Part shown: positions 1 to 64,000 of the stretch, piece after piece
Position numbering within the stretch: position 1 is the stretch's first letter
Layout: the number at the start of each line of letters is the position of its first letter
Origin: Cytophagales bacterium
GTDB lineage: Bacteria > Bacteroidota > Bacteroidia > Cytophagales > 172606-1
Length of the DNA stretch: 64,000 nucleotides
Direction of reading: 5' to 3'
Assembly (NCBI GenBank): GCA_030446715.1
Contig: JAUJMU010000009.1
Coordinates: forward strand, 1 to 64,000
Made by a program: the position numbers and the translations under genes
The notes under the pieces: generated by a model
The model's input: the letters and a program-made list of their open reading frames with translations, nothing else
Databases searched by the model: none
Told to the model about the DNA's origin: nothing

Positions 1-29
1 AGAAGACGACGTGGCCGCCGGGCAGGAGG

Positions 30-239
30 TCAGTCCTCCACGCGGAACCCCAGCTTCAGGGTGACCTGGAAGTGCGCGACGTCGCCGTTCTCGACGTGGC
101 CGCGCACCTCCTGCGTCTCGAACCACTCGATGTTGCGCACCGTCTCGGCCGCCTTGCGGACGGCGGTGCGGATGGCGTCGTCGACGCTGGTGGGGCTGCT
201 GCCGACGACCTCGGTCAGCCGGTAGACGTGGTTGCTCAT
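30..239 (-). CDS. Dodecin family flavin-binding protein (foreign, actinobacterial type)
   Basis: A 69-residue protein that fits the dodecin family along its whole length. Dodecins form dodecamers that bind and buffer flavins in the cytoplasm. The N-terminal strand MSNHVYRLTEVVG, the helix SVDDAIRTAVRKAAETV, the flavin-stacking Trp in NIEWFE (about residue 39) and the closing strand VAHFQVTLKLGFRVED are all present. The start at 239 gives exactly the family length; the upstream extension of the frame looks non-coding. The stretch is far more GC-rich than the rest of the window, with codons ending in G/C, and resembles actinobacterial dodecins. I infer it does not belong to the Bacteroidota replicon. 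Identity is confident; the origin is an inference. Confidence 0.85.
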   Translation of the reverse strand: MSNHVYRLTEVVGSSPTSVDDAIRTAVRKAAETVRNIEWFETQEVRGHVENGDVAHFQVTLKLGFRVED

Positions 240-372
240 CGCGGCATCGTGCCAGGAACCGGGACTCAGGGCACGGCTCCGGCGCGGGGGGTTCACGACC
301 ACGCCGGAGCCGGACGCCGCCGAGTGTTCCCGGGCGACGTCCGGATCAAACCTGCCCCGCGGGCGAGGACGT

Positions 373-450
373 TGGCGGGCTGTGCTCACCCGCCAAAGCC
401 CCGAAGCCAATCCAAAACACCAAATAGCTGAAAATCAATATTCTACTCAT
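373..450 (-). pseudogene. Truncated start of a secreted protein, cut at a junction
   Basis: Downstream of the sulfatase on the same strand an ATG at 450 opens a typical signal peptide, MSRILIFSYLVFWIGFGALA, followed by GEHSPPT. The frame then runs into the GC-rich foreign DNA and stops at about 346. The composition up to about position 390 matches the Bacteroidota part. It appears to be the first ~25 codons of the next gene in the sulfatase operon, with the remainder missing. The exact breakpoint, between about 340 and 395, cannot be set by eye. What the full gene encodes is unknown. Confidence 0.5.
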
Positions 451-471
451 TTTCAATTGTCAATTTACCTG

Positions 472-2076
472 CTACTGCTTTACGGCGGGTCGCGGGGGAA
501 ACTCCCGCAGGGGCGAATATCTTTCGTAGGTTTCAAAAACCTCCCCGTTTCCGGTCACCCGCGGGTCGCGGGTCACTTTCAGATAGTTTTCCAGACGGCT
601 TTTCATGGCGTTCTTCGTCTGGCTGTGCCGGGGATCACCGGCCAGGTTGTGCAGACAGCCCGGGTCTTTGTTGATGTCGTACAGTTCTTCGCCGGGCCGT
701 TTGGCTACGGCCAGGTGGAAAAAGGGTGACACCCTTTCATCTTCCCGGTGTCCGATCAGGAAATCAAGGGTAGGACAGGCATCAATATCGTGGTAGCCGC
801 CGTGCATGGGGCCGGGTTGCCAACGGCCGGAGCCGGCATCCTTTTCCAGTTTCTGAGGATCGCCGGCCGGCCAGCGGTCGGGTTCAAAGTTGATGATGTA
901 CAGGTATTGCGCGGTGCGCAAAGCCCGCTGGGGATAGCCCTGATTGTTCCACCGGGAAGAAGAATGGCGTTCCCGCGAGGTGTATACCCCGGTGCGCAAG
1001 GTATCTCCGGCCCGGCTCTTTTGATTGAGCAAAGCCGGCAAAAGGCTTATCCCCTGCATCGGGTCGCCGGTTCCGGCACCGGGATGCGCCACGCCGGCGG
1101 CTTCCAGGAAAGTGGGGGCAAGGTCAGTCAGGCTTACTACGTTGCCGATGGTACGTCCGCCGGGAATCCGGTTGCCCCAGCGGATAGCCAGCGGCACGTG
1201 GATTCCGTACTCGTAGACATTGGCCTTGGCCCGCGGAAAAGCCATACCATTGTCCGACGTAACTACCACCAGGGTATTGTCCAGTTCCCCGGCCTCCTCC
1301 AGCAGCTTCAGCATACGCCCCAGGTGCTGATCAGCCCATTCAATTTCAAAGCAGTAATCGAGCAGGTCGCTCCGGATCCCGGGGGTATCGGGCAGAAAGT
1401 CCGGCACGGCTGCGTCGGCCAGCCTTTTGCCGTGTTTCAGACCGATCCCTTTCTCAAAGTTCCGGTGGGGTTCCTGGGCACCAAACCAGAAGCAAAACGG
1501 GGCATTTTTGCCTTTCTTCGCCAGAAAAGCGGCAAAATTAGCTGCGTAATCCACATTGCTGATTCCGGCGGGACCCTTTGATCTGATTGTATTGTACTCC
1601 GGCCCGGCGGGGTTGTTTTGCCGGCCTGACACCTTCCATTCGCCCGGTCCCCACCCCTTGCCGGTATACCCGGCAAAATAACCCGCCCCGGCCAGCAGGT
1701 CCGGGTAGGTAACGTATTGCCGGGGAAAGCTGCTGGCGTGCGTGCCCGCCTGCTCAAGCTGCCAGCAGTTGAGTCCGGTCAGCAGCGCCGCCCGCGACGG
1801 GCTGCACCCCGGAGAAGCTACAATGGCGTTGGTAAACAAGACCCCTTCCCGGGCTACCCGGTCAAAAGCCGGCGTCCGGACGGCCTTGTACCCGTAGGCG
1901 GAGGTATGCGGGAAGGACTGGTCGTCCGAAATAACAAAAAGGATGTTGGGCCTTCCGGCGGCAGACTGACTGATCCGGGCGGTACGGGGGCTGCCGGGCG
2001 GCCCGGCGGCGGCCGGCAATCCGGTCAGCAACCAGCCGAGCAGAAAAGCTTTGATCGTAAGGCAAATGCACTTCAT
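472..2076 (-). CDS. Secreted sulfatase (S1, heparan N-sulfatase-like)
   Basis: Type I sulfatase of 534 aa, hydrolysing sulfate esters or N-sulfates on glycans. It has an N-terminal hydrophobic signal (residues 1-24), the start of the alkaline-phosphatase-like fold at RPNILFVISDDQ (metal-binding Asp51/Asp52), and the signature SPGCSPSRAALLTG, in which Cys91 would be converted to formylglycine. A later TSDNG motif supplies further metal ligands. The spacing GLNCWQLEQAGTHAS after the signature resembles the SGSH/heparan N-sulfatase branch, but the exact substrate is a guess. It sits 30 bp downstream of the nucleoside-hydrolase-like gene on the same strand, so the two are probably co-transcribed. 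A Cys-type sulfatase needs an anaerobic or aerobic maturase, and none is seen here. Confidence 0.9.
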   Translation of the reverse strand: MKCICLTIKAFLLGWLLTGLPAAAGPPGSPRTARISQSAAGRPNILFVISDDQSFPHTSAYGYKAVRTPAFDRVAREGVLFTNAIVASPGCSPSRAALLTGLNCWQLEQAGTHASSFPRQYVTYPDLLAGAGYFAGYTGKGWGPGEWKVSGRQNNPAGPEYNTIRSKGPAGISNVDYAANFAAFLAKKGKNAPFCFWFGAQEPHRNFEKGIGLKHGKRLADAAVPDFLPDTPGIRSDLLDYCFEIEWADQHLGRMLKLLEEAGELDNTLVVVTSDNGMAFPRAKANVYEYGIHVPLAIRWGNRIPGGRTIGNVVSLTDLAPTFLEAAGVAHPGAGTGDPMQGISLLPALLNQKSRAGDTLRTGVYTSRERHSSSRWNNQGYPQRALRTAQYLYIINFEPDRWPAGDPQKLEKDAGSGRWQPGPMHGGYHDIDACPTLDFLIGHREDERVSPFFHLAVAKRPGEELYDINKDPGCLHNLAGDPRHSQTKNAMKSRLENYLKVTRDPRVTGNGEVFETYERYSPLREFPPRPAVKQ

Positions 2077-2106
2077 GGGAGTGGCTTTCAGGGGACGTCT
2101 GGCTAC

Positions 2107-3642
2107 TTATCTGGCGTTGGTCAGCTGAACCGAGTACCAGGGCGCTTTGTCCTGTCTGGTGAGTACGAAAACGACGGTTCCTGTCCTTTGCCCGGTCCCT
2201 TTTTTGGGCGGAGTCTGACTGGCCTGCCTCAGGCAGGCAAAGACTTCCCGGTGCTGGTCGTGGACCAGCACCAGGGCTGATTTCCCGGATTTAAGAATAC
2301 GCTGGCTGGCTTCGGGCAGCGACTGCGCGGCGTTTACCATGATCACCTCCGGCGTCTGCCCTCCGGGCGCATTCCACTTCAGGGTTTCCTGATCCGTTAT
2401 GATGAACGCATCCTCCGGTTTGATGGGCTCTTCATTGAGCAGGATGGTCAGGTCTGCTGCCCTGGTCTCGCGGCGGGTGCCGGTGAAGGATACAGGGGCA
2501 GCAGGAAGCTGCCCGGAATGCAGCGTGGCGGGCCCCGCACCCCGGGCGGGCAACTGCACCATCAGGTCCTCAATGATGCCGGCCAGCGACTCATCGCTTA
2601 TCTTTTGCGCAATCCTGACGTGCAGGGGTTCCCCCGGCCGGGCGTCCCGCCAGGTGTAGGCACCGTCGCGCCAGCCGTTCCCGATGCGTTCGGCCGTGAC
2701 TTCCAGGCGCCGTCCGGGCGGTTCCACAAAAATATCACCGGCCCCCCGGACGGCGTAGTACACGGCAATCTGGTCCCAGCTGGGTCTGTTTTTATGCCGG
2801 GCCGGTTTTAGAAACAGCTCATAAGCCACCCGGACCGGATTTGATTCCGGGGTTTCGGTTGATAAGCGGGCACCCGTACCCACCTTGCCCCCGGTTGGGG
2901 AGAGGTACAGCGGCGTAGGCCATCCGCGGGTGATGCGTTGGGCATCTCCCCGTCCGTCGAAGCCCCAGTTGAAAGTGGCCCGGCCCGGCGCGGGCTGGTT
3001 GCCGCCGGCCATACAAACCAGTTCTTTCACCTTAAGCTTGATGAGATCTTTGCCGGGAAGCGGGCTCCAGGAATCGGGCGGGCTTTGGAGCAGATCTTCG
3101 AGTACGGTGAGCAGACCCACCGCTGCGATGGTGACACTCCGGTCGGGTGCCTCAGACAACAGTTTCCGGTACAACGCAACCCCGTCCCAGACATTCTGCC
3201 TGCTTTTGATGCCGTGGTCGAACTGCCGGAAGATCGGCAGGTTGAAATTGCCGTAGGGCGTACTGACGGAGTAGCTCCGGTAGAACTTGTCGAAGCTCTG
3301 GTCGTACAGATACTCCAGGGGTGGCATATCGCCGACCGGGATATGAGGCCGGCCATAATACCGGTTGACCGCCGCCACGGTAGATGCCCCGTAGGGCGTG
3401 GGGGAGTTTACCACTATTCCCAGAATCTCCGCCTCGCCCCTGTCGGCAAGGGCGTGCAACACAGCCAGCGCCCCTGCATCGTCCACGTCCAGGTCTATAT
3501 CCGTGTCGTAGATGATCTTTACCGGCTTCCGGCTCACGGCGGGTTGCCCCCGGTCCTGTCCCAGGGAGCGCTGCCCCATTACAGTTGCCAGCAGCATCAT
3601 TGCGGCAGCCAAAAGAGGCGTTTTCAAAATACGCTTTCTCAT
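2107..3642 (-). CDS. Secreted nucleoside-hydrolase-like protein
   Basis: 511 aa, with a cleavable signal peptide (residues 1-29, ending SLGQ) and an inosine-uridine nucleoside hydrolase fold. The calcium-binding Asp cluster is visible as DTDIDLDVDDAGAL at residues 46-59, followed by ILGIVVNSP and GRPHIPVG, as in the family. Family members cleave the N-glycosidic bond of ribonucleosides, but secreted Bacteroidota versions with long C-terminal tails are poorly characterised. Here the last ~130 residues form an extension outside the usual ~310-residue fold, so the true substrate may differ. It is the first gene of a two- or three-gene minus-strand unit with the sulfatase. The ATG at 3642 immediately precedes the Lys/Arg-rich signal n-region. 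Confidence 0.85.
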   Translation of the reverse strand: MRKRILKTPLLAAAMMLLATVMGQRSLGQDRGQPAVSRKPVKIIYDTDIDLDVDDAGALAVLHALADRGEAEILGIVVNSPTPYGASTVAAVNRYYGRPHIPVGDMPPLEYLYDQSFDKFYRSYSVSTPYGNFNLPIFRQFDHGIKSRQNVWDGVALYRKLLSEAPDRSVTIAAVGLLTVLEDLLQSPPDSWSPLPGKDLIKLKVKELVCMAGGNQPAPGRATFNWGFDGRGDAQRITRGWPTPLYLSPTGGKVGTGARLSTETPESNPVRVAYELFLKPARHKNRPSWDQIAVYYAVRGAGDIFVEPPGRRLEVTAERIGNGWRDGAYTWRDARPGEPLHVRIAQKISDESLAGIIEDLMVQLPARGAGPATLHSGQLPAAPVSFTGTRRETRAADLTILLNEEPIKPEDAFIITDQETLKWNAPGGQTPEVIMVNAAQSLPEASQRILKSGKSALVLVHDQHREVFACLRQASQTPPKKGTGQRTGTVVFVLTRQDKAPWYSVQLTNAR

Positions 3643-3971
3643 AAAATATTCTGGTTAACCGGCAACTTATATTCAGCCGCCAACATGTAAGCAGGCGCGG
3701 CATATTTTTGGATAGAGAACATTCAAAATGTTCTTCCGGGGCAGTAAATCTATATTACGCCTCGTTCAATTACTGTAACTTATCTTCCTATTTATAATAC
3801 TATCTTTCTAAATACTTAAGCCCGACTTTAACATGATCAACCAGGTTTTGACAGAGGAGATCACTTTTAGCGGTTTGGGGACAAATGCCAAAGGCGACAA
3901 AAAACGGGTAATGGTTAAAACGTGAATGATTTCAGAAATTGGTAACTCAGGCAGAAAGGTGAAAAGAGCAT
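3643..3971. other. Intergenic region upstream of the nucleoside-hydrolase gene
   Basis: 329 bases, AT-richer than the flanking genes, with no convincing ORF or RNA gene. It must hold the promoter of the minus-strand nucleoside-hydrolase/sulfatase unit. I could not find a clean Bacteroidota TTTG / TAnnTTTG pair. The right end (about 3940-3971) may be the terminal part of the IS1-like remnant that begins the next feature. Confidence 0.4.
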
Positions 3972-4736
3972 ATGATTCAGATTACCAGGAAATGTCCACA
4001 TTGCAGTAGTATTGACTTAGTGAGCAAATGCAAGCTCATCCATCCCGACGGCTATAAGGGCATCCGCACGGACCTGAAAAAGGCAGATGACGATTTCCGG
4101 ATTTACGACACCCGCACAGATGCCAGGGAGGCAAAGGATCTGGCCGGCAGCAATTCGTACTTTGATGGGTTGCAAAAGTGAATGAAAAGAAAGGTACTGC
4201 AACTGCGCCGCCCCGATGCCGAGGCAGTGCGGCCCTATGATCAGGAGCCGGTACCCGCCCTGGATTCGGTACCGGAACGGAGTACCGGTCTGTCGTACCA
4301 ACTGTTTGAGACAACCGTTCCCTGGACCCCAGCCATTGCCAGCCTGTCCGGGAAACCCACCAAAACGGGTATCGCCCCAACCCTGAACGCGGTGGTGGCT
4401 AACGGCGGGAAAGCAGTAGCTGCCTGCCGTGGGTTGCTGGAAGTACCCGAAACGGGTGAATACACTTTCTCCCTGACCGCCGGGGGCGGAGCCGTTTTGC
4501 ACCTGCACGAAGGGTTAGTCATTGATGCCGACCGGGGCTACCAACCGGGTACGCTGGCAAAGGCCACCGTCCGCCTGGAACAGGGCTTCCATCTGATCAA
4601 CCTGGTCTACGCCCGGCAGACCCAAAGCGCCTCCTCCCTGCAACTGCAGTGGAGCGGACCGGGCTTTTCCCTCAAACCCATCGAAGCGAATCGGCTGTTT
4701 CACGCCACAGGCAAGGCCAAGGGGCCATTGTACTGA
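3972..4736 (+). pseudogene. Relic: IS1-like zinc-finger start joined to the C-terminus of a PA14 sulfatase
   Basis: One reading frame broken by an in-frame TGA at 4179-4181. The first ~20 codons (MIQITRKCPHCSSIDLV) match the N-terminal zinc finger of IS1-type InsA proteins. From about codon 24 the frame becomes the tail of a sulfatase: YKGIRTDL, then RIYDTRTDAREAKDLAGS, then after the stop KVLQLRRPDAEAVRPYDQEPVP, and finally a PA14 domain (about codons 130-245: GLLEVPETGEYTFSLTAGGG, LEQGFHLINLVY, LQLQWSGPG). The catalytic half of the sulfatase is absent. I read this as an IS-mediated deletion remnant. PA14 is a carbohydrate-binding beta-barrel in such enzymes. The piece has no expected function. 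Confidence 0.7.
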
Positions 4737-4783
4737 AAACCACCAGCCCGTGCAGCAGCAGTAAATTAAACCAAAGTTGAATT

Positions 4784-4821
4784 GCAAGCGTTGCATCTGG
4801 TCCGCCCTATGCAACGCTTGC
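4784..4821 (-). terminator. Perfect 13-bp hairpin between convergent genes
   Basis: GCAAGCGTTGCAT (4784-4796) and ATGCAACGCTTGC (4809-4821) are exact inverted repeats with a 12-nt loop. The hairpin lies 34 bp past the stop of the minus-strand Kelch gene and 47 bp past the plus-strand relic. On the minus strand it is followed by AATTCAACTTTGG, a weak T-rich tract, so it best serves as a terminator for the Kelch gene. Confidence 0.5.
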
Positions 4822-4854
4822 CGCCTGAGAATCCTCTGCCGGGAGACTACCGGC

Positions 4855-6981
4855 CTATCGCTTACTGAACCTGATGACCTTGTTGGTGGCGCCCATTTGC
4901 AGTTGTAACCAGTATAAGCCCGGCCGCAGTGAACCTACCGGTAGGAGAAGTTGGTTTTCCCCGCTTCCCCGGTGGGCGTTTTGCAAATACTGCCGGCCGG
5001 TTGCATCCGTAACCTTAGTAGAGCTGACCTGGCTGGCCGGGCCGGAAAGTTGCACAGTAAGCAGCTCCCCGGCCGGATTGGGATAGAGGTTTACCCGTTC
5101 TCCTTCCCCACCTATAAGTTGGTCGTCAGCAATGGCAAGTCTACCAGTAGCCGACACTGATTCCAGTTGCCACTGCTGATTAGGGGAAGTAGCCGCGTAG
5201 TCGGTATACTGGATAACCTGGCCCCCGTCTTCCAAAGACCCCCCGGCTACGTCCAGTACTTTGCCACTATGACGGGCCACTAACTTGTAGTAGCCATCCG
5301 CTACGGGTTCAATTTTCCACTGTTGATTGGCAGCCTGAGCGTAAGGAGCGTACTGAATAATACGGGTGCCGTCTGCTTGCGAAGCGGCCGGTACGTCCAG
5401 GGCTTTGCCACTGTGGCGGGCTTTGATGAAGTAATACCCGTCCGGAGTGGCTTCCAGCAGCCAGCTTTGGTTCCCGCTGACGGGCAGGCTAGCCTGGTAC
5501 TGGATCAGCGCCGCACCGTCTTCTAAAGAGGCGCCTGGCACGTCGAGTACTTTCCCACTGTGGCGGGCCCGAATGGTGTAGTAACCGCTGAACCCGCCTC
5601 CCCCGGTTTGCCCGCCACTCAAGGCTATTGTTTTGCTTCCTCCGCTGCCAGAGTGGGTAATGGCCAGGGTTGCCGACCTACTCCCCTCGGAGAGCGGCCG
5701 GAAGCTGACAGGTACCTCCAGGCTTTTACCGACGGGTATTACCAGCGGCAAGGTTCCGGGCAGTTGATAGGAAAACTCCCCGCTTCCGCTAAGCGTCAGG
5801 CTGGAGACAACAATCGCTTGATTGCCCCCGCTGTTGGTCAGCCTGACGGTCTGGTTTTGCGTGGTGTTCACGGCCACTTGTCCATAAGTTACTTCGGAAG
5901 GACCTTCTAGCCAGCTCTCCGACAGGGCTACCCCACCGGGAGCAGTGGGGGTTGACCGGTAAAATACCTCCTGGGAAGTAAGTTCCGGTTCACCGCCGCG
6001 TTGCCCGGAGCCGGCTACCACGTAAATGGCCTCGTTGCTGACAATGGCCTGCGTGCCGTGCCGGCCCTCCTGGAGGTCGGCCAATCGTTGCCAGGTACCC
6101 GTAGTGGGATTCAAAGCTTCCGTTTCCCGGTGTGCCCCTACCTGAGTGCCGCTTTCCCCCCCGATGAGCACCAGTTCTCCGTTCAGCACGGCAGTAGCCG
6201 GAGCCCCCCGCTGGGTAGGAATTCCATTGGGCAGGGTGGACCACTGGTTGGCAGTAAAATCGTATACATCTACCTCGGGTACGGTTAAGTCAAACAATTG
6301 ATCCGTGCTGGCTGACGTTCTCCGCCCGCCGGCCGCGTAGAGTTTATCCCCAATGAGGGCCGCGTGAAAGTGGTCGCGGGCACGCGGGGCATCAGCTAAA
6401 GTTCTCCAGGTATTGGTCAGGGGGTCAAACTCGTCAAACCAGGTCACGTACCCGGAATTATGCCCGTTGGTAATGCCCCCAACCAGGTAAATTTTTTGGT
6501 TGTACACCACCACTCCGGCCGAGCCCCGTTGACGGTTCGGGGGAATGTCGGGTCCTTTCAGCCACTGCCTGGTGAGCGGATTGTAGATATACAGGTTCGG
6601 GACCGGCGTCTCGGAAGGATACTCACCGGTGAAGGCACCTGCCACATAGATGAGCCCTTCAAAGGTAACGGCCTGGAAGTGGTGCAACTCAATGGGCGTG
6701 GCCGGCGCATCCGCCCAGGTTCGCCCTGCCGGATCGTACACCTGAACCGGTTTAATGCCTCTGCCTCCCAGCAGGTAAAACTTATCGCCGGCCTGTACAT
6801 AGGCCCCTTCGTGCCGGCCGGCAGGCGAGCCCGCATTTGGGACGAGGGTTTGCCAGGTGCCCGACTGCGGCTGGGCGGGAAACAGTCCGAGCCCTGACAG
6901 GTGCAGGAACCATAGGCAATAAAACACACGCCGGCGAAAAGAGCAGGCCGGGGGCAAATGGGGTAAAGATTTCAGTGGCAT
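4855..6981 (-). CDS. Kelch-repeat protein with three ricin-type repeats and T9SS sorting tail
   Basis: 708 aa from the ATG at 6981, chosen because a signal-like segment (VFYCLWFLHLSGLGLFPAQP) follows; an upstream start at 7047 adds an unlikely leader. Order: Kelch beta-propeller, ~residues 40-335 (repeats such as DKFYLLGGRG, KIYLVGGITNG, KLYAAGGRR, AIYVVAGSG); immunoglobulin-like 'choice-of-anchor' domain, ~355-455 (VRLTNSGGNQ, VPVSFRPLSEGSRSATLAITH); three ricin-type beta-trefoil units, ~467-607, each with RHSGKVLDV or RHSGKALDV; T9SS type A tail from ~632 (NLYPNPAGELL ... VIRFSKR). The ricin repeats predict carbohydrate binding, and the tail predicts export by T9SS and surface anchoring. 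No catalytic motif of a galactose-oxidase type was identified. It is probably a surface glycan-binding protein. Confidence 0.85.
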   Translation of the reverse strand: MPLKSLPHLPPACSFRRRVFYCLWFLHLSGLGLFPAQPQSGTWQTLVPNAGSPAGRHEGAYVQAGDKFYLLGGRGIKPVQVYDPAGRTWADAPATPIELHHFQAVTFEGLIYVAGAFTGEYPSETPVPNLYIYNPLTRQWLKGPDIPPNRQRGSAGVVVYNQKIYLVGGITNGHNSGYVTWFDEFDPLTNTWRTLADAPRARDHFHAALIGDKLYAAGGRRTSASTDQLFDLTVPEVDVYDFTANQWSTLPNGIPTQRGAPATAVLNGELVLIGGESGTQVGAHRETEALNPTTGTWQRLADLQEGRHGTQAIVSNEAIYVVAGSGQRGGEPELTSQEVFYRSTPTAPGGVALSESWLEGPSEVTYGQVAVNTTQNQTVRLTNSGGNQAIVVSSLTLSGSGEFSYQLPGTLPLVIPVGKSLEVPVSFRPLSEGSRSATLAITHSGSGGSKTIALSGGQTGGGGFSGYYTIRARHSGKVLDVPGASLEDGAALIQYQASLPVSGNQSWLLEATPDGYYFIKARHSGKALDVPAASQADGTRIIQYAPYAQAANQQWKIEPVADGYYKLVARHSGKVLDVAGGSLEDGGQVIQYTDYAATSPNQQWQLESVSATGRLAIADDQLIGGEGERVNLYPNPAGELLTVQLSGPASQVSSTKVTDATGRQYLQNAHRGSGENQLLLPVGSLRPGLYWLQLQMGATNKVIRFSKR

Positions 6982-7176
6982 AAGATAACAGGTCAAGTCT
7001 ACTTGTAAGGTAAGAAGAAATACAGGATAGAACGGTGATTGATCCATTTAAGTTGGAGTCCGCTGCTATGAGTCAATTCTATCCCGATCCCGGTATGCCC
7101 GGGAGGGTTGGGGTTTTGGTGCCGGAAGCAGATATTCATTCCACGGTACAGCAGTGCCTCAACTCGTCCAATACTG

Positions 7177-8838
7177 TTACCAGGACGGGTTTTGCTCCAG
7201 GTTTTTACTGGCAATATTCAGCTCAAACTGCGGAATCGGGAAGCGGTACATTTTTTCGCTGAAAGCCCGGCTCTCCACCTGGAAACGTTCGAAGCTCAGG
7301 TTGCTCCCGTTTCTGGTGATGCGCATGCCATGCACGGGCTTATTGAAAAACTGCTCCCCCTTTTTCCAGCGGCGCACGTCATAGAACCGGTGATCTTCGA
7401 AGCAAAGTTCTACCCGCCGTTCGTTGTGGATGCGTTCCCGCATTTGGTCCTTCGAAAGACTGGTTGGCAAGGGGGGCATTCCGGCGCGGGCTCTTACCTG
7501 ATTTACGTACCTGTATACGTCGGCAACCGGTCCCTGGGCCTCGTTAAGCGCCTCCGCGTAGTTGAGCAATACTTCAGCGTACCGGAAGTGCACCCACGGC
7601 CTTCTTACGTTTGTAGTGGCCCCTACTCCCCACGCGGCTGATTCGCTGAGGAATTTTCGCAGGTAATACCCTGTTTTGGTAGAATTCACGTTGGTCGGAA
7701 CGTTATCTCTGCCACCCGCGTAAATTTCAACGGGTCTGTTCTTGAAACTGGCTCCGTTCACGATAATGAACAGCCCTAAGCGGGGATCACGGTCATTGTA
7801 CGGATTAGCCGGGTTGTAGCCGGAGGCAGGGTCCGTAATCGGCTTGCCGCTGCTGCGCATCCCGAAGGCATCCACCAGTTCCTGGGTGGGGTTGGTACGC
7901 CCGCGTGCCCCGTCGTAGCCGATGGGGGCATTGTTTAATTCGATGGAGTTGACGTTGTCGGCAGCGGAAGCAAATATCACTTCGGCATTATACGCCCGGG
8001 TGGAATAATTCCAGAGGTTAGCCAGTTCGCTCCACGGCGTAGTCTGGTTGCCCGTTAAGAGTGAATGTTTATTCAGATCAATCACGGCCCTGGCTGCATC
8101 AGCCGCCGCTTGCCATTTGGCCGCGTCACCCGAGGGATTATTCAGGGGGCTGGCGGCGTACAGCAGCGTCCGGGCTTTCAGGGCCAGGGCAGCCGTCTGC
8201 GTAGCTCTTCCCTTATCCCCGTCCGATTGATCCCGGATGGAGGGAGTCAGCACGGCCGCGGCTTCATCGCAATCGGCCAGAATCTGCTCCACTACTTCTT
8301 CAAACGAATTACGGGGCAGGTCCAGCACTTCATCCGGTTTGAAAGTGCGGTTGGCAATGATGACGCCGCCGTACCGCTTCATCAATTCAAAATGGTACAA
8401 CGCCCTCAGAAAGTATGCCTCCCCCATTAGTTCCGGAATATCGGAAGCAGGACTAATTTTGCTTGTCGGAGCGTTCTCCAAAAACAGGTTAGCCCTGCGA
8501 AGGTTCGTATACATGCTGGTATACTGCTCGTCGAAGGTACGCATGGGCCCCCAGGTATCGTTGTTGAATACATTAATGGAGGAATTGAAGTTGGAATTAA
8601 CCGCTTCGTCGCTGCCGGAGGCGAGTAGTGCACCGTTTCCATCCAGATTGTAGCGGTTGGGAACACCGGTATACACATTGTTCAGGAAGCCCCGGGCGTG
8701 CCGGTCGGATTTCCAGATGTCGGCTTCCCGTACGGCCCCGTCCGTGTATTCAAACTCCAGATATTCTTTCTCGCAGGCGGTAAAGGCCAGCACGGACACG
8801 AACAGCCATCCGGTTATTTTAAAATTAATTTTTAGCAT
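7177..8838 (-). CDS. SusD/RagB-family outer-membrane lipoprotein
   Basis: Surface lipoprotein that caps its partner SusC and captures oligosaccharides. The start at 8838 (MLKINFKITG) places a lipobox FTAC with Cys22; a GTG nine bases upstream is possible but less likely. The N-terminal TPR-like segment includes AYFLRALYHFELMKRYGGV, and the C-terminal part carries FRYAEVLLNYAEALNEAQG and RIHNERRVELCFEDHRFYDVRRWK, both hallmarks of the family. The end ASKNLEQNPSW is typical. It follows the SusC gene at 8870-11980 with a 31-bp gap, so the two form a pair and are presumably the last genes of the 19.4-7.2 kb operon. Confidence 0.92.
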   Translation of the reverse strand: MLKINFKITGWLFVSVLAFTACEKEYLEFEYTDGAVREADIWKSDRHARGFLNNVYTGVPNRYNLDGNGALLASGSDEAVNSNFNSSINVFNNDTWGPMRTFDEQYTSMYTNLRRANLFLENAPTSKISPASDIPELMGEAYFLRALYHFELMKRYGGVIIANRTFKPDEVLDLPRNSFEEVVEQILADCDEAAAVLTPSIRDQSDGDKGRATQTAALALKARTLLYAASPLNNPSGDAAKWQAAADAARAVIDLNKHSLLTGNQTTPWSELANLWNYSTRAYNAEVIFASAADNVNSIELNNAPIGYDGARGRTNPTQELVDAFGMRSSGKPITDPASGYNPANPYNDRDPRLGLFIIVNGASFKNRPVEIYAGGRDNVPTNVNSTKTGYYLRKFLSESAAWGVGATTNVRRPWVHFRYAEVLLNYAEALNEAQGPVADVYRYVNQVRARAGMPPLPTSLSKDQMRERIHNERRVELCFEDHRFYDVRRWKKGEQFFNKPVHGMRITRNGSNLSFERFQVESRAFSEKMYRFPIPQFELNIASKNLEQNPSW

Positions 8839-8869
8839 AGTAGTCACTGGCAGATAAAGCGGTTGTCAA

Positions 8870-11800
8870 TTAGAAGGTGGCACTCAAGCCCAGGGTCCAG
8901 GTTTTCAGGTAGGGATAGTTATCCCCGCGGCCGGCAAAAGGGATTTCCGGGTCTACATTCAAATCCAGCTTGCTGATGGTAAGCAGGTTGAATCCGTTTA
9001 CGTAGAGCCGGGCCCGCTGCATCTTGTACCGGTTGGCCAGGGCCTGCGGCAGATTTACGCCTACTTCCAGCGTACGGAGCTTGAGAAAATCGCCGTCGCG
9101 CAGCCAGAAGTCAGAAGTGGTCGTGTTGTTGCCCCGGTCAGCAATGCCTACCCGCGGGTATTTTGCCGTGGTTGCCGTTTCGGGCGTCCACCGTTGCAGG
9201 CTCTCCTCGTTCAGGGCGAACGGCCCCGAATTAACGATGCTTTGCACAACGATTGTCCGTCCACCTACTCCCTGGAACTGAGCCGACAGGTCGAATATGC
9301 GGTACCGGACGGTCGTACCAAACCCGAAATAGGTACTGGGAAACTCCCTTTTGTTGACGCGTACCCAGTCGTAGCCGTCCACCACCCCGTCGGGACCGCC
9401 GCCATCCGGCCCGCCGATATCTTTGTATTTAATATCGCCCGGGGCCAGTGCTTTGCCGGCCAGGGTCTGTCGGGGGCTGTTGTCAATTTCCTCGTAGCTC
9501 TGAAAAATGCCATCCGTCTGGTAAACCCCGAAAGCTCCCGCTATTTTACCGATCGACTGCTGGTACTCGGGTAAGCCATCCTGCCCGTTCTGGGCGAGTA
9601 CCTCGTCCCTGGCGTAGAGAATATTGCCGTTGAAGGACAACACCAACTGGCCGATTTGCTTGTCGTAGTTCAGCGCGGCCTCCACGCCCCGGCTGTCTAC
9701 AATCCCGCCGTTCACCGAGCCCAGGTTCTGACCGAGGATGCCCGGAATACGGGGGAACGTAAGAATGTCGCTGCGGCGGGTCTTGAACAGGTCAGCAGAG
9801 AGGGATAAAGCGTTGTTTAAAAATTTAAAATCCGCGCCAACGTTGCTGGTCGTAATCGTTTCCCAGGTAATGTTGGGGTTACCCAGGTTGGTCTCGCTGG
9901 CCGTATTGCTGGCCGAGAAACCCGTGCCGAATACATAACCGCCCCCGTTGGGGTTACGGGAATAGAAGCTTTCGAAGGGGAACCGGTTGCCGCCGATCTG
10001 GTCGTTGCCGCTGCTCCCGTGCGAAGCCCGCAGCTTCAGGTAACTCAGGACCGGGTTGAACCGAAGGAAATATTCTTCCGAAATAACCCAACCCGCCGAG
10101 ACGGCCGGGAACAAACCGTAGCGTTTACCTGCCGGGTAATTTTCGGAGCCGGAATAACCGGCCACCACTCCCAGGAAATACCGCTGCTTAAAGCCATAGT
10201 CAACCCGGGCAGCCAGCCCCTGGTTTCGGAAATCCAGCCTTTCGGGCTGCACACTCAGGAAGCGTTGTCCGCGCACGGAGGCGTTCACCGTATGCTCACC
10301 GAAGGACCGGTCGTAATCCAGGCCCGCCCAGAACTCGTTGCGGCGGTTGTTGTTGCTGAACTGAGCCGTACGGTAGCCCAAGGGAGCTTTGTTGCGGAAC
10401 ACGGCCGGAGTAGCCCGCGCAAAGTCGTACACTTCGTAGTCCTTGTTGAGCCCGGACGAATACGTGCCGTTGGCGTCGTACGAAAACAAGATATTGGCCG
10501 ATAACCCTTTGGTGACGAAATCCAGCTTGTGGCGCACGTCCAGCGTGGCCAGCAGTACCCGGTCAATGGCGCTTACGTACCCCCGGTCCCGGATCTGCCC
10601 CAACGGATTGGGGGGATTGGTGGAGAACCCCGTCGTGGCGGGGTTGGTTGGGTCCTGAGCTGCACTGCCCCCGTAGGAACCATCCTCATTCAGGATGGGA
10701 TAGGCATTGGGCGGCGTATTGTAGAGCAAACTCAGCAACGTACTGGCCCCGTTGGTGCTTATGCCGTCGCTCCCGGGAAACAAGCGGTTCTCGGCCCGGC
10801 CGCCGGCGTTCAGGGTAATGGTCAGGTCCTTGTTGACCGTAAAATCAATGTTGCCCCTGAAATTGAACCGCTTGAATCCGATATTGCTGTCAAAGTCAGC
10901 TGACTTGGTGCCTTTGAATAAGCCATCCTGGTCGAAGTAGCTCAGCAAGGCGAAATAGCGGATGTTGTTGTTCCCGCCGTCTGCCGACAGAACATACCGC
11001 TGCACGGGGGCCGATTTTTTTAAGAACTCCGAGATGTAATTATTGTTGGGGTACCGGTAGGGGTCGCTGCCGTCGCGGTACGCATCCAGGTCGGCTTGAT
11101 CGTAAATGGGGGCCGCTCCGTCGTTGCGCAGGGCTTCGTTGTACAGGGTTGCAAAGTCGTAGGAATTCAGCGGCCTGATCAGGTGGTGGGGCGTTTGCAG
11201 ACCGCCCTGCACGTCAAAGCGAATGCTATTTCGGACAGGGCTGCCTTTTTTAGTGGTAACGAGTACTACGCCGTTTCCCCCCCGTAGTCCGTACCAGGCC
11301 AGCGCAGCCGCATCCTTCAACACGGTAATGCTTTCGATTTCGTTCTGATCCATATCCCCGAATTCGCGCTGTACGCCGTCCACCAATACCCTCGCGTTGG
11401 TGTTGTTGTTGAAAATATTGTAGGAGCTGCGGCCCCGGATCAGGATGCCCACGGCATCGGTGGTGGAGCCGGGCTGGGTGTTGCTCTGGTTGAGGTACAG
11501 ACCGGGCAGGCGGCCAACGAATACATTTTTCAGGTCGGATACCGGGACCAGGGGAATCTGGTCCGGTTTAACCGTGCTGACGGCCGTCGTGATTTGTCTT
11601 TTTTTACGGGTACCAAAAGGGATTTCCACGTTGTCGTCGTCACCGGCATCGGTCAGGGCCCGGTCCAATGCGATATCCAGGCTTGCCTTAGCATCCACGG
11701 TGGCGTCCAGTACTTTCTGCACCGTGAGGTACCCGCGTTTCCGGAAGATCAGTACATCATTCGGGACCGTTTTAATCGAAAACTTTCCGGACGAATCAGT

Positions 11801-11980
11801 CGTCGTGGCAATATCTCTTTCCTGCACTTTTACGGTTACTCCCGCCAGCGGCTGGTCGTTTTTATCCTTCAGCTGCCCGAAGAAAGTGATTGCTTCCTTG
11901 TCGTCTTGCGCGTAAACGGCCGGCGGCAGCAGCGCCACCAGCAACAGGAAGAGTAGGGGGTGAATAAATTTATAGTTCAT
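8870..11980 (-). CDS. SusC/RagA-type TonB-dependent outer-membrane transporter
   Basis: 1036-residue TonB-dependent receptor of the SusC type, importing oligosaccharides across the outer membrane in complex with SusD. Signal peptide 1-24 (ending VYAQ), carboxypeptidase-regulatory-like domain ~30-110 (FFGQLKDKNDQPLAGVTVKVQ), plug ~140-250 with VSDLKNVFVGRLPGLYLNQ and ITVLKDAAALAWYGLRGGNG, then the beta-barrel ending in LKTWTLGLSATF. The usual VVVVGYGTQ segment is replaced by EIPFGTRKKRQITTA, so the TonB box is diverged. There is no STN domain, so no cell-surface signalling is expected from this copy. It lies 145 bp downstream of the upstream SusD and may have its own promoter or be read through from it. 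Confidence 0.93.
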   Translation of the reverse strand: MNYKFIHPLLFLLLVALLPPAVYAQDDKEAITFFGQLKDKNDQPLAGVTVKVQERDIATTTDSSGKFSIKTVPNDVLIFRKRGYLTVQKVLDATVDAKASLDIALDRALTDAGDDDNVEIPFGTRKKRQITTAVSTVKPDQIPLVPVSDLKNVFVGRLPGLYLNQSNTQPGSTTDAVGILIRGRSSYNIFNNNTNARVLVDGVQREFGDMDQNEIESITVLKDAAALAWYGLRGGNGVVLVTTKKGSPVRNSIRFDVQGGLQTPHHLIRPLNSYDFATLYNEALRNDGAAPIYDQADLDAYRDGSDPYRYPNNNYISEFLKKSAPVQRYVLSADGGNNNIRYFALLSYFDQDGLFKGTKSADFDSNIGFKRFNFRGNIDFTVNKDLTITLNAGGRAENRLFPGSDGISTNGASTLLSLLYNTPPNAYPILNEDGSYGGSAAQDPTNPATTGFSTNPPNPLGQIRDRGYVSAIDRVLLATLDVRHKLDFVTKGLSANILFSYDANGTYSSGLNKDYEVYDFARATPAVFRNKAPLGYRTAQFSNNNRRNEFWAGLDYDRSFGEHTVNASVRGQRFLSVQPERLDFRNQGLAARVDYGFKQRYFLGVVAGYSGSENYPAGKRYGLFPAVSAGWVISEEYFLRFNPVLSYLKLRASHGSSGNDQIGGNRFPFESFYSRNPNGGGYVFGTGFSASNTASETNLGNPNITWETITTSNVGADFKFLNNALSLSADLFKTRRSDILTFPRIPGILGQNLGSVNGGIVDSRGVEAALNYDKQIGQLVLSFNGNILYARDEVLAQNGQDGLPEYQQSIGKIAGAFGVYQTDGIFQSYEEIDNSPRQTLAGKALAPGDIKYKDIGGPDGGGPDGVVDGYDWVRVNKREFPSTYFGFGTTVRYRIFDLSAQFQGVGGRTIVVQSIVNSGPFALNEESLQRWTPETATTAKYPRVGIADRGNNTTTSDFWLRDGDFLKLRTLEVGVNLPQALANRYKMQRARLYVNGFNLLTISKLDLNVDPEIPFAGRGDNYPYLKTWTLGLSATF

Positions 11981-12125
11981 TTATACTTCGGTGTTAAAAT
12001 ACTCTGGTAATAGGCTAATTGGAAAGCGGGCATTGGCTGCGGCAACGTAGTTTCCGGTAACACTTCGGGCCGGGTAGGTCACTCAGCCGGGCATCTAATG
12101 CCACAAAATCGAATGCGCATTGGAG

Positions 12126-13814
12126 TTACCAACCGGGATTCTGCACCATTACGCCCCGGCTTTTGTCCACTTCGGCCCTCGGAATGGGGTACAGGTGCAT
12201 GTGGTCTTCGAACACCCGCTGGTAAATGGCCGCCATGGGCACCACGTTGTAAATGAACCGGTTGCCCTCTCTGACCACGTCCATCGCCTTGATGGTTGGC
12301 GCAACGATCTCCTTGCCTTTTTTCCACCGCAGAATGTCCCACCAGCGGTGTTCCTCGAAGGCCAGTTCCACGGCCCTTTCGTTGTGAATCCGGGCCCGCA
12401 TTTGCTCCTTGGAAAGCCCAGTCGGCAGGTTAGGCATTCCCGCCCGGGTGCGGATCTGGTTGACGGCGGCATACACGCCGGCCACCGGTCCTTCGGCCTC
12501 GTTGAGGGCTTCGGCGTAGTTCAGCAATACCTCGCCGTAGCGGAAAAAGACGAAATTCAGGATGGCCGTTGCCGTCGAACCGCCCCGGTATACTTCGGGC
12601 CACAACTTGCGGCAGTAGTAGCGCGTACGGGTAAAGCTGCTGGAACCCGGCTGGTAGTCGGTGCCGCCCACCCACATTTGTATTTTCCGGTTCTGCCAGG
12701 TCATGTCGTTGTAAATGATGTTGGCGTAGAAACGGGGGTCGCGGTTGGCGTAGGGGTTTTGCGGGTTGTACCCTGAAGTGGGGTCCGTAATAGCCCTTCC
12801 GTTGCTCATCTCGTACAGGTCTACATGGTTCTGAGTTGGATTCAGGAGTCCTTGTGCCCCACCAGAACTCGGGGGCATAATAAAATCGGGCATGAAACCA
12901 CTATTAAAGGGACGTGGCCCTCTCACTTTGATCAGAATATACTCATTGATTGGGGTGCCTTGGTTCAGTAAGTTCGCGTAGTTGTTGTGCAGGGAATATC
13001 TGCCCATGTCCATAATGGACCTGGCGGCATCGGCTGCCTGCTTCCATTTGCCGGCATCGTTGCCGGGGTTGTGCAGGGGGCTGGCGGCCAGGAGTAACAA
13101 CCGGGACCGCAGGGCTCTTACTGCCCCAATGGTAGGCCTGCCGTATTGCCGGTCATCCCATTCTTTCGGCCTCTGGTTGTTATAGTTAATGGCACTCTGG
13201 GTGTCCAGCAGATTTTCCGCCTCCTGGAGGTCATTTAAAATAAATTCTACCGTTTCGTCGAACGAACTCCGCGGCAGATCAAGGTTTTCGCCGGCAGCTA
13301 ACGCTTTGTCCAGCAGTACCACCCCCCCGTAGCGTTTGGCCAGTTCAAAATAGAAAAAACCCCTCAAATAAAGCATTTCAGCTTTGATCAGTTGCGGATT
13401 GCTCGGCGAGCCATCCCAGGGGACGGATTCCAGTTTGGACAGCATCACGTTTACGTTGCGGATGCCCTGGTACATGCGGGTGTAAATCTCCACTACGTCG
13501 GTGGCCAGCGGGTCCAGAAAATTACCCTGGTTCATCACCGTCATGTAGGGCAGGAAATCCGCCGCGCCGGAACCAATGGCTTCGTCCGAAAACTGGCCCG
13601 TAGTGCCCTTGTGCCGCTGCGCCTGGCTGATGCGGCCGTAGTCGTCAATCAGGAAATTGTAGGAGTTGTCCGCAAAACGAGCCGCCAGCAGCGGGTCACT
13701 GAAAACATCTTCTTTGGAGATCGGGGCACCGGGGTCTCTCTGTAAAAAATCTTCCTTACAAGCGGTGGCCAATAACAGGGCACCCAGCAACAGAAAGTAA
13801 ATGTTATGCTTCAT
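12126..13814 (-). CDS. SusD/RagB-family outer-membrane lipoprotein
   Basis: 562 aa lipoprotein with lipobox LATAC (Cys19). Family landmarks are EMLYLRGFFYFELAKRYGGV in the N-terminal helical part, FRYGEVLLNYAEALNEAEG and RIHNERAVELAFEEHRWWDI near the C-terminus, and a final VMVQNPGW. It follows the frameshifted STN-SusC by 18 bp on the same strand and is its natural partner. If the SusC frameshift is real, this SusD would lack its transporter. It is closely similar in plan to the SusD at 7177-8838, suggesting that the two tandem SusC/D pairs arose by duplication or serve related substrates. Confidence 0.92.
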   Translation of the reverse strand: MKHNIYFLLLGALLLATACKEDFLQRDPGAPISKEDVFSDPLLAARFADNSYNFLIDDYGRISQAQRHKGTTGQFSDEAIGSGAADFLPYMTVMNQGNFLDPLATDVVEIYTRMYQGIRNVNVMLSKLESVPWDGSPSNPQLIKAEMLYLRGFFYFELAKRYGGVVLLDKALAAGENLDLPRSSFDETVEFILNDLQEAENLLDTQSAINYNNQRPKEWDDRQYGRPTIGAVRALRSRLLLLAASPLHNPGNDAGKWKQAADAARSIMDMGRYSLHNNYANLLNQGTPINEYILIKVRGPRPFNSGFMPDFIMPPSSGGAQGLLNPTQNHVDLYEMSNGRAITDPTSGYNPQNPYANRDPRFYANIIYNDMTWQNRKIQMWVGGTDYQPGSSSFTRTRYYCRKLWPEVYRGGSTATAILNFVFFRYGEVLLNYAEALNEAEGPVAGVYAAVNQIRTRAGMPNLPTGLSKEQMRARIHNERAVELAFEEHRWWDILRWKKGKEIVAPTIKAMDVVREGNRFIYNVVPMAAIYQRVFEDHMHLYPIPRAEVDKSRGVMVQNPGW

Positions 13815-13832
13815 GATAGGTAAGAGGCTGCG

Positions 13833-16800
13833 TTAGAACTGAACATTAAGACCGAAGTTGTACACCTTCGTCACCGGATAGGTATAGGTCGGATTACTGA
13901 AGAATTGCCGGTTATACGTCCGGCTGATGTTGCTTTCCGGGTCCAGGCCGATCAGTTTGGTCCAGGTAAGCAGGTTCTGCCCGTTCACGAAAAGCCGAAG
14001 GCTGCCCAATTTGAGCTTGTCCATAATAGCCGCCGGAAACTGGTAGGACAGTTCGATATTCCGCAACCGCACGTAACTGGCGTCCTGCAGCAGGAAAGAG
14101 TTGACGTTGTAACTGGGATTGCCTCCCAAACTGCCCGGCCGCATGGCGGGCCAGTTGGCATTCACCGCGTTTTCGGGCGTCCAGCGGTCGAGCATCCGGG
14201 AGTAGTACTGGTTGCGGCCGTTGCCGTCAAAAATCAGGTTAGAACTGACTTTACTCACGCCTTGAATCAGCGCCGACAGCCCGATGCCTTTGTAGCTGAT
14301 ACTGGGTTCGATGCCGAAAACGTTGCGGGGCACGTCCGTATACCCGATGGGAACCCGGTCCTGGTCGTTGATCACGTTATCCCCGTTGATGTCGGCGTAC
14401 TTAAAATCACCGGGTATCACCGGGCCCGACACTTTGCTGGCGGGGCTGGCAGCAATGTCATCCAGGCTCTGGTAAAAGCCGATTACCTGGTAGCCAAAGT
14501 ACTGATCAATGCTCTGACCCGTTCTCCGCAGGTTGGGTGCCAGGTTAACCGGTTCGTCGGTCAGCACAATTTCGTTTACGGCGTGGGTCAACTGCGCATA
14601 CAGCCGGTACTCAAAGTCGCCAATCGTATTCCGGAAAGTGGCTTCAATTTCGTATCCCTTGTTGTAATTCTCCCCGTAGTTGGTGAAAGGCAGACTTTCG
14701 CCGAAAATATCCGGCGCCGAGTTGTCCCGGGGCAGCAAGATATCGTACCGCTTCTCGTCGAACAGATCGGCATTGATCAGGAGCTTATCCTTGAAAAAGG
14801 CGGTTTCTATGCCAATGTTGCGCTTGATGGATTTTTCCCAGGTCACGTTTGGGTTGCCCACTTTGCTGTGCCAGACTACCGGGTTGGAAAGCTGAAGCTG
14901 GCTACTAGGGTTAGAATTCAGACTACTCGGGTTGCCAAAAAACAACCGGCTGTTTATATTAGAAATATTCCCGCCGAAGCTTGGAGTGCCTCCGCCGTTG
15001 CTGTATTCGTCCAGGTACAGGAACCGGTTCCGGCCCACACTGGCATAGCCAATCAACCCGAGGGAGCCCCGTATTTTCAGGTAATTCAGCCAACTGATGC
15101 CCTGCATGAATTGCTCCTCGCTGACCGTCCAGCCCGCCGAAACTGCCGGAAATAAGCCGTACCGCTCCCCTTTGGGGTAATTCTCCGAACCATTGTAGGA
15201 GCCGTTTATTTCGAAAAAGTAACGATCAGCGTAGTTATAGGTCGTGCGCAGTACCAGGCCCTGATTGGCAAAAGGTGTGCTGGGCCAGCCCGCCGTCTAC
15301 GCCTCTTAATTCGCGCTGGGCCACTCCCGTGGCCGTCACCTTGTGTTTATCGAATTCCCGGCTGTAGTCGAAGCCCAGCTGCAGGTTGGTTTTAATGTAC
15401 CCACTGCGGTTAACGGTAGGGCCTCTCAGCGGGTCTTCGAACGAGCCCCGGGTAACGAACAGTTCTTTGGTAGCCCTGTCGAGACCGTACGCGGTAAAAT
15501 CACCGTCCTGGGCTCTGCCGCCCAGGATATACGCATCGTAGCCAAAGATACCCCTGAACTTGAGCCCCTTCGTGATTTTATCCAGTTTCTGGTCGAGCAC
15601 GAAAACGCTTTCGATCGAATTTTGATCCAGCGATACGTAGCCATTGCGCTTCATGAGGGCGTAGGGATTGAAGGTATTGATCCCTAACCGGCCCTGGTCT
15701 TCGATCTGGTTGTAGGTATCGTCCAGGCGGATTTCCTCCTCCGTTTCGCGGTCCGTGTACTCGGGAAAGAACGGAATCCCCCAGGAGGGTACGGCGGATA
15801 ACCGGCTGATCAACCCTTCGGTACCGCTTCCGAAACGATCCTCTAAATTGCCTGAACCCGAGTTTGCCCTCACGCTGTAGCGGTTCTCCAGCCGGCCCGC
15901 CAGTTTCAGGCTGAGCACCGTCGTTTTGGTGAGGTTGAAATCAAGGTTGGAGCGGAAATTATAACGGGTGAAGGAAGGCGTAGTCCGGTAGCCGGAAGGC
16001 GTTTTGAAGTTCTTAAACATGCCGTCCTCAAACAGGTATCCGACTGATACAAAGTATTTGGCCAGTTTGGACCCGCCGGTGAAGTTAAAGTTGTGCTGCG
16101 TCCGGAGCCAGACGGGGCGCGTGAGCACTTTGTACCAGTTCACATTGGGGTACAGCAGGGGGTCGCCGGTGCCGTCCTTATAAGTCTGAATGTCCTCGTC
16201 GGTAAACAATTTCTGGTAGCCTTCCGGGACCAATCCGTATTTGATCAGGTTCTCCTCACCTTCGTTGTGCAGCAAGGCACTGTGGTAGGCATCCAGGAAT
16301 TCGGGCAATACCGTGTACCCCATCAAACTGACGTTACCGGTATACGACATCTGGGGCTTGCCTTCTTTACCGGATTTGGTCGTTACGATGATTACCCCGT
16401 TGGCCCCCTTAATCCCGAACAGAGCCGTGGAAGAGGCGTCTTTGAGAATGCTGATGGACTCGATCTCGTTCGGGTCAATGTCCCCGAATCCCTGCCTTTC
16501 CACCCCGTCCACAATAACCAGCGCGGCCGAATTGGTTGAGGCCCGTCCCCGGATGAAAATCTCGGCCCCGCTGTCGCCCGGCCGCCCGCTCCGCTGCTGG
16601 GAAAATATGCCGGTGGCCCGCCCGATCAGGGCGTTGGAAACGTCGGAAACCGGCGCCTTGGTAATTTTTTCGCCCGATACGGTACTGATGGCAGCCGTTT
16701 GTTCGCTTTTCTTCTGGGTACCGTAGCCCACTACGACTACCTCGTTCAAATCATTCACATCGGGCTTCAGGCGCACATTGAATACAGTCTGATTGCCAAC

Positions 16801-17409
16801 GGGTATCTCCTGCGCCTGGTACCCAATGAAAGAGAAAACCAATACGTTGTCCCTGCCGGGCACGCTTAATTTAAAATTCCCGTCGGCATCGGCCGCCGTG
16901 CCTAAATTGGTTCCCTTTACGCCGACGGAAGCGCCGGGCAAAGGAGTGCCGTCTTCATCGGTTACCTTACCGCTGATGTCTACTGCCGCCGCCTGCATCA
17001 CTACCTCGCCGGCCGTCGCCTTAGGCTTTACCACAATGGTCTTCTCAACGACCGTGTAACTGAAAGGCTGCTCCTCAAAACACAGGGCCAGCACCTCTTC
17101 CAGGACTGCGTCTTTGACCTTGATGCTGACCGGTTTGGCTTTGCGGAGCAATTCGCTGTTGTAGAAAAACAGGTACCCGGTTTGCTTGCGGATTTCCTTA
17201 AACACGTTTTCCAGGGGGGTGTTCTGCTGCGAAAGGGTTATGGTTTGGGAAAATGCGGCAGCACTTACCCGTAAACAAGCAGCAATGCTTAAAATCGCGG
17301 CCAGTTTCATCACTAAAAACGTTTTGGTCTTGAAAAGGCGGAATGCGCCTGCCTGGGCGCCGGGCGGATGAAGTTGTCGTTTGCAGGTGGGGTAGAGGTT
17401 CATGTTCAT
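13833..17409 (-). pseudogene. SusC-type TonB-dependent transducer with STN domain, frameshifted
   Basis: Two same-strand frames form one SusC: the N-terminal part runs 17409-15235 and the C-terminal part from about 15270 to 13833. The first frame reads GLAQHTF and then nonsense to a stop. The other frame continues sensibly as ANQGLVLRTTYNYADRYFFEI, NGSENYPKGERYGLFPAVSAGW and so on to VYNFGLNVQF. The switch lies at or near a four-base T run (A on the plus strand, 15270-15273). Order: signal ~26-54, STN ~60-128 (LENVFKEIRKQTGYLFFYN), carboxypeptidase-like domain ~146-225, TonB box LNEVVVVGYGTQKK, plug, barrel. STN transducers pass substrate binding to FecR, which is encoded just upstream. A real frameshift would remove most of the barrel; a sequencing indel is equally possible. 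Confidence 0.85.
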
Positions 17410-17519
17410 GTAGTAAAGTATTCTGCTTGGCTTTTTATAAGAAAGTTGATGGATAGAGGCTTACTTTGGTTCCGCATCCGCTTTTGCCGGTCTTGCCCGG
17501 GTTTGTCGCACTGGTGCCC

Positions 17520-18752
17520 TCACAGGACGGTTACTCTCCTTTCCTCCATTCTGAACTTAACCCCGCCGGTGAGTTCCAGCATTTTCAGCACTTGCGACAG
17601 GTTGGTATTGCGGGAGATTAAACCACTGAAATGCCTGTCTGGAATTTTTCCCTCAAAAGCGATTTCTACGTCGTACCAGCGCTCCAATTGCCGCATAACC
17701 GACTGTAAATCGGAGTCATTAAACTGAAACAGGCCCTTTTGCCACGCGGTTACTTCCTCAGTATCTACCCGGATGATTTCAATGCCCGCGCTGACTCTGC
17801 CCTGATGCCCGGGGCTTATCATCCGGCTGTCGGTTCCCGTACTCACCTTCACGGAGCCTTCCAGCAGCGTGGTGTTGACGGATGATTCATTGGCGTAGGC
17901 CATTACATTAAATTCCGTACCCAGCACCTCTACGCGTACCTTTCCGGCCTGTACCACAAAGGGCATTTGCCCGTTCTTAGCTATTTCGAAGTAAGCTTCT
18001 CCGCTTAACTCTACCCCGCGCTGAATGCCGCTGAAAGCAGTCGGGAAACGCAGGGAAGACCCGGCATTCAGCGTTACTCTGCTGCCGTCGGGCAGGATTA
18101 CCTGGTACTGGCCGCCTTTTGGGGTAATTACTTTATTGAAGCCAACGGGTTGGGTAGTTGCTACAGGGTTGGCCTGGTAGACGAGTTGCCCGTTTTGATT
18201 GGTGATTACTGCCCCGCCCTCCGCTCTTACCGCCCCGGCCCAAAACTGCTCCAACAGCAGGGTAGACCCGTCGGCTAATTCCAGGCGGGCTTTGTTTCTG
18301 CCCGGAGAAACATCAGTTTGACGCTTCGGCAGGCTCCTTTTCTGGGCAATGGAGGATGGCTTCCCAGGACCGGGCTGGTATGAAACCAGCAAGCCAATGC
18401 TCAGAACCAATACAGTGACCGCCGCGTATTTCCAGTGGAGAAGTCTATTCCCGAGTTTTATCTCCTTTTTCTGCTCTGTTTGCTCCGCTACTTTTTGCCA
18501 TGCCGCGGTGACATTCAGGGAAGCGTGGAACTCCAGTTCCCTGACAAAAGCGGTTTCGTCGTCAAGGGATTCTAAAAAAAGGCGGGCCCGCTCATCCTGC
18601 GCAAGCCAATGGCGAAGTTCATCTGCTTCCGCTGCACTCAAATCTCCCCGGAGGTATTTGAGTACCAGGTCAGCCTTCTCGTAGATGTGTTGATGCAAGT
18701 TGATTCTGGGTTGACGCCATAAAGACACGCTGCCGGTAAAAACGGGTGACAA
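17520..18752 (-). CDS. FecR-family anti-sigma factor / signal transducer
   Basis: About 410 aa. Inner-membrane regulator that holds the ECF sigma factor and relays the STN-SusC signal. The cytoplasmic part (residues 24-100, LVLKYLRGDLSAAEADELRHWL) precedes one membrane helix at ~107-125 (WKYAAVTVLVLSIGLLVSY). The periplasmic FecR domain follows (LPDGSRVTLNAGSSLRFP, RGVELSGEAYFEIAKNG, VEVLGTEFNVMAY) and then the C-terminal DUF4974-like segment (FQFNDSDLQSVMRQLERWYDVEI). No ATG fits: the TTG at 18752, a GTG at 18728 or a TTG at 18698 are all possible starts. It sits between the sigma gene and its STN-SusC in the classic order. Confidence 0.88.
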   Translation of the reverse strand: MSPVFTGSVSLWRQPRINLHQHIYEKADLVLKYLRGDLSAAEADELRHWLAQDERARLFLESLDDETAFVRELEFHASLNVTAAWQKVAEQTEQKKEIKLGNRLLHWKYAAVTVLVLSIGLLVSYQPGPGKPSSIAQKRSLPKRQTDVSPGRNKARLELADGSTLLLEQFWAGAVRAEGGAVITNQNGQLVYQANPVATTQPVGFNKVITPKGGQYQVILPDGSRVTLNAGSSLRFPTAFSGIQRGVELSGEAYFEIAKNGQMPFVVQAGKVRVEVLGTEFNVMAYANESSVNTTLLEGSVKVSTGTDSRMISPGHQGRVSAGIEIIRVDTEEVTAWQKGLFQFNDSDLQSVMRQLERWYDVEIAFEGKIPDRHFSGLISRNTNLSQVLKMLELTGGVKFRMEERRVTVL

Positions 18753-18851
18753 GCAATGTGAATTTTTTTTTATTTTTTTGCACGTCCACCGCAGGCCGCT
18801 TGCTACAAATGGGTATTATACCATAGCCAACCCTGTTTAACCCTATAATTC

Positions 18852-19382
18852 TCAGAACATTTGCTCTATTACTATCAGGACCCCAAAAGCTGCCGGGTTT
18901 AACCTGAGGCGCAGTAATTGCAGCGCTCTTTGTTTGTGCGTCTTGATGGTGTTGATGGACAAGCCTAGCTCCTCGGCAATTTCCTGGTTCTTCATGCCCT
19001 CCAGGTATCCCATTCTCGATATTCGCCGGCAGCTTTCGGGCAGAGATTGAATGGCTTCGTATATCTCATCCACTACCTCAGACCGGATGATGGCATCGAG
19101 TACGTTCGCTTCTTCCAGCGGGCATGAGTCCTGATAATCGAGATATTGCTTAGCTACTTTCCTGTGGCGCAGGTAATTCAGACTGGCATTGCGAACGGTA
19201 GTGTACAGAAAGTTCTTAATGGCCATTTCGTAAGAGGCAACCGTATCTCTTTGGTTCCAGTACGTGATAAAAGCGTTTTGCGTAATGTCTTCGGCGCTTG
19301 CTTGATCACCTATTATCTGGAAGGAGAAATGACATATCCGAGGATAATACGTTTGAAATAACTCCTCAAAAGATTGATTCAC
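18852..19382 (-). CDS. ECF RNA polymerase sigma-70 factor (FecI-like)
   Basis: 176 aa with sigma region 2 (FEELFQTYYPRICHFSFQIIGDQASAEDITQNAFITYWNQ split across residues ~5-45) and region 4 (SLPESCRRISRMGYLEGMKNQEIAEELGLSINTIKTHKQRALQLL near the C-terminus). This is the Bacteroidota-specific branch that works with FecR proteins. It is the first gene of the minus-strand unit sigma-FecR-SusC-SusD-SusC-SusD and should direct transcription of that operon once the FecR partner is released. The ATG at 19382 gives the usual length for the family. Confidence 0.9.
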   Translation of the reverse strand: MNQSFEELFQTYYPRICHFSFQIIGDQASAEDITQNAFITYWNQRDTVASYEMAIKNFLYTTVRNASLNYLRHRKVAKQYLDYQDSCPLEEANVLDAIIRSEVVDEIYEAIQSLPESCRRISRMGYLEGMKNQEIAEELGLSINTIKTHKQRALQLLRLRLNPAAFGVLIVIEQMF

Positions 19383-20091
19383 AATGGGTAAAGGTTTATT
19401 CGTTAGGTATTGATTTATGGTTGGGTGACTGCGGAAAACGTATATAAAAAATAACTAATCATTCTCCTGAGGCCCCCGCTGCACTTGCACCAATGGATGC
19501 TCCGGATGGTAAAAAAGGAATGTACTCGTTCTCAGTATCAAATGACGTAGGTGTGCGATAGTGGTAGTGCGGGCAGTAAACAAATCGGTCAGCGGTGCAG
19601 TGCTTCTAAGCTTTTCAACGGCTTGAATTCATCCTGAATCGTGCGGACTTTGCTGCTGCTGGTTTCACTTGTTTCCGGATCCTGATATTAATTTACGTAT
19701 TTTTTATATTACTTAATGCAGAGTTAATTAAATTTTTGACTATTTCGAAAACGTCTCCTCCCGCAGTCTTCTTCCCGGAACTTCGTATTGTACGACAATG
19801 GCTGCTTTTCACTACGAAGGCCTTTCCTGGCAATCAAAAAGCGAAAGCCCGGTAAGAAGGCGCTTGTTTCCCTTAAAAGATTTCAATAATTTCCTGGTCA
19901 GGTGCTGCCTGGCGCGTGGCAACTACGCTTGCCAACCAATACTCAAACTTTTCCTTCACGCTTGCCCAACTTCCAAAGCTGGTTTTTCCGCACTTAGAAT
20001 GAAAAAAGCATCTCGTTCGCTACCCGGAAAATCCAAAGTTCCGGAGATACTTGTTTTAGATTTTTCCCTGCTGCCGGCCTGGAGGCAGCCA
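19383..20091. other. Gene-poor stretch upstream of the sigma gene
   Basis: About 700 bases without a convincing gene. Open frames here (for example 19798-20121 on the plus strand) show no recognisable domain, have a composition unlike the neighbours and run into the relic downstream. The region should contain the promoter of the sigma-FecR operon. I see no tRNA, clear promoter pair or repeat in it. Confidence 0.4.
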
Positions 20092-20092
20092 C

Positions 20093-20130
20093 CGCCCGAT
20101 GACCGGATCAACGCCCGATGACCGGATCAA
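20093..20130. repeat. Perfect 19-bp tandem duplication
   Basis: CGCCCGATGACCGGATCAA occurs at 20093-20111 and again at 20112-20130 with no gap. The unit length is not a multiple of three, and in the frame of the adjacent relic the duplication creates a TGA at 20119. It borders the left end of the dehydrogenase relic and probably reflects slippage after the gene decayed. Confidence 0.85.
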
Positions 20131-20133
20131 AAG

Positions 20134-20342
20134 GATGGCCCCTTGGCAGCCGACCCCATCGGAATCGACATCGACGACAAGGGACACTTGTTTTACACCC
20201 GCACCAACCGGCAGAAGAATTCGGAATTTGACATTCGCGGGCACCAGAACTGGGCAATTCCCTCCATTGCCCTGCAAACGGTGGGAGACAAGCGGGCCTT
20301 CCTCCGCAAGGTGCTATCTCCCGAAAACAGTGCCAAGAACGA
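20134..20342 (+). pseudogene. Relic of a heme-binding/membrane-bound dehydrogenase-type gene, left part
   Basis: The frame reads PLAADPIGIDIDDKGHLFYTR, then RQKNSEFDIRGHQNW, then KRAFLRKVLSPENSAKNE. This is characteristic of the large PVC-type, often c-heme-bearing, secreted dehydrogenase/beta-propeller proteins found in Bacteroidota and Planctomycetes. Both the beginning and the end of the gene are missing. After SAKNE the sequence diverges, and the next expected residues (NEWLADVNRDGSHDWRDMTVE) are found about 1 kb away in the same frame and strand at 21361. The gene was therefore interrupted by inserted DNA. No function is expected. Confidence 0.7.
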
Positions 20343-21365
20343 ACCAAGCCCACACGCAGCCGAGGCCTCCCGGGTTGGCAATGCGCTAAAGCGGCCCGGT
20401 GGTCGTTAGTGGGCGGTGTTGTAAGCCGTTCTTTACTCTACTTTTTCTTTTTCATAATTTCATGCAGCGCTGGTTCTATAGCTACTGCATGAGCTCCTCC
20501 AAATACCACCAATACCCTGTCATAAGTGGTAAGCGCTTGTTCAATCTTGTCAAGTAAACCAATGTCGCGGACCACCTTGGAGCTTCTGCCAATCCGAGTA
20601 AGTTCACCTCCGTCATTGAGGAAGTAAAACTTTTCCGTGGGAATGGTCTTAATATTAAAAGGCTCTTTGAAATACTCCTGGTAAGCTTCCTTGATGAAGG
20701 AGAACTGCTTTTCTTCTTCCCGCAGCGCTACTGCATTCCTTTGTAGGTAATCCACAAACTCTTTTTGGTAAGATTTCTCCAGTCCAGCAGTGGTATCAAT
20801 CCAATTATGAATATACAGATCCAAGAAACGTTCATGGGCCAGATACAGCAATACATTTTTTCTGCCATGCTTTTCAAATAAGGCTTGTACTTCACTGGCT
20901 ACGTCTAAATCCCCGTCCAGCATTTTGATTCCAATACTATCGCATAAGTATTTCAACTGCCCTGTTTCTCCATTTTTGCTTATTGCTTCATTGCGACTGG
21001 CATAGGTTTTTGTATCTGTCCCCCCTTCATTGAAAGCAATCTGAGGTGGGAGCCTTCTAAAAGCACGGTCAATGCTATCTGCTTGAGGGGTGATTTCCCG
21101 GGTATGAGCCGTCCCGATGAAGGTTAAGTGTTTATTGCCTTCGCTGATCCGAATGATATAAGGGGACTTACTTACGCCTGTTACCTTAAATTCTTCGTCC
21201 GCTTTTCGCCAAAAATCTGCTACCCACAGGTAATCTCTCATGGTATAGGCATCAATACCCTGCCTTTTTGGGGGATTACGGCAGGCAGACATTACCAATG
21301 TTACTGATAGAATACCTATTAAGATGACTCGTCTCATTTGGTCTCTTTTCAATGGCTTACAACGA
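20338..21365. mobile_element. ~1,018-bp insert flanked by 5-bp direct repeats, no transposase
   Basis: The insert (20343-21360) splits the dehydrogenase relic. AACGA stands at 20338-20342 and again at 21361-21365, exactly where the protein sequence resumes, as a target-site duplication would. The insert is visibly more AT-rich than the surroundings and carries a single gene, a TraB/GumN-like lipoprotein on the minus strand. It has no transposase and no clear terminal inverted repeats; only a short AAGCC is shared near the two ends in inverted orientation. It could be a passenger moved in trans, or a recombination product that happens to resemble a transposition. Confidence 0.5.
20438..21337 (-). 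CDS. TraB/GumN-like lipoprotein
   Basis: 299 aa from the ATG at 21337, which gives a lipoprotein signal with lipobox VMSAC (Cys19); the frame is open further upstream but only into the relic. The pattern resembles the TraB/GumN (Tiki-like) family: an early strand with LTFIGTAHTRE (GTAH at ~75-78), a central AFNEGG, and a late strand VLVVFGGAHAVAIEPAL (GGAH at ~280-283). The two His motifs and the Glu are the family's presumed metal-dependent active site. Known relatives are membrane or periplasmic proteins of unclear or protease-like function. The gene is AT-rich compared with its neighbours and sits inside the inserted segment, so it was probably acquired. The family call is tentative. Confidence 0.65.
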   Translation of the reverse strand: MRRVILIGILSVTLVMSACRNPPKRQGIDAYTMRDYLWVADFWRKADEEFKVTGVSKSPYIIRISEGNKHLTFIGTAHTREITPQADSIDRAFRRLPPQIAFNEGGTDTKTYASRNEAISKNGETGQLKYLCDSIGIKMLDGDLDVASEVQALFEKHGRKNVLLYLAHERFLDLYIHNWIDTTAGLEKSYQKEFVDYLQRNAVALREEEKQFSFIKEAYQEYFKEPFNIKTIPTEKFYFLNDGGELTRIGRSSKVVRDIGLLDKIEQALTTYDRVLVVFGGAHAVAIEPALHEIMKKKK

Positions 21366-21423
21366 GTGGCTGGCCGACGTGAACAGGGACGGCTCCCACG
21401 ACTGGCGCGACATGACCGTGGAA
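21361..21423 (+). pseudogene. Relic of the dehydrogenase-type gene, right part
   Basis: Encodes NEWLADVNRDGSHDWRDMTV, then Glu, in the same frame as the left part at 20134-20342. This is the segment expected to follow SPENSAKN in that family. After Glu the family similarity ends and a TGA follows a few codons later. The 5-bp AACGA at its start repeats the end of the left part. Confidence 0.65.
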
Positions 21424-21577
21424 ATAAACTACTGATAGTCACCAATATAAGAGTAGCTGTTTTACGCAAAAACGCGGTTTTCAGCGTTATTCCTGAGAAA
21501 ACTGCAATCGCATAAAGCGCAAATTGCTGGTTTACAAGCGATTATTTTGCAAAAAGTCTACTATTCAATAGAATTTA

Positions 21578-22195
21578 TCAGAATACACTACAAGCACTAC
21601 CGGTAATCACGATGGAAAGCTTGATGACAGTTTTCAACGCCTCGTTATTTTTTAACGCCTTGAATGCTTCGTGAATGTGATTCACCACAGATTGGTAATT
21701 AATGGACATGACTACCGCAATTTCCTCATAACTTAAGTCCTTGTAACATCTTAAGTAAACGGCTTCTCTTTGCCGGGCCGTAAGGTCGTTTAAGGCGGCA
21801 GCTACCTGGGTGCTTTTCTGCCAGCCCTTTTCTTCCCGAATGAGTAAGTCTTCCGCCGAAAACGTAATGGCAGGTTCTGACAAGGCTAAGTCCTTTCTGA
21901 TCAAGGCGCGTCTTTTACCCCTGGAAAGTTTAGTAAGCACGTTTTTGCGCAATGCCTGTAGCAAATAGGCTTTTACGTACTGAACTGCTCCCAGTTTTCC
22001 TTTATTCTCCCACAGATGGAGAAACAACTCCTGAATACAGTCCTTTACAAAATCCTCATCACCGCTGATTTTCAAGCCGTAGTTATACAAGTAATTGAAA
22101 TACTTGCAGTAGACGCACGAAAGTGCCTGCTCGTTGCCAAGCGTAAAAGATCGCCAAAGCTCCTTATCCTCTTTGTCCGCATCCATTTTGTTCAT
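21578..22195 (-). CDS. ECF RNA polymerase sigma-70 factor
   Basis: 205 aa sigma factor. Region 2 lies at about residues 20-85 (CVYCKYFNYLYNYGLKISGD, CIQELFLHLWENK). Region 4 lies at ~130-185 (LNDLTARQREAVYLRCYKDL followed by SYEEIAVVMSINYQSVVNHIHEAFKAL). It is divergently transcribed from the FecR gene that begins at ~22384; the usual arrangement is sigma immediately upstream of and co-directional with FecR. The shared 190-bp intergenic region holds a 20-bp perfect palindrome. It probably controls the 22.4-34.2 kb plus-strand SusC/D block. The gene is AT-richer than the flanking Sus genes. Confidence 0.9.
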   Translation of the reverse strand: MNKMDADKEDKELWRSFTLGNEQALSCVYCKYFNYLYNYGLKISGDEDFVKDCIQELFLHLWENKGKLGAVQYVKAYLLQALRKNVLTKLSRGKRRALIRKDLALSEPAITFSAEDLLIREEKGWQKSTQVAAALNDLTARQREAVYLRCYKDLSYEEIAVVMSINYQSVVNHIHEAFKALKNNEALKTVIKLSIVITGSACSVF

Positions 22196-22239
22196 ACCGC
22201 TGAGGGGGGTCGGGGGTTAGCAACGGGCAAGTTTATGCT

Positions 22240-22259
22240 AACTTAAATTAATTTAAGTT
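22240..22259. promoter_or_regulatory. 20-bp perfect palindrome in a divergent promoter region
   Basis: AACTTAAATTAATTTAAGTT is its own reverse complement. It lies 45 bp upstream of the sigma gene start and about 125-170 bp upstream of the FecR start, followed by an A/T-rich run. An operator for a dimeric regulator is plausible. Its AT content also makes a structural (bent or cruciform) role possible. Confidence 0.45.
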
Positions 22260-22383
22260 TTTAAAAAAAAGTTAATAAAAACCCAGTATAAAAAATAGCC
22301 TCGTGTTTCTATATCCTTGTCTTGGGGCAGGAAAAGATTCTTGGCAGAATATACACCCTTATTGCAGGCGTACTGATGCCTGA

Positions 22384-23472
22384 GTGACCAGGGCCAATTC
22401 ATTCACTACTAACCCTAACTGCTTACAAAAGGTGAATTACGAAAGCTACCGGGCAGAAGATTTTGCCGCAGATATCTCTTTCAGAAACTGGGTAAACCGC
22501 GCTGATGAAGAGGATCAATTGTTCTGGGATGAATGGGCTCTGAATCATCCCGGGAAAATTCCTCTCATGGAAGAGGCCGTTAGCATTGTCAGGATGACCA
22601 CTTTTAGCGGGAAGGCTTTAAGCCCGGACGAAATATGGTCTAACTGGCTGCAACTGGCACCCCGTCTGAGAAAGCAGGAAACGATCCGGCCAAAACAGGT
22701 ATTTTTCTCGTTGGACAGGCCTATGGCTTACGCCAGAATAGCCGCTGTCCTGGTGGGTTTTATACTCCTTAGTGCGGCAGTTGCCCTGTATATCAGTAAC
22801 CGAAAGGTAGTTTACCGCACCGGCTACGGAAGCACCTTGTCGGTTGTTTTGCCCGACAGTTCTACCGTGATTCTCAACGCCAACTCTGCCTTATCCTATA
22901 ACCCTGATTGGGAGGCTGACCAGAACCGGGCCGTGTGGCTACAGGGAGAAGCTTATTTCAGCGTCCGGAAAAAGAAAGATGCCCGGTCGCGTAGTCAGAA
23001 ATTTGTTGTGCACACCGACAACCTTAGTGTGGAAGTACTGGGTACCAGATTCAACGTGAATGACCGCGCCGGTACGACAGAAGTAGTGCTTGCCTCAGGT
23101 AAAGTGAAAGTAAGCAGCAAGCTGCCTGATCCGGCCCGGTCGCAGTCCCTGCTGATGGTACCGGGGGAAATGGTAGAATTTTCCGAAGCAAGCAAGGCGT
23201 TCCTTAAGCGAACAGTGAATACGGAAAGGTATACGGCCTGGAAGGGCAATAAACTGATTTTTGATAATACCCCGCTGCAGGAAGTAGTGGACATCCTAAC
23301 CCACACGTACGGGATGGAAGTACAAATTAAAAACAGAACACTGCTATCAAAAAAATTGACCGGTGAAATAGAGGTTAAAAAGGTAGAAGATCTGCTGGAG
23401 GCTTTATCCCAGATCTATGACCTTGCTATAATCCATAAAAACACTACCGTCATTATTGATTACAACCCGTAG
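22384..23472 (+). CDS. FecR-family anti-sigma factor / signal transducer
   Basis: Up to 362 aa. The cytoplasmic N-terminus (YRAEDFAADISFRNWV) is followed by one membrane helix at ~116-137 (YARIAAVLVGFILLSAAVAL), the FecR domain (LPDSSTVILNANSALSYNPD, RAVWLQGEAYFSV, VEVLGTRFNV) and the C-terminal segment (LIFDNTPLQEVVDILTHTYGM). Relatives usually begin a few residues before YRAEDF, so the GTG at 22432 (VNYESYRAEDF) is a strong alternative start to the GTG at 22384. It precedes an STN-SusC by 23 bp, its expected signalling partner, and is divergent from the sigma factor at 21578-22195. Confidence 0.88.
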   Translation: MTRANSFTTNPNCLQKVNYESYRAEDFAADISFRNWVNRADEEDQLFWDEWALNHPGKIPLMEEAVSIVRMTTFSGKALSPDEIWSNWLQLAPRLRKQETIRPKQVFFSLDRPMAYARIAAVLVGFILLSAAVALYISNRKVVYRTGYGSTLSVVLPDSSTVILNANSALSYNPDWEADQNRAVWLQGEAYFSVRKKKDARSRSQKFVVHTDNLSVEVLGTRFNVNDRAGTTEVVLASGKVKVSSKLPDPARSQSLLMVPGEMVEFSEASKAFLKRTVNTERYTAWKGNKLIFDNTPLQEVVDILTHTYGMEVQIKNRTLLSKKLTGEIEVKKVEDLLEALSQIYDLAIIHKNTTVIIDYNP

Positions 23473-23495
23473 CCTTTCCCAAAACCACTACCAGT

Positions 23496-26400
23496 ATGCA
23501 CAAAAACACTACCCGCCTCAGCACTTGCCTGTTTTGGATAAGTCTATTGTTTTTACTAAACGGTCATTTTCAAATTGCTTATTCTCAGGTATTTGCCTCG
23601 CAGGCGGGGCACGCGTTACCGCAGCAGGAACCCTCTGCCCGTTCCGAAAAGCCGGCCCAGTTATTGACCGAGATTCTGAAACAGATCAAAACCACCCACG
23701 GGGTTACGTTCTTGTACGACCCTGAAGTAGTAGGAGACAAAAGGGCGACTATAAAACCGGAAAGATCCAAAAGGGTGGAAAAGATACTGGAAAAAATGTT
23801 GAGCCCTTACCGCCTGCATTTTAAGAAAATCAATGAAACGACTTATTCAATTTTTCCCGGTAAGAATGCTGTAAGTACCGCTGACCATACGAACCAATCA
23901 GCGCCTTATCCTGCTGTTGTAGATACTGCCGAAAACTACACAACCCGGGCGGTATTAGCAGTAACCGTCACGGGCAGAGTCACTTCCGATACGGGCGAAG
24001 GCATTCCGGGCGTGAACGTGTCGCTGAAAAAAACCACTATTGGCACCTCTACCGGCCCGGACGGAACATACAGCCTTTCGGTACAGGACGACCATGCGAA
24101 CGGTACACTGGTCTTTTCCTACATTGGCTACACCACTGAAGAGGTAATTATCAATGGCCGCTCCAAAATAGATGTTTCCCTGGAGCCCGACATAAAATCC
24201 CTGCAAGAAGTAGTGGTAGTAGGGTACGGTGAACAGGCAAAGCGGGAAGTGACCGGTTCAATCGCTACCGTGAAGGCCCAGGAAATCGAGAAGTCGGTAG
24301 TGACCAGCTTTCAGAGTGCCATGCAGGGCAGAATGCCGGGCGTGGAAATTGCCGAATCCAGCGGGGTGCCGGGCGCTGCCGTGCAGGTAAGGGTAAGGGG
24401 ACTGGGAACCATTAACGGGGGTGCCGGCCCTCTCTATGTAGTAGACGGGGTGCCCATCCTTTCCGGCCACCGGGGAGACGGAGATACCCCCATCAGTACC
24501 AGCGACATAGGGACTTCCAATAATCCTTTAACGGACTTAAACCCCAATGATATTGAGTCCATTGAAGTGCTGAAGGACGCCGCCGCCGGCGCTATTTACG
24601 GGGCCCGGGCGGCGGGCGGCGTGGTATTGATTACCACCAAGCGCGGCAAAGCCGGTAAGACGAGCTTTAACGTAAGGGTCTATACCGGCGTGAGTGAAAT
24701 AGCCAACCAAAGGAGCCTGCTGAACGGTCCGCAACTGCTGGAAATAGCGGACGAAGCCTGGCGCAATACTTTTTACAGTAATCCTGCCTCAGTTGGACTA
24801 CCCCTTCCGGCAACCCCGATACCAGCTATTCCAAACTTTGACCGGGGCCGGGCTGACACCACCAACATCAACCACCTGGATAATGTATTGCGCCGGGGCA
24901 GCACCAGCGAAGTAAGCCTGTCAGCCAGCAACGGCACGGATAAAGCCGCTTTCTACATCAACGGAACCTACCGGAAAACCCAGGGTACCATGCGGGGCAA
25001 CGATTTTGATTACGTAGGCTTCCGGCTGAACGTGGATTATAACCTGACCAAGGCGCTCAAGTTCGGAGCCAATATCAGTCCTTCCTATACCTACGAGAAA
25101 AGACTAGGATCGGGCAGTAATATCACAACCGGCGGATTCGGCGGCGCTACCACCGCTAATCTGCCTATCTACCCGGTATATAATCAGGACGGCACGTATT
25201 TTAATCCGTGGTTCAACCCGGTGGCTTTTCTGGACCGGGATATTTATGCCAATAACCAGAAAAAAATCCGCATCCTGGCTACGCTGTTTTTTGAAGCAAC
25301 GATCCTGCCCGGTTTAAAATTCCGGTCCACGGCCAACGTGGAAACCTATAATCAGACCAGCGATGTGTACCAGTCGGGCCTCATACGGGTCAGGGGCAAT
25401 ACCGATGCGAGTCCTTTCGCCGATGACCAACTCGCCAGGGGCGTACTGCAACGGTACGTGGGCTATAATTATCTTACCGAAAACTTTTTCAATTACACCA
25501 AAGTATTGCGGGAACACCACAGCGTATCGGTGGTAGCCGGCATGCGGTTTCAGAAGCTCGATACGCAGTATGAATCCATGGTGGGGGAGTCTTTCGCCAA
25601 CAGCAGTTTAAGGTATCCTTCGCAGGCCGCTTTTGTGGAAGACCGGCCGCAGACGCAATTGAGAGATAACACCGCTTTACTGGGGTATTTCTTCCGGTCA
25701 AATTATACCCTCAAAGACCGGTACCTCTTTGGCTTTACCATTAATTCCGATGGCAGCTCCCGGTTCGGGAAGAACAAGAAATTCGGCACTTTCCCGGCCG
25801 TTTCAGCCGGCTGGATTCTCTCCGAGGAGAACTTTCTCAACAAGAGCCGCTTTTTAGGTTTTTTAAAGATCCGGGGCAGCATTGGGTTGACGGGTAACTC
25901 ATCGGGAATCGGCAATTTTCCGGGGGCATCCACCTGGACGTTCTTCGGGGCTTCCTCTTCTTCTTATAAAGGAGACCCGTTCATTGTGCCCAGCACCTCC
26001 CAAAATGCCGATCTGCACTGGGAGAGAGGCGAAAAAATGGATGCCGGCCTGGATTTTGGGCTGCTGGAAAACCGGATTTCGGGTACGGTGGACGTGTTCA
26101 GGAACACTACCCGGGAGATGCTGCTGGCCATCCCGGCTCCCTTTAGTTTTGGCTACGCGGATAATAATTATCTGGAGAACCGGGGCGCGCTGAGAAATAC
26201 CGGAATCGAGTTCTCTCTTACTTCCAATAACCTGACCGGGGCCTTTAAGTGGACGACCAACTTTAACATCAGCCATTACAAAACCAAAATACTAAGCCTG
26301 GGAGGCTTAACGCCGGGCCAGGTTACCGGCGGCAGCGGCGATGTCCGGACCTACGAGGGACAGTCGGCCCCCACCTTTTACTTGATTGAATGGGTGGGGG

Positions 26401-27092
26401 TGGATCCGGCTACCGGGGGAGAACTGATCCGGGATGCCAATAATGAGGTAGTGCCGGCCTCCTCTTTAACGCCGGCGCAATTGAATGATGCCCGTAAACC
26501 CCAGTTTGATAAGCCCCCGGTGCCGCTTTTTCACGGAGGTATTACCAATACCTTTTCCTTCAAGGGGTTTGAGTTGAGTGTCTTTTTCGCCTACAAATAC
26601 GGAAATTACCTGTTGGACGCCGGGGAGAGGCAGCAAAGCTACGTGGCGAATCTCAATTACCAGAACGGCGGGAGTAACATCTTTCTGGGGAATTTATCCG
26701 CGGATATACTGGGGCGGTGGACTACCGAAGGGCAAAACACTACTATACCCAAAGTATACTATAACGATAATGTCAATACCAACCTGAGGGGCAGGAATAC
26801 CACCCGGTTTCTCTACGATGCTTCTTATCTCCGTTTGAAAAACATCCAGCTGGCGTACGATCTGCCCGCCCGGCTGACTTCTTTTGCGCGGCTGAAAAGT
26901 GCCCGGATCTATATCACCGGCCAGAACCTGTTGCTGTTTACCAGGTTTGGCGGGTTAGACCCGGAAGCCGTAAACATCGGCGGCGGCAATAACATCAGCG
27001 CCAACCAGGCGCGAAACCTGGCTTACGGGGTCATTCAAAATAACCTGCCGCAGTCAAAAACCCTTACTTTCGGCGTCAATATCGGTCTTTGA
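23496..27092 (+). CDS. SusC-type TonB-dependent transducer with STN domain
   Basis: 1198 aa, intact. Signal peptide 1-30 (ending AYSQ); STN domain ~55-125 (LLTEILKQIKTTHGVTFLYD, ILEKMLSPYRLHF); carboxypeptidase-like domain ~155-235 (VTGRVTSDTGEGIPGVNVSL, DGTYSLSV); TonB box LQEVVVVGYGEQ; plug with FQSAMQGRMPGVEIAE, GPLYVVDGVPI and IEVLKDAAAGAIYGARAAGG; beta-barrel ending TLTFGVNIGL. The STN domain makes it a signalling transporter for the FecR encoded just upstream. It starts a plus-strand series SusC-SusD-lipoprotein-SusC-SusD. Its substrate is unknown. Confidence 0.95.
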   Translation: MHKNTTRLSTCLFWISLLFLLNGHFQIAYSQVFASQAGHALPQQEPSARSEKPAQLLTEILKQIKTTHGVTFLYDPEVVGDKRATIKPERSKRVEKILEKMLSPYRLHFKKINETTYSIFPGKNAVSTADHTNQSAPYPAVVDTAENYTTRAVLAVTVTGRVTSDTGEGIPGVNVSLKKTTIGTSTGPDGTYSLSVQDDHANGTLVFSYIGYTTEEVIINGRSKIDVSLEPDIKSLQEVVVVGYGEQAKREVTGSIATVKAQEIEKSVVTSFQSAMQGRMPGVEIAESSGVPGAAVQVRVRGLGTINGGAGPLYVVDGVPILSGHRGDGDTPISTSDIGTSNNPLTDLNPNDIESIEVLKDAAAGAIYGARAAGGVVLITTKRGKAGKTSFNVRVYTGVSEIANQRSLLNGPQLLEIADEAWRNTFYSNPASVGLPLPATPIPAIPNFDRGRADTTNINHLDNVLRRGSTSEVSLSASNGTDKAAFYINGTYRKTQGTMRGNDFDYVGFRLNVDYNLTKALKFGANISPSYTYEKRLGSGSNITTGGFGGATTANLPIYPVYNQDGTYFNPWFNPVAFLDRDIYANNQKKIRILATLFFEATILPGLKFRSTANVETYNQTSDVYQSGLIRVRGNTDASPFADDQLARGVLQRYVGYNYLTENFFNYTKVLREHHSVSVVAGMRFQKLDTQYESMVGESFANSSLRYPSQAAFVEDRPQTQLRDNTALLGYFFRSNYTLKDRYLFGFTINSDGSSRFGKNKKFGTFPAVSAGWILSEENFLNKSRFLGFLKIRGSIGLTGNSSGIGNFPGASTWTFFGASSSSYKGDPFIVPSTSQNADLHWERGEKMDAGLDFGLLENRISGTVDVFRNTTREMLLAIPAPFSFGYADNNYLENRGALRNTGIEFSLTSNNLTGAFKWTTNFNISHYKTKILSLGGLTPGQVTGGSGDVRTYEGQSAPTFYLIEWVGVDPATGGELIRDANNEVVPASSLTPAQLNDARKPQFDKPPVPLFHGGITNTFSFKGFELSVFFAYKYGNYLLDAGERQQSYVANLNYQNGGSNIFLGNLSADILGRWTTEGQNTTIPKVYYNDNVNTNLRGRNTTRFLYDASYLRLKNIQLAYDLPARLTSFARLKSARIYITGQNLLLFTRFGGLDPEAVNIGGGNNISANQARNLAYGVIQNNLPQSKTLTFGVNIGL

Positions 27093-27227
27093 AACCTACA
27101 CCCTGGCCTTCCCGGGGAGAACCTCTTCTGAAGGTTTGACCCAATTAACAGGGACGGACGAGGCTCTCAATATCCCTGCCGCCGGCGAACATCGAATCAG
27201 CAATAAGTATTCATTCAACAACCTACA

Positions 27228-28718
27228 ATGAGAAATATAGTATTTGCAGCGCTTGTGCTAACCCTGGCTTTTTTTGCCGGATGCCGGAAAGAGTTAGAGA
27301 TAGACCCTTATACTTCAGTGCCGGAAAGCCAGGCTTTGGGCTCGGCTGATGGGATGGACGGCGCCCTCACCAATGCCTACGCCATTACCGCCCAGTACGT
27401 CGGGCAAAGGTTTACTTTCTGGTCCGAAGTACTGGCCGATCATGTTAAAATAATTGCTGCGCAGGATAGAAGTGTTATGAATTTTTATAACCGTGACCAG
27501 GCCCTGATTGCCGACGAAACGGCAAACAATGGTACCAATGAAAGCTCCAACCGTTTACGGAGTATTTACCAGGCTTTGAATGCCGCCGCGCTGGTGAGGC
27601 GGGCCGCCGAAAGCGGCAGGGTCACCGAGTACGCCTTCGTTACCAATAAAGCCCGGATTATAGGGGAGTGTTATTTTATCCGGGCCGTCCTGCATTTTGA
27701 GATGGTTCGCTTATGGGGCCATCCCTGGGGCAAAACGCCGGACAATTCTCATCCGGGCATTATTATCAACAAGGAGCCGGTCGAGAACCGGGAAAGCCAG
27801 ATCAAAGCCAGGGCTTCCGTAGCGGAGGTGTACGAGTTAATTATTGAGGATTTATTAAAAGCCGAAGAACTGCTGCCCCCGTCATTCGATGTAGGGGTGC
27901 ATTCATCGTATTTTGCCGGCCGGGCGACCCAGGATGCGGCCAGGGGATACCTGGCAAAAGTTTACTTTCAGCAGAACAACTTTCCGGAGGCGCTGGCAGT
28001 AATCAACCGGATCATCGGCCCGGTACCGGGTAATCTCTCGGCGCATCCGCTCGAATCGGATATAAAAAGACCTTATGCAACCCGCGGTCCGGAAGACATC
28101 TCTCCGGAAAATATATTTCAAACCACCAGTCCCATTACCGGGGGAGGCTTTTCAAACTATTGGAACGGCGACAATAGCATATACCGGCTGGATTTGACCA
28201 GGGCTGCGCCTAATTCCCGGGCAGTGGCCAGTACGGCTTTTCTGAATGATGCCCGCTTGGCGGATAATGACTTGCGAAAAAAAGAACTGCTCTACACTTT
28301 CCCCGATGGCAGCGTAATCACCCGGAAGTTTAACATGTTGGGCACCGGCGGCGGTTTTAATTTTCCGGTGATCCGGTCCGCCGAAATGGTGCTCGACCGG
28401 GCGGAAATCAACGCCCTGGCCGGCAAGGTAAGCGAAGCAGTGGCTGATTGCAACCTGATCCGGTCCCGGGCCGGTATTTCGCTGCTTACCCCCGGTATCG
28501 GGCAGGGCGCCCTGCTCGATACCATCCGGCTGGAGCGGGTCCGGGAGCTAAGTTTTGAAGGCGACCGGTTGCACAACCTCAAAAGAATGAAGCAGGACAT
28601 ACCCGCCGGAGATCGCCCCGACCAGACCTTCCTGCCCTGGGACAGCAACAAACTGATCTTCCAGTATGATCCCAACGAAATAGTCCGGAACAAGCTTTTA
28701 GAACAAAATCCCATTTAG
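27228..28718 (+). CDS. SusD/RagB-family outer-membrane lipoprotein
   Basis: 496 aa with lipobox FFAGC (Cys19). Landmarks are GECYFIRAVLHFEMVRLWGHPWG in the N-terminal helical bundle, VIRSAEMVLDRAEINALAGK in the middle, LERVRELSFEGDRLHNLKRMK near the end, and a terminal NKLLEQNPI. It is 135 bp downstream of the STN-SusC and is its partner. The WGHPWG and VLDRAEINAL features are shared with the SusD at 32746, so the two pairs in this block are close relatives and differ from the SusDs at 7-14 kb. Confidence 0.92.
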   Translation: MRNIVFAALVLTLAFFAGCRKELEIDPYTSVPESQALGSADGMDGALTNAYAITAQYVGQRFTFWSEVLADHVKIIAAQDRSVMNFYNRDQALIADETANNGTNESSNRLRSIYQALNAAALVRRAAESGRVTEYAFVTNKARIIGECYFIRAVLHFEMVRLWGHPWGKTPDNSHPGIIINKEPVENRESQIKARASVAEVYELIIEDLLKAEELLPPSFDVGVHSSYFAGRATQDAARGYLAKVYFQQNNFPEALAVINRIIGPVPGNLSAHPLESDIKRPYATRGPEDISPENIFQTTSPITGGGFSNYWNGDNSIYRLDLTRAAPNSRAVASTAFLNDARLADNDLRKKELLYTFPDGSVITRKFNMLGTGGGFNFPVIRSAEMVLDRAEINALAGKVSEAVADCNLIRSRAGISLLTPGIGQGALLDTIRLERVRELSFEGDRLHNLKRMKQDIPAGDRPDQTFLPWDSNKLIFQYDPNEIVRNKLLEQNPI

Positions 28719-28756
28719 TGCATTACTACGACTCCGGTACGATAACCTGCCTCCGT

Positions 28757-29629
28757 ATGAAACCTTTCCCCGTATTACTGCTCTTGTTGTCTGTTGCCCT
28801 GCTCTTGTGGTCCGGCTGCGCTCAGAAAGAGAACGCACCCCAGCCCGCCGAAGGCATTGTGCTCAGTCCTATCGCTACCTACCGGGAAGCTTATCCGGGC
28901 AACCTGGTTTCGGTAAAGTTGAAAGTAAACGCTGCCGGGTCGGTAGACCGGTTCGGTGTCCGTTTTCAACTGCCGGGCGCCGCCGATTTTGTGGCCCTGC
29001 CCGAGTATCCGGACATTACCCAGTCGGCCGGTGTGTTTGCCTCGGCCTTCGTTGAATTTCAGTATACGCTCCCAGCGGATGCCGCACCCGGGTCGGAGAT
29101 AAAATTCAAATTTATAGCCACTGCCGCCGGTCAGGTGCACGAAAAGGTTTATACGGTGAAAATGCTGGGCCCTCCGAGCCTGGTTGCCCGGCTGTACAAT
29201 CCGGAGGCGGCCGCTTATTTTTCTTTCAGTGCTTTTAATGTGCCGGAGGGCAAAAGTGTTCCTGCCTCCTTCAGCGAACAGACGAAGGATATCGTAGCCA
29301 CTACCCAACCCGGCGTAAACCGGCTGACTGGTGAGCGCATGTCGGTTTTGGCCGGCTGGACGAGTGCCAACGGGACAAAGTTTATCCTATCGGATGCCAG
29401 AACTTTTAACCTGACGCCGGATAAATACGAAGCGGAGTATACCAGGAACAGCGCCCGGGAAGTGAGCGCCGTGTCAATGCCGGCGGCCGACCAGTATTAC
29501 CTGGCCCGGATTCAAAGAAATACGGAAGTTAACTACGCCGCCATAAGGGTAACCGGAGCTCCGAGACGAATATTCGACAGTGCAACGGGTACAACTACCG
29601 AATACATGGAGTTGGTGATTAAAAAATAA
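28757..29629 (+). CDS. Putative surface lipoprotein of a Sus operon
   Basis: 290 aa from the ATG at 28757, which opens a lipoprotein signal (MKPFPVLLLLLSVALLLWSG with Cys21 next); the open frame from 28718 only overlaps the SusD stop. After the anchor the protein appears to be mostly beta-strands, with an immunoglobulin-like N-terminal half (VSVKLKVNAAGSVDRFGVRF, FVEFQYTLPADAAPGSEIKF). I do not recognise a named family. Its position between SusD and the next SusC is that of SusE/SusF-like glycan-binding lipoproteins, and I infer a similar role. No catalytic motif is seen. Confidence 0.7.
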   Translation: MKPFPVLLLLLSVALLLWSGCAQKENAPQPAEGIVLSPIATYREAYPGNLVSVKLKVNAAGSVDRFGVRFQLPGAADFVALPEYPDITQSAGVFASAFVEFQYTLPADAAPGSEIKFKFIATAAGQVHEKVYTVKMLGPPSLVARLYNPEAAAYFSFSAFNVPEGKSVPASFSEQTKDIVATTQPGVNRLTGERMSVLAGWTSANGTKFILSDARTFNLTPDKYEAEYTRNSAREVSAVSMPAADQYYLARIQRNTEVNYAAIRVTGAPRRIFDSATGTTTEYMELVIKK

Positions 29630-29678
29630 GCAGGTGCGGCAGTACGAGTACACGATTTGATTCCACGACGAAACAACT

Positions 29679-32600
29679 ATGACCAAACAACTATTACAGG
29701 GCTTTTTAATTGCAGTGACTTGCGGTACGGGTAGTTGGGCGCAGGGCCTTACTGCCGCCGCCGGTGGTAACGTACTCCATCCCATACCCTTACCTTTTGC
29801 TGCTGAAAAAGATACCCTGCCGCTGGGAAAGAGTACCGGGAAAGGCCTTACCCGGACGAATCCGGCCGACACGCTTCCGGTGCCGGACACGGTGAATGTC
29901 CTGCGGAGCGGCCTGTCGCCGCAGGACTTGGTGCCTACGGGGTACCTGGGACAGCGCCGGAAATACATAACCGGGTCTATTGGTTCGTTGTCCTCGGCAG
30001 CCATAGAAAGATCGGTGGTGCCCAACTTTGAAAACGCCCTGCAGGGGAGAATACCCGGCGTCCATATCATCCAGGCGAACGGGATGCCGGGCAGTGATGT
30101 TGTGGTCAGGGTACGCGGCACGGCTACGCTGCTGGGCGAGGCTGCCCCCTTGTACGTACTGGATGGCGTACCGATTTTTTCCGGCCCCCGCGGGATTCCG
30201 GCCCCGGGCATGGGTGGCGGCTGGGGAGCGGCTTTTAATCCGCTGTCGGATATAAATCCGAACGACATCGCCTCAATTGAAGTACTGAAGGATGCGGCCG
30301 CAACGGCCATCTACGGTGCACGCGGGGCCGGTGGCGTCGTATTGATTACCACCAAGAAGGGCAGCCCGAAAAAAACTGACATCCGGTTGGATTACTACCG
30401 GGGGGTAACTAGTCCTGCCCGTACCGTAAACAGCCTGACTGGTCGGCAGTATCTGCAACTGCTGGACGAATCCTGGGTAAACAGCGGAAATACCGGGACG
30501 GGGCCGCTGCCAACGGTGAACGGCTTTACCCGGGAAAGGGCCGAGGCCACCCATTCGGACCACCTGAACCAGGTGTTACGGCAGGGAATGGTGCAACAAG
30601 TGAGTTTGTCGGCCAGTGCCGGCAGCGAAAAGACTACCTTTTATATTTCCGGTTCCTACCGCAAAGAAACGGGTATCGTTACGGGCAATGATTTTGAGCG
30701 GGCAACCGGAAGAATAAACATCAGTAACGATATTTCCGAAAAGCTAACCCTGGGCGCCAACGTTGGCCTTAATATCATTAATTATACCAGTATGCCGGTG
30801 GGCTACGGCGCCGGGGGAGGATTCAATGCCGCGCAAACCAATCTGCCCGTATTCCCCTGGTATAATGAAGACCAGACGTATTTTAATCCCTACAACCCCC
30901 GGGCTACCGGCCTGCCGGGAAGTAACGTAGCGGCTTATCAGGATAAAAACCAGTTTGACAACGAGCAGCACGTATCACGGACGTTCATCCAGGCGTTCGC
31001 GGCGTATAAAATTATTCCCGGACTTACCTTCCGGTCGGATGCCGCCCTGGATATGTATTTTCATTCCACCCGGGATTACCTCTCAAAAAGGATAAGAACC
31101 GGTTCTCTGGGATCGGGTGCGGGCCGGGAAGGGCAGCCTACGGCGTACGCCAGCTTTGAAAGAAATTCCGTTAACGGCTATAACCTCAACAATACCCTGA
31201 CCTATACCAAAGCCGTTCGCAATCATGGGCTAACCGCTTTGGGGGGCATCCATTTTTATTACAGCGAAAATCCCCACTTTTTCTTTGAAGGGGAAGGTTT
31301 TACCAATGATTTTTCGCGGGAGCCCCACACGGCCTCCTACCGGAACACGCGCACGGCCTCCAGCCTGGTTACGAATAAGTTTGCCTTTCTGGCGTATTTT
31401 GCCAACGCAAACTATGCTTTCAAGGATAGATACCTGGTAGGCGCCACCGTGCGTACCGAGGGTTCCTCCCGGTTCGGCGCCAACCGTAAATACGCAACAT
31501 TCCCGGCCGTTTCGGTGGGTTGGGTTGTATCCGATGAGGCTTTTCTACAGCAGAATAAAACAATAAACTTCCTTAAAATCCGCGCCAGTTACGGCAAGAC
31601 GGGTAATGCCGGCATGGACAACTACGCGGCGCTGGAGCAATGGAACCTGACGGCTGACTCCCGGTACCTGAACCAGCCGGGCGTGCAATACCAAAGTCTG
31701 GGTAATCCTAACCTGACGGGGGAAACCCAGCACCAACTGGACGTCGGGCTCGATTTTGCGGTATTGCATAACCGGCTCAGGGGCACGGTGGATTTCTACG
31801 ATAAAAAGACCAGGGACCTGTTGCTGCGCTACGCCACCCCATTGTCAGCGGGCATTACCGACCAGGGCCTGTTATTGAACGCGGGAAAATTACGAAACAG
31901 GGGCCTCGAATTGGGTATTTCAAGCAGTAACATTGTCTCCGGCTCCTTCCAGTGGCACACTGACTTTACGGTTGCCCATAACCGGAACAAGGTATTGAGT
32001 ACCGGCGGATTAGCGCCCGGTCAGATTACCCCCCACGGGAACATCGGTACGTACGAAGGCCACCCGCTGGGGACCTTCTACCTGGCCGAATGGGCCGGCG
32101 TAGACCCGGATACGGGAGCAGAATTGATTTATGACGGAAGCGGAAACAAGGTTCCGGCCTTGAGTGCCGCCCAGGTGGATGAGGCCCGGGTGCCGCAGTT
32201 TGATAAGCCTTCGGCACCCAGGTTTTTTGGCGGGCTCAACAACATGTTTACCCTTAAAGGCTTTGACCTAAGTGTGCTGGTAACTTTCGCCTACGGCAAC
32301 TGGGTGCTTGACGAGGGAGAAAGATTCCTCAGCTACGTACGCGGCGACAACAACCTGAGAGCGGAGGCCTATACCCGGTGGACCGCCGACAATCCCGATA
32401 CTGGTTACCCGCGGCTGCTTTTCAACGACCCGATTGCCGGCCGTAACACGACCCGGTTCCTGCACGACGCCTCATACCTCAGAATTAAAAACGTCACGCT
32501 GGGCTACGCATTTGCCAAAGCGCTGCCCAAAAGGCTGCTGCTCAGCAATGCCCGGATCTACCTGACCGCCCAGAACCTGTTTACCTTCACCCGGTTTCCG

Positions 32601-32726
32601 GGCTGGGATCCGGAAGTGGCGGGCAATCCCGGAACCAACCTGGACCGCAGCCTCGGGCAGGGCATCACCTACCTGGAAGTGCCCCAGGTGCGCACTTTCG
32701 TAGCCGGTATTACCCTGTCGTTTTAA
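29679..32726 (+). CDS. SusC-type TonB-dependent transporter lacking the N-terminal extension domain
   Basis: 1015 aa. Signal peptide 1-22 (ending SWAQ), then ~75 residues of low-complexity linker with no STN and no carboxypeptidase-like beta-domain, both usual in this family. The plug begins at ~105 (RKYITGSIGSLSSAAIERSV, FENALQGRIPGVHIIQANG, APLYVLDGVPIFSG, IEVLKDAAATAIYGARGAGG), and the barrel runs to VRTFVAGITLSF. The TonB-box region reads LVPTGYLGQRR instead of VVVVGYGTQ. It resembles the SusC at 23496 through plug and barrel, suggesting duplication followed by loss of the signalling end. It pairs with the SusD 20 bp downstream. Confidence 0.92.
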   Translation: MTKQLLQGFLIAVTCGTGSWAQGLTAAAGGNVLHPIPLPFAAEKDTLPLGKSTGKGLTRTNPADTLPVPDTVNVLRSGLSPQDLVPTGYLGQRRKYITGSIGSLSSAAIERSVVPNFENALQGRIPGVHIIQANGMPGSDVVVRVRGTATLLGEAAPLYVLDGVPIFSGPRGIPAPGMGGGWGAAFNPLSDINPNDIASIEVLKDAAATAIYGARGAGGVVLITTKKGSPKKTDIRLDYYRGVTSPARTVNSLTGRQYLQLLDESWVNSGNTGTGPLPTVNGFTRERAEATHSDHLNQVLRQGMVQQVSLSASAGSEKTTFYISGSYRKETGIVTGNDFERATGRINISNDISEKLTLGANVGLNIINYTSMPVGYGAGGGFNAAQTNLPVFPWYNEDQTYFNPYNPRATGLPGSNVAAYQDKNQFDNEQHVSRTFIQAFAAYKIIPGLTFRSDAALDMYFHSTRDYLSKRIRTGSLGSGAGREGQPTAYASFERNSVNGYNLNNTLTYTKAVRNHGLTALGGIHFYYSENPHFFFEGEGFTNDFSREPHTASYRNTRTASSLVTNKFAFLAYFANANYAFKDRYLVGATVRTEGSSRFGANRKYATFPAVSVGWVVSDEAFLQQNKTINFLKIRASYGKTGNAGMDNYAALEQWNLTADSRYLNQPGVQYQSLGNPNLTGETQHQLDVGLDFAVLHNRLRGTVDFYDKKTRDLLLRYATPLSAGITDQGLLLNAGKLRNRGLELGISSSNIVSGSFQWHTDFTVAHNRNKVLSTGGLAPGQITPHGNIGTYEGHPLGTFYLAEWAGVDPDTGAELIYDGSGNKVPALSAAQVDEARVPQFDKPSAPRFFGGLNNMFTLKGFDLSVLVTFAYGNWVLDEGERFLSYVRGDNNLRAEAYTRWTADNPDTGYPRLLFNDPIAGRNTTRFLHDASYLRIKNVTLGYAFAKALPKRLLLSNARIYLTAQNLFTFTRFPGWDPEVAGNPGTNLDRSLGQGITYLEVPQVRTFVAGITLSF

Positions 32727-32745
32727 TTAACCACGCAGCAAGACC

Positions 32746-34197
32746 ATGAGAAAGAGAATTCTACTAGTACTACTAACCGCCGCCGGCAGTATGACGGCCT
32801 GTAAGCAGTTTATAGCGGAGCCCGACCAGTCAATCATTACCAGTCAGGAGACTTTCGCTACTGTAAAAGACCTCGACAATGTGTTATGGGGCGCTTACGG
32901 CGCGGTGGCCAGTGGGCACACCCTGGCCGGTAACTGGAAAATCGTGCCCGAAGTGCTGGCTGACCACCTGGTAATGAATACGGTAGAGGTAACTTCGGAT
33001 GATCCCTATAAAGAATTGTACGACCGGGAAATGGAGAAAGCGCAGTACCCGGAGAGCTGGCGGTTGGGATACACCGCCGTACAGAATGCCAACCACGTAC
33101 TGTACGCAATTGAGAACGGTAAAATTACGGATCCCGCCTTTACCGGGACAGTCAGCAACCGCTTCAAGGGAGAAGCCCATTTTATCCGCGGCCTGGTTTA
33201 CTTTGAGCTGGTAAGATTATACGGGCACCAGTGGGGTTATCAATCAGACATTCCCCAGACCGGGGTAATTATCAGGGATAATCCGGTCCTGAACGTAACT
33301 TCCCGGGCGGATATCCCGGCTTTAGGCCGTTCCAGTGTAGCCGAAGTGTACGCATTCGTCATCCGTGATTTTCAGGAAGCGGAGCGTTTGTTGCCCGCCG
33401 CCAACACCCGCGGCCGGGCCACCAGTTACGCGGCAGCGGCGTATCTGGCCCGGGTCTACTTTCAACAGAACGATTACGCTCAGGCGCTGATTCAGATCAA
33501 CAAGGTGCTGGGCGCTACTCCCGGCAGTATTGAAACTGATTTTAAGCTGGTTCGGAACACGGGGGTGGCTACGGCTGCCAACGTTACGGCGCCCTTTACG
33601 GCGTCCGGGGTTGGCGCAGCCGTAGTAACCGAAAATATAGTCGAGCTTATCGGGGTCACCAATAATCAGATCAGCCAGCGATTGAACAAGAAATACCGGT
33701 ACGACCGCAACAACCCGCCCCACTTCGCGGTCAGCCCCGCCTTTCTTACCCAGGCCGGCTTCGCCGCGAACGATTTAAGGCGGACGGCGTTGCTCACCAC
33801 GGTGGGCAGCAATACGTTTACCAAAAAGTACGATGTGGTCAACATGAATATTCCGGTTATCCGTTCGGCGGAGCTGGTGCTTGACCGGGCCGAGATCAAT
33901 GCGTTGCAGAACAATCCCGCCGATGCTGTCCGCGACCTGAACTTAATCAGGGACCGGGCCATTCCTAATTACGCAGCGCTGGATCCTGCCAATCCCCCCG
34001 CGAACCTGCTCGAAGAAGTCCGGAGGGAGCGGGTACGGGAACTGGCTTTTGAAGGGGACCGGCTGCATAACCTGCGGCGTTTGCAGCGGGACATCCCGGG
34101 CAACAGAGGCGTTCCCTGGAATAGCAACAGACTACTGCTGAAAATTCCGGATGCGGAAATAAGAGCCAACCCTGCCGTGGTTCAGAATCCGGATTAA
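32746..34197 (+). CDS. SusD/RagB-family outer-membrane lipoprotein
   Basis: 483 aa lipoprotein with lipobox SMTAC (Cys19). Family landmarks are GEAHFIRGLVYFELVRLYGHQWG, YLARVYFQQNDYAQAL, VIRSAELVLDRAEINALQNN, RRERVRELAFEGDRLHNLRR and a terminal PAVVQNPD. It follows its SusC partner by 20 bp. It is a paralogue of the SusD at 27228, and it ends the plus-strand transport block. The next 270 bp hold no gene, only an inverted repeat. Confidence 0.92.
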   Translation: MRKRILLVLLTAAGSMTACKQFIAEPDQSIITSQETFATVKDLDNVLWGAYGAVASGHTLAGNWKIVPEVLADHLVMNTVEVTSDDPYKELYDREMEKAQYPESWRLGYTAVQNANHVLYAIENGKITDPAFTGTVSNRFKGEAHFIRGLVYFELVRLYGHQWGYQSDIPQTGVIIRDNPVLNVTSRADIPALGRSSVAEVYAFVIRDFQEAERLLPAANTRGRATSYAAAAYLARVYFQQNDYAQALIQINKVLGATPGSIETDFKLVRNTGVATAANVTAPFTASGVGAAVVTENIVELIGVTNNQISQRLNKKYRYDRNNPPHFAVSPAFLTQAGFAANDLRRTALLTTVGSNTFTKKYDVVNMNIPVIRSAELVLDRAEINALQNNPADAVRDLNLIRDRAIPNYAALDPANPPANLLEEVRRERVRELAFEGDRLHNLRRLQRDIPGNRGVPWNSNRLLLKIPDAEIRANPAVVQNPD

Positions 34198-34234
34198 GCC
34201 GGGAGCCGCCTTCCTTCCGATTCTAATCATCTCC

Positions 34235-34271
34235 TTCCCGTTCCGTCTCGCTTCAGGCGGCGGAACGGGAA
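34235..34271. repeat. 11-bp inverted repeat after the SusD gene
   Basis: TTCCCGTTCCG (34235-34245) and CGGAACGGGAA (34261-34271) are exact complements with a 15-nt loop. The hairpin lies 38 bp past the SusD stop, a good place for a terminator, but on the plus strand it is followed by A rather than T residues, so an intrinsic terminator is not clearly supported. Confidence 0.5.
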
Positions 34272-34471
34272 AAAACAGCCTTTGCAGCAATAGGCTTGCG
34301 AAGCCTCTGTCTTTGAGGAATGAAAAGGCTGGTGGCAACCCTAAAACGCAAGCAAAAGAACCTATGCATTTCAAACTACACGGGTTCTGCTCTGTGGGGA
34401 CTATTACTCTTTTACGGAAGCCAACCAATTCGGAACATTCAACTGATTTTTAATTAAAACCCGATTCTACA

Positions 34472-37400
34472 ATGAAGACCCAACCGTCCAACTTTTACCG
34501 AAGCGTACGCACTTTCTTTACACATTGGGTAATGGGTATAGTGCTGAGCAGCTCACTGTACGCTGCCACCCCCCGGATTTTTAACAGCACCGAATCGGCC
34601 AAACCCGGCGAAGTCATCGGCTTGCAAGGCTACGATTTTGGCGCCGATCCGAAAATTTTCGTTGAACTGGTAGGTGGCTCCGGAGCCGTCCGGGTGGATA
34701 CCATCAGTGCTTCCAATTACTACGTGGCTTGCCTGATCCCTAAAAAAATGCCACTCGGCCTTTACAAGGTATGGGTACAGAACGGCCCAACCAAAACGAA
34801 TGAAGTTTTTATCAATAAAACCAATCCGGGTTGGGCCTTGGACCTGGCCGGGACCGAAATTGATCCGGGTAGAAAATTCCGCCTTGCCGGCACCAACCTG
34901 GATTTTCCGGGAGCAACTTCCCGGGTAACTTTTGTCAGCACCGGCGGCGGTTCCCTGCCGGCTGCCGTTACCGGGTCCGATGATCCTTTCGTGCTGCAGG
35001 TTACCGCCCCGCAAGGCCTGGTAGCCGGCCAGGAGTATGATGTCTACGTATCCAACGGTTTTGGTGGAGACCTGGGGCAAGCCAAAGGGCCCCGGCTAAA
35101 AGCAAGGACGGCCGGAAATGACCCCTGGAACCTGAATGTGCCCTGGGCGGCTGAATTTACTTTTTCCGGCAATGAGTTCAATATTAAAACGGATGCCCGT
35201 TTGAGCCGGCACGCCGTGGGCGACAGCATTGCCAATGACCGGGATGCCATTCAGGCGGCTATTGATACGGTGAGTAAACGGGGCGGCGGCGTGCTTTACC
35301 TGCCCGCCGGAACCTACAACCTGAAGGGGAGAGGCATTACCATGCAATCGAATGTGGTGTTGAAAGGAGAGGGTATGGATGCTACCCGGGTATATGATAA
35401 CTCGGCTGATAGCACAGGTACCATGATATCGGGAAGTGGCAGATCCAGGATTGGCTTTATAGACCTCTCTTTTGTCTCCGATAGCATCGGATTCTTCAAT
35501 GCGACCAATCTTCAGAATAACACGTATATTTTTAGCCTCAGAAGCAGGTTCGTAAACCGGATTTACGGAGGGGTAGGGCTAAAAGGGTGTCAAAATGTGT
35601 TAATAGCTAACTCTGAACTGCTCCATACACCACTGAGAGGTAAAAATGTATTATCCCTGGAAAACGCTCAGGATTCCTGGATCAGAGACAGTTACATTCA
35701 ATGGTCAGACGGAAGAGTTATCTTTGGCAGTACAGCCCGGGAAACCAAAGGCAGGCCACGGGCACAGATTGAAAACAACCGCTGGGCCCGTTCCATCAAA
35801 ACACAACGGGGAGCAACCAATGGCTGTTGTGAATACGGCGGGTTTAATATCGAGATGAGTGAAGTAGCGATTATCAACAACCTGTTTGATGTACTGGAAC
35901 CCGGCGGAAGGCTTCCTCAAGCCAATGATGGAGAAACCATTCTCAACCAGGCTTATCCTCACAAAGGAGCAGGCAATGCAACCGCCGGCTCTCCTACCAC
36001 GCTTACCGATGCGGCTAAAACTTATACTGCCTCCAGTCTGGTAGGGGATTTCATCACCATTACCCAGGGAGCAGGCATGGGACAATCCCGCTTTATTACG
36101 GCCAATACCACCAATACCGTAACCGTAGCTGAGCCCTGGGATGTAGAACCAACGGCAGGCAGTGCCTATACCATTGCCCGCAAAGAGAAATTTTATGAAA
36201 ACTGGCTGGTCAAAGGCAATACGTTAAAAGACGCCCCGCGTGGCATCTGGATTTACAGTGCTTCCATGCAGGATGTAGCCATTGTAGGCAACCAACTTCT
36301 GGATGCAGAAAACATTTATGTGCGGAATGATTACCGGGGAAGAGAAGGCCGCCACAGTGTCGGGAAGAATATCCGCATTGAGGATAATATCGTGGACGGA
36401 CCTAAGAACTGGTACGATGCTTCAGTAAAATTAGAAGTAGCCTTTACCGATGGAGCCGAACTGATAGGCGCCAGCTTTTATAATACAGTCGTTCGCAATA
36501 ATAGGGCAGAACAGTTTTCTAACTATATCAATGTAGAAAGGGGAGCTGCCGGTGCCGACAACAATACACCGGGTTTAGTCGGTACAATCTTCCAGGGAAA
36601 CAAAGCGACCAACAAGGAGTATGCCTATTATTTAAATGAAGGTGCTTACCAGACTACAATCTGGAACGACCAATCCGGACTGCCCGACTCGATTCTGGTT
36701 AGAGAGACTCCTTCCAGAGGCGCAACCCACAGTTCAGTCAAAACCGTTATTGGTCCCTTCCCCGATACCGAAGCCCCTACGGCCCCGGCCAATCTGCGTG
36801 CCACGGCTAAAACGGATTCTACCGTAACCCTTGCCTGGGACGCCGCTACGGATAACGAGGCGGTAGCTGGTTACGAAGTGTTTAGAGATTCCGTATTGGT
36901 GAGTACTTCGCTGGTTACGGCTACCAGTTATACCGTCACCGGCTTGAAAGCAAGTACTACGTATACATTCACGGTACGGGCCAGAGACCAGGCCGGTAAT
37001 GTGTCTCCTGCCAGTGCGCCTCTAAGTGTAAAAACACCCGATACCCAGCCGCCGACTGCCCCTGCATTGGTAATGTATGCCTGGGAGCCCAGAAACCAGG
37101 TATTGCTAAGATGGACTAAATCCACGGATAACGTAGCGGTGGTGGGTTATCATGTATACCGGGACGGCACGAAACTAAACACGGCACTGGTAACCGATAC
37201 GACCCTGCTCACCGATGGACCCCTTGGCTACCACACCTACGTATTTAACGTGACGGCCGTGGATGCGGCCGGGAATGAATCTGCTCAAAGCCCACCGGTG
37301 ATGGTTACCCGCCGAAGAGACGACAATCCGTTGGTAGACTTGTTTTTAGCCACCGGGCTGTATCCGAACCCTAACAAGGGCAGGTTTACCATCCGCATAA

Positions 37401-37594
37401 CTGATCAAACGACCGGACCCGTGATGCTGACCATTTACCGTTTCAGCGGTGCGGTTATTGAAAAAGTGGAAGGAGTAAAAGACCAGACCATCTACCAGCG
37501 GGATTTTAACCTGACGGGTGTACAGAAAGGCGTCTACTTTGTGCGTGTACAACTGGGCGATTGTACTGCCTTCAAAACCTGTATCATCGAATAG
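34472..37594 (+). CDS. Secreted right-handed beta-helix protein with FN3 repeats and T9SS tail
   Basis: 1040 aa. Signal peptide 1-30; two IPT/TIG-like domains ~32-105 (PRIFNSTESAKPGEVIGLQG) and ~120-200; a pectate-lyase-superfamily beta-helix ~235-740, opening with DSIANDRDAIQAAIDTVSKR and GGGVLYLPAGTYNLKGRGI; two FN3 domains ~768-850 and ~855-950; T9SS tail from ~958 (GLYPNPNKGRFTIRITDQTT to CIIE). A ~55-residue beta-rich module (LTDAAKTYTASSLVGDFITI ... GMGQSRFITANTTNTVTVAE) interrupts the helix. The fold is shared by lyases and glycoside hydrolases, and catalytic residues could not be assigned. It is a paralogue of the first two thirds of the fusion gene at 39861-43514. Confidence 0.85.
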   Translation: MKTQPSNFYRSVRTFFTHWVMGIVLSSSLYAATPRIFNSTESAKPGEVIGLQGYDFGADPKIFVELVGGSGAVRVDTISASNYYVACLIPKKMPLGLYKVWVQNGPTKTNEVFINKTNPGWALDLAGTEIDPGRKFRLAGTNLDFPGATSRVTFVSTGGGSLPAAVTGSDDPFVLQVTAPQGLVAGQEYDVYVSNGFGGDLGQAKGPRLKARTAGNDPWNLNVPWAAEFTFSGNEFNIKTDARLSRHAVGDSIANDRDAIQAAIDTVSKRGGGVLYLPAGTYNLKGRGITMQSNVVLKGEGMDATRVYDNSADSTGTMISGSGRSRIGFIDLSFVSDSIGFFNATNLQNNTYIFSLRSRFVNRIYGGVGLKGCQNVLIANSELLHTPLRGKNVLSLENAQDSWIRDSYIQWSDGRVIFGSTARETKGRPRAQIENNRWARSIKTQRGATNGCCEYGGFNIEMSEVAIINNLFDVLEPGGRLPQANDGETILNQAYPHKGAGNATAGSPTTLTDAAKTYTASSLVGDFITITQGAGMGQSRFITANTTNTVTVAEPWDVEPTAGSAYTIARKEKFYENWLVKGNTLKDAPRGIWIYSASMQDVAIVGNQLLDAENIYVRNDYRGREGRHSVGKNIRIEDNIVDGPKNWYDASVKLEVAFTDGAELIGASFYNTVVRNNRAEQFSNYINVERGAAGADNNTPGLVGTIFQGNKATNKEYAYYLNEGAYQTTIWNDQSGLPDSILVRETPSRGATHSSVKTVIGPFPDTEAPTAPANLRATAKTDSTVTLAWDAATDNEAVAGYEVFRDSVLVSTSLVTATSYTVTGLKASTTYTFTVRARDQAGNVSPASAPLSVKTPDTQPPTAPALVMYAWEPRNQVLLRWTKSTDNVAVVGYHVYRDGTKLNTALVTDTTLLTDGPLGYHTYVFNVTAVDAAGNESAQSPPVMVTRRRDDNPLVDLFLATGLYPNPNKGRFTIRITDQTTGPVMLTIYRFSGAVIEKVEGVKDQTIYQRDFNLTGVQKGVYFVRVQLGDCTAFKTCIIE

Positions 37595-37607
37595 GCAATC
37601 CTGGAAG

Positions 37608-37643
37608 GGAAGCAGTGCAGTCTTTGATGCCTGCTTCCTTTTT
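37608..37643 (+). terminator. Rho-independent terminator of the beta-helix gene
   Basis: Stem GGAAGCAG (37608-37615) / CTGCTTCC (37631-37638) with a 15-nt loop, followed directly by TTTTT, 14 bp past the stop codon. This is the cleanest intrinsic terminator in the window. Confidence 0.75.
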
Positions 37644-37882
37644 CCCTCCTGCTGATGCTATTGCCGGTCTTTTCACAACTGGGGCAATGCCCTGATCGGC
37701 CAACAAAGCGCAGGCTTCCCGGCCGGTCAGGGTTTTGCTAATGAACTACCGGCCTCTGTAAAAGCTTAACGGGTGCTAATGCGCTTAAAGCTCTGGTCTT
37801 TTGAGTAAGTAACGCTAATCACCGGATACTACACCATCTTAATCTTTTCCATTATTCGCAAATCAGCTTAATCCCATTTCTT

Positions 37883-38221
37883 ATGAAACCACTCGTAAAT
37901 TTTCATCTGAGGCCAGGCCAATTATTTTTGTGCTCCATTGCAATTTTAGCAGTTTTCGCTCCTGCATTTGCCCAAACGGCAGACCGCTCTTTTACTACCG
38001 GGCTTACTTTAGGCACCTTAAGAAACAATTACACTGGCTTTACGGGGATGAAATTTACGGTAGGGGCTACTGCCCTAAAAGTGACAACGCTGGGCCGTAT
38101 TATCGTATCCGGTAATTCCCAAACGCATACGGTAAAACTGGTCAGAGCCGACGGCACGGACCTGCCCGGAGGCGCAGTTACCGTAAATACGGTAGGAAGG
38201 ATCCCGGATGATGATTCATAA
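37883..38221 (+). pseudogene. Truncated secreted protein (N-terminal fragment)
   Basis: 112 codons beginning with a good signal peptide (MKPLVNFHLRPGQLFLCSIA, cleaved after AFAQ) and a beta-sandwich-like segment (GLTLGTLRNNYTGFTGMKFT, TLGRIIVSGNSQTHTVKLVR). In Bacteroidota this segment normally opens a longer secreted protein, where it continues for another ~60 residues before the next domain. Here the frame stops abruptly after IPDDDS. A 17-bp inverted repeat begins 16 bp beyond the stop. I read it as the stub of a larger extracellular gene. It could still be expressed as a small secreted protein. Confidence 0.5.
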
Positions 38222-38236
38222 ATAGTATACATCTGT

Positions 38237-38300
38237 CCGGATATCCTAAAACAAAGGCGGAGCTTCAGTTTGAACCATGCCTGTGTTTTAGGATATCCGG
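38237..38300. repeat. 17-bp perfect inverted repeat (extended hairpin)
   Basis: CCGGATATCCTAAAACA (38237-38253) and TGTTTTAGGATATCCGG (38284-38300) are exact complements. After one mismatch a further AGGC/GCCT pair extends the stem to about 21 bp around a ~22-nt loop. It follows the truncated gene and precedes the esterase. It lacks a T tract, so it may be a mobile-element end or folded repeat rather than a terminator. Confidence 0.7.
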
Positions 38301-38517
38301 TATAACTCTGCATTCCAGTCCGAAACTATTTCCATTTAAAGCTGGCATGGGAAGGTGGTTGAGAAAAAGGATATGAAAACAGGATATGAACCAGCAAGAA
38401 ATAAGACTTCGCTCTTACCGAGTGAGATACATCCGGTGCACATCGAAACTGTGGGTGGTCGCATAATACAAAATCAATCAAAATGAAAGTCTTCTTAATG
38501 CCTGTTTTTCTGTTTCC

Positions 38518-39806
38518 ATGATTCCACTTAAAATGCCTTTTGTAGGGTATCGAAGCCTGCTGGTGCTTTTCCTACTTTTACAAGTACGGGTAGGATATAG
38601 TCAACCGGGCGGAGCAAAGCTGCCGGATACTGATCCTTTTCAAACCTATCTTACCGGTAAAGCACCGGAAATAGAAGAAGACCTGGGCACCGAAACTACG
38701 CCGGAAGGCATACGAGTGCATCGCCTGGTTTTCCGTTCCCGCCTGATTGAAACTCCTCAGGGACCTCAACCTTCCCTTGTATTTGCTGCTATTGCCTTCC
38801 CGGCTGGCAAGGGGCCACATCCGGCTATCGTCAGGTTACACGGCGGGGGTGGCGGAGCAGATATTCCGGCGGCAGTAAGTTCAGCTTTGCAGGGCTATGT
38901 GTCCCTGGTACTGGATATTCCCGGCGTAGCAGGGGGTAAAAACAAACACCCGAAAACCACCGGCCCCTGGCTGACCCGTCCAAAAATAGGGGCTCATCCG
39001 GATGTTACTCACAGTTGCCTGTTTGACGCGGTACTGGCTTCGGTGCAGTCTTTTTACTTGCTGCGTGCCCAGCCGGAAGTGGATCCCTCGAAAATGGGAG
39101 TGGCCGGTGCTTCGTGGGGCGGCTATACAACCACGATGGTAGCCGGTTTGATCAATAACGATCTGGCTGCTACCTGGGCGGTATACGGCTCGGGCAATTT
39201 TGAAGCAGGCGCTTTTGAAAAACAAAATATCAACCAGCTTCCTGCTGCCGAACGGGAAAAATGGCTCACGTACCTGGATCCGGGAAGGCGAGCCTACCGT
39301 ATCACCAAACCCTATTTTATTGCCACTGCTTCCAACGACCGGCATTGGTCCTGGATGGCTGTACAGGCGACACTCGCTCAAATCAAAGGCCCTGTTAACC
39401 AGTTGTATTCTCCCAACGATAACCACGTAATTAAATATCCCGGTACCAATGGCATGATCCCGTTCTTTAATCATTACCTGAAAAGACCGGGCCTCCTTTG
39501 CCCAAAGTAATTTCCCGTCAGGTAAAGCGATTAAAAGACGACCGGGTACAAGTGCAGGTGGGCGTTTCGGACTATACCAAACTAGTTGCTGTAAAAGTGT
39601 ACTACAGCGTAGCCAATCCCTCATGGACCGAACGCAACTGGATGGGTATAGACGCTCAAAAAGCAGGAAGGCACTACAAAGCCATTATTCCGGCCGATGC
39701 CGCCGGGCAACAACTGGACTGGTATGCCATTGTCACGGATGAAAACCTGCCTGCCTGGGGAACCGATCATCTTTCTACATCCAGCCTGATCAGGCCGGTT
39801 GACTAA
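38518..39806 (+). pseudogene. Secreted alpha/beta-hydrolase (acetyl-esterase-like), frameshifted near the C-terminus
   Basis: Signal peptide 1-28, then an alpha/beta hydrolase: oxyanion region RLHGGGGG (~106-113), nucleophile Ser199 in GASWGG, acid Asp274 in ATASNDRHW, His303 in SPNDNHV. This makes it an esterase of the acetyl-xylan-esterase/dienelactone-hydrolase type, likely removing acetyl or similar groups from glycans. The first frame stops at 39510 (KRPGLLCPK). A second frame from ~39490 to 39806 continues the protein (PPLPKVISRQVKRLKDDRVQ ... VKVYYSVANPSWTERNWMG), exactly as the fused paralogue at 39861-43514 does. One lost base in the CCGGG at ~39488 explains this. The catalytic domain is complete before the shift, so a product lacking the C-terminal beta-domain could still be active. 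Confidence 0.8.
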
Positions 39807-39860
39807 CCGGATTCCGGATTGATACGTACTTCTGTCCACCACCTTATACCTGTTGCCTGC

Positions 39861-42800
39861 ATGAATCTTACGTTACCGTTACACCCCGGAAAACTACTTC
39901 TGCGCTATTGCGTACTGCTGATGCTGTTTGCAACCCTTTTTGCGGGCACATATGAACCGGAAGGGAATGCGCCGGCTCCGGTCATCTTTAACCATACTGA
40001 AACGGCCAGGCGGGGGAAGTTTTTGGCCTGCAAGGACACAATTTTGGACAGAACCCCCAAGTATGGTTTACTGTTTTAAGGGTTCTGAAAAGAAGCTCCA
40101 GCCAGAACGGCAACTGGAAACGGTCAGCCAATCGGATCAGTACCTGGCAGCGTTGATGCCTTCGGACAGCACCACTAAAGAAGGTGATTTAGTGGCAATA
40201 TGGGTAAAAAACGGTGCTGCACTGAGTAAGCCGGTATTTTTAAACCGGGCCAGGGCCGTTACCCTGGAATATAATGAAATTATGCCCGGGCAGCCTTTCC
40301 GGATTTTTGGCCGTAACCTGACCCTGCCGGGCCGGGAGTCGATCGTGCGTTTTGAAGGCTCCGAAAAACAAAAAGCGCTGCTTGCCAAGGTAGTGGAGGG
40401 GGGACCGTATGTGCTGACAGTGCTGGCTCCGGCAACTGTAAAGCCGGGTGTCCGGTACAACATCAGGGTAAGCAACGGGGCAGGGAAAGAGTGGGGGGAA
40501 TCTATAGCGGAAGAAACTCTGTTGGGGCGGGCAGCAGCTCCCGATCCATTTGCCCTTCGGGTACCCTGGGGAACTGATTTTACCTTTTATAAAAACAGCT
40601 ACAATGTAAAAACGGACCCCCGGCTTTCGGTTAAGGCCAAAGGGGACGGTAGTGCCAACGACCGGGAAGCCATTCAAATGGCTATTGACCTCGCGCATAA
40701 AGCCGGGGGAGGGGTGGTGTATCTTCCCGAAGGCACGTATCAGTTGAAGTTTACCTCAGGAAGTGGATTGGCCATGCAGTCGAGGGTAGTTTTAAAGGAG
40801 ACGGATGGGATAAAACCCATCTGCAGTACGGCTTTGGTACCCCTCCTCCCTATACCGAACCGATCGGGAAAGGCGGCTGGCCGGATGCTACAACCGAAGG
40901 CGTCGTTATTTTGTGGCCTCTGAATACTACCTTAACCGGATTGTATGGCCTCCATATAGAAAATGTAAATACGAGTGGAAGCTGGAAACACAGCCTCAAA
41001 AACATGGCGCCTCCTGAAAAAAAACCGGGAGCCGGTGGCGCTGAATTTTTTGTCTCCCATTGCCGTTTCGACCTTGCCGTAGCCTGGGGACTTACCTGGG
41101 GTCACGTAGACCGTTTTGTGATAACCGACTGCCTGTTTGAAAGTCATGCCCGTAATACCTGGCCCTGGCAGTGGCATTGCAACGGTGCGACGAACTTTGT
41201 CGTCCGGAACAATCGGATCCGCTATGCAGCGGGCCGCCTGGGTTTCAGCGACAGCCACCATGGCATTATTGAAAACAACCACGTGACAAGGCTGGGGGAT
41301 GAGCATCCGCCCAAGGGAGAAACCGGAGGCTTTAATCTGGACTATACCCACGATGTGGCCATGCTCAGTAACCGGTTTGATGTAGCAGGAAAAGCAATCG
41401 GAGATAGAAACCAGGGAGAGACCATTTGCACCCAGGGCTGCAACCCGGAGCACCAGGATGCCGGGATCGTAAGCAGGGCAACGGCAGTTACGCTCTCCGA
41501 CGCTACCCGTACCTGGGGTACCATCAGAACCCCTTCCTTGTCTACCTCCGATGCCGTAGCGATTGTGCGGGGCCGGGGCGCGGGCCAGTGGCGGCGCATT
41601 GTGAGCAATACGGCCAATACACTGCAGTTGGACAGAGCCTGGGAGGTGATTCCCGATCAAAGCAGCCATTACGTGATCATGCGCTGGTCGTCCGAAGACT
41701 GGTTGATTAAAGATAATTATTTACAGGATGGCAACCGGGGCATCTGGATTTATTGCGGCAATACGGATATGGCCATTGTCGGCAATACGTTAATTAACTC
41801 CGAAGGCATCTACTTACGGTCAGATCAACGGGTGTTGAACGAATCGTACCGCCGGTATAATCTATCGTGGAATACCGTGGTAGAAAACAATAAGGTAATC
41901 AATACCAACGGCAAACGACCGGCTTTTATCGGCACCATGCTGGCCCTGGTCAATCCTGATTCCCTGTTTGGAATAGGAACCATTGGGGTAGAGTTCCGGC
42001 GGAATTACGTGCAGGCCCACACCCCTAACTCAGCTACTTTTGTGCAAGGCGAAGGCTACTGGAACCAGGTACAAGCCAAAACACCAATCAAAGGCAATTG
42101 CCTGGGTATTATGGGGACAATCTTCGAAAGTAATATAGTAGTCAATGCCGATATTGGGTACCGGTTAAGCAAGCAAAGCAGCCAGACGGTAATCAAAGAT
42201 GCGGTTTCCCGGAATGTGCAGTCAGCCACCAGTGATTCGCCCGCACCCGATTCTGCTTCCCGCCAAACCGTTTTTGTATCCCCTTGTACGGGCGGAAAAT
42301 CAACGGACCCGTTCTGCCCGTATCTCACCCGAAAGGCCCCTGAAATCAGTAAGGACCTGGGAGAAGAACGGGTAGATAGTGCGGATGTAAAGATACAGCG
42401 GGTAATTTTTCATTCCCGGGATACCCAAACTTCGAACGGTACGGTTCCTACTCGTATTTTTGCAGCCATTGCCCGTCCGGGTAAAGCCGGTAATTACCCC
42501 GGCATACTGATTTTGCACGGCGGCGGTGGGTCGGCGGAAGTTGATAAAGCCGTGCGGTGGGCAGCCAAAGGATATATCGCGGTTGCCATTGATTTGCCCG
42601 GCGTGGCTAACCCAGCTAAAGTGCCTCATTCTTCCGGACACTGGAAAACGTTTGAATACGGAAAGAATCGCTTTACGGCTTCCCCGGACATTACACATAG
42701 TACCATTTTTGACGGTGTCCTGGCAGCCCTGCAAGGAATATATTTACTTCAGGCCCAGCCGGATGTGATCAAAGAACGCATCGGCGTGACGGGTATTTCC

Positions 42801-43514
42801 TGGGGCGGGTATATGACAACCATGGTTTCCGGATTAGCCGGTGAGTATGTACACGCGGCTTTCTCCACGTACGGCTCCGGGTTTTATGACGTTAATTCCA
42901 CCTTCTTAAAAGACCTCGATAATATGCCGGCAGCCCAGCGGAAAACCTGGCTTACTTACCTGGATGCCGGCCGGAGAGCCAAATACATTTCAGCGCCCTT
43001 CTTTATTGCGGGAGCTACCAACGATCACTGGTTTTATCCGCCCGCCGTGATGGCCACTTTGAATGAAATGAATAGCCCCGTAAATCATTTTTTTGCACCC
43101 AATGCCAATCATGCGGCTCCGGTGCCGGGTGGCAATGCAGAAGCTGACCGGGTAGGCTGGATGAAGATGGAGCTGGATTATTTCGATTATTACCTGAAAG
43201 ATAAGGGAGCCCCGCTACCCCAAATCATCCTGGGTAATTCCTCTTTTCCGCAGGAACAGGATGCTAAAAAGTGTACCATCCGGTTTCGGGTACAGAGCCA
43301 GACTGACATCGCACAGGCAAAGGTTTTCTACAGCACTTCGGACACTACCTGGACGAAGCGTAAGTGGTTGGATATGCCCACTTCCCTGACAAAAGACGGC
43401 TGGTACGAAGCTACACTTCCCGTTGCAACGGAGGGGCAAAAGGTCTATTGGTTTGTTTCCGTATCCGATTCACGCCCGGTTACTGTATCCAGTGTTATCA
43501 GGTTGTATAAATAA
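39861..43514 (+). pseudogene. Secreted beta-helix/esterase fusion, disrupted by three 1-bp frameshifts
   Basis: About 1,218 codons, running across three frames. Signal peptide from the ATG at 39861; IPT-like domain (VIFNHTETAR, then in the next frame GEVFGLQGHNFGQNPQVWFT); beta-helix (DGSANDREAIQMAIDLAHKA, GGGVVYLPEGTYQLK); then from ~42290 a full esterase domain (PEISKDLGEERV, ILHGGGGS, Ser in GISWGG, Asp in ATNDHW, His in ANH) and a C-terminal beta-domain. Shifts lie at ~40012 (AGG CCG to AGG CG), ~40073 (TTA AAG GGT losing one A) and ~40798 (TTA AAA GGA losing one A). Each correction restores similarity to the beta-helix protein at 34472. The frame from 40911 to 43514 is intact and holds most of the beta-helix and all of the esterase. 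Decay and indel errors cannot be told apart here. Confidence 0.8.
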
Positions 43515-43557
43515 GAGAAAGACGAGTGGAGGACCATTTATTCAACCCTTAATATTC

Positions 43558-44025
43558 AAAATTAAAACGTATATCATTCACATTCTCTTGCAACTGTTTA
43601 CTTTTATTCCCGTCTGGGCGCAGGACAATCTCCCGAAGACCGAGTTTAAATCAGCAAAATACATCTTTACTTTAACCAGCAATTTAAAATGCTTTAAAGC
43701 TGATTTTACCTCCAGGGTAGAAGCCAACGGGATTGAATACGTTACGATCTCGTTAACTGCCCCACAAAAGCTATCGCCGTCGCAGCTCCCTCTACAGTGG
43801 AGCCTTCCCATTGCCGATGTACAGGGAATCTGGACGCCAGCCCGAAATTTTAATAAATTTCTTAATCCCAACTGGAAGGAAAATTCCTTTAAATCAAGGT
43901 CTGCCACCAATGCACCTGTTACGGCCTTGCATAACTTTAACAACTGCAACCGGCTTACGTTTGCTTGCTCCGATGCGCTGAACTCTCTCCTTGTGCACAA
44001 TAGCGTAAAATTGTCCTGTCTTTGA
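43558..44025 (+). pseudogene. N-terminal fragment of an alpha-galactosidase (GH36-like) gene
   Basis: The frame holds a signal-like segment (IIHILLQLFTFIPVWAQ), then YIFTLTSNLKCFKADFTSRV, then LQWSLPIADVQGIWTPARNF and KSRSATNAPVTALHNFNNC with NRLTFACSDALNSLLV. This is the N-terminal beta-supersandwich of GH36-type alpha-galactosidases. The sequence then ends after ~150 residues, so the catalytic barrel is missing. No ATG is present at the expected place: the frame is open upstream into the end of the previous gene, and the natural start seems lost. Truncated at both ends, it is non-functional. The family assignment is from memory of the motif pattern. Confidence 0.55.
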
Positions 44026-44055
44026 GTACAACAACCTTACTTGTCCGTTCAGCTC

Positions 44056-45081
44056 ATGCATAGAAATTACTGCGTATTCCTTCTTTGGTCACTTGTGCTT
44101 TTCTTGACACAATCCTGTACGTCTCAGCTAACCCGGCAAGCAGCGGCAGTGGGCACTTTTGTTCCCCGTAAGGATTACAAAGCCCGCCTTGAACCCAGAA
44201 GCCAGGTCATCAGCGGGGCTGGTCAGTCAGCCGATGCATTTGCCAGGTATGTGCAGGCAATGGACAGCACTACCCGCCCAGTCTTGTACATGACGTATAC
44301 GGGGCTGTCCAATAAGGATTTCAAAGGCTGGTTTGCCAGGTTAAAAACCAACTTGGATGCCTACCCCTGGCAGTTGATCCCGCAAGTCGGCTTAAGCATG
44401 ACCCGCGACGGCAAACCGGAAGAACGCTACGAGCACCGGGTGGCCGCCGGAGAATACGATGCCAACATTGAAAACTTATGCCTGGCGCTGAAAGAGTTTA
44501 ATGCACCGTGTTTCATCCGCATCGGCTACGAATTTAACGGCAATTGGAACGGCTACCAGGCTGAGCCTTTCAAACAAGCCTTTATCCGCATTACCCAAGC
44601 ATTGCGCAAGCACCAGCTGGAACAGGTAGCTACCGTGTGGTGCTTTGCAACCGACGGCAAACCTGACTTTGAGCCGTTTTATCCCGGTGATGCCTATGTG
44701 GATTGGTGGGCAATTGACTTGTTCAGTGCCTCGCATTTTACCGATCCGAAAACCAAGGCATTTCTGGAGAAAGGTTTAGCAGCCAATAAGCCTATGATGA
44801 TCGGAGAATCTACACCCCGCCGCGTAGGCGTACAGGACGGCCAACTTAGCTGGAATACGTGGTTTAAACCGTATTTTGAGCTCATCCACCGCAATCCGCA
44901 CATCAAAGCTTTCAGTTACATCAACTGGAACTGGTCCGGCTACCCCCAGTGGGCTGATTGGGGCGACGGCCGCCTGGAAACCAATCCTTACGTCCGGAAC
45001 GAATTTTTAAAAGAAATGAAGTCGGGTCTTTACCTGCACGGAGCTACCCCCAAACAAACCCGTAAAAAATTAAGACACTAA
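44056..45081 (+). CDS. GH26-like glycoside hydrolase lipoprotein
   Basis: 341 aa from the ATG at 44056, giving a lipobox TQSC (Cys21); a TTG at 44041 is less likely. The body is a (beta/alpha)8 barrel of the GH-A clan, closest in pattern to GH26 (beta-mannanase type): CFIRIGYEFNGNWNGY supplies the acid/base Glu159, MMIGESTPRR the nucleophile Glu251, and SYINWNWSGYPQWADWGDGR the late barrel strands. As an outer-membrane lipoprotein it would cut mannan or a related beta-linked glycan at the cell surface or in the periplasm. It ends 2 bp before the next gene, so the pair is co-transcribed. Family and clan are fairly sure; the exact substrate is not. Confidence 0.75.
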   Translation: MHRNYCVFLLWSLVLFLTQSCTSQLTRQAAAVGTFVPRKDYKARLEPRSQVISGAGQSADAFARYVQAMDSTTRPVLYMTYTGLSNKDFKGWFARLKTNLDAYPWQLIPQVGLSMTRDGKPEERYEHRVAAGEYDANIENLCLALKEFNAPCFIRIGYEFNGNWNGYQAEPFKQAFIRITQALRKHQLEQVATVWCFATDGKPDFEPFYPGDAYVDWWAIDLFSASHFTDPKTKAFLEKGLAANKPMMIGESTPRRVGVQDGQLSWNTWFKPYFELIHRNPHIKAFSYINWNWSGYPQWADWGDGRLETNPYVRNEFLKEMKSGLYLHGATPKQTRKKLRH

Positions 45082-45083
45082 AC

Positions 45084-48000
45084 ATGCCTACAAAAGTCCG
45101 TTGGATGCGCCTGCTTTTACTCCTGAGCTGCCTGCTGAACAGCCATACCAACCGCCTGCTAGCTCAGGCACTGGCCACTGACCTTATCGCCCCTGCTGAC
45201 TGGAAGGAAAAGGGGCTTGTGATCCGTCTGAAAGATGACCTGAACCATCCGCAGCTTGCCTGGCCGGTTACTCTTTTGCAATACCGCATTGATTTTGGTG
45301 CTAGCGGTGCAGCTAAAGACAAACTTGCCCTACTGGATGAGGCAACCGGGAAGCCGGTTCCTTTTCAGCTAACGGACATCGTGGAGGTCAACCAGTTGGT
45401 ACAGAAAGCAACACTCTGCTTTTTATCCCATTTACCATCCGGTGGGGACAAACGTTTCCGCCTGGTGGCTACGGTTAAAAAGCCTGTCGCCACCCGAAAC
45501 CAAGACCTGCCTGTCGTAAAGGTCCGTAAAAATGATGAAAGCATTCTGCTGAGCAATGGGCTGGTGCAAGTAGAAATTCCTGCGGCAAATGCTGGCAAGC
45601 GTATGGCCCCAATCCTCCGGTTTGGCAAGGCAGGTAGCTGGTTAGGAAGAGGCGAAATACCCGCCAGCCTGAAAATGGTTCAGCTCACGGTAACGGAAAA
45701 AGATACCGGCCCCCTGCTGGCTCATTACACCTTGCAATATGATTTTGAAGGAGGGAAACACTACCAGGCCACTATTAAGCTGGTTGCCGGAATGGAGTTT
45801 GTCGAACTGGAAGAAGAAATGACGGGATTTGCAGCGGCAGATTCGGCCGCCTGGCGTTTGGTTTGGGAGGGAATTCGACCTCAGTACCGGTATTGCCCGA
45901 ACCGGGCAGATCAGGTAATAGATTCCAAAAAGAAGGGGTACGAAAATATTGTCTGGGAACCCCTTTCCGGAACTGGCGGCAGTGCGTCGGCCCAAAAACA
46001 CCCCCAACTGCCCTTTGACCAGCAAAGCGGGCCGGGAGGCCGCTTGCCTTTTAGCATCGCTGCTTACGATAACTGGATCAGCTGGTGGCGGCTGCCGACG
46101 GCGGCCTTCTGGAACGAAAAACAAAATACCACCATTGGCTTATTCATCAAAGACACCGAAAAATGGAATGATGGCACGTATCCGGTCTGGGGCTCCAAAC
46201 CGGATTTGAGCATCTCTTTTCATGTAAAAGACAGCATCCTGGATTACCGTTTTCCCCTGGTTTCGGGCAGCCGGTCTACGGCGCTGGCTACTTACGCTCA
46301 CGACAAGGATATTGCCCGGGTAAATGCTACCCATGTACCACTGCTGCACATTGATTATTTGCGGCGCTGGTACGGCTGGGTTTCGCTGGATAAAGTAAAA
46401 GAATGGGTACTGGATTATGAAGCTCCGCTACTTACGTATCCCAGGTATTTTAAACCGGAACACGCAACGGCCCGGATGACACTGGCTGACCTGGAAAGCC
46501 GCCTTGCCAATGAACTGAGCCAGGTTGCGACCGGGTCCGAGCGGTCGAAAGGCCCTAACCCGGTGGGCGCCCGGGAATTTTACGAATATATCACTCCGCT
46601 GTTTGATCTGCATGCGAATACAATGAATCCGGCGCGGCGAAAACGGCTACGGGCCCGGTACCTGTTCATGAATTATGTGTGTATGGATGAAGCCCTGATG
46701 CCCGTACGAACCCTGCTCAGCGGCCACCCTAATTTTCTGGCCGATATAAAAGGCGTACCCGGCACATCAGCCTTCCTTTTTCCCGATCACCCGCAGGCCG
46801 GCCAGATGGCCGATCACTTCGAAAAATCAATTGCTCTGAATTTTAACTACCACGTCCGTCCGGAGGTAGGCGCCTGGGATGCCAGGGGTGGCCGCTGGAC
46901 CGAAAACCTGAGTTGCTATACCTGGGCCCATTTACAACCAACGGTCCGGACCAGTTACCTGTTGCATCATTATTTTGACGGACGCAACCGCATCCTGCAA
47001 CCCGGCGTTTCCATGCACGCTGCCTGGCTCCTCAATGCACTTACCTCGCCTTTGCAAGCTGCAGCCAGCAAGCGGGTGTATCCGCCGCAAGGAGCCCACG
47101 CCCACGGCGTAGCACCTCCCGATGTCTTTCGCCTCCTGGGGCAGGAACTCTTTTATTACAATCCTTTGCTGGCCGAACACCTCTTTTGGGTAACCTCCGC
47201 CCAGGATCTTCCTTTCGAGGCGGATAAGGTCAAAACCCGATTCTGGAGCGATTTACTGAAGGGAAAATGGGAAAACAATCGAGGAACCAATCCGCATTTG
47301 CGTTCGGCCAAATACACCGGGTACGGAGTGGTGCTCCGGAGCGGCTTTGCGTCAGCAAACGAAATGTACGTGCACCTGCAACAGATTGACGAGGGGCCGA
47401 ATTACCGCTGGGGCCGGGCCGGCAAAGGCGGCAACGGGGTAATTTATTATTACGCTCAAGGCAAGCGATACAGTCATAACGGGATAGAAGACGTAGGCGA
47501 CGGGCCTTTCGGCGACGTAGAAAGATGCACCAACTTTGGCGTGAAAAAAGCAGCCGGCTACCGGGCGATAGGTCCGTACCGGAGTGTGGGCCGCCATGAC
47601 CTGAGCGAACCGCTTTATGATTTTGATTTTGCTCAACTGGCCAGCATCAAAGCCAATGGCGAAGCAGCCCCCGACTACCATTCCCGGAGCGTGCTGCAAT
47701 CCGGTGCTGATTACATAGTGGTATTCGATGAGGTAGCCAATGAGGCGGTTGAAGGCCGATTTTCCTGGTTTGTAGGCACAGAGGATGATTTTCCTGCTAT
47801 TCACCAGGTTACACCGGGAGCCGTGGGCCTGGATGCCGGCATCAAGCCCTCTAAGAGTCTGTATCATACCGATCCGGCGGTATTGCCTATCAAAGGACGG
47901 TATTACGACGGCAAGGGCAATTTTCTCACCGTGGTGACCCATAAACCGGGCATTAAAGTAATCCGGACGTCGTATGGCTGTGAGGTGGTAAAAGAAGGGG

Positions 48001-49112
48001 GTAGTGCAGAGAAGGTTTTTCGGAGTAGTACCCGGCAGGTTTATGCAAAGAATGGGACTTGTTTTACGGGTACCGCGGGTATTATTCAGCAATCGGCTAC
48101 CCAAAAAGACTACGCAGCGGCCTTATTTAGCGGCACTACAGTAGGCATACCCGGAATGGTCATTGAGTTAGCTGAAAATAATCAGGCCGGGCTCAGTTGC
48201 CAGGCGTCCCGCAATGGTTACCAGGGTAAATTCCAGAGTACACAGGCCGTAAAACTTATCTTTACGCTGACCAAAAAATCTAAAAATGCCTTTACCTTTT
48301 ACCTGAACGGGCACGTAGTGGAGAATCCATCCGCTGGAAAGAATAAGATGACTATAGAGGTTCCGGCAGGGAAGCATACCTGGCAATGGACCGCCGGAGG
48401 CGTGGTGCCCGACCCGAGCATCATTGTGAAAAGTACTGTTAAAAATCAGGGTGCGGTCATTGAATGGAATGGCGTATCAGGAGCTACCCATTATCAGTTG
48501 CAAATGAGTAAAGACGGTGGTCTCACCTGGGCAAATGCAGCAACGACTGCTCTGGAAACGACAGCTGCGATTTCCGGTTTGGAGAACGATACCAAAATAC
48601 ACGTCCGGGTAATTGCCAAAGGGCCGGGGGGAGTGGGTGAGCCTTCAGCGGAATATCCCGTTTATATCACGGATCAAGTACCCCATGCACCGGAAGGGCT
48701 GCTCGTGAATCCCAATGGGGCAGAAATAAAAATAACCTGGGGGGAAATACTGGGCGCTCCGACATACCACTTATACCGCCGTGAGAAGAAAGCGGAAGCA
48801 CCAACTGATAAACTGATTTACAGTGGCAGTGAACAGATCTTTATGGATAAACAACCGGGAGAAGGCCAGGTGTATGAATACAGAGTTACGGCGGTAAATG
48901 GCAACGGGGAAAGTAAAAAAAGCACGGCCAGCGATACGGATAGGTCCCGTTTTCTGAACTGGGAACCAAAGCCCGGCGAAGGGTTCCGGCGGGACACCGA
49001 AAGTCACGAAAATGGCTTTGCAGAGTTTAATCCTTTTGTAGAAATGACCAGGCCGGTTTTATCGTACCCAACCCTGGAAAAAGAAAAGCCTCATGCACCA
49101 TTTAAGCCGTAG
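45084..49112 (+). CDS. Very large secreted protein, toroid-like body with C-terminal FN3 repeats
   Basis: 1342 aa with a signal peptide (MRLLLLLSCLLNSHTNRLLA within residues 8-27). The N-terminal ~400 residues look like beta-sandwich. A helical central part follows (~480-700: LRARYLFMNYVCMDEALMPV, RGGRWTENLSCYTWAHLQPT), then a beta-rich part (~750-1000) with YGVVLRSGF, PNYRWGRAGKGGNGVIYYY and YSRSVL-type strands. This (alpha/alpha)-toroid plus beta-sheet plan recalls heparinase II/III-like lyases, but I could not assign catalytic residues, so the lyase idea is tentative. Two FN3-like domains (~1118-1205, ~1210-1300) end the protein, and no T9SS tail is seen. It is directly downstream of the GH26-like lipoprotein and likely acts on the same glycan. 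Confidence 0.65.
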   Translation: MPTKVRWMRLLLLLSCLLNSHTNRLLAQALATDLIAPADWKEKGLVIRLKDDLNHPQLAWPVTLLQYRIDFGASGAAKDKLALLDEATGKPVPFQLTDIVEVNQLVQKATLCFLSHLPSGGDKRFRLVATVKKPVATRNQDLPVVKVRKNDESILLSNGLVQVEIPAANAGKRMAPILRFGKAGSWLGRGEIPASLKMVQLTVTEKDTGPLLAHYTLQYDFEGGKHYQATIKLVAGMEFVELEEEMTGFAAADSAAWRLVWEGIRPQYRYCPNRADQVIDSKKKGYENIVWEPLSGTGGSASAQKHPQLPFDQQSGPGGRLPFSIAAYDNWISWWRLPTAAFWNEKQNTTIGLFIKDTEKWNDGTYPVWGSKPDLSISFHVKDSILDYRFPLVSGSRSTALATYAHDKDIARVNATHVPLLHIDYLRRWYGWVSLDKVKEWVLDYEAPLLTYPRYFKPEHATARMTLADLESRLANELSQVATGSERSKGPNPVGAREFYEYITPLFDLHANTMNPARRKRLRARYLFMNYVCMDEALMPVRTLLSGHPNFLADIKGVPGTSAFLFPDHPQAGQMADHFEKSIALNFNYHVRPEVGAWDARGGRWTENLSCYTWAHLQPTVRTSYLLHHYFDGRNRILQPGVSMHAAWLLNALTSPLQAAASKRVYPPQGAHAHGVAPPDVFRLLGQELFYYNPLLAEHLFWVTSAQDLPFEADKVKTRFWSDLLKGKWENNRGTNPHLRSAKYTGYGVVLRSGFASANEMYVHLQQIDEGPNYRWGRAGKGGNGVIYYYAQGKRYSHNGIEDVGDGPFGDVERCTNFGVKKAAGYRAIGPYRSVGRHDLSEPLYDFDFAQLASIKANGEAAPDYHSRSVLQSGADYIVVFDEVANEAVEGRFSWFVGTEDDFPAIHQVTPGAVGLDAGIKPSKSLYHTDPAVLPIKGRYYDGKGNFLTVVTHKPGIKVIRTSYGCEVVKEGGSAEKVFRSSTRQVYAKNGTCFTGTAGIIQQSATQKDYAAALFSGTTVGIPGMVIELAENNQAGLSCQASRNGYQGKFQSTQAVKLIFTLTKKSKNAFTFYLNGHVVENPSAGKNKMTIEVPAGKHTWQWTAGGVVPDPSIIVKSTVKNQGAVIEWNGVSGATHYQLQMSKDGGLTWANAATTALETTAAISGLENDTKIHVRVIAKGPGGVGEPSAEYPVYITDQVPHAPEGLLVNPNGAEIKITWGEILGAPTYHLYRREKKAEAPTDKLIYSGSEQIFMDKQPGEGQVYEYRVTAVNGNGESKKSTASDTDRSRFLNWEPKPGEGFRRDTESHENGFAEFNPFVEMTRPVLSYPTLEKEKPHAPFKP

Positions 49113-49130
49113 ATGTACCACCGCTGGCTT

Positions 49131-49238
49131 CTACGATGCTTCCTTGAGGAACTGGCCGGCTTTCTGCTTCGTTTCCACTGATTTTACCAGGTAATCGTTG
49201 GCCAATTTCTGCACTTTGATCCTTTCCCTGGTACTCAT
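49131..49238 (-). other. Small reading frame in a decayed region (35 codons)
   Basis: The minus strand encodes MSTRERIKVQKLANDYLVKS and continues to a TAG. Its ATG overlaps the end (ATGA) of another open frame that reads FLGTQLAGEPFLRVKPTKEF and further upstream. The ATGA overlap is typical of coupled genes, but both pieces look like fragments, and neither is recognised. It lies between the 1342-aa gene and a transposase relic, a stretch that seems to be debris. Confidence 0.25.
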
Positions 49239-49509
49239 CCGTGCTCGCCTTCAGCATTCACCTGGGAATCCAAGTCCTCGGCTATCCGGGTAAATTCCTT
49301 TGTGGGCTTCACCCGTAAAAACGGCTCTCCGGCAAGTTGCGTGCCGAGGAATTTACAGGGAAGATTGCTACAACGCATTTTTAAATATTACCCCCGTTTT
49401 AGCTCCGTCTTGGCTGTTTTACATGCGGAAGGATTATCTTCGTTAACCAATTCAAGCTGCGAGCACGTTACTTGATACTGCTCTGCTGGTGGATTCAATT
49501 AAGCGGCTG

Positions 49510-49845
49510 TTACTGGTCGCATAGACCAACTAGCACGGACCCCAGTCCCGGGTCTGGTCGAGGGTCCAGCAATACAGTCTTTCTAAGCGAACTCAATCTT
49601 AACCATCTCTTTTCCATCAGGGTGCGTGTAGGCAGATCAACTAGTACTGGTTTTTCCCTCCGGGCAAACAGCTTGCTGTTTTTGCCAATCCACTTGAAAG
49701 CAATCAGCTGCAAATCCCCGCTGGCTTTTGCCTGCCACTTGTAGTCCGGTCGGGTAGGGCCCAGCAAGTTTACTCCAAAATCCTTTTGGCTCTTTACTAA
49801 GGGTCTGGCATCCAGGTAGCCTGTATCCACAATAAGTGAAGGAAA
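49510..49845 (-). pseudogene. Relic of an IS1182-type transposase
   Basis: The frame reads LIVDTGYLDARPLVKSQKDF, then GVNLLGPTRPDYKWQAKA, a well-known core stretch of DDE transposases of the IS1182 group. Upstream and downstream parts of the enzyme are missing, and after WQAKA the match decays, with apparent small indels. No terminal inverted repeats were located. It is a dead fragment between the glycan-enzyme block and kduD. Confidence 0.65.
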
Positions 49846-49922
49846 ATAAGTTAGATCAGGAGCTTGTAGCGGCTATGCCCGACGAGAAGTGGTTAAAGAC
49901 TTTCTTGGTTGGTTTGCCAATG

Positions 49923-50693
49923 TCACCGGCCCATCCAGCCGCCATCCACTGTGAGAATTGTGCCATGCACGTAATCCGATGCACGGGAAGCTAAAAATAC
50001 AACCGGGCCCTTAAAATCATCCGGCTCTCCCCAACGCCCGGCGGGAATCCGGGACAGAATGGCAGTACTGCGTTCAGGATCTTTGCGCAGGGCTTCGGTG
50101 TTATCGGTGGAGATATAACCGGGGGCAATTGCGTTTACATTCAAGCCTTTACCTGCCCATTCATTGGCCAGGGCTTTGGTAAGCGAACCAATGGCGCCTT
50201 TACTGGCCGCATACCCCGGAACATTAATTCCTCCCTGAAAGGTGAGCAAAGAAGCCGTAAAAATGATTTTGCCATTGCCCCGGGCAATCATATCCGCGCC
50301 GATTTCCCGACTTAGAATAAATTGTGCATCCAGGTTAATCTCCAGCACCTGATCCCAGTACTCGTCGGGGTGTTCAGCGGCGGGTTTGCGGAGAATAGTG
50401 CCGGCGTTGTTGACCAGAATATCCACCGGAGGACATTGGGTCCTGACCGTTCGGATAAAGTCATACAGACTATTCCGTTGCGCAAAATCACAGGAGAAGG
50501 CGTAAAATCTGCGGCCTAACCCGGTTATGGCTTTTTCTACTTCGCTGCCTGAAGATTCCAGGGATGCGGAAACCCCAATTACATCAGCACCCGCCTGGGC
50601 AAGCCCAATGGCCATGGCTTTTCCAATGCCGCGTTTGCAGCCGGTTACCAGCGCTACCTTTCCTGATAAATCAAAAAGAGTTGATATTGACAT
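49923..50693 (-). CDS. kduD: 2-deoxy-D-gluconate 3-dehydrogenase (KduD)
   Basis: 256 aa classical short-chain dehydrogenase of the KduD type, which interconverts 2,5-diketo-3-deoxygluconate (DKII) and 2-keto-3-deoxygluconate using NAD(H) in the breakdown of unsaturated uronates. Visible are the cofactor motif TGCKRGIG (17-24), NNAG (~95-98), catalytic Ser148, Tyr161 and Lys165 (GYAASKGA), and the end VDGGWMGR. The opening MSISTLFDLSGKVALVTGCK and PAAEHPDEYWDQVLEINLDA match KduD proteins closely. It is divergent from an IclR-type regulator 71 bp away, which is likely to control it. No kduI is seen in the window. Confidence 0.9.
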   Translation of the reverse strand: MSISTLFDLSGKVALVTGCKRGIGKAMAIGLAQAGADVIGVSASLESSGSEVEKAITGLGRRFYAFSCDFAQRNSLYDFIRTVRTQCPPVDILVNNAGTILRKPAAEHPDEYWDQVLEINLDAQFILSREIGADMIARGNGKIIFTASLLTFQGGINVPGYAASKGAIGSLTKALANEWAGKGLNVNAIAPGYISTDNTEALRKDPERSTAILSRIPAGRWGEPDDFKGPVVFLASRASDYVHGTILTVDGGWMGR

Positions 50694-50696
50694 ATT

Positions 50697-50714
50697 TTGT
50701 TCAACAATATTGAA
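50697..50714. promoter_or_regulatory. Overlapping palindromes upstream of kduD, candidate IclR-family operator
   Basis: TTGTTCAACAA (50697-50707) is a perfect dyad around a central C, and TTCAA-CAATA-TTGAA (50700-50714) overlaps it. Both lie 4-21 bp upstream of the kduD start and ~50 bp before the IclR gene. IclR/KdgR-type regulators bind A/T-rich dyads of this kind, so it is a natural operator candidate. Not proven. Confidence 0.4.
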
Positions 50715-50764
50715 TTGGAATAAATAACTATATTGCGATTAATTCGTTAACTTCTTCTTTTTTC

Positions 50765-51508
50765 ATGATTCAGGTTATTATCCGGGCATTAGACATCCTC
50801 GACTTCGTGGCGAAGGGAGGCAACCAAGCCGTTTCCCTTTCCGAGATTGCCGAAGCAGTGGACATTAATCAGTCCACCTGTGCCAATATTGTAAAAACGC
50901 TGGTGGACAAGAACTACCTGGAGCACCCGGGGCGTAAGAGCGGTTACCGGCTGGGGCCGGGCGCCTACCAGTTAACCGGCAACCTGGCTTACCACGACAA
51001 CCTGGTTCCCGCCGCCAAAGAGATAATGGAGGCGCTTACCCAATCCCTCAACGAGAGCTGTCTGCTGGGTATTCTGCGCAACCGGAAACGTTTCATTGTC
51101 CACATTGTGCACAGCGACCAGGATTTGCAGGTGCGCACCCACACGGAAACCGAAATTTACCCCACCGCCAGCGGCCGTTTGCTCATGTCCTTCCTGCCAC
51201 CCAGGGAACTGGATTCCACGATTCAGGCGCTTGGACTACCACAGCCCCATATCTGGACCGGTATTGAGTCCAAAGATGACCTGCTGCGGGAGCTCCGCCA
51301 CATCCGCCAGAAAGATATGGCGCTTACCCTTTCCGCCAAACACATTGTCGGGATTGCCGTGCCCATTCGCAAAAAAGAGCAAGTCATTGCCTCCCTCAGC
51401 ATTTACCTGCCCGAAAGCCGGTTTAATCCCCGGCACCGGGAAGCGATCATAAGCCAGTTACGGGACGCGGCTGCTACTATCAATGGACGGCTGGCGCAGG
51501 AGAGCTAA
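50765..51508 (+). CDS. IclR-family transcriptional regulator
   Basis: 247 aa. N-terminal winged helix-turn-helix at ~1-65 (RALDILDFVAKGGNQAVSLS, EIAEAVDINQSTCANIVKTL), then the effector-binding GAF-like domain (ESCLLGILRNRKRFIVHIVH, YPTASGRLLMSFL, LTLSAKHIVGIAVPI). IclR relatives such as KdgR sense KDG or related uronate intermediates, and divergence from kduD supports that role here. Likely targets are kduD and possibly the minus-strand locus ending at 51563. The ATG at 50765 follows an AT-rich region and leaves no spare N-terminal residues before the wHTH. Confidence 0.9.
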   Translation: MIQVIIRALDILDFVAKGGNQAVSLSEIAEAVDINQSTCANIVKTLVDKNYLEHPGRKSGYRLGPGAYQLTGNLAYHDNLVPAAKEIMEALTQSLNESCLLGILRNRKRFIVHIVHSDQDLQVRTHTETEIYPTASGRLLMSFLPPRELDSTIQALGLPQPHIWTGIESKDDLLRELRHIRQKDMALTLSAKHIVGIAVPIRKKEQVIASLSIYLPESRFNPRHREAIISQLRDAAATINGRLAQES

Positions 51509-51547
51509 GGCGGGCCTGGTGCTCCGCCGGTTGCTCCGTACCGTTTG

Positions 51548-51559
51548 GAATCCGGATTC
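51548..51559. repeat. 12-bp perfect palindrome between convergent genes
   Basis: GAATCCGGATTC lies between the stop codons of the IclR gene and the convergent zinc dehydrogenase gene. It may contribute to transcript ends on both sides, but has no loop or T tract of a typical terminator. Confidence 0.35.
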
Positions 51560-51562
51560 TGC

Positions 51563-52576
51563 CTAATTGCATTTGAGCAAATACTTCATTCCTTCCGGGT
51601 TGCGGTCAATGGTTTCGAATACCTGCTGCACTTGCTGGAGGGGCGAAACCTGCGTGATCAGTGGGTCCAGGGAAATTTTCCCGCCGGCGGCCAGTCCAAT
51701 GGCTTCTTCGAAGTCCTGCGGTTCGTACACCCGTGCCCCAATCAGCCGGAGTTCCCGCCAGAAAAAGCGGAACAGGTCTACCGGCTTCGGCTCGGGGTGA
51801 ATGGCCACCATCACAATGCGCCCCCGGATGCGGGGTAGCTGGGTCATGATCTGTACGCCCGCCGCTACGCCGGATACTTCAAATACCACATCAGCCATGG
51901 CGCCCTTTGAAAAGGCCTCGGTTGCCGCCACCGGGTCAGCTTCCCGGGGGTTAACCGTTTGCAGGCCCAGCGAACGGATCAGCTGCAAGCGGTGCGGATT
52001 GGGTTCGGATACCAGCACGTGGGCGCCTCTGTGCCTGGCCACCAATGCAATGAGGATGCCAATGGGGCCGCCGCCGATCACGACAACGTTTTCGCCGGCC
52101 TGCACTTCTCCCAGGCGAATGTCGTGACAAGCCACCGCCAGGGGTTCGATCATGGCTCCGTGCTGCAGGGAAACGTGGGCGGGTAGTTTGTGCAGGGTAT
52201 GCGCCGGCACCACCCAACCCGCCTGCATGCCGCCCGGCGAGTCAATGCCGATAAATTTGAGGTTTTGCCCGATGTGCGTATAGCCGTTGTCGGAAGGCAC
52301 GGGCACGCCGGGTTGCAACGGCCGCACGGCTACTTTTTCGCCTACGGCAAATCCTTCCACCCCGGGCCCGATTTCCGCAATTTCCCCGGATACTTCGTGG
52401 CCGATCACCTGCGGTATCTTTACCCGCTTGTCCATGTTGCCGTGGTAGATGTGCACATCCGTGCCGCACACGCCGCAGTAGGCCACCTTCAGCCGTACCT
52501 GGCCGGCTTGCAGCGATTCCGCCGGGGCTTCTCCCGGTGTAAATGTCTTGTTCCCACTATAGTATACTGCGTTCAT
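51563..52576 (-). CDS. Zinc-dependent medium-chain dehydrogenase
   Basis: 337 aa alcohol/polyol dehydrogenase of the MDR superfamily. Catalytic-zinc ligands are Cys37 (YCGVCGTDVH), His60 and Glu61 (GHEVSG), and the Rossmann motif is VVIGGGPIGILIAL (~167-180). The usual four-cysteine structural zinc lobe is absent: residues ~85-115 (AVRPLQPGVPVPSDNGYTHI) contain no Cys. It probably oxidises or reduces a sugar acid or polyol from the imported glycan. It follows the VOC gene by 30 bp as the last gene of the minus-strand locus. The substrate cannot be read from sequence. Confidence 0.88.
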   Translation of the reverse strand: MNAVYYSGNKTFTPGEAPAESLQAGQVRLKVAYCGVCGTDVHIYHGNMDKRVKIPQVIGHEVSGEIAEIGPGVEGFAVGEKVAVRPLQPGVPVPSDNGYTHIGQNLKFIGIDSPGGMQAGWVVPAHTLHKLPAHVSLQHGAMIEPLAVACHDIRLGEVQAGENVVVIGGGPIGILIALVARHRGAHVLVSEPNPHRLQLIRSLGLQTVNPREADPVAATEAFSKGAMADVVFEVSGVAAGVQIMTQLPRIRGRIVMVAIHPEPKPVDLFRFFWRELRLIGARVYEPQDFEEAIGLAAGGKISLDPLITQVSPLQQVQQVFETIDRNPEGMKYLLKCN

Positions 52577-52606
52577 TTTCAGTCTTTGATTAGATGGTTA
52601 GGCACT

Positions 52607-52996
52607 TTATTTTCTCTCCACAACCTGTAGCATGTTTCCGTCCGGGTCATAGAAGGTACGGACGCGGCCCCCGCCGATGGCATTTATAATGTCTCCGCCC
52701 CAGGTCACCCCTTTCTGGTCAAGGTAGTCAATGGCTTTTTCGATGTCACTTACCCGCAGCGCCAGGTGCGACCAGCCGGGTGTCCAGGTGGTGCGTTCCG
52801 GGCGGGGCGTGTTGTCCTTGGGCATGATTTCTATCAGCGTTCCGTCGGCGGCCCGGAGCATCCAGACGGGTTTGTCATGGCGGAAATATTTTTCGTAGCC
52901 CAGTACCTCACAGTACCAGCTGGCGAGTTGGTCTACGTCTTCAGCCGCCAGGCCGGGGTGGTCAATTCCGGTAAAAAGTTGATTCGGTGGTTGCAT
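52607..52996 (-). CDS. VOC-family (glyoxalase-like) protein
   Basis: 129 aa made of two beta-alpha-beta-beta-beta modules of the vicinal-oxygen-chelate superfamily: GIDHPGLAAEDVDQLASWYC opens the first, WSHLALRVSDIEKAIDYLDQ the second, and it ends FYDPDGNMLQVVERK. Members are small metal-dependent isomerases, lyases or dioxygenases. In sugar-acid loci they are often of unknown activity. It abuts the heparinase gene (stop at 52997, start at 52996) and precedes the dehydrogenase, so it belongs to the same transcript. Confidence 0.85.
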   Translation of the reverse strand: MQPPNQLFTGIDHPGLAAEDVDQLASWYCEVLGYEKYFRHDKPVWMLRAADGTLIEIMPKDNTPRPERTTWTPGWSHLALRVSDIEKAIDYLDQKGVTWGGDIINAIGGGRVRTFYDPDGNMLQVVERK

Positions 52997-55174
52997 TTAC
53001 CAGGCTGTTTGTTCGAATATGAATTGATCTTTTTCTTCCCTTACCTGCCAGCTCTTTTCGCCGGCCGGCGAGTGAATGGACAATTGCAGGGGCGTTTGCC
53101 CTAAGACTTGTACCTGCCACTCCCCGTGCAGGCCCTTGACCCGGTAGCCATCCGTACCGGCGGAAAATTGCCAGGTTCCTACCCGGTGCGCAGCATCCAT
53201 TGCAAAAGCATGTACCACGAGCCGGTACGCCCGGGCCTGCGTTTCCGTCCACCGGTAAAGCAGGCCGCTGCCCGGTTTGCCCTCCCCCAATTGGCTGGGC
53301 TCGGGGTGGTACGCATCGTGCACGTAGCCGTACACCGGCCCCGAAGGGTTACCGCCGCCCGCGTGGAAGATTTGCAAGCCGGCGCCGTGGCGTAAGAGTT
53401 GGAGTTGAGGGGCAGAAACACGTTCTACGACCGACTTTCCGTCCCGGTTGTTGAGCAGCCAGTTCCAGGTGGTGGTAACGGGACGGGCCGCCCGGATGCG
53501 GTCCACGACAAACAGTACGTGCGGGCCGGCCTGCACCCAGAACCGGGAAAACTCCCGGATCGGGTCACCGTAGGCAGCGGCAACCTCAGCCCCGACGACG
53601 GATACTTCTTCAATCCGTTGGGCAATCAGCCGGCGGTCTCCCCGGGAGACGGGTGGACCCGCTTTTCCCGCCGAAATTTTTCGCCGGCCCGATACGCTTT
53701 GTTGCTCCAGCAGTTTGGACTTGGCTAAGTCCTCCTGGAGCCCCAAAGCATCGCCCTCAACGAGAAACGTGCAGGTATTGTGCGTCTGCGAGGCACTTTC
53801 CAGCCCGTGAATCAGGTTGCGGTAGCAACTGTGGCCGGGGTCTGCCAGCAATCTTTCCCCCGCGTGCACCAGCATAAAGCTGTTCAGGTCGCCGTGCAGG
53901 TGCCCGGGACCGTACAGCGGATCACTGCCGCCCTGGATGGCTACGACGGTTTTGCCATCCCAGGCATCGCGGATAAAGGCATTGCCGTTGCTGAATGACT
54001 GGGTCAGCGGAAGATGCGCTTCCGTGGGGGTAACCGGTTTTACGTGTCCTGCTTTTACGAGCAGTGGCAGGGTCAGAAAGCCCCAGTCGTTCACGAAGCC
54101 GAAGCTGGCCAGGTGATGCGGTTCCTGATCCGGAACAGGTTGGTAGTACGCATTGAAAAGATAGCGGGCCAATCCGGCTTCGGTTGGCAACGTTTCCCCG
54201 CAGCGGGCGGCCAGGTGCAACAGCAAGTCGCCGGAAGGCCGGAAAATGGCAGCGCTGTCGTTGAAATTAACGGCCCGGGCCCGCGGCTCGTCGCCCCAGC
54301 CGGAAAGCGGTTTGGCGTACAGCATGCTGCCCACTACCCAGGGCATTCCTTTCGCGTAGCTGCTCACATTCAGCTTGGCCGCCAGCTGCGGGTATTTCCG
54401 GCAGAGCGACTCGTAGGCCAGCATCAGGGCGTACGCCAGGTAGTTGCCGTACTGCAACGATTCACCGTACGAGCCGTCGGGCTGAAAGGCATCCGCGCAG
54501 CGCACGGCTTCGGCTACCAGTTCTTCCAGGGCATCCCTTTCCCCCAAAACCGCCGCAGCCACCACCGCACCCGCAGTCATGATGCCCCGCCAGTTGGCCA
54601 GGTGACTGTTGTTCTCCAGCCACCGCCGGCAAAGCGTAAGTCCTTTCTGCCGCAGGGCATCCCGGATTTCCGCCTGCTCTTCCGGCGTGAATACATCGCC
54701 TGCCAAATCATAGGCGGAGGCGGTTGCCCAGCACAGGTGGGCCGTTTCCAGGTGCCCCGTGTAAGGCTGCTTATGGTCGCGGAACCAGGGGCCCACCCAA
54801 TCCGGTTCGGGACGGCGAACCATGCCCAGGGTAACGTCCCTTAGCCATGCGGCTACCGTTGAGGAAGGTTCCAGGGCGTAAAGCATTGCCGCATCCGATA
54901 CATACTCCGTCGCCGGGTACCACCATTGGACATTGGCGCCCAGCCCCAGCAAGCCGGGGTTAGCCGTCCGCCGGGTTACCCGGGTCCGTAACGCAGTAAA
55001 GAAACGGAGCATCACTTCGTCGCCCTGCGCGAGGGAGTGGAGGACAGCCCGTTTTTCACCGGCCGAGAGAAAAAGCTTTTCCTCCGGAGCGGGCGGCTCC
55101 CGGGTTGACTTGGCGGATGAATTGATTGTAGGCAGCGGCATTCCCGTTCGGTATAGGGTAAAGTAAATGGACAA
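52997..55174 (-). CDS. Heparinase II/III-family protein, apparently not exported
   Basis: 725 aa with an (alpha/alpha) toroid (~30-390) followed by a beta-sandwich (~400-700). Toroid landmarks are NNSHLANWRGIMTAGAVVAA and FQPDGSYGESLQYGNYLAYA; the beta domain opens with GPGHLHGDLNSFMLVHAGER and HNTCTF, carrying the His expected in the active site. Such enzymes cleave uronic-acid glycosidic bonds by beta-elimination (heparin, alginate, glucuronan and others). The N-terminus (MSIYFTLYRTGMPLPTINSS) lacks a signal peptide, so action on short imported oligosaccharides in the cytoplasm is inferred. The alternative ATG at 55141 does not change that. The gene abuts its downstream neighbour (VOC). Confidence 0.85.
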   Translation of the reverse strand: MSIYFTLYRTGMPLPTINSSAKSTREPPAPEEKLFLSAGEKRAVLHSLAQGDEVMLRFFTALRTRVTRRTANPGLLGLGANVQWWYPATEYVSDAAMLYALEPSSTVAAWLRDVTLGMVRRPEPDWVGPWFRDHKQPYTGHLETAHLCWATASAYDLAGDVFTPEEQAEIRDALRQKGLTLCRRWLENNSHLANWRGIMTAGAVVAAAVLGERDALEELVAEAVRCADAFQPDGSYGESLQYGNYLAYALMLAYESLCRKYPQLAAKLNVSSYAKGMPWVVGSMLYAKPLSGWGDEPRARAVNFNDSAAIFRPSGDLLLHLAARCGETLPTEAGLARYLFNAYYQPVPDQEPHHLASFGFVNDWGFLTLPLLVKAGHVKPVTPTEAHLPLTQSFSNGNAFIRDAWDGKTVVAIQGGSDPLYGPGHLHGDLNSFMLVHAGERLLADPGHSCYRNLIHGLESASQTHNTCTFLVEGDALGLQEDLAKSKLLEQQSVSGRRKISAGKAGPPVSRGDRRLIAQRIEEVSVVGAEVAAAYGDPIREFSRFWVQAGPHVLFVVDRIRAARPVTTTWNWLLNNRDGKSVVERVSAPQLQLLRHGAGLQIFHAGGGNPSGPVYGYVHDAYHPEPSQLGEGKPGSGLLYRWTETQARAYRLVVHAFAMDAAHRVGTWQFSAGTDGYRVKGLHGEWQVQVLGQTPLQLSIHSPAGEKSWQVREEKDQFIFEQTAW

Positions 55175-55189
55175 ACCGTTGGGATCTCC

Positions 55190-55915
55190 CTAAAAATACC
55201 CGCCCCGGGCCACTACTTCCGTTGGCTTGAGGCCGCTGTTGACCATCTCCTTGATGTCTACTTCTTTATGGACAATCTGCTCGGCGGCCACCAGTACGTC
55301 GTAGGCAATGGACTTGGGCACGCTGATCACCCCGTCGATGTCGCCGAAAATCCAGTCGCCGGGCTGCACGATGATTTCGCCGATGAGGACGGGCTTCTGG
55401 TAGTAGTACATCCGGAAGCGGCCCAGCATGCCGTTGTTGGATTTGTACTGGTAAAATACCGGAAAGCCCTGTTCGAGGATGGACATCGTGTCGCGGATCC
55501 CGTTGATGATGGCGCCCCGGCAGCCGGCCCGGGTAGCGGCCATGGTCATCACTTCGCCCCACTGGGAAGTTACTTTGTCGCCGGTGCAGTCCCAGACCAC
55601 CACCGAGTCTTCGGGCAAAGCCTCCAGCATCTGGGCGCGGAGTTCAAATTCGCCGTCGGTGGTGATGTCGGGAGCCCCTTTCACGGTAAAGGCCTGCCCG
55701 GCAATTTTCATTTCTTCCCGCAGCGGCTTGTATTCCGACGGCAGGCTGGTCGCGTGCATTTTGTAGTTGAAGCGCAGCACGTCGTTTACTGCGCCGGTAT
55801 ACAGCCGCAGATACCGCTCCCGCATTTCGGCGATGGAAACCGGGTATAAGCCGTTGACGTGGGCCGTGCCGTTGGAGGGGTCGTTGCCGTTTTGGGGTAC
55901 CTTCGTGTGATTCAT
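55190..55915 (-). CDS. RraA/aldolase-family protein (HMG/CHA aldolase-like)
   Basis: 241 aa of the RraA-like family (formerly annotated as dimethylmenaquinone methyltransferase). Core motif: TMAATRAGCRGAIINGIRDT, with the conserved Gly-Ile-Arg-Asp, and the later PGDWIFGDIDGVISVPKSIA. Members are divalent-metal aldolases for 4-hydroxy-2-oxo acids, or unrelated binding proteins. Here, in a uronate locus, an aldolase or decarboxylase step on a 2-oxo sugar acid is a reasonable guess. Its start overlaps the end of the SDR gene by 4 bp (55912-55915), indicating translational coupling. Confidence 0.88.
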   Translation of the reverse strand: MNHTKVPQNGNDPSNGTAHVNGLYPVSIAEMRERYLRLYTGAVNDVLRFNYKMHATSLPSEYKPLREEMKIAGQAFTVKGAPDITTDGEFELRAQMLEALPEDSVVVWDCTGDKVTSQWGEVMTMAATRAGCRGAIINGIRDTMSILEQGFPVFYQYKSNNGMLGRFRMYYYQKPVLIGEIIVQPGDWIFGDIDGVISVPKSIAYDVLVAAEQIVHKEVDIKEMVNSGLKPTEVVARGGYF

Positions 55916-56613
55916 CCTGCTAAAAAGTTCATGTTGTCAAAATTGATTTCCCGGATCAGCATGTAGTCGGGCTGGCTCAGCACAAAGGCAACCACCCGGG
56001 CTACGTCGTCCACTTTCAAAAACTTTTCCCGCGGCACCTTCCGGTCGCCCCAGTAATTACTGTCTACGGGACCGGGGTTGATGTCGGTTACCTTGATGCC
56101 TTCTTTGAGCACCTGGTCGGCCAGGCCGCTGCTCAGGCCGCGGGCCCCGAACTTGGATGCCGCGTAGACCGGCGCGTTGGGATTGGTGCGCTGCCCGGCC
56201 ATCGACACCACGGTAATGATGTGTCCCTGCTTGCGCGGTTTCATGTGCCGGAGCGCCTCGCGGTTGCAGAGGAACACCCCGCGCATGTTGGTGTTCACCA
56301 TCCGGTCAAACGTTTCCAGGTCGGTCTGGGAAAGGTCAAGGGTGGGTACGCCCACGCCGGCGTTGTTGATGAGCACGTCCACCGGCCCGAAGGCTTCTTC
56401 GCAGTTGCGGAAGGCGGTGAGTACGTCGGTTTCGTCCCCTACGTCGCCGCGGAAGGACAGCAGGTTGGGGTGATCTACTTCGTCCCGTAACTGCCGGCTG
56501 CGGCTGAAGTCAAATACTTTGGCTCCCTTTTCGAGCAGCAGCAGGGCTACCGCTTTGCCGATGCCACCGGAGGCTCCCGTGATGAAACAGACTTTATTTT
56601 GCAGGTTTTCCAT
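55912..56613 (-). CDS. Short-chain dehydrogenase/reductase
   Basis: 233 aa classical SDR. Cofactor motif TGASGGIG (12-19), NNAG (~83-86), catalytic Ser137, Tyr150 and Lys154 (VYAASKFG), and substrate-loop PGPVDSNYWGD. The end is short and lacks the usual final extension. In this locus it could reduce 4-deoxy-L-erythro-5-hexoseulose uronate or a related keto acid to KDG, in parallel to KduD, but the specificity cannot be read from sequence. It overlaps the RraA gene by 4 bp and follows the symporter by 49 bp; that gap holds an 11-bp direct repeat. Confidence 0.88.
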   Translation of the reverse strand: MENLQNKVCFITGASGGIGKAVALLLLEKGAKVFDFSRSRQLRDEVDHPNLLSFRGDVGDETDVLTAFRNCEEAFGPVDVLINNAGVGVPTLDLSQTDLETFDRMVNTNMRGVFLCNREALRHMKPRKQGHIITVVSMAGQRTNPNAPVYAASKFGARGLSSGLADQVLKEGIKVTDINPGPVDSNYWGDRKVPREKFLKVDDVARVVAFVLSQPDYMLIREINFDNMNFLAG

Positions 56614-56620
56614 GGAAAGA

Positions 56621-56645
56621 GTTGTTCGTTGCTAGTTGTTCGTTG
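56621..56645. repeat. 11-bp direct repeat upstream of the SDR gene
   Basis: GTTGTTCGTTG occurs at 56621-56631 and 56635-56645 with a 14-bp period, 8-32 bp upstream of the SDR start. On the coding strand the units read CAACGAACAAC. Significance is unknown; it may influence translation of the coupled SDR-RraA pair. Confidence 0.5.
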
Positions 56646-56662
56646 TTCGCCAGTAGCTGATT

Positions 56663-58357
56663 TCAGGTGCTGACCACGGTAGGCTTTTCTTCTACACTTT
56701 CTACGGGCACGGCTTTGCGGGCCCGGAACACGAGTACGGTCGCACCGGCCAGGCAAAGGACACCCGCCGACAGGGCCAGCAGGCCGCTGAGTTCCCGTAC
56801 GGAAGGCAGGCTCATGCCCAGGAAGAGCAGCCCGGTGACAGCCAATGCAATGGCGTAGAGGCGCGTCATAGCCAGCTGAAAACCCGGTTTGACCTTTGGT
56901 TTCTCGGATTCCTTTACCGGCGTGGCTAATTTCTGAAAGAAAGCCTCTACCCGGGCCCCGTACGCCTGATCAGGGTTCCTGACCAGGCCCGAAATCATGA
57001 AAATACCCACGCAGGCCACGATTTCAACCAGCGTAGCCACCTCCCAGGGAATGTCGGGACGGGTATTGAGCACCAGGCCCAGCACAATCCCCACGACCAC
57101 CGTAGCCAGGGCACCCCAGGGCTGCGGCCTTTTCAGCAACACCCCCAGGATGAGCGGCACGGTCATCGGGATGGCGAAAAGCCCGGTGAATAATTTATTC
57201 GCCTCGAAAGCCCCGCCGAAGCCGCCCACGTACAGGGCCCCCAGCGTAATCGTGGCCCCCAGCAGCAGCGTCATCAGGCGACCCACCCAGAGGGATTCCC
57301 GTTCGGTGGCCTTGGGGTTGAACAGCCGCTGGTAAATGTCCCGCGTGAGCACTCCCGCCGTTACGTTGTACTCGCCGCTGAGCACCGACATGGTGGCGGC
57401 AAACATGGCCGCGATCATCAGGCCCATAATGCCTTCCGGCAGTAACTTCAGGCATACGCTCACGTAAGCCATTTCCGGATTGGCCAGGTCAGGCAGGATG
57501 GCCCGGGCGGCAATGGACGGAAACAGGAAAATGACCGGGAACACAAAGAAGAACACCGCCGTCAGCAGGCCCAGCTTCCGCCCGGCCGCTTCGTCGCGGA
57601 CGCTGTAAAACCGTTGAATGAACGTCCAGTTGCCGCTGTACTTGATCAGGATCATCACGTAGTACACCGAAAGGAACAGCGGGGCACCTTTGGGACCGTT
57701 GAAGGGATCGAAATGGGCCGGAATGGTTTGCACCATCTTCGTCAGGCCGCCAGCCGCCGTCAGCGCCAGGGGTACCAGAATCATCGTAGCCACGATCAGG
57801 ATGATAAACTGCACCACGTCGGTAATGACTACCGCCCACAGGCCGCCTACTACCGTGTACAGGGCCACAATTACCCCGCACACGAGAATGGAAGTTTCCA
57901 GGGGAACAGCCGTGGCTGCCGTGACGAAAAGCCCCAGTGCGTAGAGCCGCACCATGTTGTCGAGGATTTTGAAAAATACGCCGCCCCAGGAGAATAGCTG
58001 CCGCGTTGACGCATTGAAGCGGGTTTCCATGTACTCGATGGGCGTCATGATGCCGGCCCGCCGCCACTTTTTGGCATAAACCGCCACGGCAAACAGGGCG
58101 GGCAGCACGGTGCTCCAGATCAGGGTCAGGGCCACCAGGCCGTGCTGGTAGGCAATGCCTGCGTAAGCCACGAAGATGAACGTGCTGAACTTGGTCATGA
58201 AGTTGGAGATGGCCCCCGTCACCCAGGGAATGCCGCTGCCGCCCTTGAAGTAGTCACCGATGTTATTGACGTACTTGCCCAGGAAAATACCGATGCCGGC
58301 GATCAGGACCATGTACACCGCAATGGCCGCGTAATCCAAAGTTTGCAGGGTTTGCAT
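56663..58357 (-). CDS. Sodium:solute symporter (SSS family)
   Basis: 564 aa, with about 13-14 hydrophobic helices from residue 8 (YAAIAVYMVLIAGIGIFLGK) to ~550, and family features GIPWVTGAISNFMTKFSTFI, SGNWTFIQRFYSVRDEAAGR and AAMFAATMSVLSGEYNVTAG. SSS carriers couple sodium entry to uptake of sugars, uronates or related anions across the inner membrane. Between the SusC/D-glycosidase genes and the cytoplasmic enzymes it is the natural inner-membrane step of this locus. A hydrophilic stretch near residue 480 (VESLQK-type, FFQKLATPVKESEKPKVKPG) separates the last helices, a normal loop in some members. Confidence 0.9.
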   Translation of the reverse strand: MQTLQTLDYAAIAVYMVLIAGIGIFLGKYVNNIGDYFKGGSGIPWVTGAISNFMTKFSTFIFVAYAGIAYQHGLVALTLIWSTVLPALFAVAVYAKKWRRAGIMTPIEYMETRFNASTRQLFSWGGVFFKILDNMVRLYALGLFVTAATAVPLETSILVCGVIVALYTVVGGLWAVVITDVVQFIILIVATMILVPLALTAAGGLTKMVQTIPAHFDPFNGPKGAPLFLSVYYVMILIKYSGNWTFIQRFYSVRDEAAGRKLGLLTAVFFFVFPVIFLFPSIAARAILPDLANPEMAYVSVCLKLLPEGIMGLMIAAMFAATMSVLSGEYNVTAGVLTRDIYQRLFNPKATERESLWVGRLMTLLLGATITLGALYVGGFGGAFEANKLFTGLFAIPMTVPLILGVLLKRPQPWGALATVVVGIVLGLVLNTRPDIPWEVATLVEIVACVGIFMISGLVRNPDQAYGARVEAFFQKLATPVKESEKPKVKPGFQLAMTRLYAIALAVTGLLFLGMSLPSVRELSGLLALSAGVLCLAGATVLVFRARKAVPVESVEEKPTVVST

Positions 58358-58411
58358 TATCGATTGTTTAGATGGCTGGACAACTTTATAGACATATAAC
58401 CACGTAGCCGT

Positions 58412-59833
58412 TTAGCCCATTGGCAAAAGACTCTTTTCAGCAATGAGTACCGGGTAATCGGCGACGGGTATTTCCGAGAACGTATGCTTATTTCCGGCCT
58501 TCTTCCACTGGGTTTTGGGGATTTCGTACACGCTGCCCGTAATCAGGTCTACCAACACGGGTTGGGTAAAGGAGCCGGTAACTTCCACGGTGGCGGGCTT
58601 CGGTTCGTAGGTATCGGCGGGACGGGCTTCGTTGCGCCAAAGCGTTACCAGCGTACCCCCGTTGCCTTTGTGGCGGTAGCCGAACGCGGAAATGTTCTCT
58701 CCGTCAACCTTTGGCTGCTGATTGGGCGTACGCTCAATCTGGTCGTCGAACAGGGTGAATACGTACTGAGCCGCCTGGTAGGCCAGCTTGGGCCGTTCGA
58801 TGGTTTTGTCGGGGTTGGTTTTGAGCAGGCCTTTGGTGTTTACGCCCGTCATGTGGTCGCCGGCGGCGTAGTGCATGTCGCTGATGGTAAACAGGTTGGT
58901 GGCAATGCCCCGGCCGTGGTCGCCCAGCATCCGGCGCAGGTCCCACTTGGCCTGGGTGAGTTCCGACCAGTCGAACTGCCGCAGGGCGCCGATGGTCTGG
59001 GCACTGGGCGTGGAAGGCGCGCCGTTTTCCCCCTGCATGAATACCACTTCCGGCTTATAGCTCCACACCATCTGCCGCAGCTTTTCAATGGTGGGGTATG
59101 AATCGTCTGGATTGGGCGAATAGCCGTGATAGGTCAGGATGTCCACGAGGTTCAGTTTGTTTTCCCTTTTCAGGCGTTTAAACAGCGGCTCCACGTATTC
59201 GAGCCGGTTGGGACCGGCCAGTCCGAAGGCCATCAGTTTTGCTTCCGGCTGGATGCCCCGGATCAGTTCGGCCGTGCGGATGTAAAAAGCCGCGTAATCA
59301 TCGCCGGTGATGGTTTTGGAAATATCCGGCTCATTCCAGATTTCCCAATCTTTCACCTGGTCCTTATACCGGGTTACGGCAGCCCGTACCCAATTGTCCC
59401 ATGCTGCCAGTGCCTCCGGGGAAGAGGGCAGTCCGCCGGCCAGTTTGGCCTCGCCGCCCCCTTCGTAAATGGGGTTCCCGTAGGAGAGTTCAATCCACGG
59501 CGCCACCCCTTGCGAAAAGGCATCCTTTACTATGGCATCCAGCCAGGCGAAGTCGTACTGGCCTTTGGTCTTTTCGCACTTGGCCCAGCCGCCTTGCAGA
59601 CGTATTCGCTTGGCTCCCAGTGGACCGAGGTACTTTTTGTAAGAATGATAGTCGGTATAGTCCCGGTCCAGGGTTTCGCCGCCGATGGACCACGAGGAGG
59701 AAGCTATCTCCCGGGCGTGGCGTGGTTTGATTTTTCCAATTTCCTTCCAGGCCGGCCGGGGCAGCGAATCTACCGGGGTATCGTAACTGACGGCTCCGCC
59801 AATCAGTACGGATAAAAATATTGCTTTTAACAT
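58412..59833 (-). CDS. Secreted GH-A-clan glycoside hydrolase (GH39-like)
   Basis: 473 aa. N-terminal signal-like segment (MLKAIFLSVLIGGAVS), a (beta/alpha)8 barrel with acid/base Glu168 in WEIWNEPD and nucleophile Glu269 in MQGENGAPS, and a C-terminal beta-sandwich (~370-470). The WNEP/GE pair is diagnostic for clan GH-A, and the layout is nearest to GH39/GH30-like families, so beta-xylosidase, iduronidase or glucuronidase activities are all conceivable. An iduronidase- or glucuronidase-like role would suit the uronate context but is not shown. The gene begins at the last base of the SusD stop region (59833), so it is translationally coupled to SusD. Confidence 0.82.
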   Translation of the reverse strand: MLKAIFLSVLIGGAVSYDTPVDSLPRPAWKEIGKIKPRHAREIASSSWSIGGETLDRDYTDYHSYKKYLGPLGAKRIRLQGGWAKCEKTKGQYDFAWLDAIVKDAFSQGVAPWIELSYGNPIYEGGGEAKLAGGLPSSPEALAAWDNWVRAAVTRYKDQVKDWEIWNEPDISKTITGDDYAAFYIRTAELIRGIQPEAKLMAFGLAGPNRLEYVEPLFKRLKRENKLNLVDILTYHGYSPNPDDSYPTIEKLRQMVWSYKPEVVFMQGENGAPSTPSAQTIGALRQFDWSELTQAKWDLRRMLGDHGRGIATNLFTISDMHYAAGDHMTGVNTKGLLKTNPDKTIERPKLAYQAAQYVFTLFDDQIERTPNQQPKVDGENISAFGYRHKGNGGTLVTLWRNEARPADTYEPKPATVEVTGSFTQPVLVDLITGSVYEIPKTQWKKAGNKHTFSEIPVADYPVLIAEKSLLPMG

Positions 59834-61281
59834 TAGTTGTATCCTTCGTTCTGTCCCAGGTTCTGGTTTAAGTCGGTTTCTTCCTGTGGAATGGGGAATA
59901 ACCGGTGATATTCTTTCACGTTATACCCTTTGGCCGACAGTACCGGCAGGTACCGTCCGGTACGCACCAGGTCAAACCAGCGCTGGCTCTCAAAAGCCAG
60001 TTCCACCCGGCGCTCCTGCTCAAAGGCCAGCCGCAGCTCTGCCTGTCCCAGGTTGGCCTTGTCGGCCAAACCGGCCCGCTTCCGGACCATATTCAGGTAT
60101 AGGTGGGCTTCGGCCATTTGTCCGAGTTCATTCAGCGCCTCGCCGTACATGAGCAGTACATCGGCGTACCGCAGTATGGGGAAATCCACGTCTGAATCAC
60201 CGGCCAGCATCCCCAACTGCCGGAACTTGACCGGATACGCCTCGCGTACTTCCCTTCCCTGAGCATCCTTGAAAGACGTAGCCAGCGACGCCGCTTTCCG
60301 CTGGTCTTCGGGTTCATAGGCGGCGATCAGGTCGGCAGTAGGGCGGTTGATGCCGCCCCCCACGCCCCCGGTAATGCCAAACTCCGGTACATTCACGTTA
60401 AAGGGCGTCCAGGATGACCACAGGGCGCCTCCCTGCCCGATCTGGCCGGACTTATATTGCACGGCCAGAATCATTTCGCGGTTGGCCGCAAAAGAGGTTG
60501 CCGGATTAAACACGTTTGCGTAAGAAGGCAGCAGGCTGTACACGTTGGCATCCACTACTTCCTTCAGCCTGGCGGCTGCCTGGCTGTACTGCTTCTGAGT
60601 AAGGTACACTTTGCCGAGCAGGGCTTTGGCCGCCCAACTCGATGCCCGCCCTGCGTTGGCGGCCGTGATGGTCGCCGGCAGTTTCGCTTCGGCCGCCGTA
60701 AGGTCGTCCACAATGAACTGGTACACTTCTGCGGCCGGGCTACGAGCCAGTTGACTGGTGGCGAAGGGGTCGTTGATTTCCTTGGTGATCAATTGCACGT
60801 CGCCGAACAGGCGCACCAGGTTGAAGTAAAACAGGGCCCTCAGGAAGCGGGCTTCTCCTTCGTACTGGTTTTTAAGCGCCTCATCAAACGTAGCGGCGTC
60901 AATGCGGTCCAGGATGGCATTTGCGCGGCTGATGCCTGAGTAGTGTCCGGTCCAGGCGGCATTGAAGTAAGCATTTGACAACGAAAAATTAAGGTCCTCA
61001 ATCTCGAAGGAGGCTACGTTGACGGGCTGCCGGGTAGCTCCGATGTCGGTATTATCCGACACGACTTCGCCCAGCCAGATCAGCGAACCGCCGCCGTTGC
61101 CGTACAAGCCCGGGTGTTTGAACGTGGCGTAGGTGCCCACCACGGCGTTGTTGTAATCGGCCGCCGTGCGGTAGAAGTTGGCTACGGTACGCTCCGACAC
61201 CGGCGCGACCTCCAGGAAATCCTTGCCGCAGCCACTCAGCAAAAGCGCCAGACAAGTCAGTTTTATAAGGGATACTCTCAT
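59833..61281 (-). CDS. SusD/RagB-family outer-membrane lipoprotein
   Basis: 482 aa with lipobox LLSGC (Cys18). Landmarks are EARFLRALFYFNLVRLFGDV, LLGKVYLTQKQYSQAAARLK, LRYADVLLMYGEALNELGQ and FEQERRVELAFESQRWFDLV. It ends LNQNLGQNEGYN, the typical C-terminus of the family. It lies 20 bp downstream of its SusC partner (61302-64000) and shares a base with the next gene. It is a different SusD subtype from those at 7-14 kb and 27-34 kb. Confidence 0.93.
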   Translation of the reverse strand: MRVSLIKLTCLALLLSGCGKDFLEVAPVSERTVANFYRTAADYNNAVVGTYATFKHPGLYGNGGGSLIWLGEVVSDNTDIGATRQPVNVASFEIEDLNFSLSNAYFNAAWTGHYSGISRANAILDRIDAATFDEALKNQYEGEARFLRALFYFNLVRLFGDVQLITKEINDPFATSQLARSPAAEVYQFIVDDLTAAEAKLPATITAANAGRASSWAAKALLGKVYLTQKQYSQAAARLKEVVDANVYSLLPSYANVFNPATSFAANREMILAVQYKSGQIGQGGALWSSWTPFNVNVPEFGITGGVGGGINRPTADLIAAYEPEDQRKAASLATSFKDAQGREVREAYPVKFRQLGMLAGDSDVDFPILRYADVLLMYGEALNELGQMAEAHLYLNMVRKRAGLADKANLGQAELRLAFEQERRVELAFESQRWFDLVRTGRYLPVLSAKGYNVKEYHRLFPIPQEETDLNQNLGQNEGYN

Positions 61282-61301
61282 GTCCTTGGATAGTTTGCGG
61301 G

Positions 61302-64000
61302 TCAGAAGGAAAGATTGATGCCGAAGATAAAGGAGCGGGCCATTGGATACGAACCAAAGTCTACCCGGGAGGCCAGCAGGTTATCCCCGGAGTTACTTAC
61401 TTCCGGATCATACCCCTGGTAATCGGTCAGGGTAAAGAGGTTGGCGCCGGTCGCGTACAGGCGGATGCCTTGCAACTTCAGCTTCTGGCTAAGCGCCGCC
61501 GGGATGGTGTAGGCCAGGGTAACCGTCCGGATGCGCCAGTACGAACCATCGAAGAGGTATTGCGAACTATAAATGGTGTTGTTGTTGCGTCCCCCCCGGA
61601 TGCTGCGCCCGAAACGGCCGTCACCCGGCTGCTCCGGCGAAATGTAGCGGTTATCGTATACGTACTTGGTATTGTTCTGCACGCTGGAGTTGTTGATCAT
61701 AAAGGTGGCGTCGTAGATCTGGTGCCCCACCATGCCGTTGGTGGTAACGTCGAGACTGATGTTTTTGTAAGAAAAGGTGTTGTTGAATCCAAAGAAGTAA
61801 TCCGGGTGCGGGCTGCCGAGCAGCTCACGGTCATTGTCGTTGATCACGCCGTTGCCGTCTACGTCTTTCCAGCGCACATCACCGCCGCGGGCCAGGGGCT
61901 GAACGCCGTATTCGGCCGCTTCCTGGTCACTCAGGAAAATACCTTCCTGCCGCCGGCCGTAGAATACACCGATGGGGTAGCCTACCTGCGTGACGTGCGT
62001 ATTGCCCCGGTTGGCAGTGGCGCCGAAAATCTGCTCGGCGTCGGAACTCATGGAGAGCACCGTATTGCGGTTGAAGGTAATGTTGAAATTGGTATTCCAC
62101 TTGAAAGCGCCTACCGCATTGCGGGTGGTAAGGGCCAGTTCAATGCCGCGGTTCTGGACTTCGCCCAGGTTTACCACCGCGCTGGTCAGGCCGGTGGCGG
62201 CGGGTACGGAAACCACGAACAGCATGTCGGTATTGCGCTTGTCGTAGTAATCGGCGGTGAGGTCCAGGCGGTTCCCGAAGAGCGACAAGTCAATTCCCAG
62301 GTCAAGCTGCTTCATGGATTCCCACCCCAGTTGATTGTTTGAGAAGGAACGCCGGCCCAGCCCGGGCGCCAATGCCTCCCCAATCACGTAGTTGGCATCC
62401 GCCAGTTGCCCGATGGCGCGGTAGTTGCCGATGGCATTGTTGCCCGTCAGGCCGTAGCTGGCCCGCAGTTTCAGGTCGGAGATAAAAGTAAGCCCTTTCA
62501 TAAAGCTCTCCTCCGATACCCGCCAGCCCACCGAGGCCGAAGGAAAAGTGCCCCACCGGTTATCGGCCCCGAACCGGGAAGAGCCGTCCCGGCGTACGGT
62601 GGCCGTAATCAGGTACTTGTCGCGGAAACTGTAGTTGGCCCGGGCCAGGTAGGATAAGATGGTATATTCCTGGAATCGCTGGCCGCCGTTATTGACGACA
62701 CCACCATTGATGTTTTCCACCAGGTTATCCGGAAAGTTGGTGGCAAGGGCACTCAAGCTGTCAATTGTAGCTTTTTGTGCCGTAAAACCGCCCACAACAT
62801 CCAGGTTGTGCGAACCGAACGACTTCCGGTAGGAGAGCGTATTTTCGTTCAGCCAGTTGATGCTTTCTTCCCGGGCTGCGGCAGCCGAGGCAACCCCTAC
62901 GGCACCGGAGGCACTTAACGTGGAAGGTATCCACCTCTGGCTTTTGGCGTAATTCAGGTCGGCGCCGGCCGTTACCCGGAATTTCAGATCTTTGATAATC
63001 TCGTATTCGGCGTACGCATTGCCCAGCATCCGGAACTGGTTCGCCGGGTTTTGGTACTCATTGGCAATTTTCACCGGGTTCTGCACGGGAAAGTAGCCGT
63101 CGGGGGGGGGCACCAGCGTGCCGTAGGAGCCGTCGGGGTTGTAAACGGGCACCGTGGGCGGCATGGACAGGGCCGACTGGATCACGCCGAGGTTGCCGTA
63201 GTGCCCCTCGGTCGGCAAGTTCTGCTGGTTTACGTAAGACGGCGCCAGGCTTACGCCAACCGAGAGCCGGTCGGTTAGTTTTCCGTCCAGGTTGGCCCGG
63301 AAGCTGTACCGCTTCAGCCCGGTGTTGAGCACAATGCCCTGCTGGTCGAAGTACCCGGCCGAAACCGCGTACTGGAGCCCTTCCGAGCCGCCGGAAGCCG
63401 ATAACTGGTAGTTGCGAATGGGCGCATTCCGGAAAATAGCATCCTGCCAGTCGGTGCCTTCCCCTAAGGCGGAGGGGTCCTGTAATTCTTCGGGAATGCG
63501 GTAGGAGGCCGGCCGGCCGCTGTTTGGGCGGGTAATATCCGCCGTCGGCACATTATCCACCCAGCCGTTGTTGCGGCCGTCAATGACAAACTGCGCGTAC
63601 TCCTGCGCATTCATCATCGGGATTTTCCGTGTCATCTGCTGGAAACCGGCGTATGCGTCCAGTTCAATGCGGGCCTTGCCGGCCTTGCCGCGTCTGGTGG
63701 TAATGATGATCACGCCGTTGGAGCCGCGGGAACCGTAAATGGCCGTGGCCGAAGCATCTTTGAGCACGTCAATGGATTCGATGTCGTTGGGGTTGATCGT
63801 GTTGAGCGGATTGCCGATGCCCGAATTGGTCACCGGAAAGCCGTCAATTACAAACAGCGGTTCGTTGCCCCCGGAAATGGAGCCCACGCCCCGGATCAGG
63901 ATGCTGGTGTTGGCTCCCGGCGCCCCGGTGGTATTTGATATCTGAAGCCCGGATACCTGCCCCTGCAGGGCCTGATCAAACCCCGACACGGGTACCTTCT
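61302..64000 (-). CDS. SusC-type TonB-dependent transporter, N-terminus beyond the window
   Basis: 899 codons of a SusC-type receptor are visible; the start lies beyond base 64000. The window contains the plug ([52 protein letters not shown]) and the whole beta-barrel, ending [12 protein letters not shown]. Signal peptide, any STN domain and the carboxypeptidase-like domain are off the edge, so whether this copy signals is unknown. It heads the minus-strand SusC-SusD-GH-symporter-SDR-RraA-heparinase-VOC-dehydrogenase series that extends to 51563, with gaps of 50 bp or less throughout. Confidence 0.95.

Follow-up and report, generated by a model that had tools for sequence, protein, structure and literature searches.

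Among the described systems closest to the locus reported here are the Xer proteins, which resolve chromosome dimers, and the integrons with their integrase IntI. IntI is defined by its I2 domain, which is reported to be necessary for cassette capture and to be found in no other protein (PMC7790495), and integron detection software demands this domain (PMC9668308). For Bacteroidota, integrases without cassettes have been reported, along with a single complete integron, that of Salinibacter (PMC9024848). Insertion of cassettes by IntI1 at secondary genomic sites (attG) was described by Loot et al. (2024), as cited in PMC12901181 and PMC12444791, and secondary sites are also treated in PMC2426708.

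Here we analyze an insert in a Cytophagales bacterium (GCA_030446715.1, genome G000; contig JAUJMU010000009.1, positions 1-64,000 of the forward strand); "the window" denotes this whole stretch of 64,000 nt. The system to which the insert belongs resembles IntI integrons, including chromosomal integrons and integrase-less arrays (CALINs), in the R''-L''-L'-R' layout of its attC sites, crossover at G|TT, single-gene cassettes in same-strand arrays, cassette starts complementary to the start of their own attC, and a site beside the recombinase where the first cassette begins. By contrast, the recombinase lacks the I2 insert, carries HARP-like repeats, and is transcribed towards the array, sometimes followed by a gene for a single-strand-binding protein (SSB). 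Cassette anatomy, an empty site, the same cassette elsewhere, arrays, a recombinase with an attI-like site at the array heads and the lack of I2 are all directly observed. Because the system resembles an integron in all that was tested except the defining feature of the integrase, we treat it as an integron-like variant rather than classing it with the IntI integrons.

The interrupted gene and its insert

The window contains the relic of a gene for a PVC-type heme-binding / DUF7133 protein in two parts (Table 1). Its frame reads ...SPENSAKNE to 20342 and then NEWLADVNRDGSHDW from 21361, with strand and frame unchanged. The joined relic, used as a query, retrieved uninterrupted homologues from 10 relatives, which are 58-92% identical and have open frames 805-1,183 aa long, and an intact paralogue within G000 itself (contig C23, 80%), with the window's own two pieces matched at 98% and 93%. 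Since the intact paralogue has HEAT repeats and belongs to the PVC-type heme-binding CxxCH / DUF7133 proteins, the "dehydrogenase" of a preliminary description of this locus is acceptable as a loose name. An empty site was found in genome G001 (87% DNA identity), where the left flank stops at 947 and the right flank starts at 943; the overlap of the flanks is exactly AACGA, a single copy there as against two in the window. The preliminary description had reported a relic split in one strand and frame, AACGA at both boundaries and an AT-rich insert, and all of these are borne out: the homologues of the joined relic and the empty site support the split, both copies of AACGA are in place, and GC content is ~0.40-0.45 within the insert vs. 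0.51-0.57 in the left flank. In the uninterrupted homologues the two halves are adjacent, with a single AACGA.

Table 1. Features of the interrupted gene and of the cassette in the window.
Feature	Position	Strand	Basis
Gene relic (PVC-type heme-binding / DUF7133), left part	20134..20342	+	frame, homologues, empty site, intact paralogue
Gene relic (PVC-type heme-binding / DUF7133), right part	21361..21434	+	frame, homologues, empty site
Gene cassette, bounded by G|TT crossover points	20340..21362 (~1,023 bp)	-	sequence, G001 empty site, cassette rule, same cassette in G002
Cassette gene, putative lipoprotein, weakly TraB/PrgY/GumN-like, about 300 aa (299-300)	20438..21337	-	profile search
Cassette start G|TTGTAAGCC, exact reverse complement of attC start	21354..21363	-	sequence, cassette rule
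attC: R'' GGCTTACAAC, L'' GCCCAC, L' GTGGGC, core TTCG|TT	20338..20427 (90 nt)	-	attC model 82.9 bits, folds
AACGA copy 1, TCG|TT core, attC end joined to target	20338..20342	.	sequence, empty site
AACGA copy 2, TCG|TT core, target joined to cassette start	21361..21365	.	sequence, empty site

Read on the minus strand, the insert consists of G|TTGTAAGCC, the lipoprotein gene and GGCTTACAACACCGCCCAC...GTGGGCTTGGTTCG|TT, and a stretch of 10 nt at its start is the exact reverse complement of the attC start, as is the case for integron cassettes. It contains a 10-bp inverted repeat (GGCTTACAAC/GTTGTAAGCC), and its attC is a copy of a multicopy palindromic site, both of which had been missed. The lipoprotein gene, previously given as a TraB/GumN-like gene carried alone, is indeed the sole gene of the insert, with a TraB/PrgY/GumN likeness under the Pfam cut-off (E 0.019). 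There is no transposase inside, as had been noted, and an Rfam search of 18000-24000 gave zero matches. The insert has no recombinase of its own and the same unit occurs elsewhere with the same ends (in G002, see below), which supports the earlier proposal of a single-gene cargo unit mobilized in trans. That the insert is an integron-type gene cassette is near certain.

attC sites and copies of the cassette

A search of the insert against its own genome returned a diverged TraB paralogue, together with short matches limited to the first ~110 bases of the insert, which form one family of ~90-nt palindromic sites of the form nnnTAACACC...CGTTATnG. A covariance model of attC was built from 27 other sites, leaving out the window copy; it found the window site as its only match in 64 kb, and 98 sites across G000, many of them in same-strand arrays on contigs C25, C7, C4, C2, C5, and C13, although the structure of the model is modest (13 pairs) and its score derives mostly from sequence. 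The features expected of attC are present, namely RYYYAAC and GTTRRRY cores, L boxes and a hairpin, and in its circular form the window attC folds into R and L stems with an asymmetric spacer. More generally, folding energies indicate that the attC sites are long imperfect hairpins of variable sequence with an asymmetric spacer (3 nt vs. 6-7 nt), and most sites of this family terminate in CG|TT. The cassette rule (own first 9 nt reverse-complemented upstream) holds at 58 of 110 attC sites from the window's family of genomes, compared with 4.45 on average and at most 7 with swapped 9-mers; the 52 of 110 sites at which the exact 9-mer match is absent may reflect decay, later rearrangement or site calls one base off. 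A crude, generic detector for attC did not separate strands and was dropped.

In the relative G002, a TraB cassette bounded by the same ends, TTGTAAGCCAT...GGCTTACAACACC (also given as TTGTAAGCCAT...AACGGCTTACAACACC), heads an array at an attI-like site, with a flank different from that in the window and with its gene broken. Because the whole cassette, searched by blastn against G002, G004, and contig C18 of G000, gave no matches at the settings used, the G002 correspondence rests on the protein match and the identical ends. The TraB paralogue within G000 (C18:430711-431595, L245) encodes a 73% identical protein and keeps a cassette-like leader, CCATTGAAAAGACG. It has no recognizable attC and was for this reason left out of the evidence; it is possibly a cassette that lost its attC.

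The recombinase at the heads of arrays

Canonical IntI was not found in the order: no match to the profile TIGR02249 exceeded its cut-off in any of 59 genomes, and the highest-scoring ones skip profile positions 180-239. A different recombinase stands beside same-strand cassette arrays in relatives of G000 and in other genera. In the IntI4 structure 2a3v, residues 184-247, which we take to be the location of the I2 helix, lie opposite 22 residues in this recombinase, the IntI-specific I2 insert being absent. Its catalytic residues are invariant and its core is XerA-like (NF040815), with 5hxy as the best PDB match and 4a8e also matched. The catalytic and core-binding domains are thus closest to XerA and archaeal Xer, from which the protein differs in its N-terminal HARP-like repeats and in the cassette arrays.

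These repeats number one to three and resemble, by profile, the HARP domain of SMARCAL1, although the recombinase has no SNF2 ATPase and the repeats are fused to a tyrosine recombinase. With the Pfam HARP profile (PF07443) the best value is 7.5e-7 and the G006 copy is over the gathering score, while E < 0.01 is reached in only 2 of 41 members; the profile of the HARP-like family itself has 4o66 (SMARCAL1 HARP) as its best PDB match (E 0.002). In the recombinase of Arundinibacter roseus, three bbabba repeats are predicted with pLDDT mostly >90. Structure searches gave no HARP entry among the matches listed, since the catalytic domain fills them; the HARP assignment accordingly draws on profiles and predicted repeats, and the match is weak for most members. 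Six loci (L128, L129, L131, L137, L140, and L142) have an SSB gene between the HARP recombinase and the first cassette, immediately after the former and in the same orientation.

The complete genome G004 has two attC arrays directly downstream of HARP recombinases, on the same strand, one recombinase being intact (596 aa) and the other split by a transposase gene. After the recombinase stop and ~170 bp comes GGTTTG|TTATGCCC, the start of cassette 1, whose attC starts GGGCATAAC, and the cassette rule holds likewise for cassettes 2 and 3. At the split gene (L120 11618-14167, contig C1 of G004) the array nevertheless stands. The G000 copy of the recombinase lies near the end of the 29,874-bp contig C1 and is followed by an attI-like AAACGACATATGTCGTTTATTCAAATG|TT; this contig stops before any array, and a run of N lies inside the gene, so that for G000 the link between recombinase and arrays is drawn by homology to G004. 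Just upstream of this gene is a separate frame with two HARP-like repeats and no catalytic domain (L021 12603-13316; G000 C1:26602-27315).

A scan of named genomes yielded 80 related recombinases. Using an independent chain test (a start 9-mer, its own reverse complement later, the next GTT, and L-box complementarity), we found chains of 5-9 cassettes behind the recombinases of A. roseus, Winogradskyella ursingii, Algibacter onchidii, Flavobacterium enshiense, a Rufibacter, and others, vs. a maximum of 2 in controls (shuffles and upstream regions). When 16 regions in 15 complete or nearly complete genomes were picked by the HARP-like module alone, 8 had chains of at least three and 2 more had a pair of cassettes immediately after an attI-like site (shuffle maxima 1-3). 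Where at least 2 kb of downstream sequence was available, chains of at least two followed 39 of 50 HARP recombinases vs. 2 of 20 non-HARP recombinases (p = 1.8e-7, which is indicative since related sequences are not independent), and chains of at least three followed 28 of 50 vs. 1 of 20; the remaining 11 of the 50 HARP recombinases have no downstream chain. In this count L276 and L280, in which the recombinase frame is broken, were taken as HARP by module match, and L119 and L120 by attC model matches. Classification with a narrower HARP profile, which missed members with the repeat in their N-termini (e.g., L157 and L196), gave chains of at least two in 24 of 31 vs. 5 of 23 (p = 8e-5).

The HARP-like module is present in 62 of 296 Bacteroidota genomes and 39 of 146 genera, counted as modules (mostly frames of 345-600 aa) and not as verified arrays. 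HARP recombinases are also present in Paenibacillaceae, Spirochaetota, and an archaeal MAG. Two of them belong to Saccharibacillus kuerlensis (L196), with three chained cassettes right behind an attI-like site, and to a Paenibacillus (L199); the one in the Candidatus Undinarchaeales MAG (L170) is cut by the contig end and may be contamination. On the recombinase tree the HARP label clusters (7 changes, 2 of them forced), a single clade not being established.

At 28 loci the 18 nt preceding the first G|TT are close to the motif TTGCGnwTATwAAnnnG, often preceded by an inverted repeat of its left half. In the window's family, the heads of orphan arrays are similar to one another and to G000's own site, ranking in the top 0-2% of random G|TT sites (leave-one-out). 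Five orphan arrays (L017, L125, L246, L247, and L258) open with a copy of this motif and have no recombinase beside them, as if attI-like sites had been scattered or had moved along with arrays. A contig end falls within 300 bp downstream of the recombinase in 13 of 66 HARP cases vs. 2 of 31 others, several of them at the attI-like site (L140, L151, L159, L181, L195, and others), as if array repeats break assemblies. Judging from gene order and sequence, it is likely that the HARP-XerA recombinase has a role in moving the cassettes.

Joining of the cassette and rival explanations

We propose that a site-specific tyrosine recombinase joined the cassette, via its attC, to a G|TT site outside any array and in a dispensable gene, and that the cassette comes from the system with about 100 attC sites in G000. 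The joining would be done by the XerA-like recombinase with HARP-like N-terminal repeats, not by IntI, and attC would be used as a folded single strand. HARP proteins bind junctions of single- and double-stranded DNA and displace RPA, a single-strand-binding protein (PMC4035279); by analogy, the repeats, with the neighboring SSB gene in some lineages, may help to form or hold attC hairpins on SSB-coated DNA. We are fairly confident of the reading as a whole, i.e., an integron-type cassette at a secondary site, with HARP-XerA rather than IntI as the likely recombinase.

The target sequence is CCACTCG|TTCTTGG. Because joining took place at G|TT, in a core common to attC and target, TCG|TT (AACGA on the plus strand) stands at both ends. 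The AACGA repeat is thus the shared core of a site-specific crossover, and repair of a staggered cut is not required. The 5-bp target duplication by transposition that had been suggested gives way to this recombination core, and the mechanism, then called unrecognized, falls into a recognizable class, that of secondary-site insertion of an integron-type cassette. An uninterrupted homologue and a G|TT crossover are both at hand, as such an insertion calls for. The window target, scored against the attI-like motif, showed no resemblance to it, and we therefore speak of a secondary site and do not claim attI targeting. As in attG insertion by IntI1, one cassette is joined at G|TT to a genomic site that is neither attI nor attC; the host here is by contrast a member of Bacteroidota without IntI, and the likeness is drawn via the citing papers, not via an attG consensus.

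It is possible, although rather unlikely, that the HARP recombinase drives the arrays but uses attC as ordinary double-stranded DNA, which would make this a Xer-type cassette system and not a single-strand integron. The XerA-like core, with 5hxy as its closest structure, is consistent with such a mode, as is the lack of the I2 helix, which in IntI handles extrahelical bases (PMC7790495). However, the long imperfect hairpins have been kept together with their asymmetric spacer and variable sequence, and HARP-like repeats with SSB neighbors fit the handling of single strands.

Less probable still is that the cassette and the orphan arrays are served by a classical IntI that acts in trans from a different cell or that the lineage has lost, with the HARP recombinase as a bystander. 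CALINs and their use by a foreign IntI in trans are known (PMC12444791; PMC9668308), and the attC sites here have the usual cores. Nevertheless, HARP recombinases stand at array heads with a conserved attI-like site in many genera (the 39 of 50 testable cases given above), and no IntI exceeded the cut-off among the 59 genomes. In addition, two genomes (G040 and G054) have the same first cassette, joined at GTTGGCGG, behind different recombinase-side flanks.

The earlier expectation that the unit would recur at other sites held for its ends, which are the same in G002, but not for the 5-bp duplication, as other insertions share only the G|TT core. A transposon- or MITE-like unit with such a duplication and a transposase in trans would fit the two copies of AACGA, the clean empty site and the lack of a transposase within the insert, but it is very improbable and was rejected on attC anatomy and the G|TT rule: one boundary falls in a site of the attC family, the inverted repeat is placed 80 nt inward of the attC end and is not found at both boundaries as in a transposon, 20 other cassette starts point to insertions with a common G|TT core and no duplication, and the CG|TT core of most attC sites accounts for the boundary repeat.

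The insert itself is not the clearest candidate for something undescribed, as it had been called, whereas the recombinase heading the arrays does look undescribed. The papers searched, which took in no preprints and only a minority of subscription journals, yielded no account of cassettes associated with a HARP recombinase, and the cassette system, large and spread across Bacteroidota, is apparently undescribed. We lean towards the view that it represents a second class of integron without IntI, in Bacteroidota and sparsely in other phyla, in which HARP-like repeats on a XerA-derived recombinase, with an SSB partner in some lineages, would have taken the role of I2 and so provided a second structural route to attC hairpins. 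Should HARP-XerA recombinases drive attC arrays in a considerable share of Bacteroidota, a major system of gene capture would have gone unnoticed or been classed among the integrase-less arrays. If true, this would also give a second solution with which to test how recombinases of the Xer type acquired the ability to handle folded single-stranded DNA.
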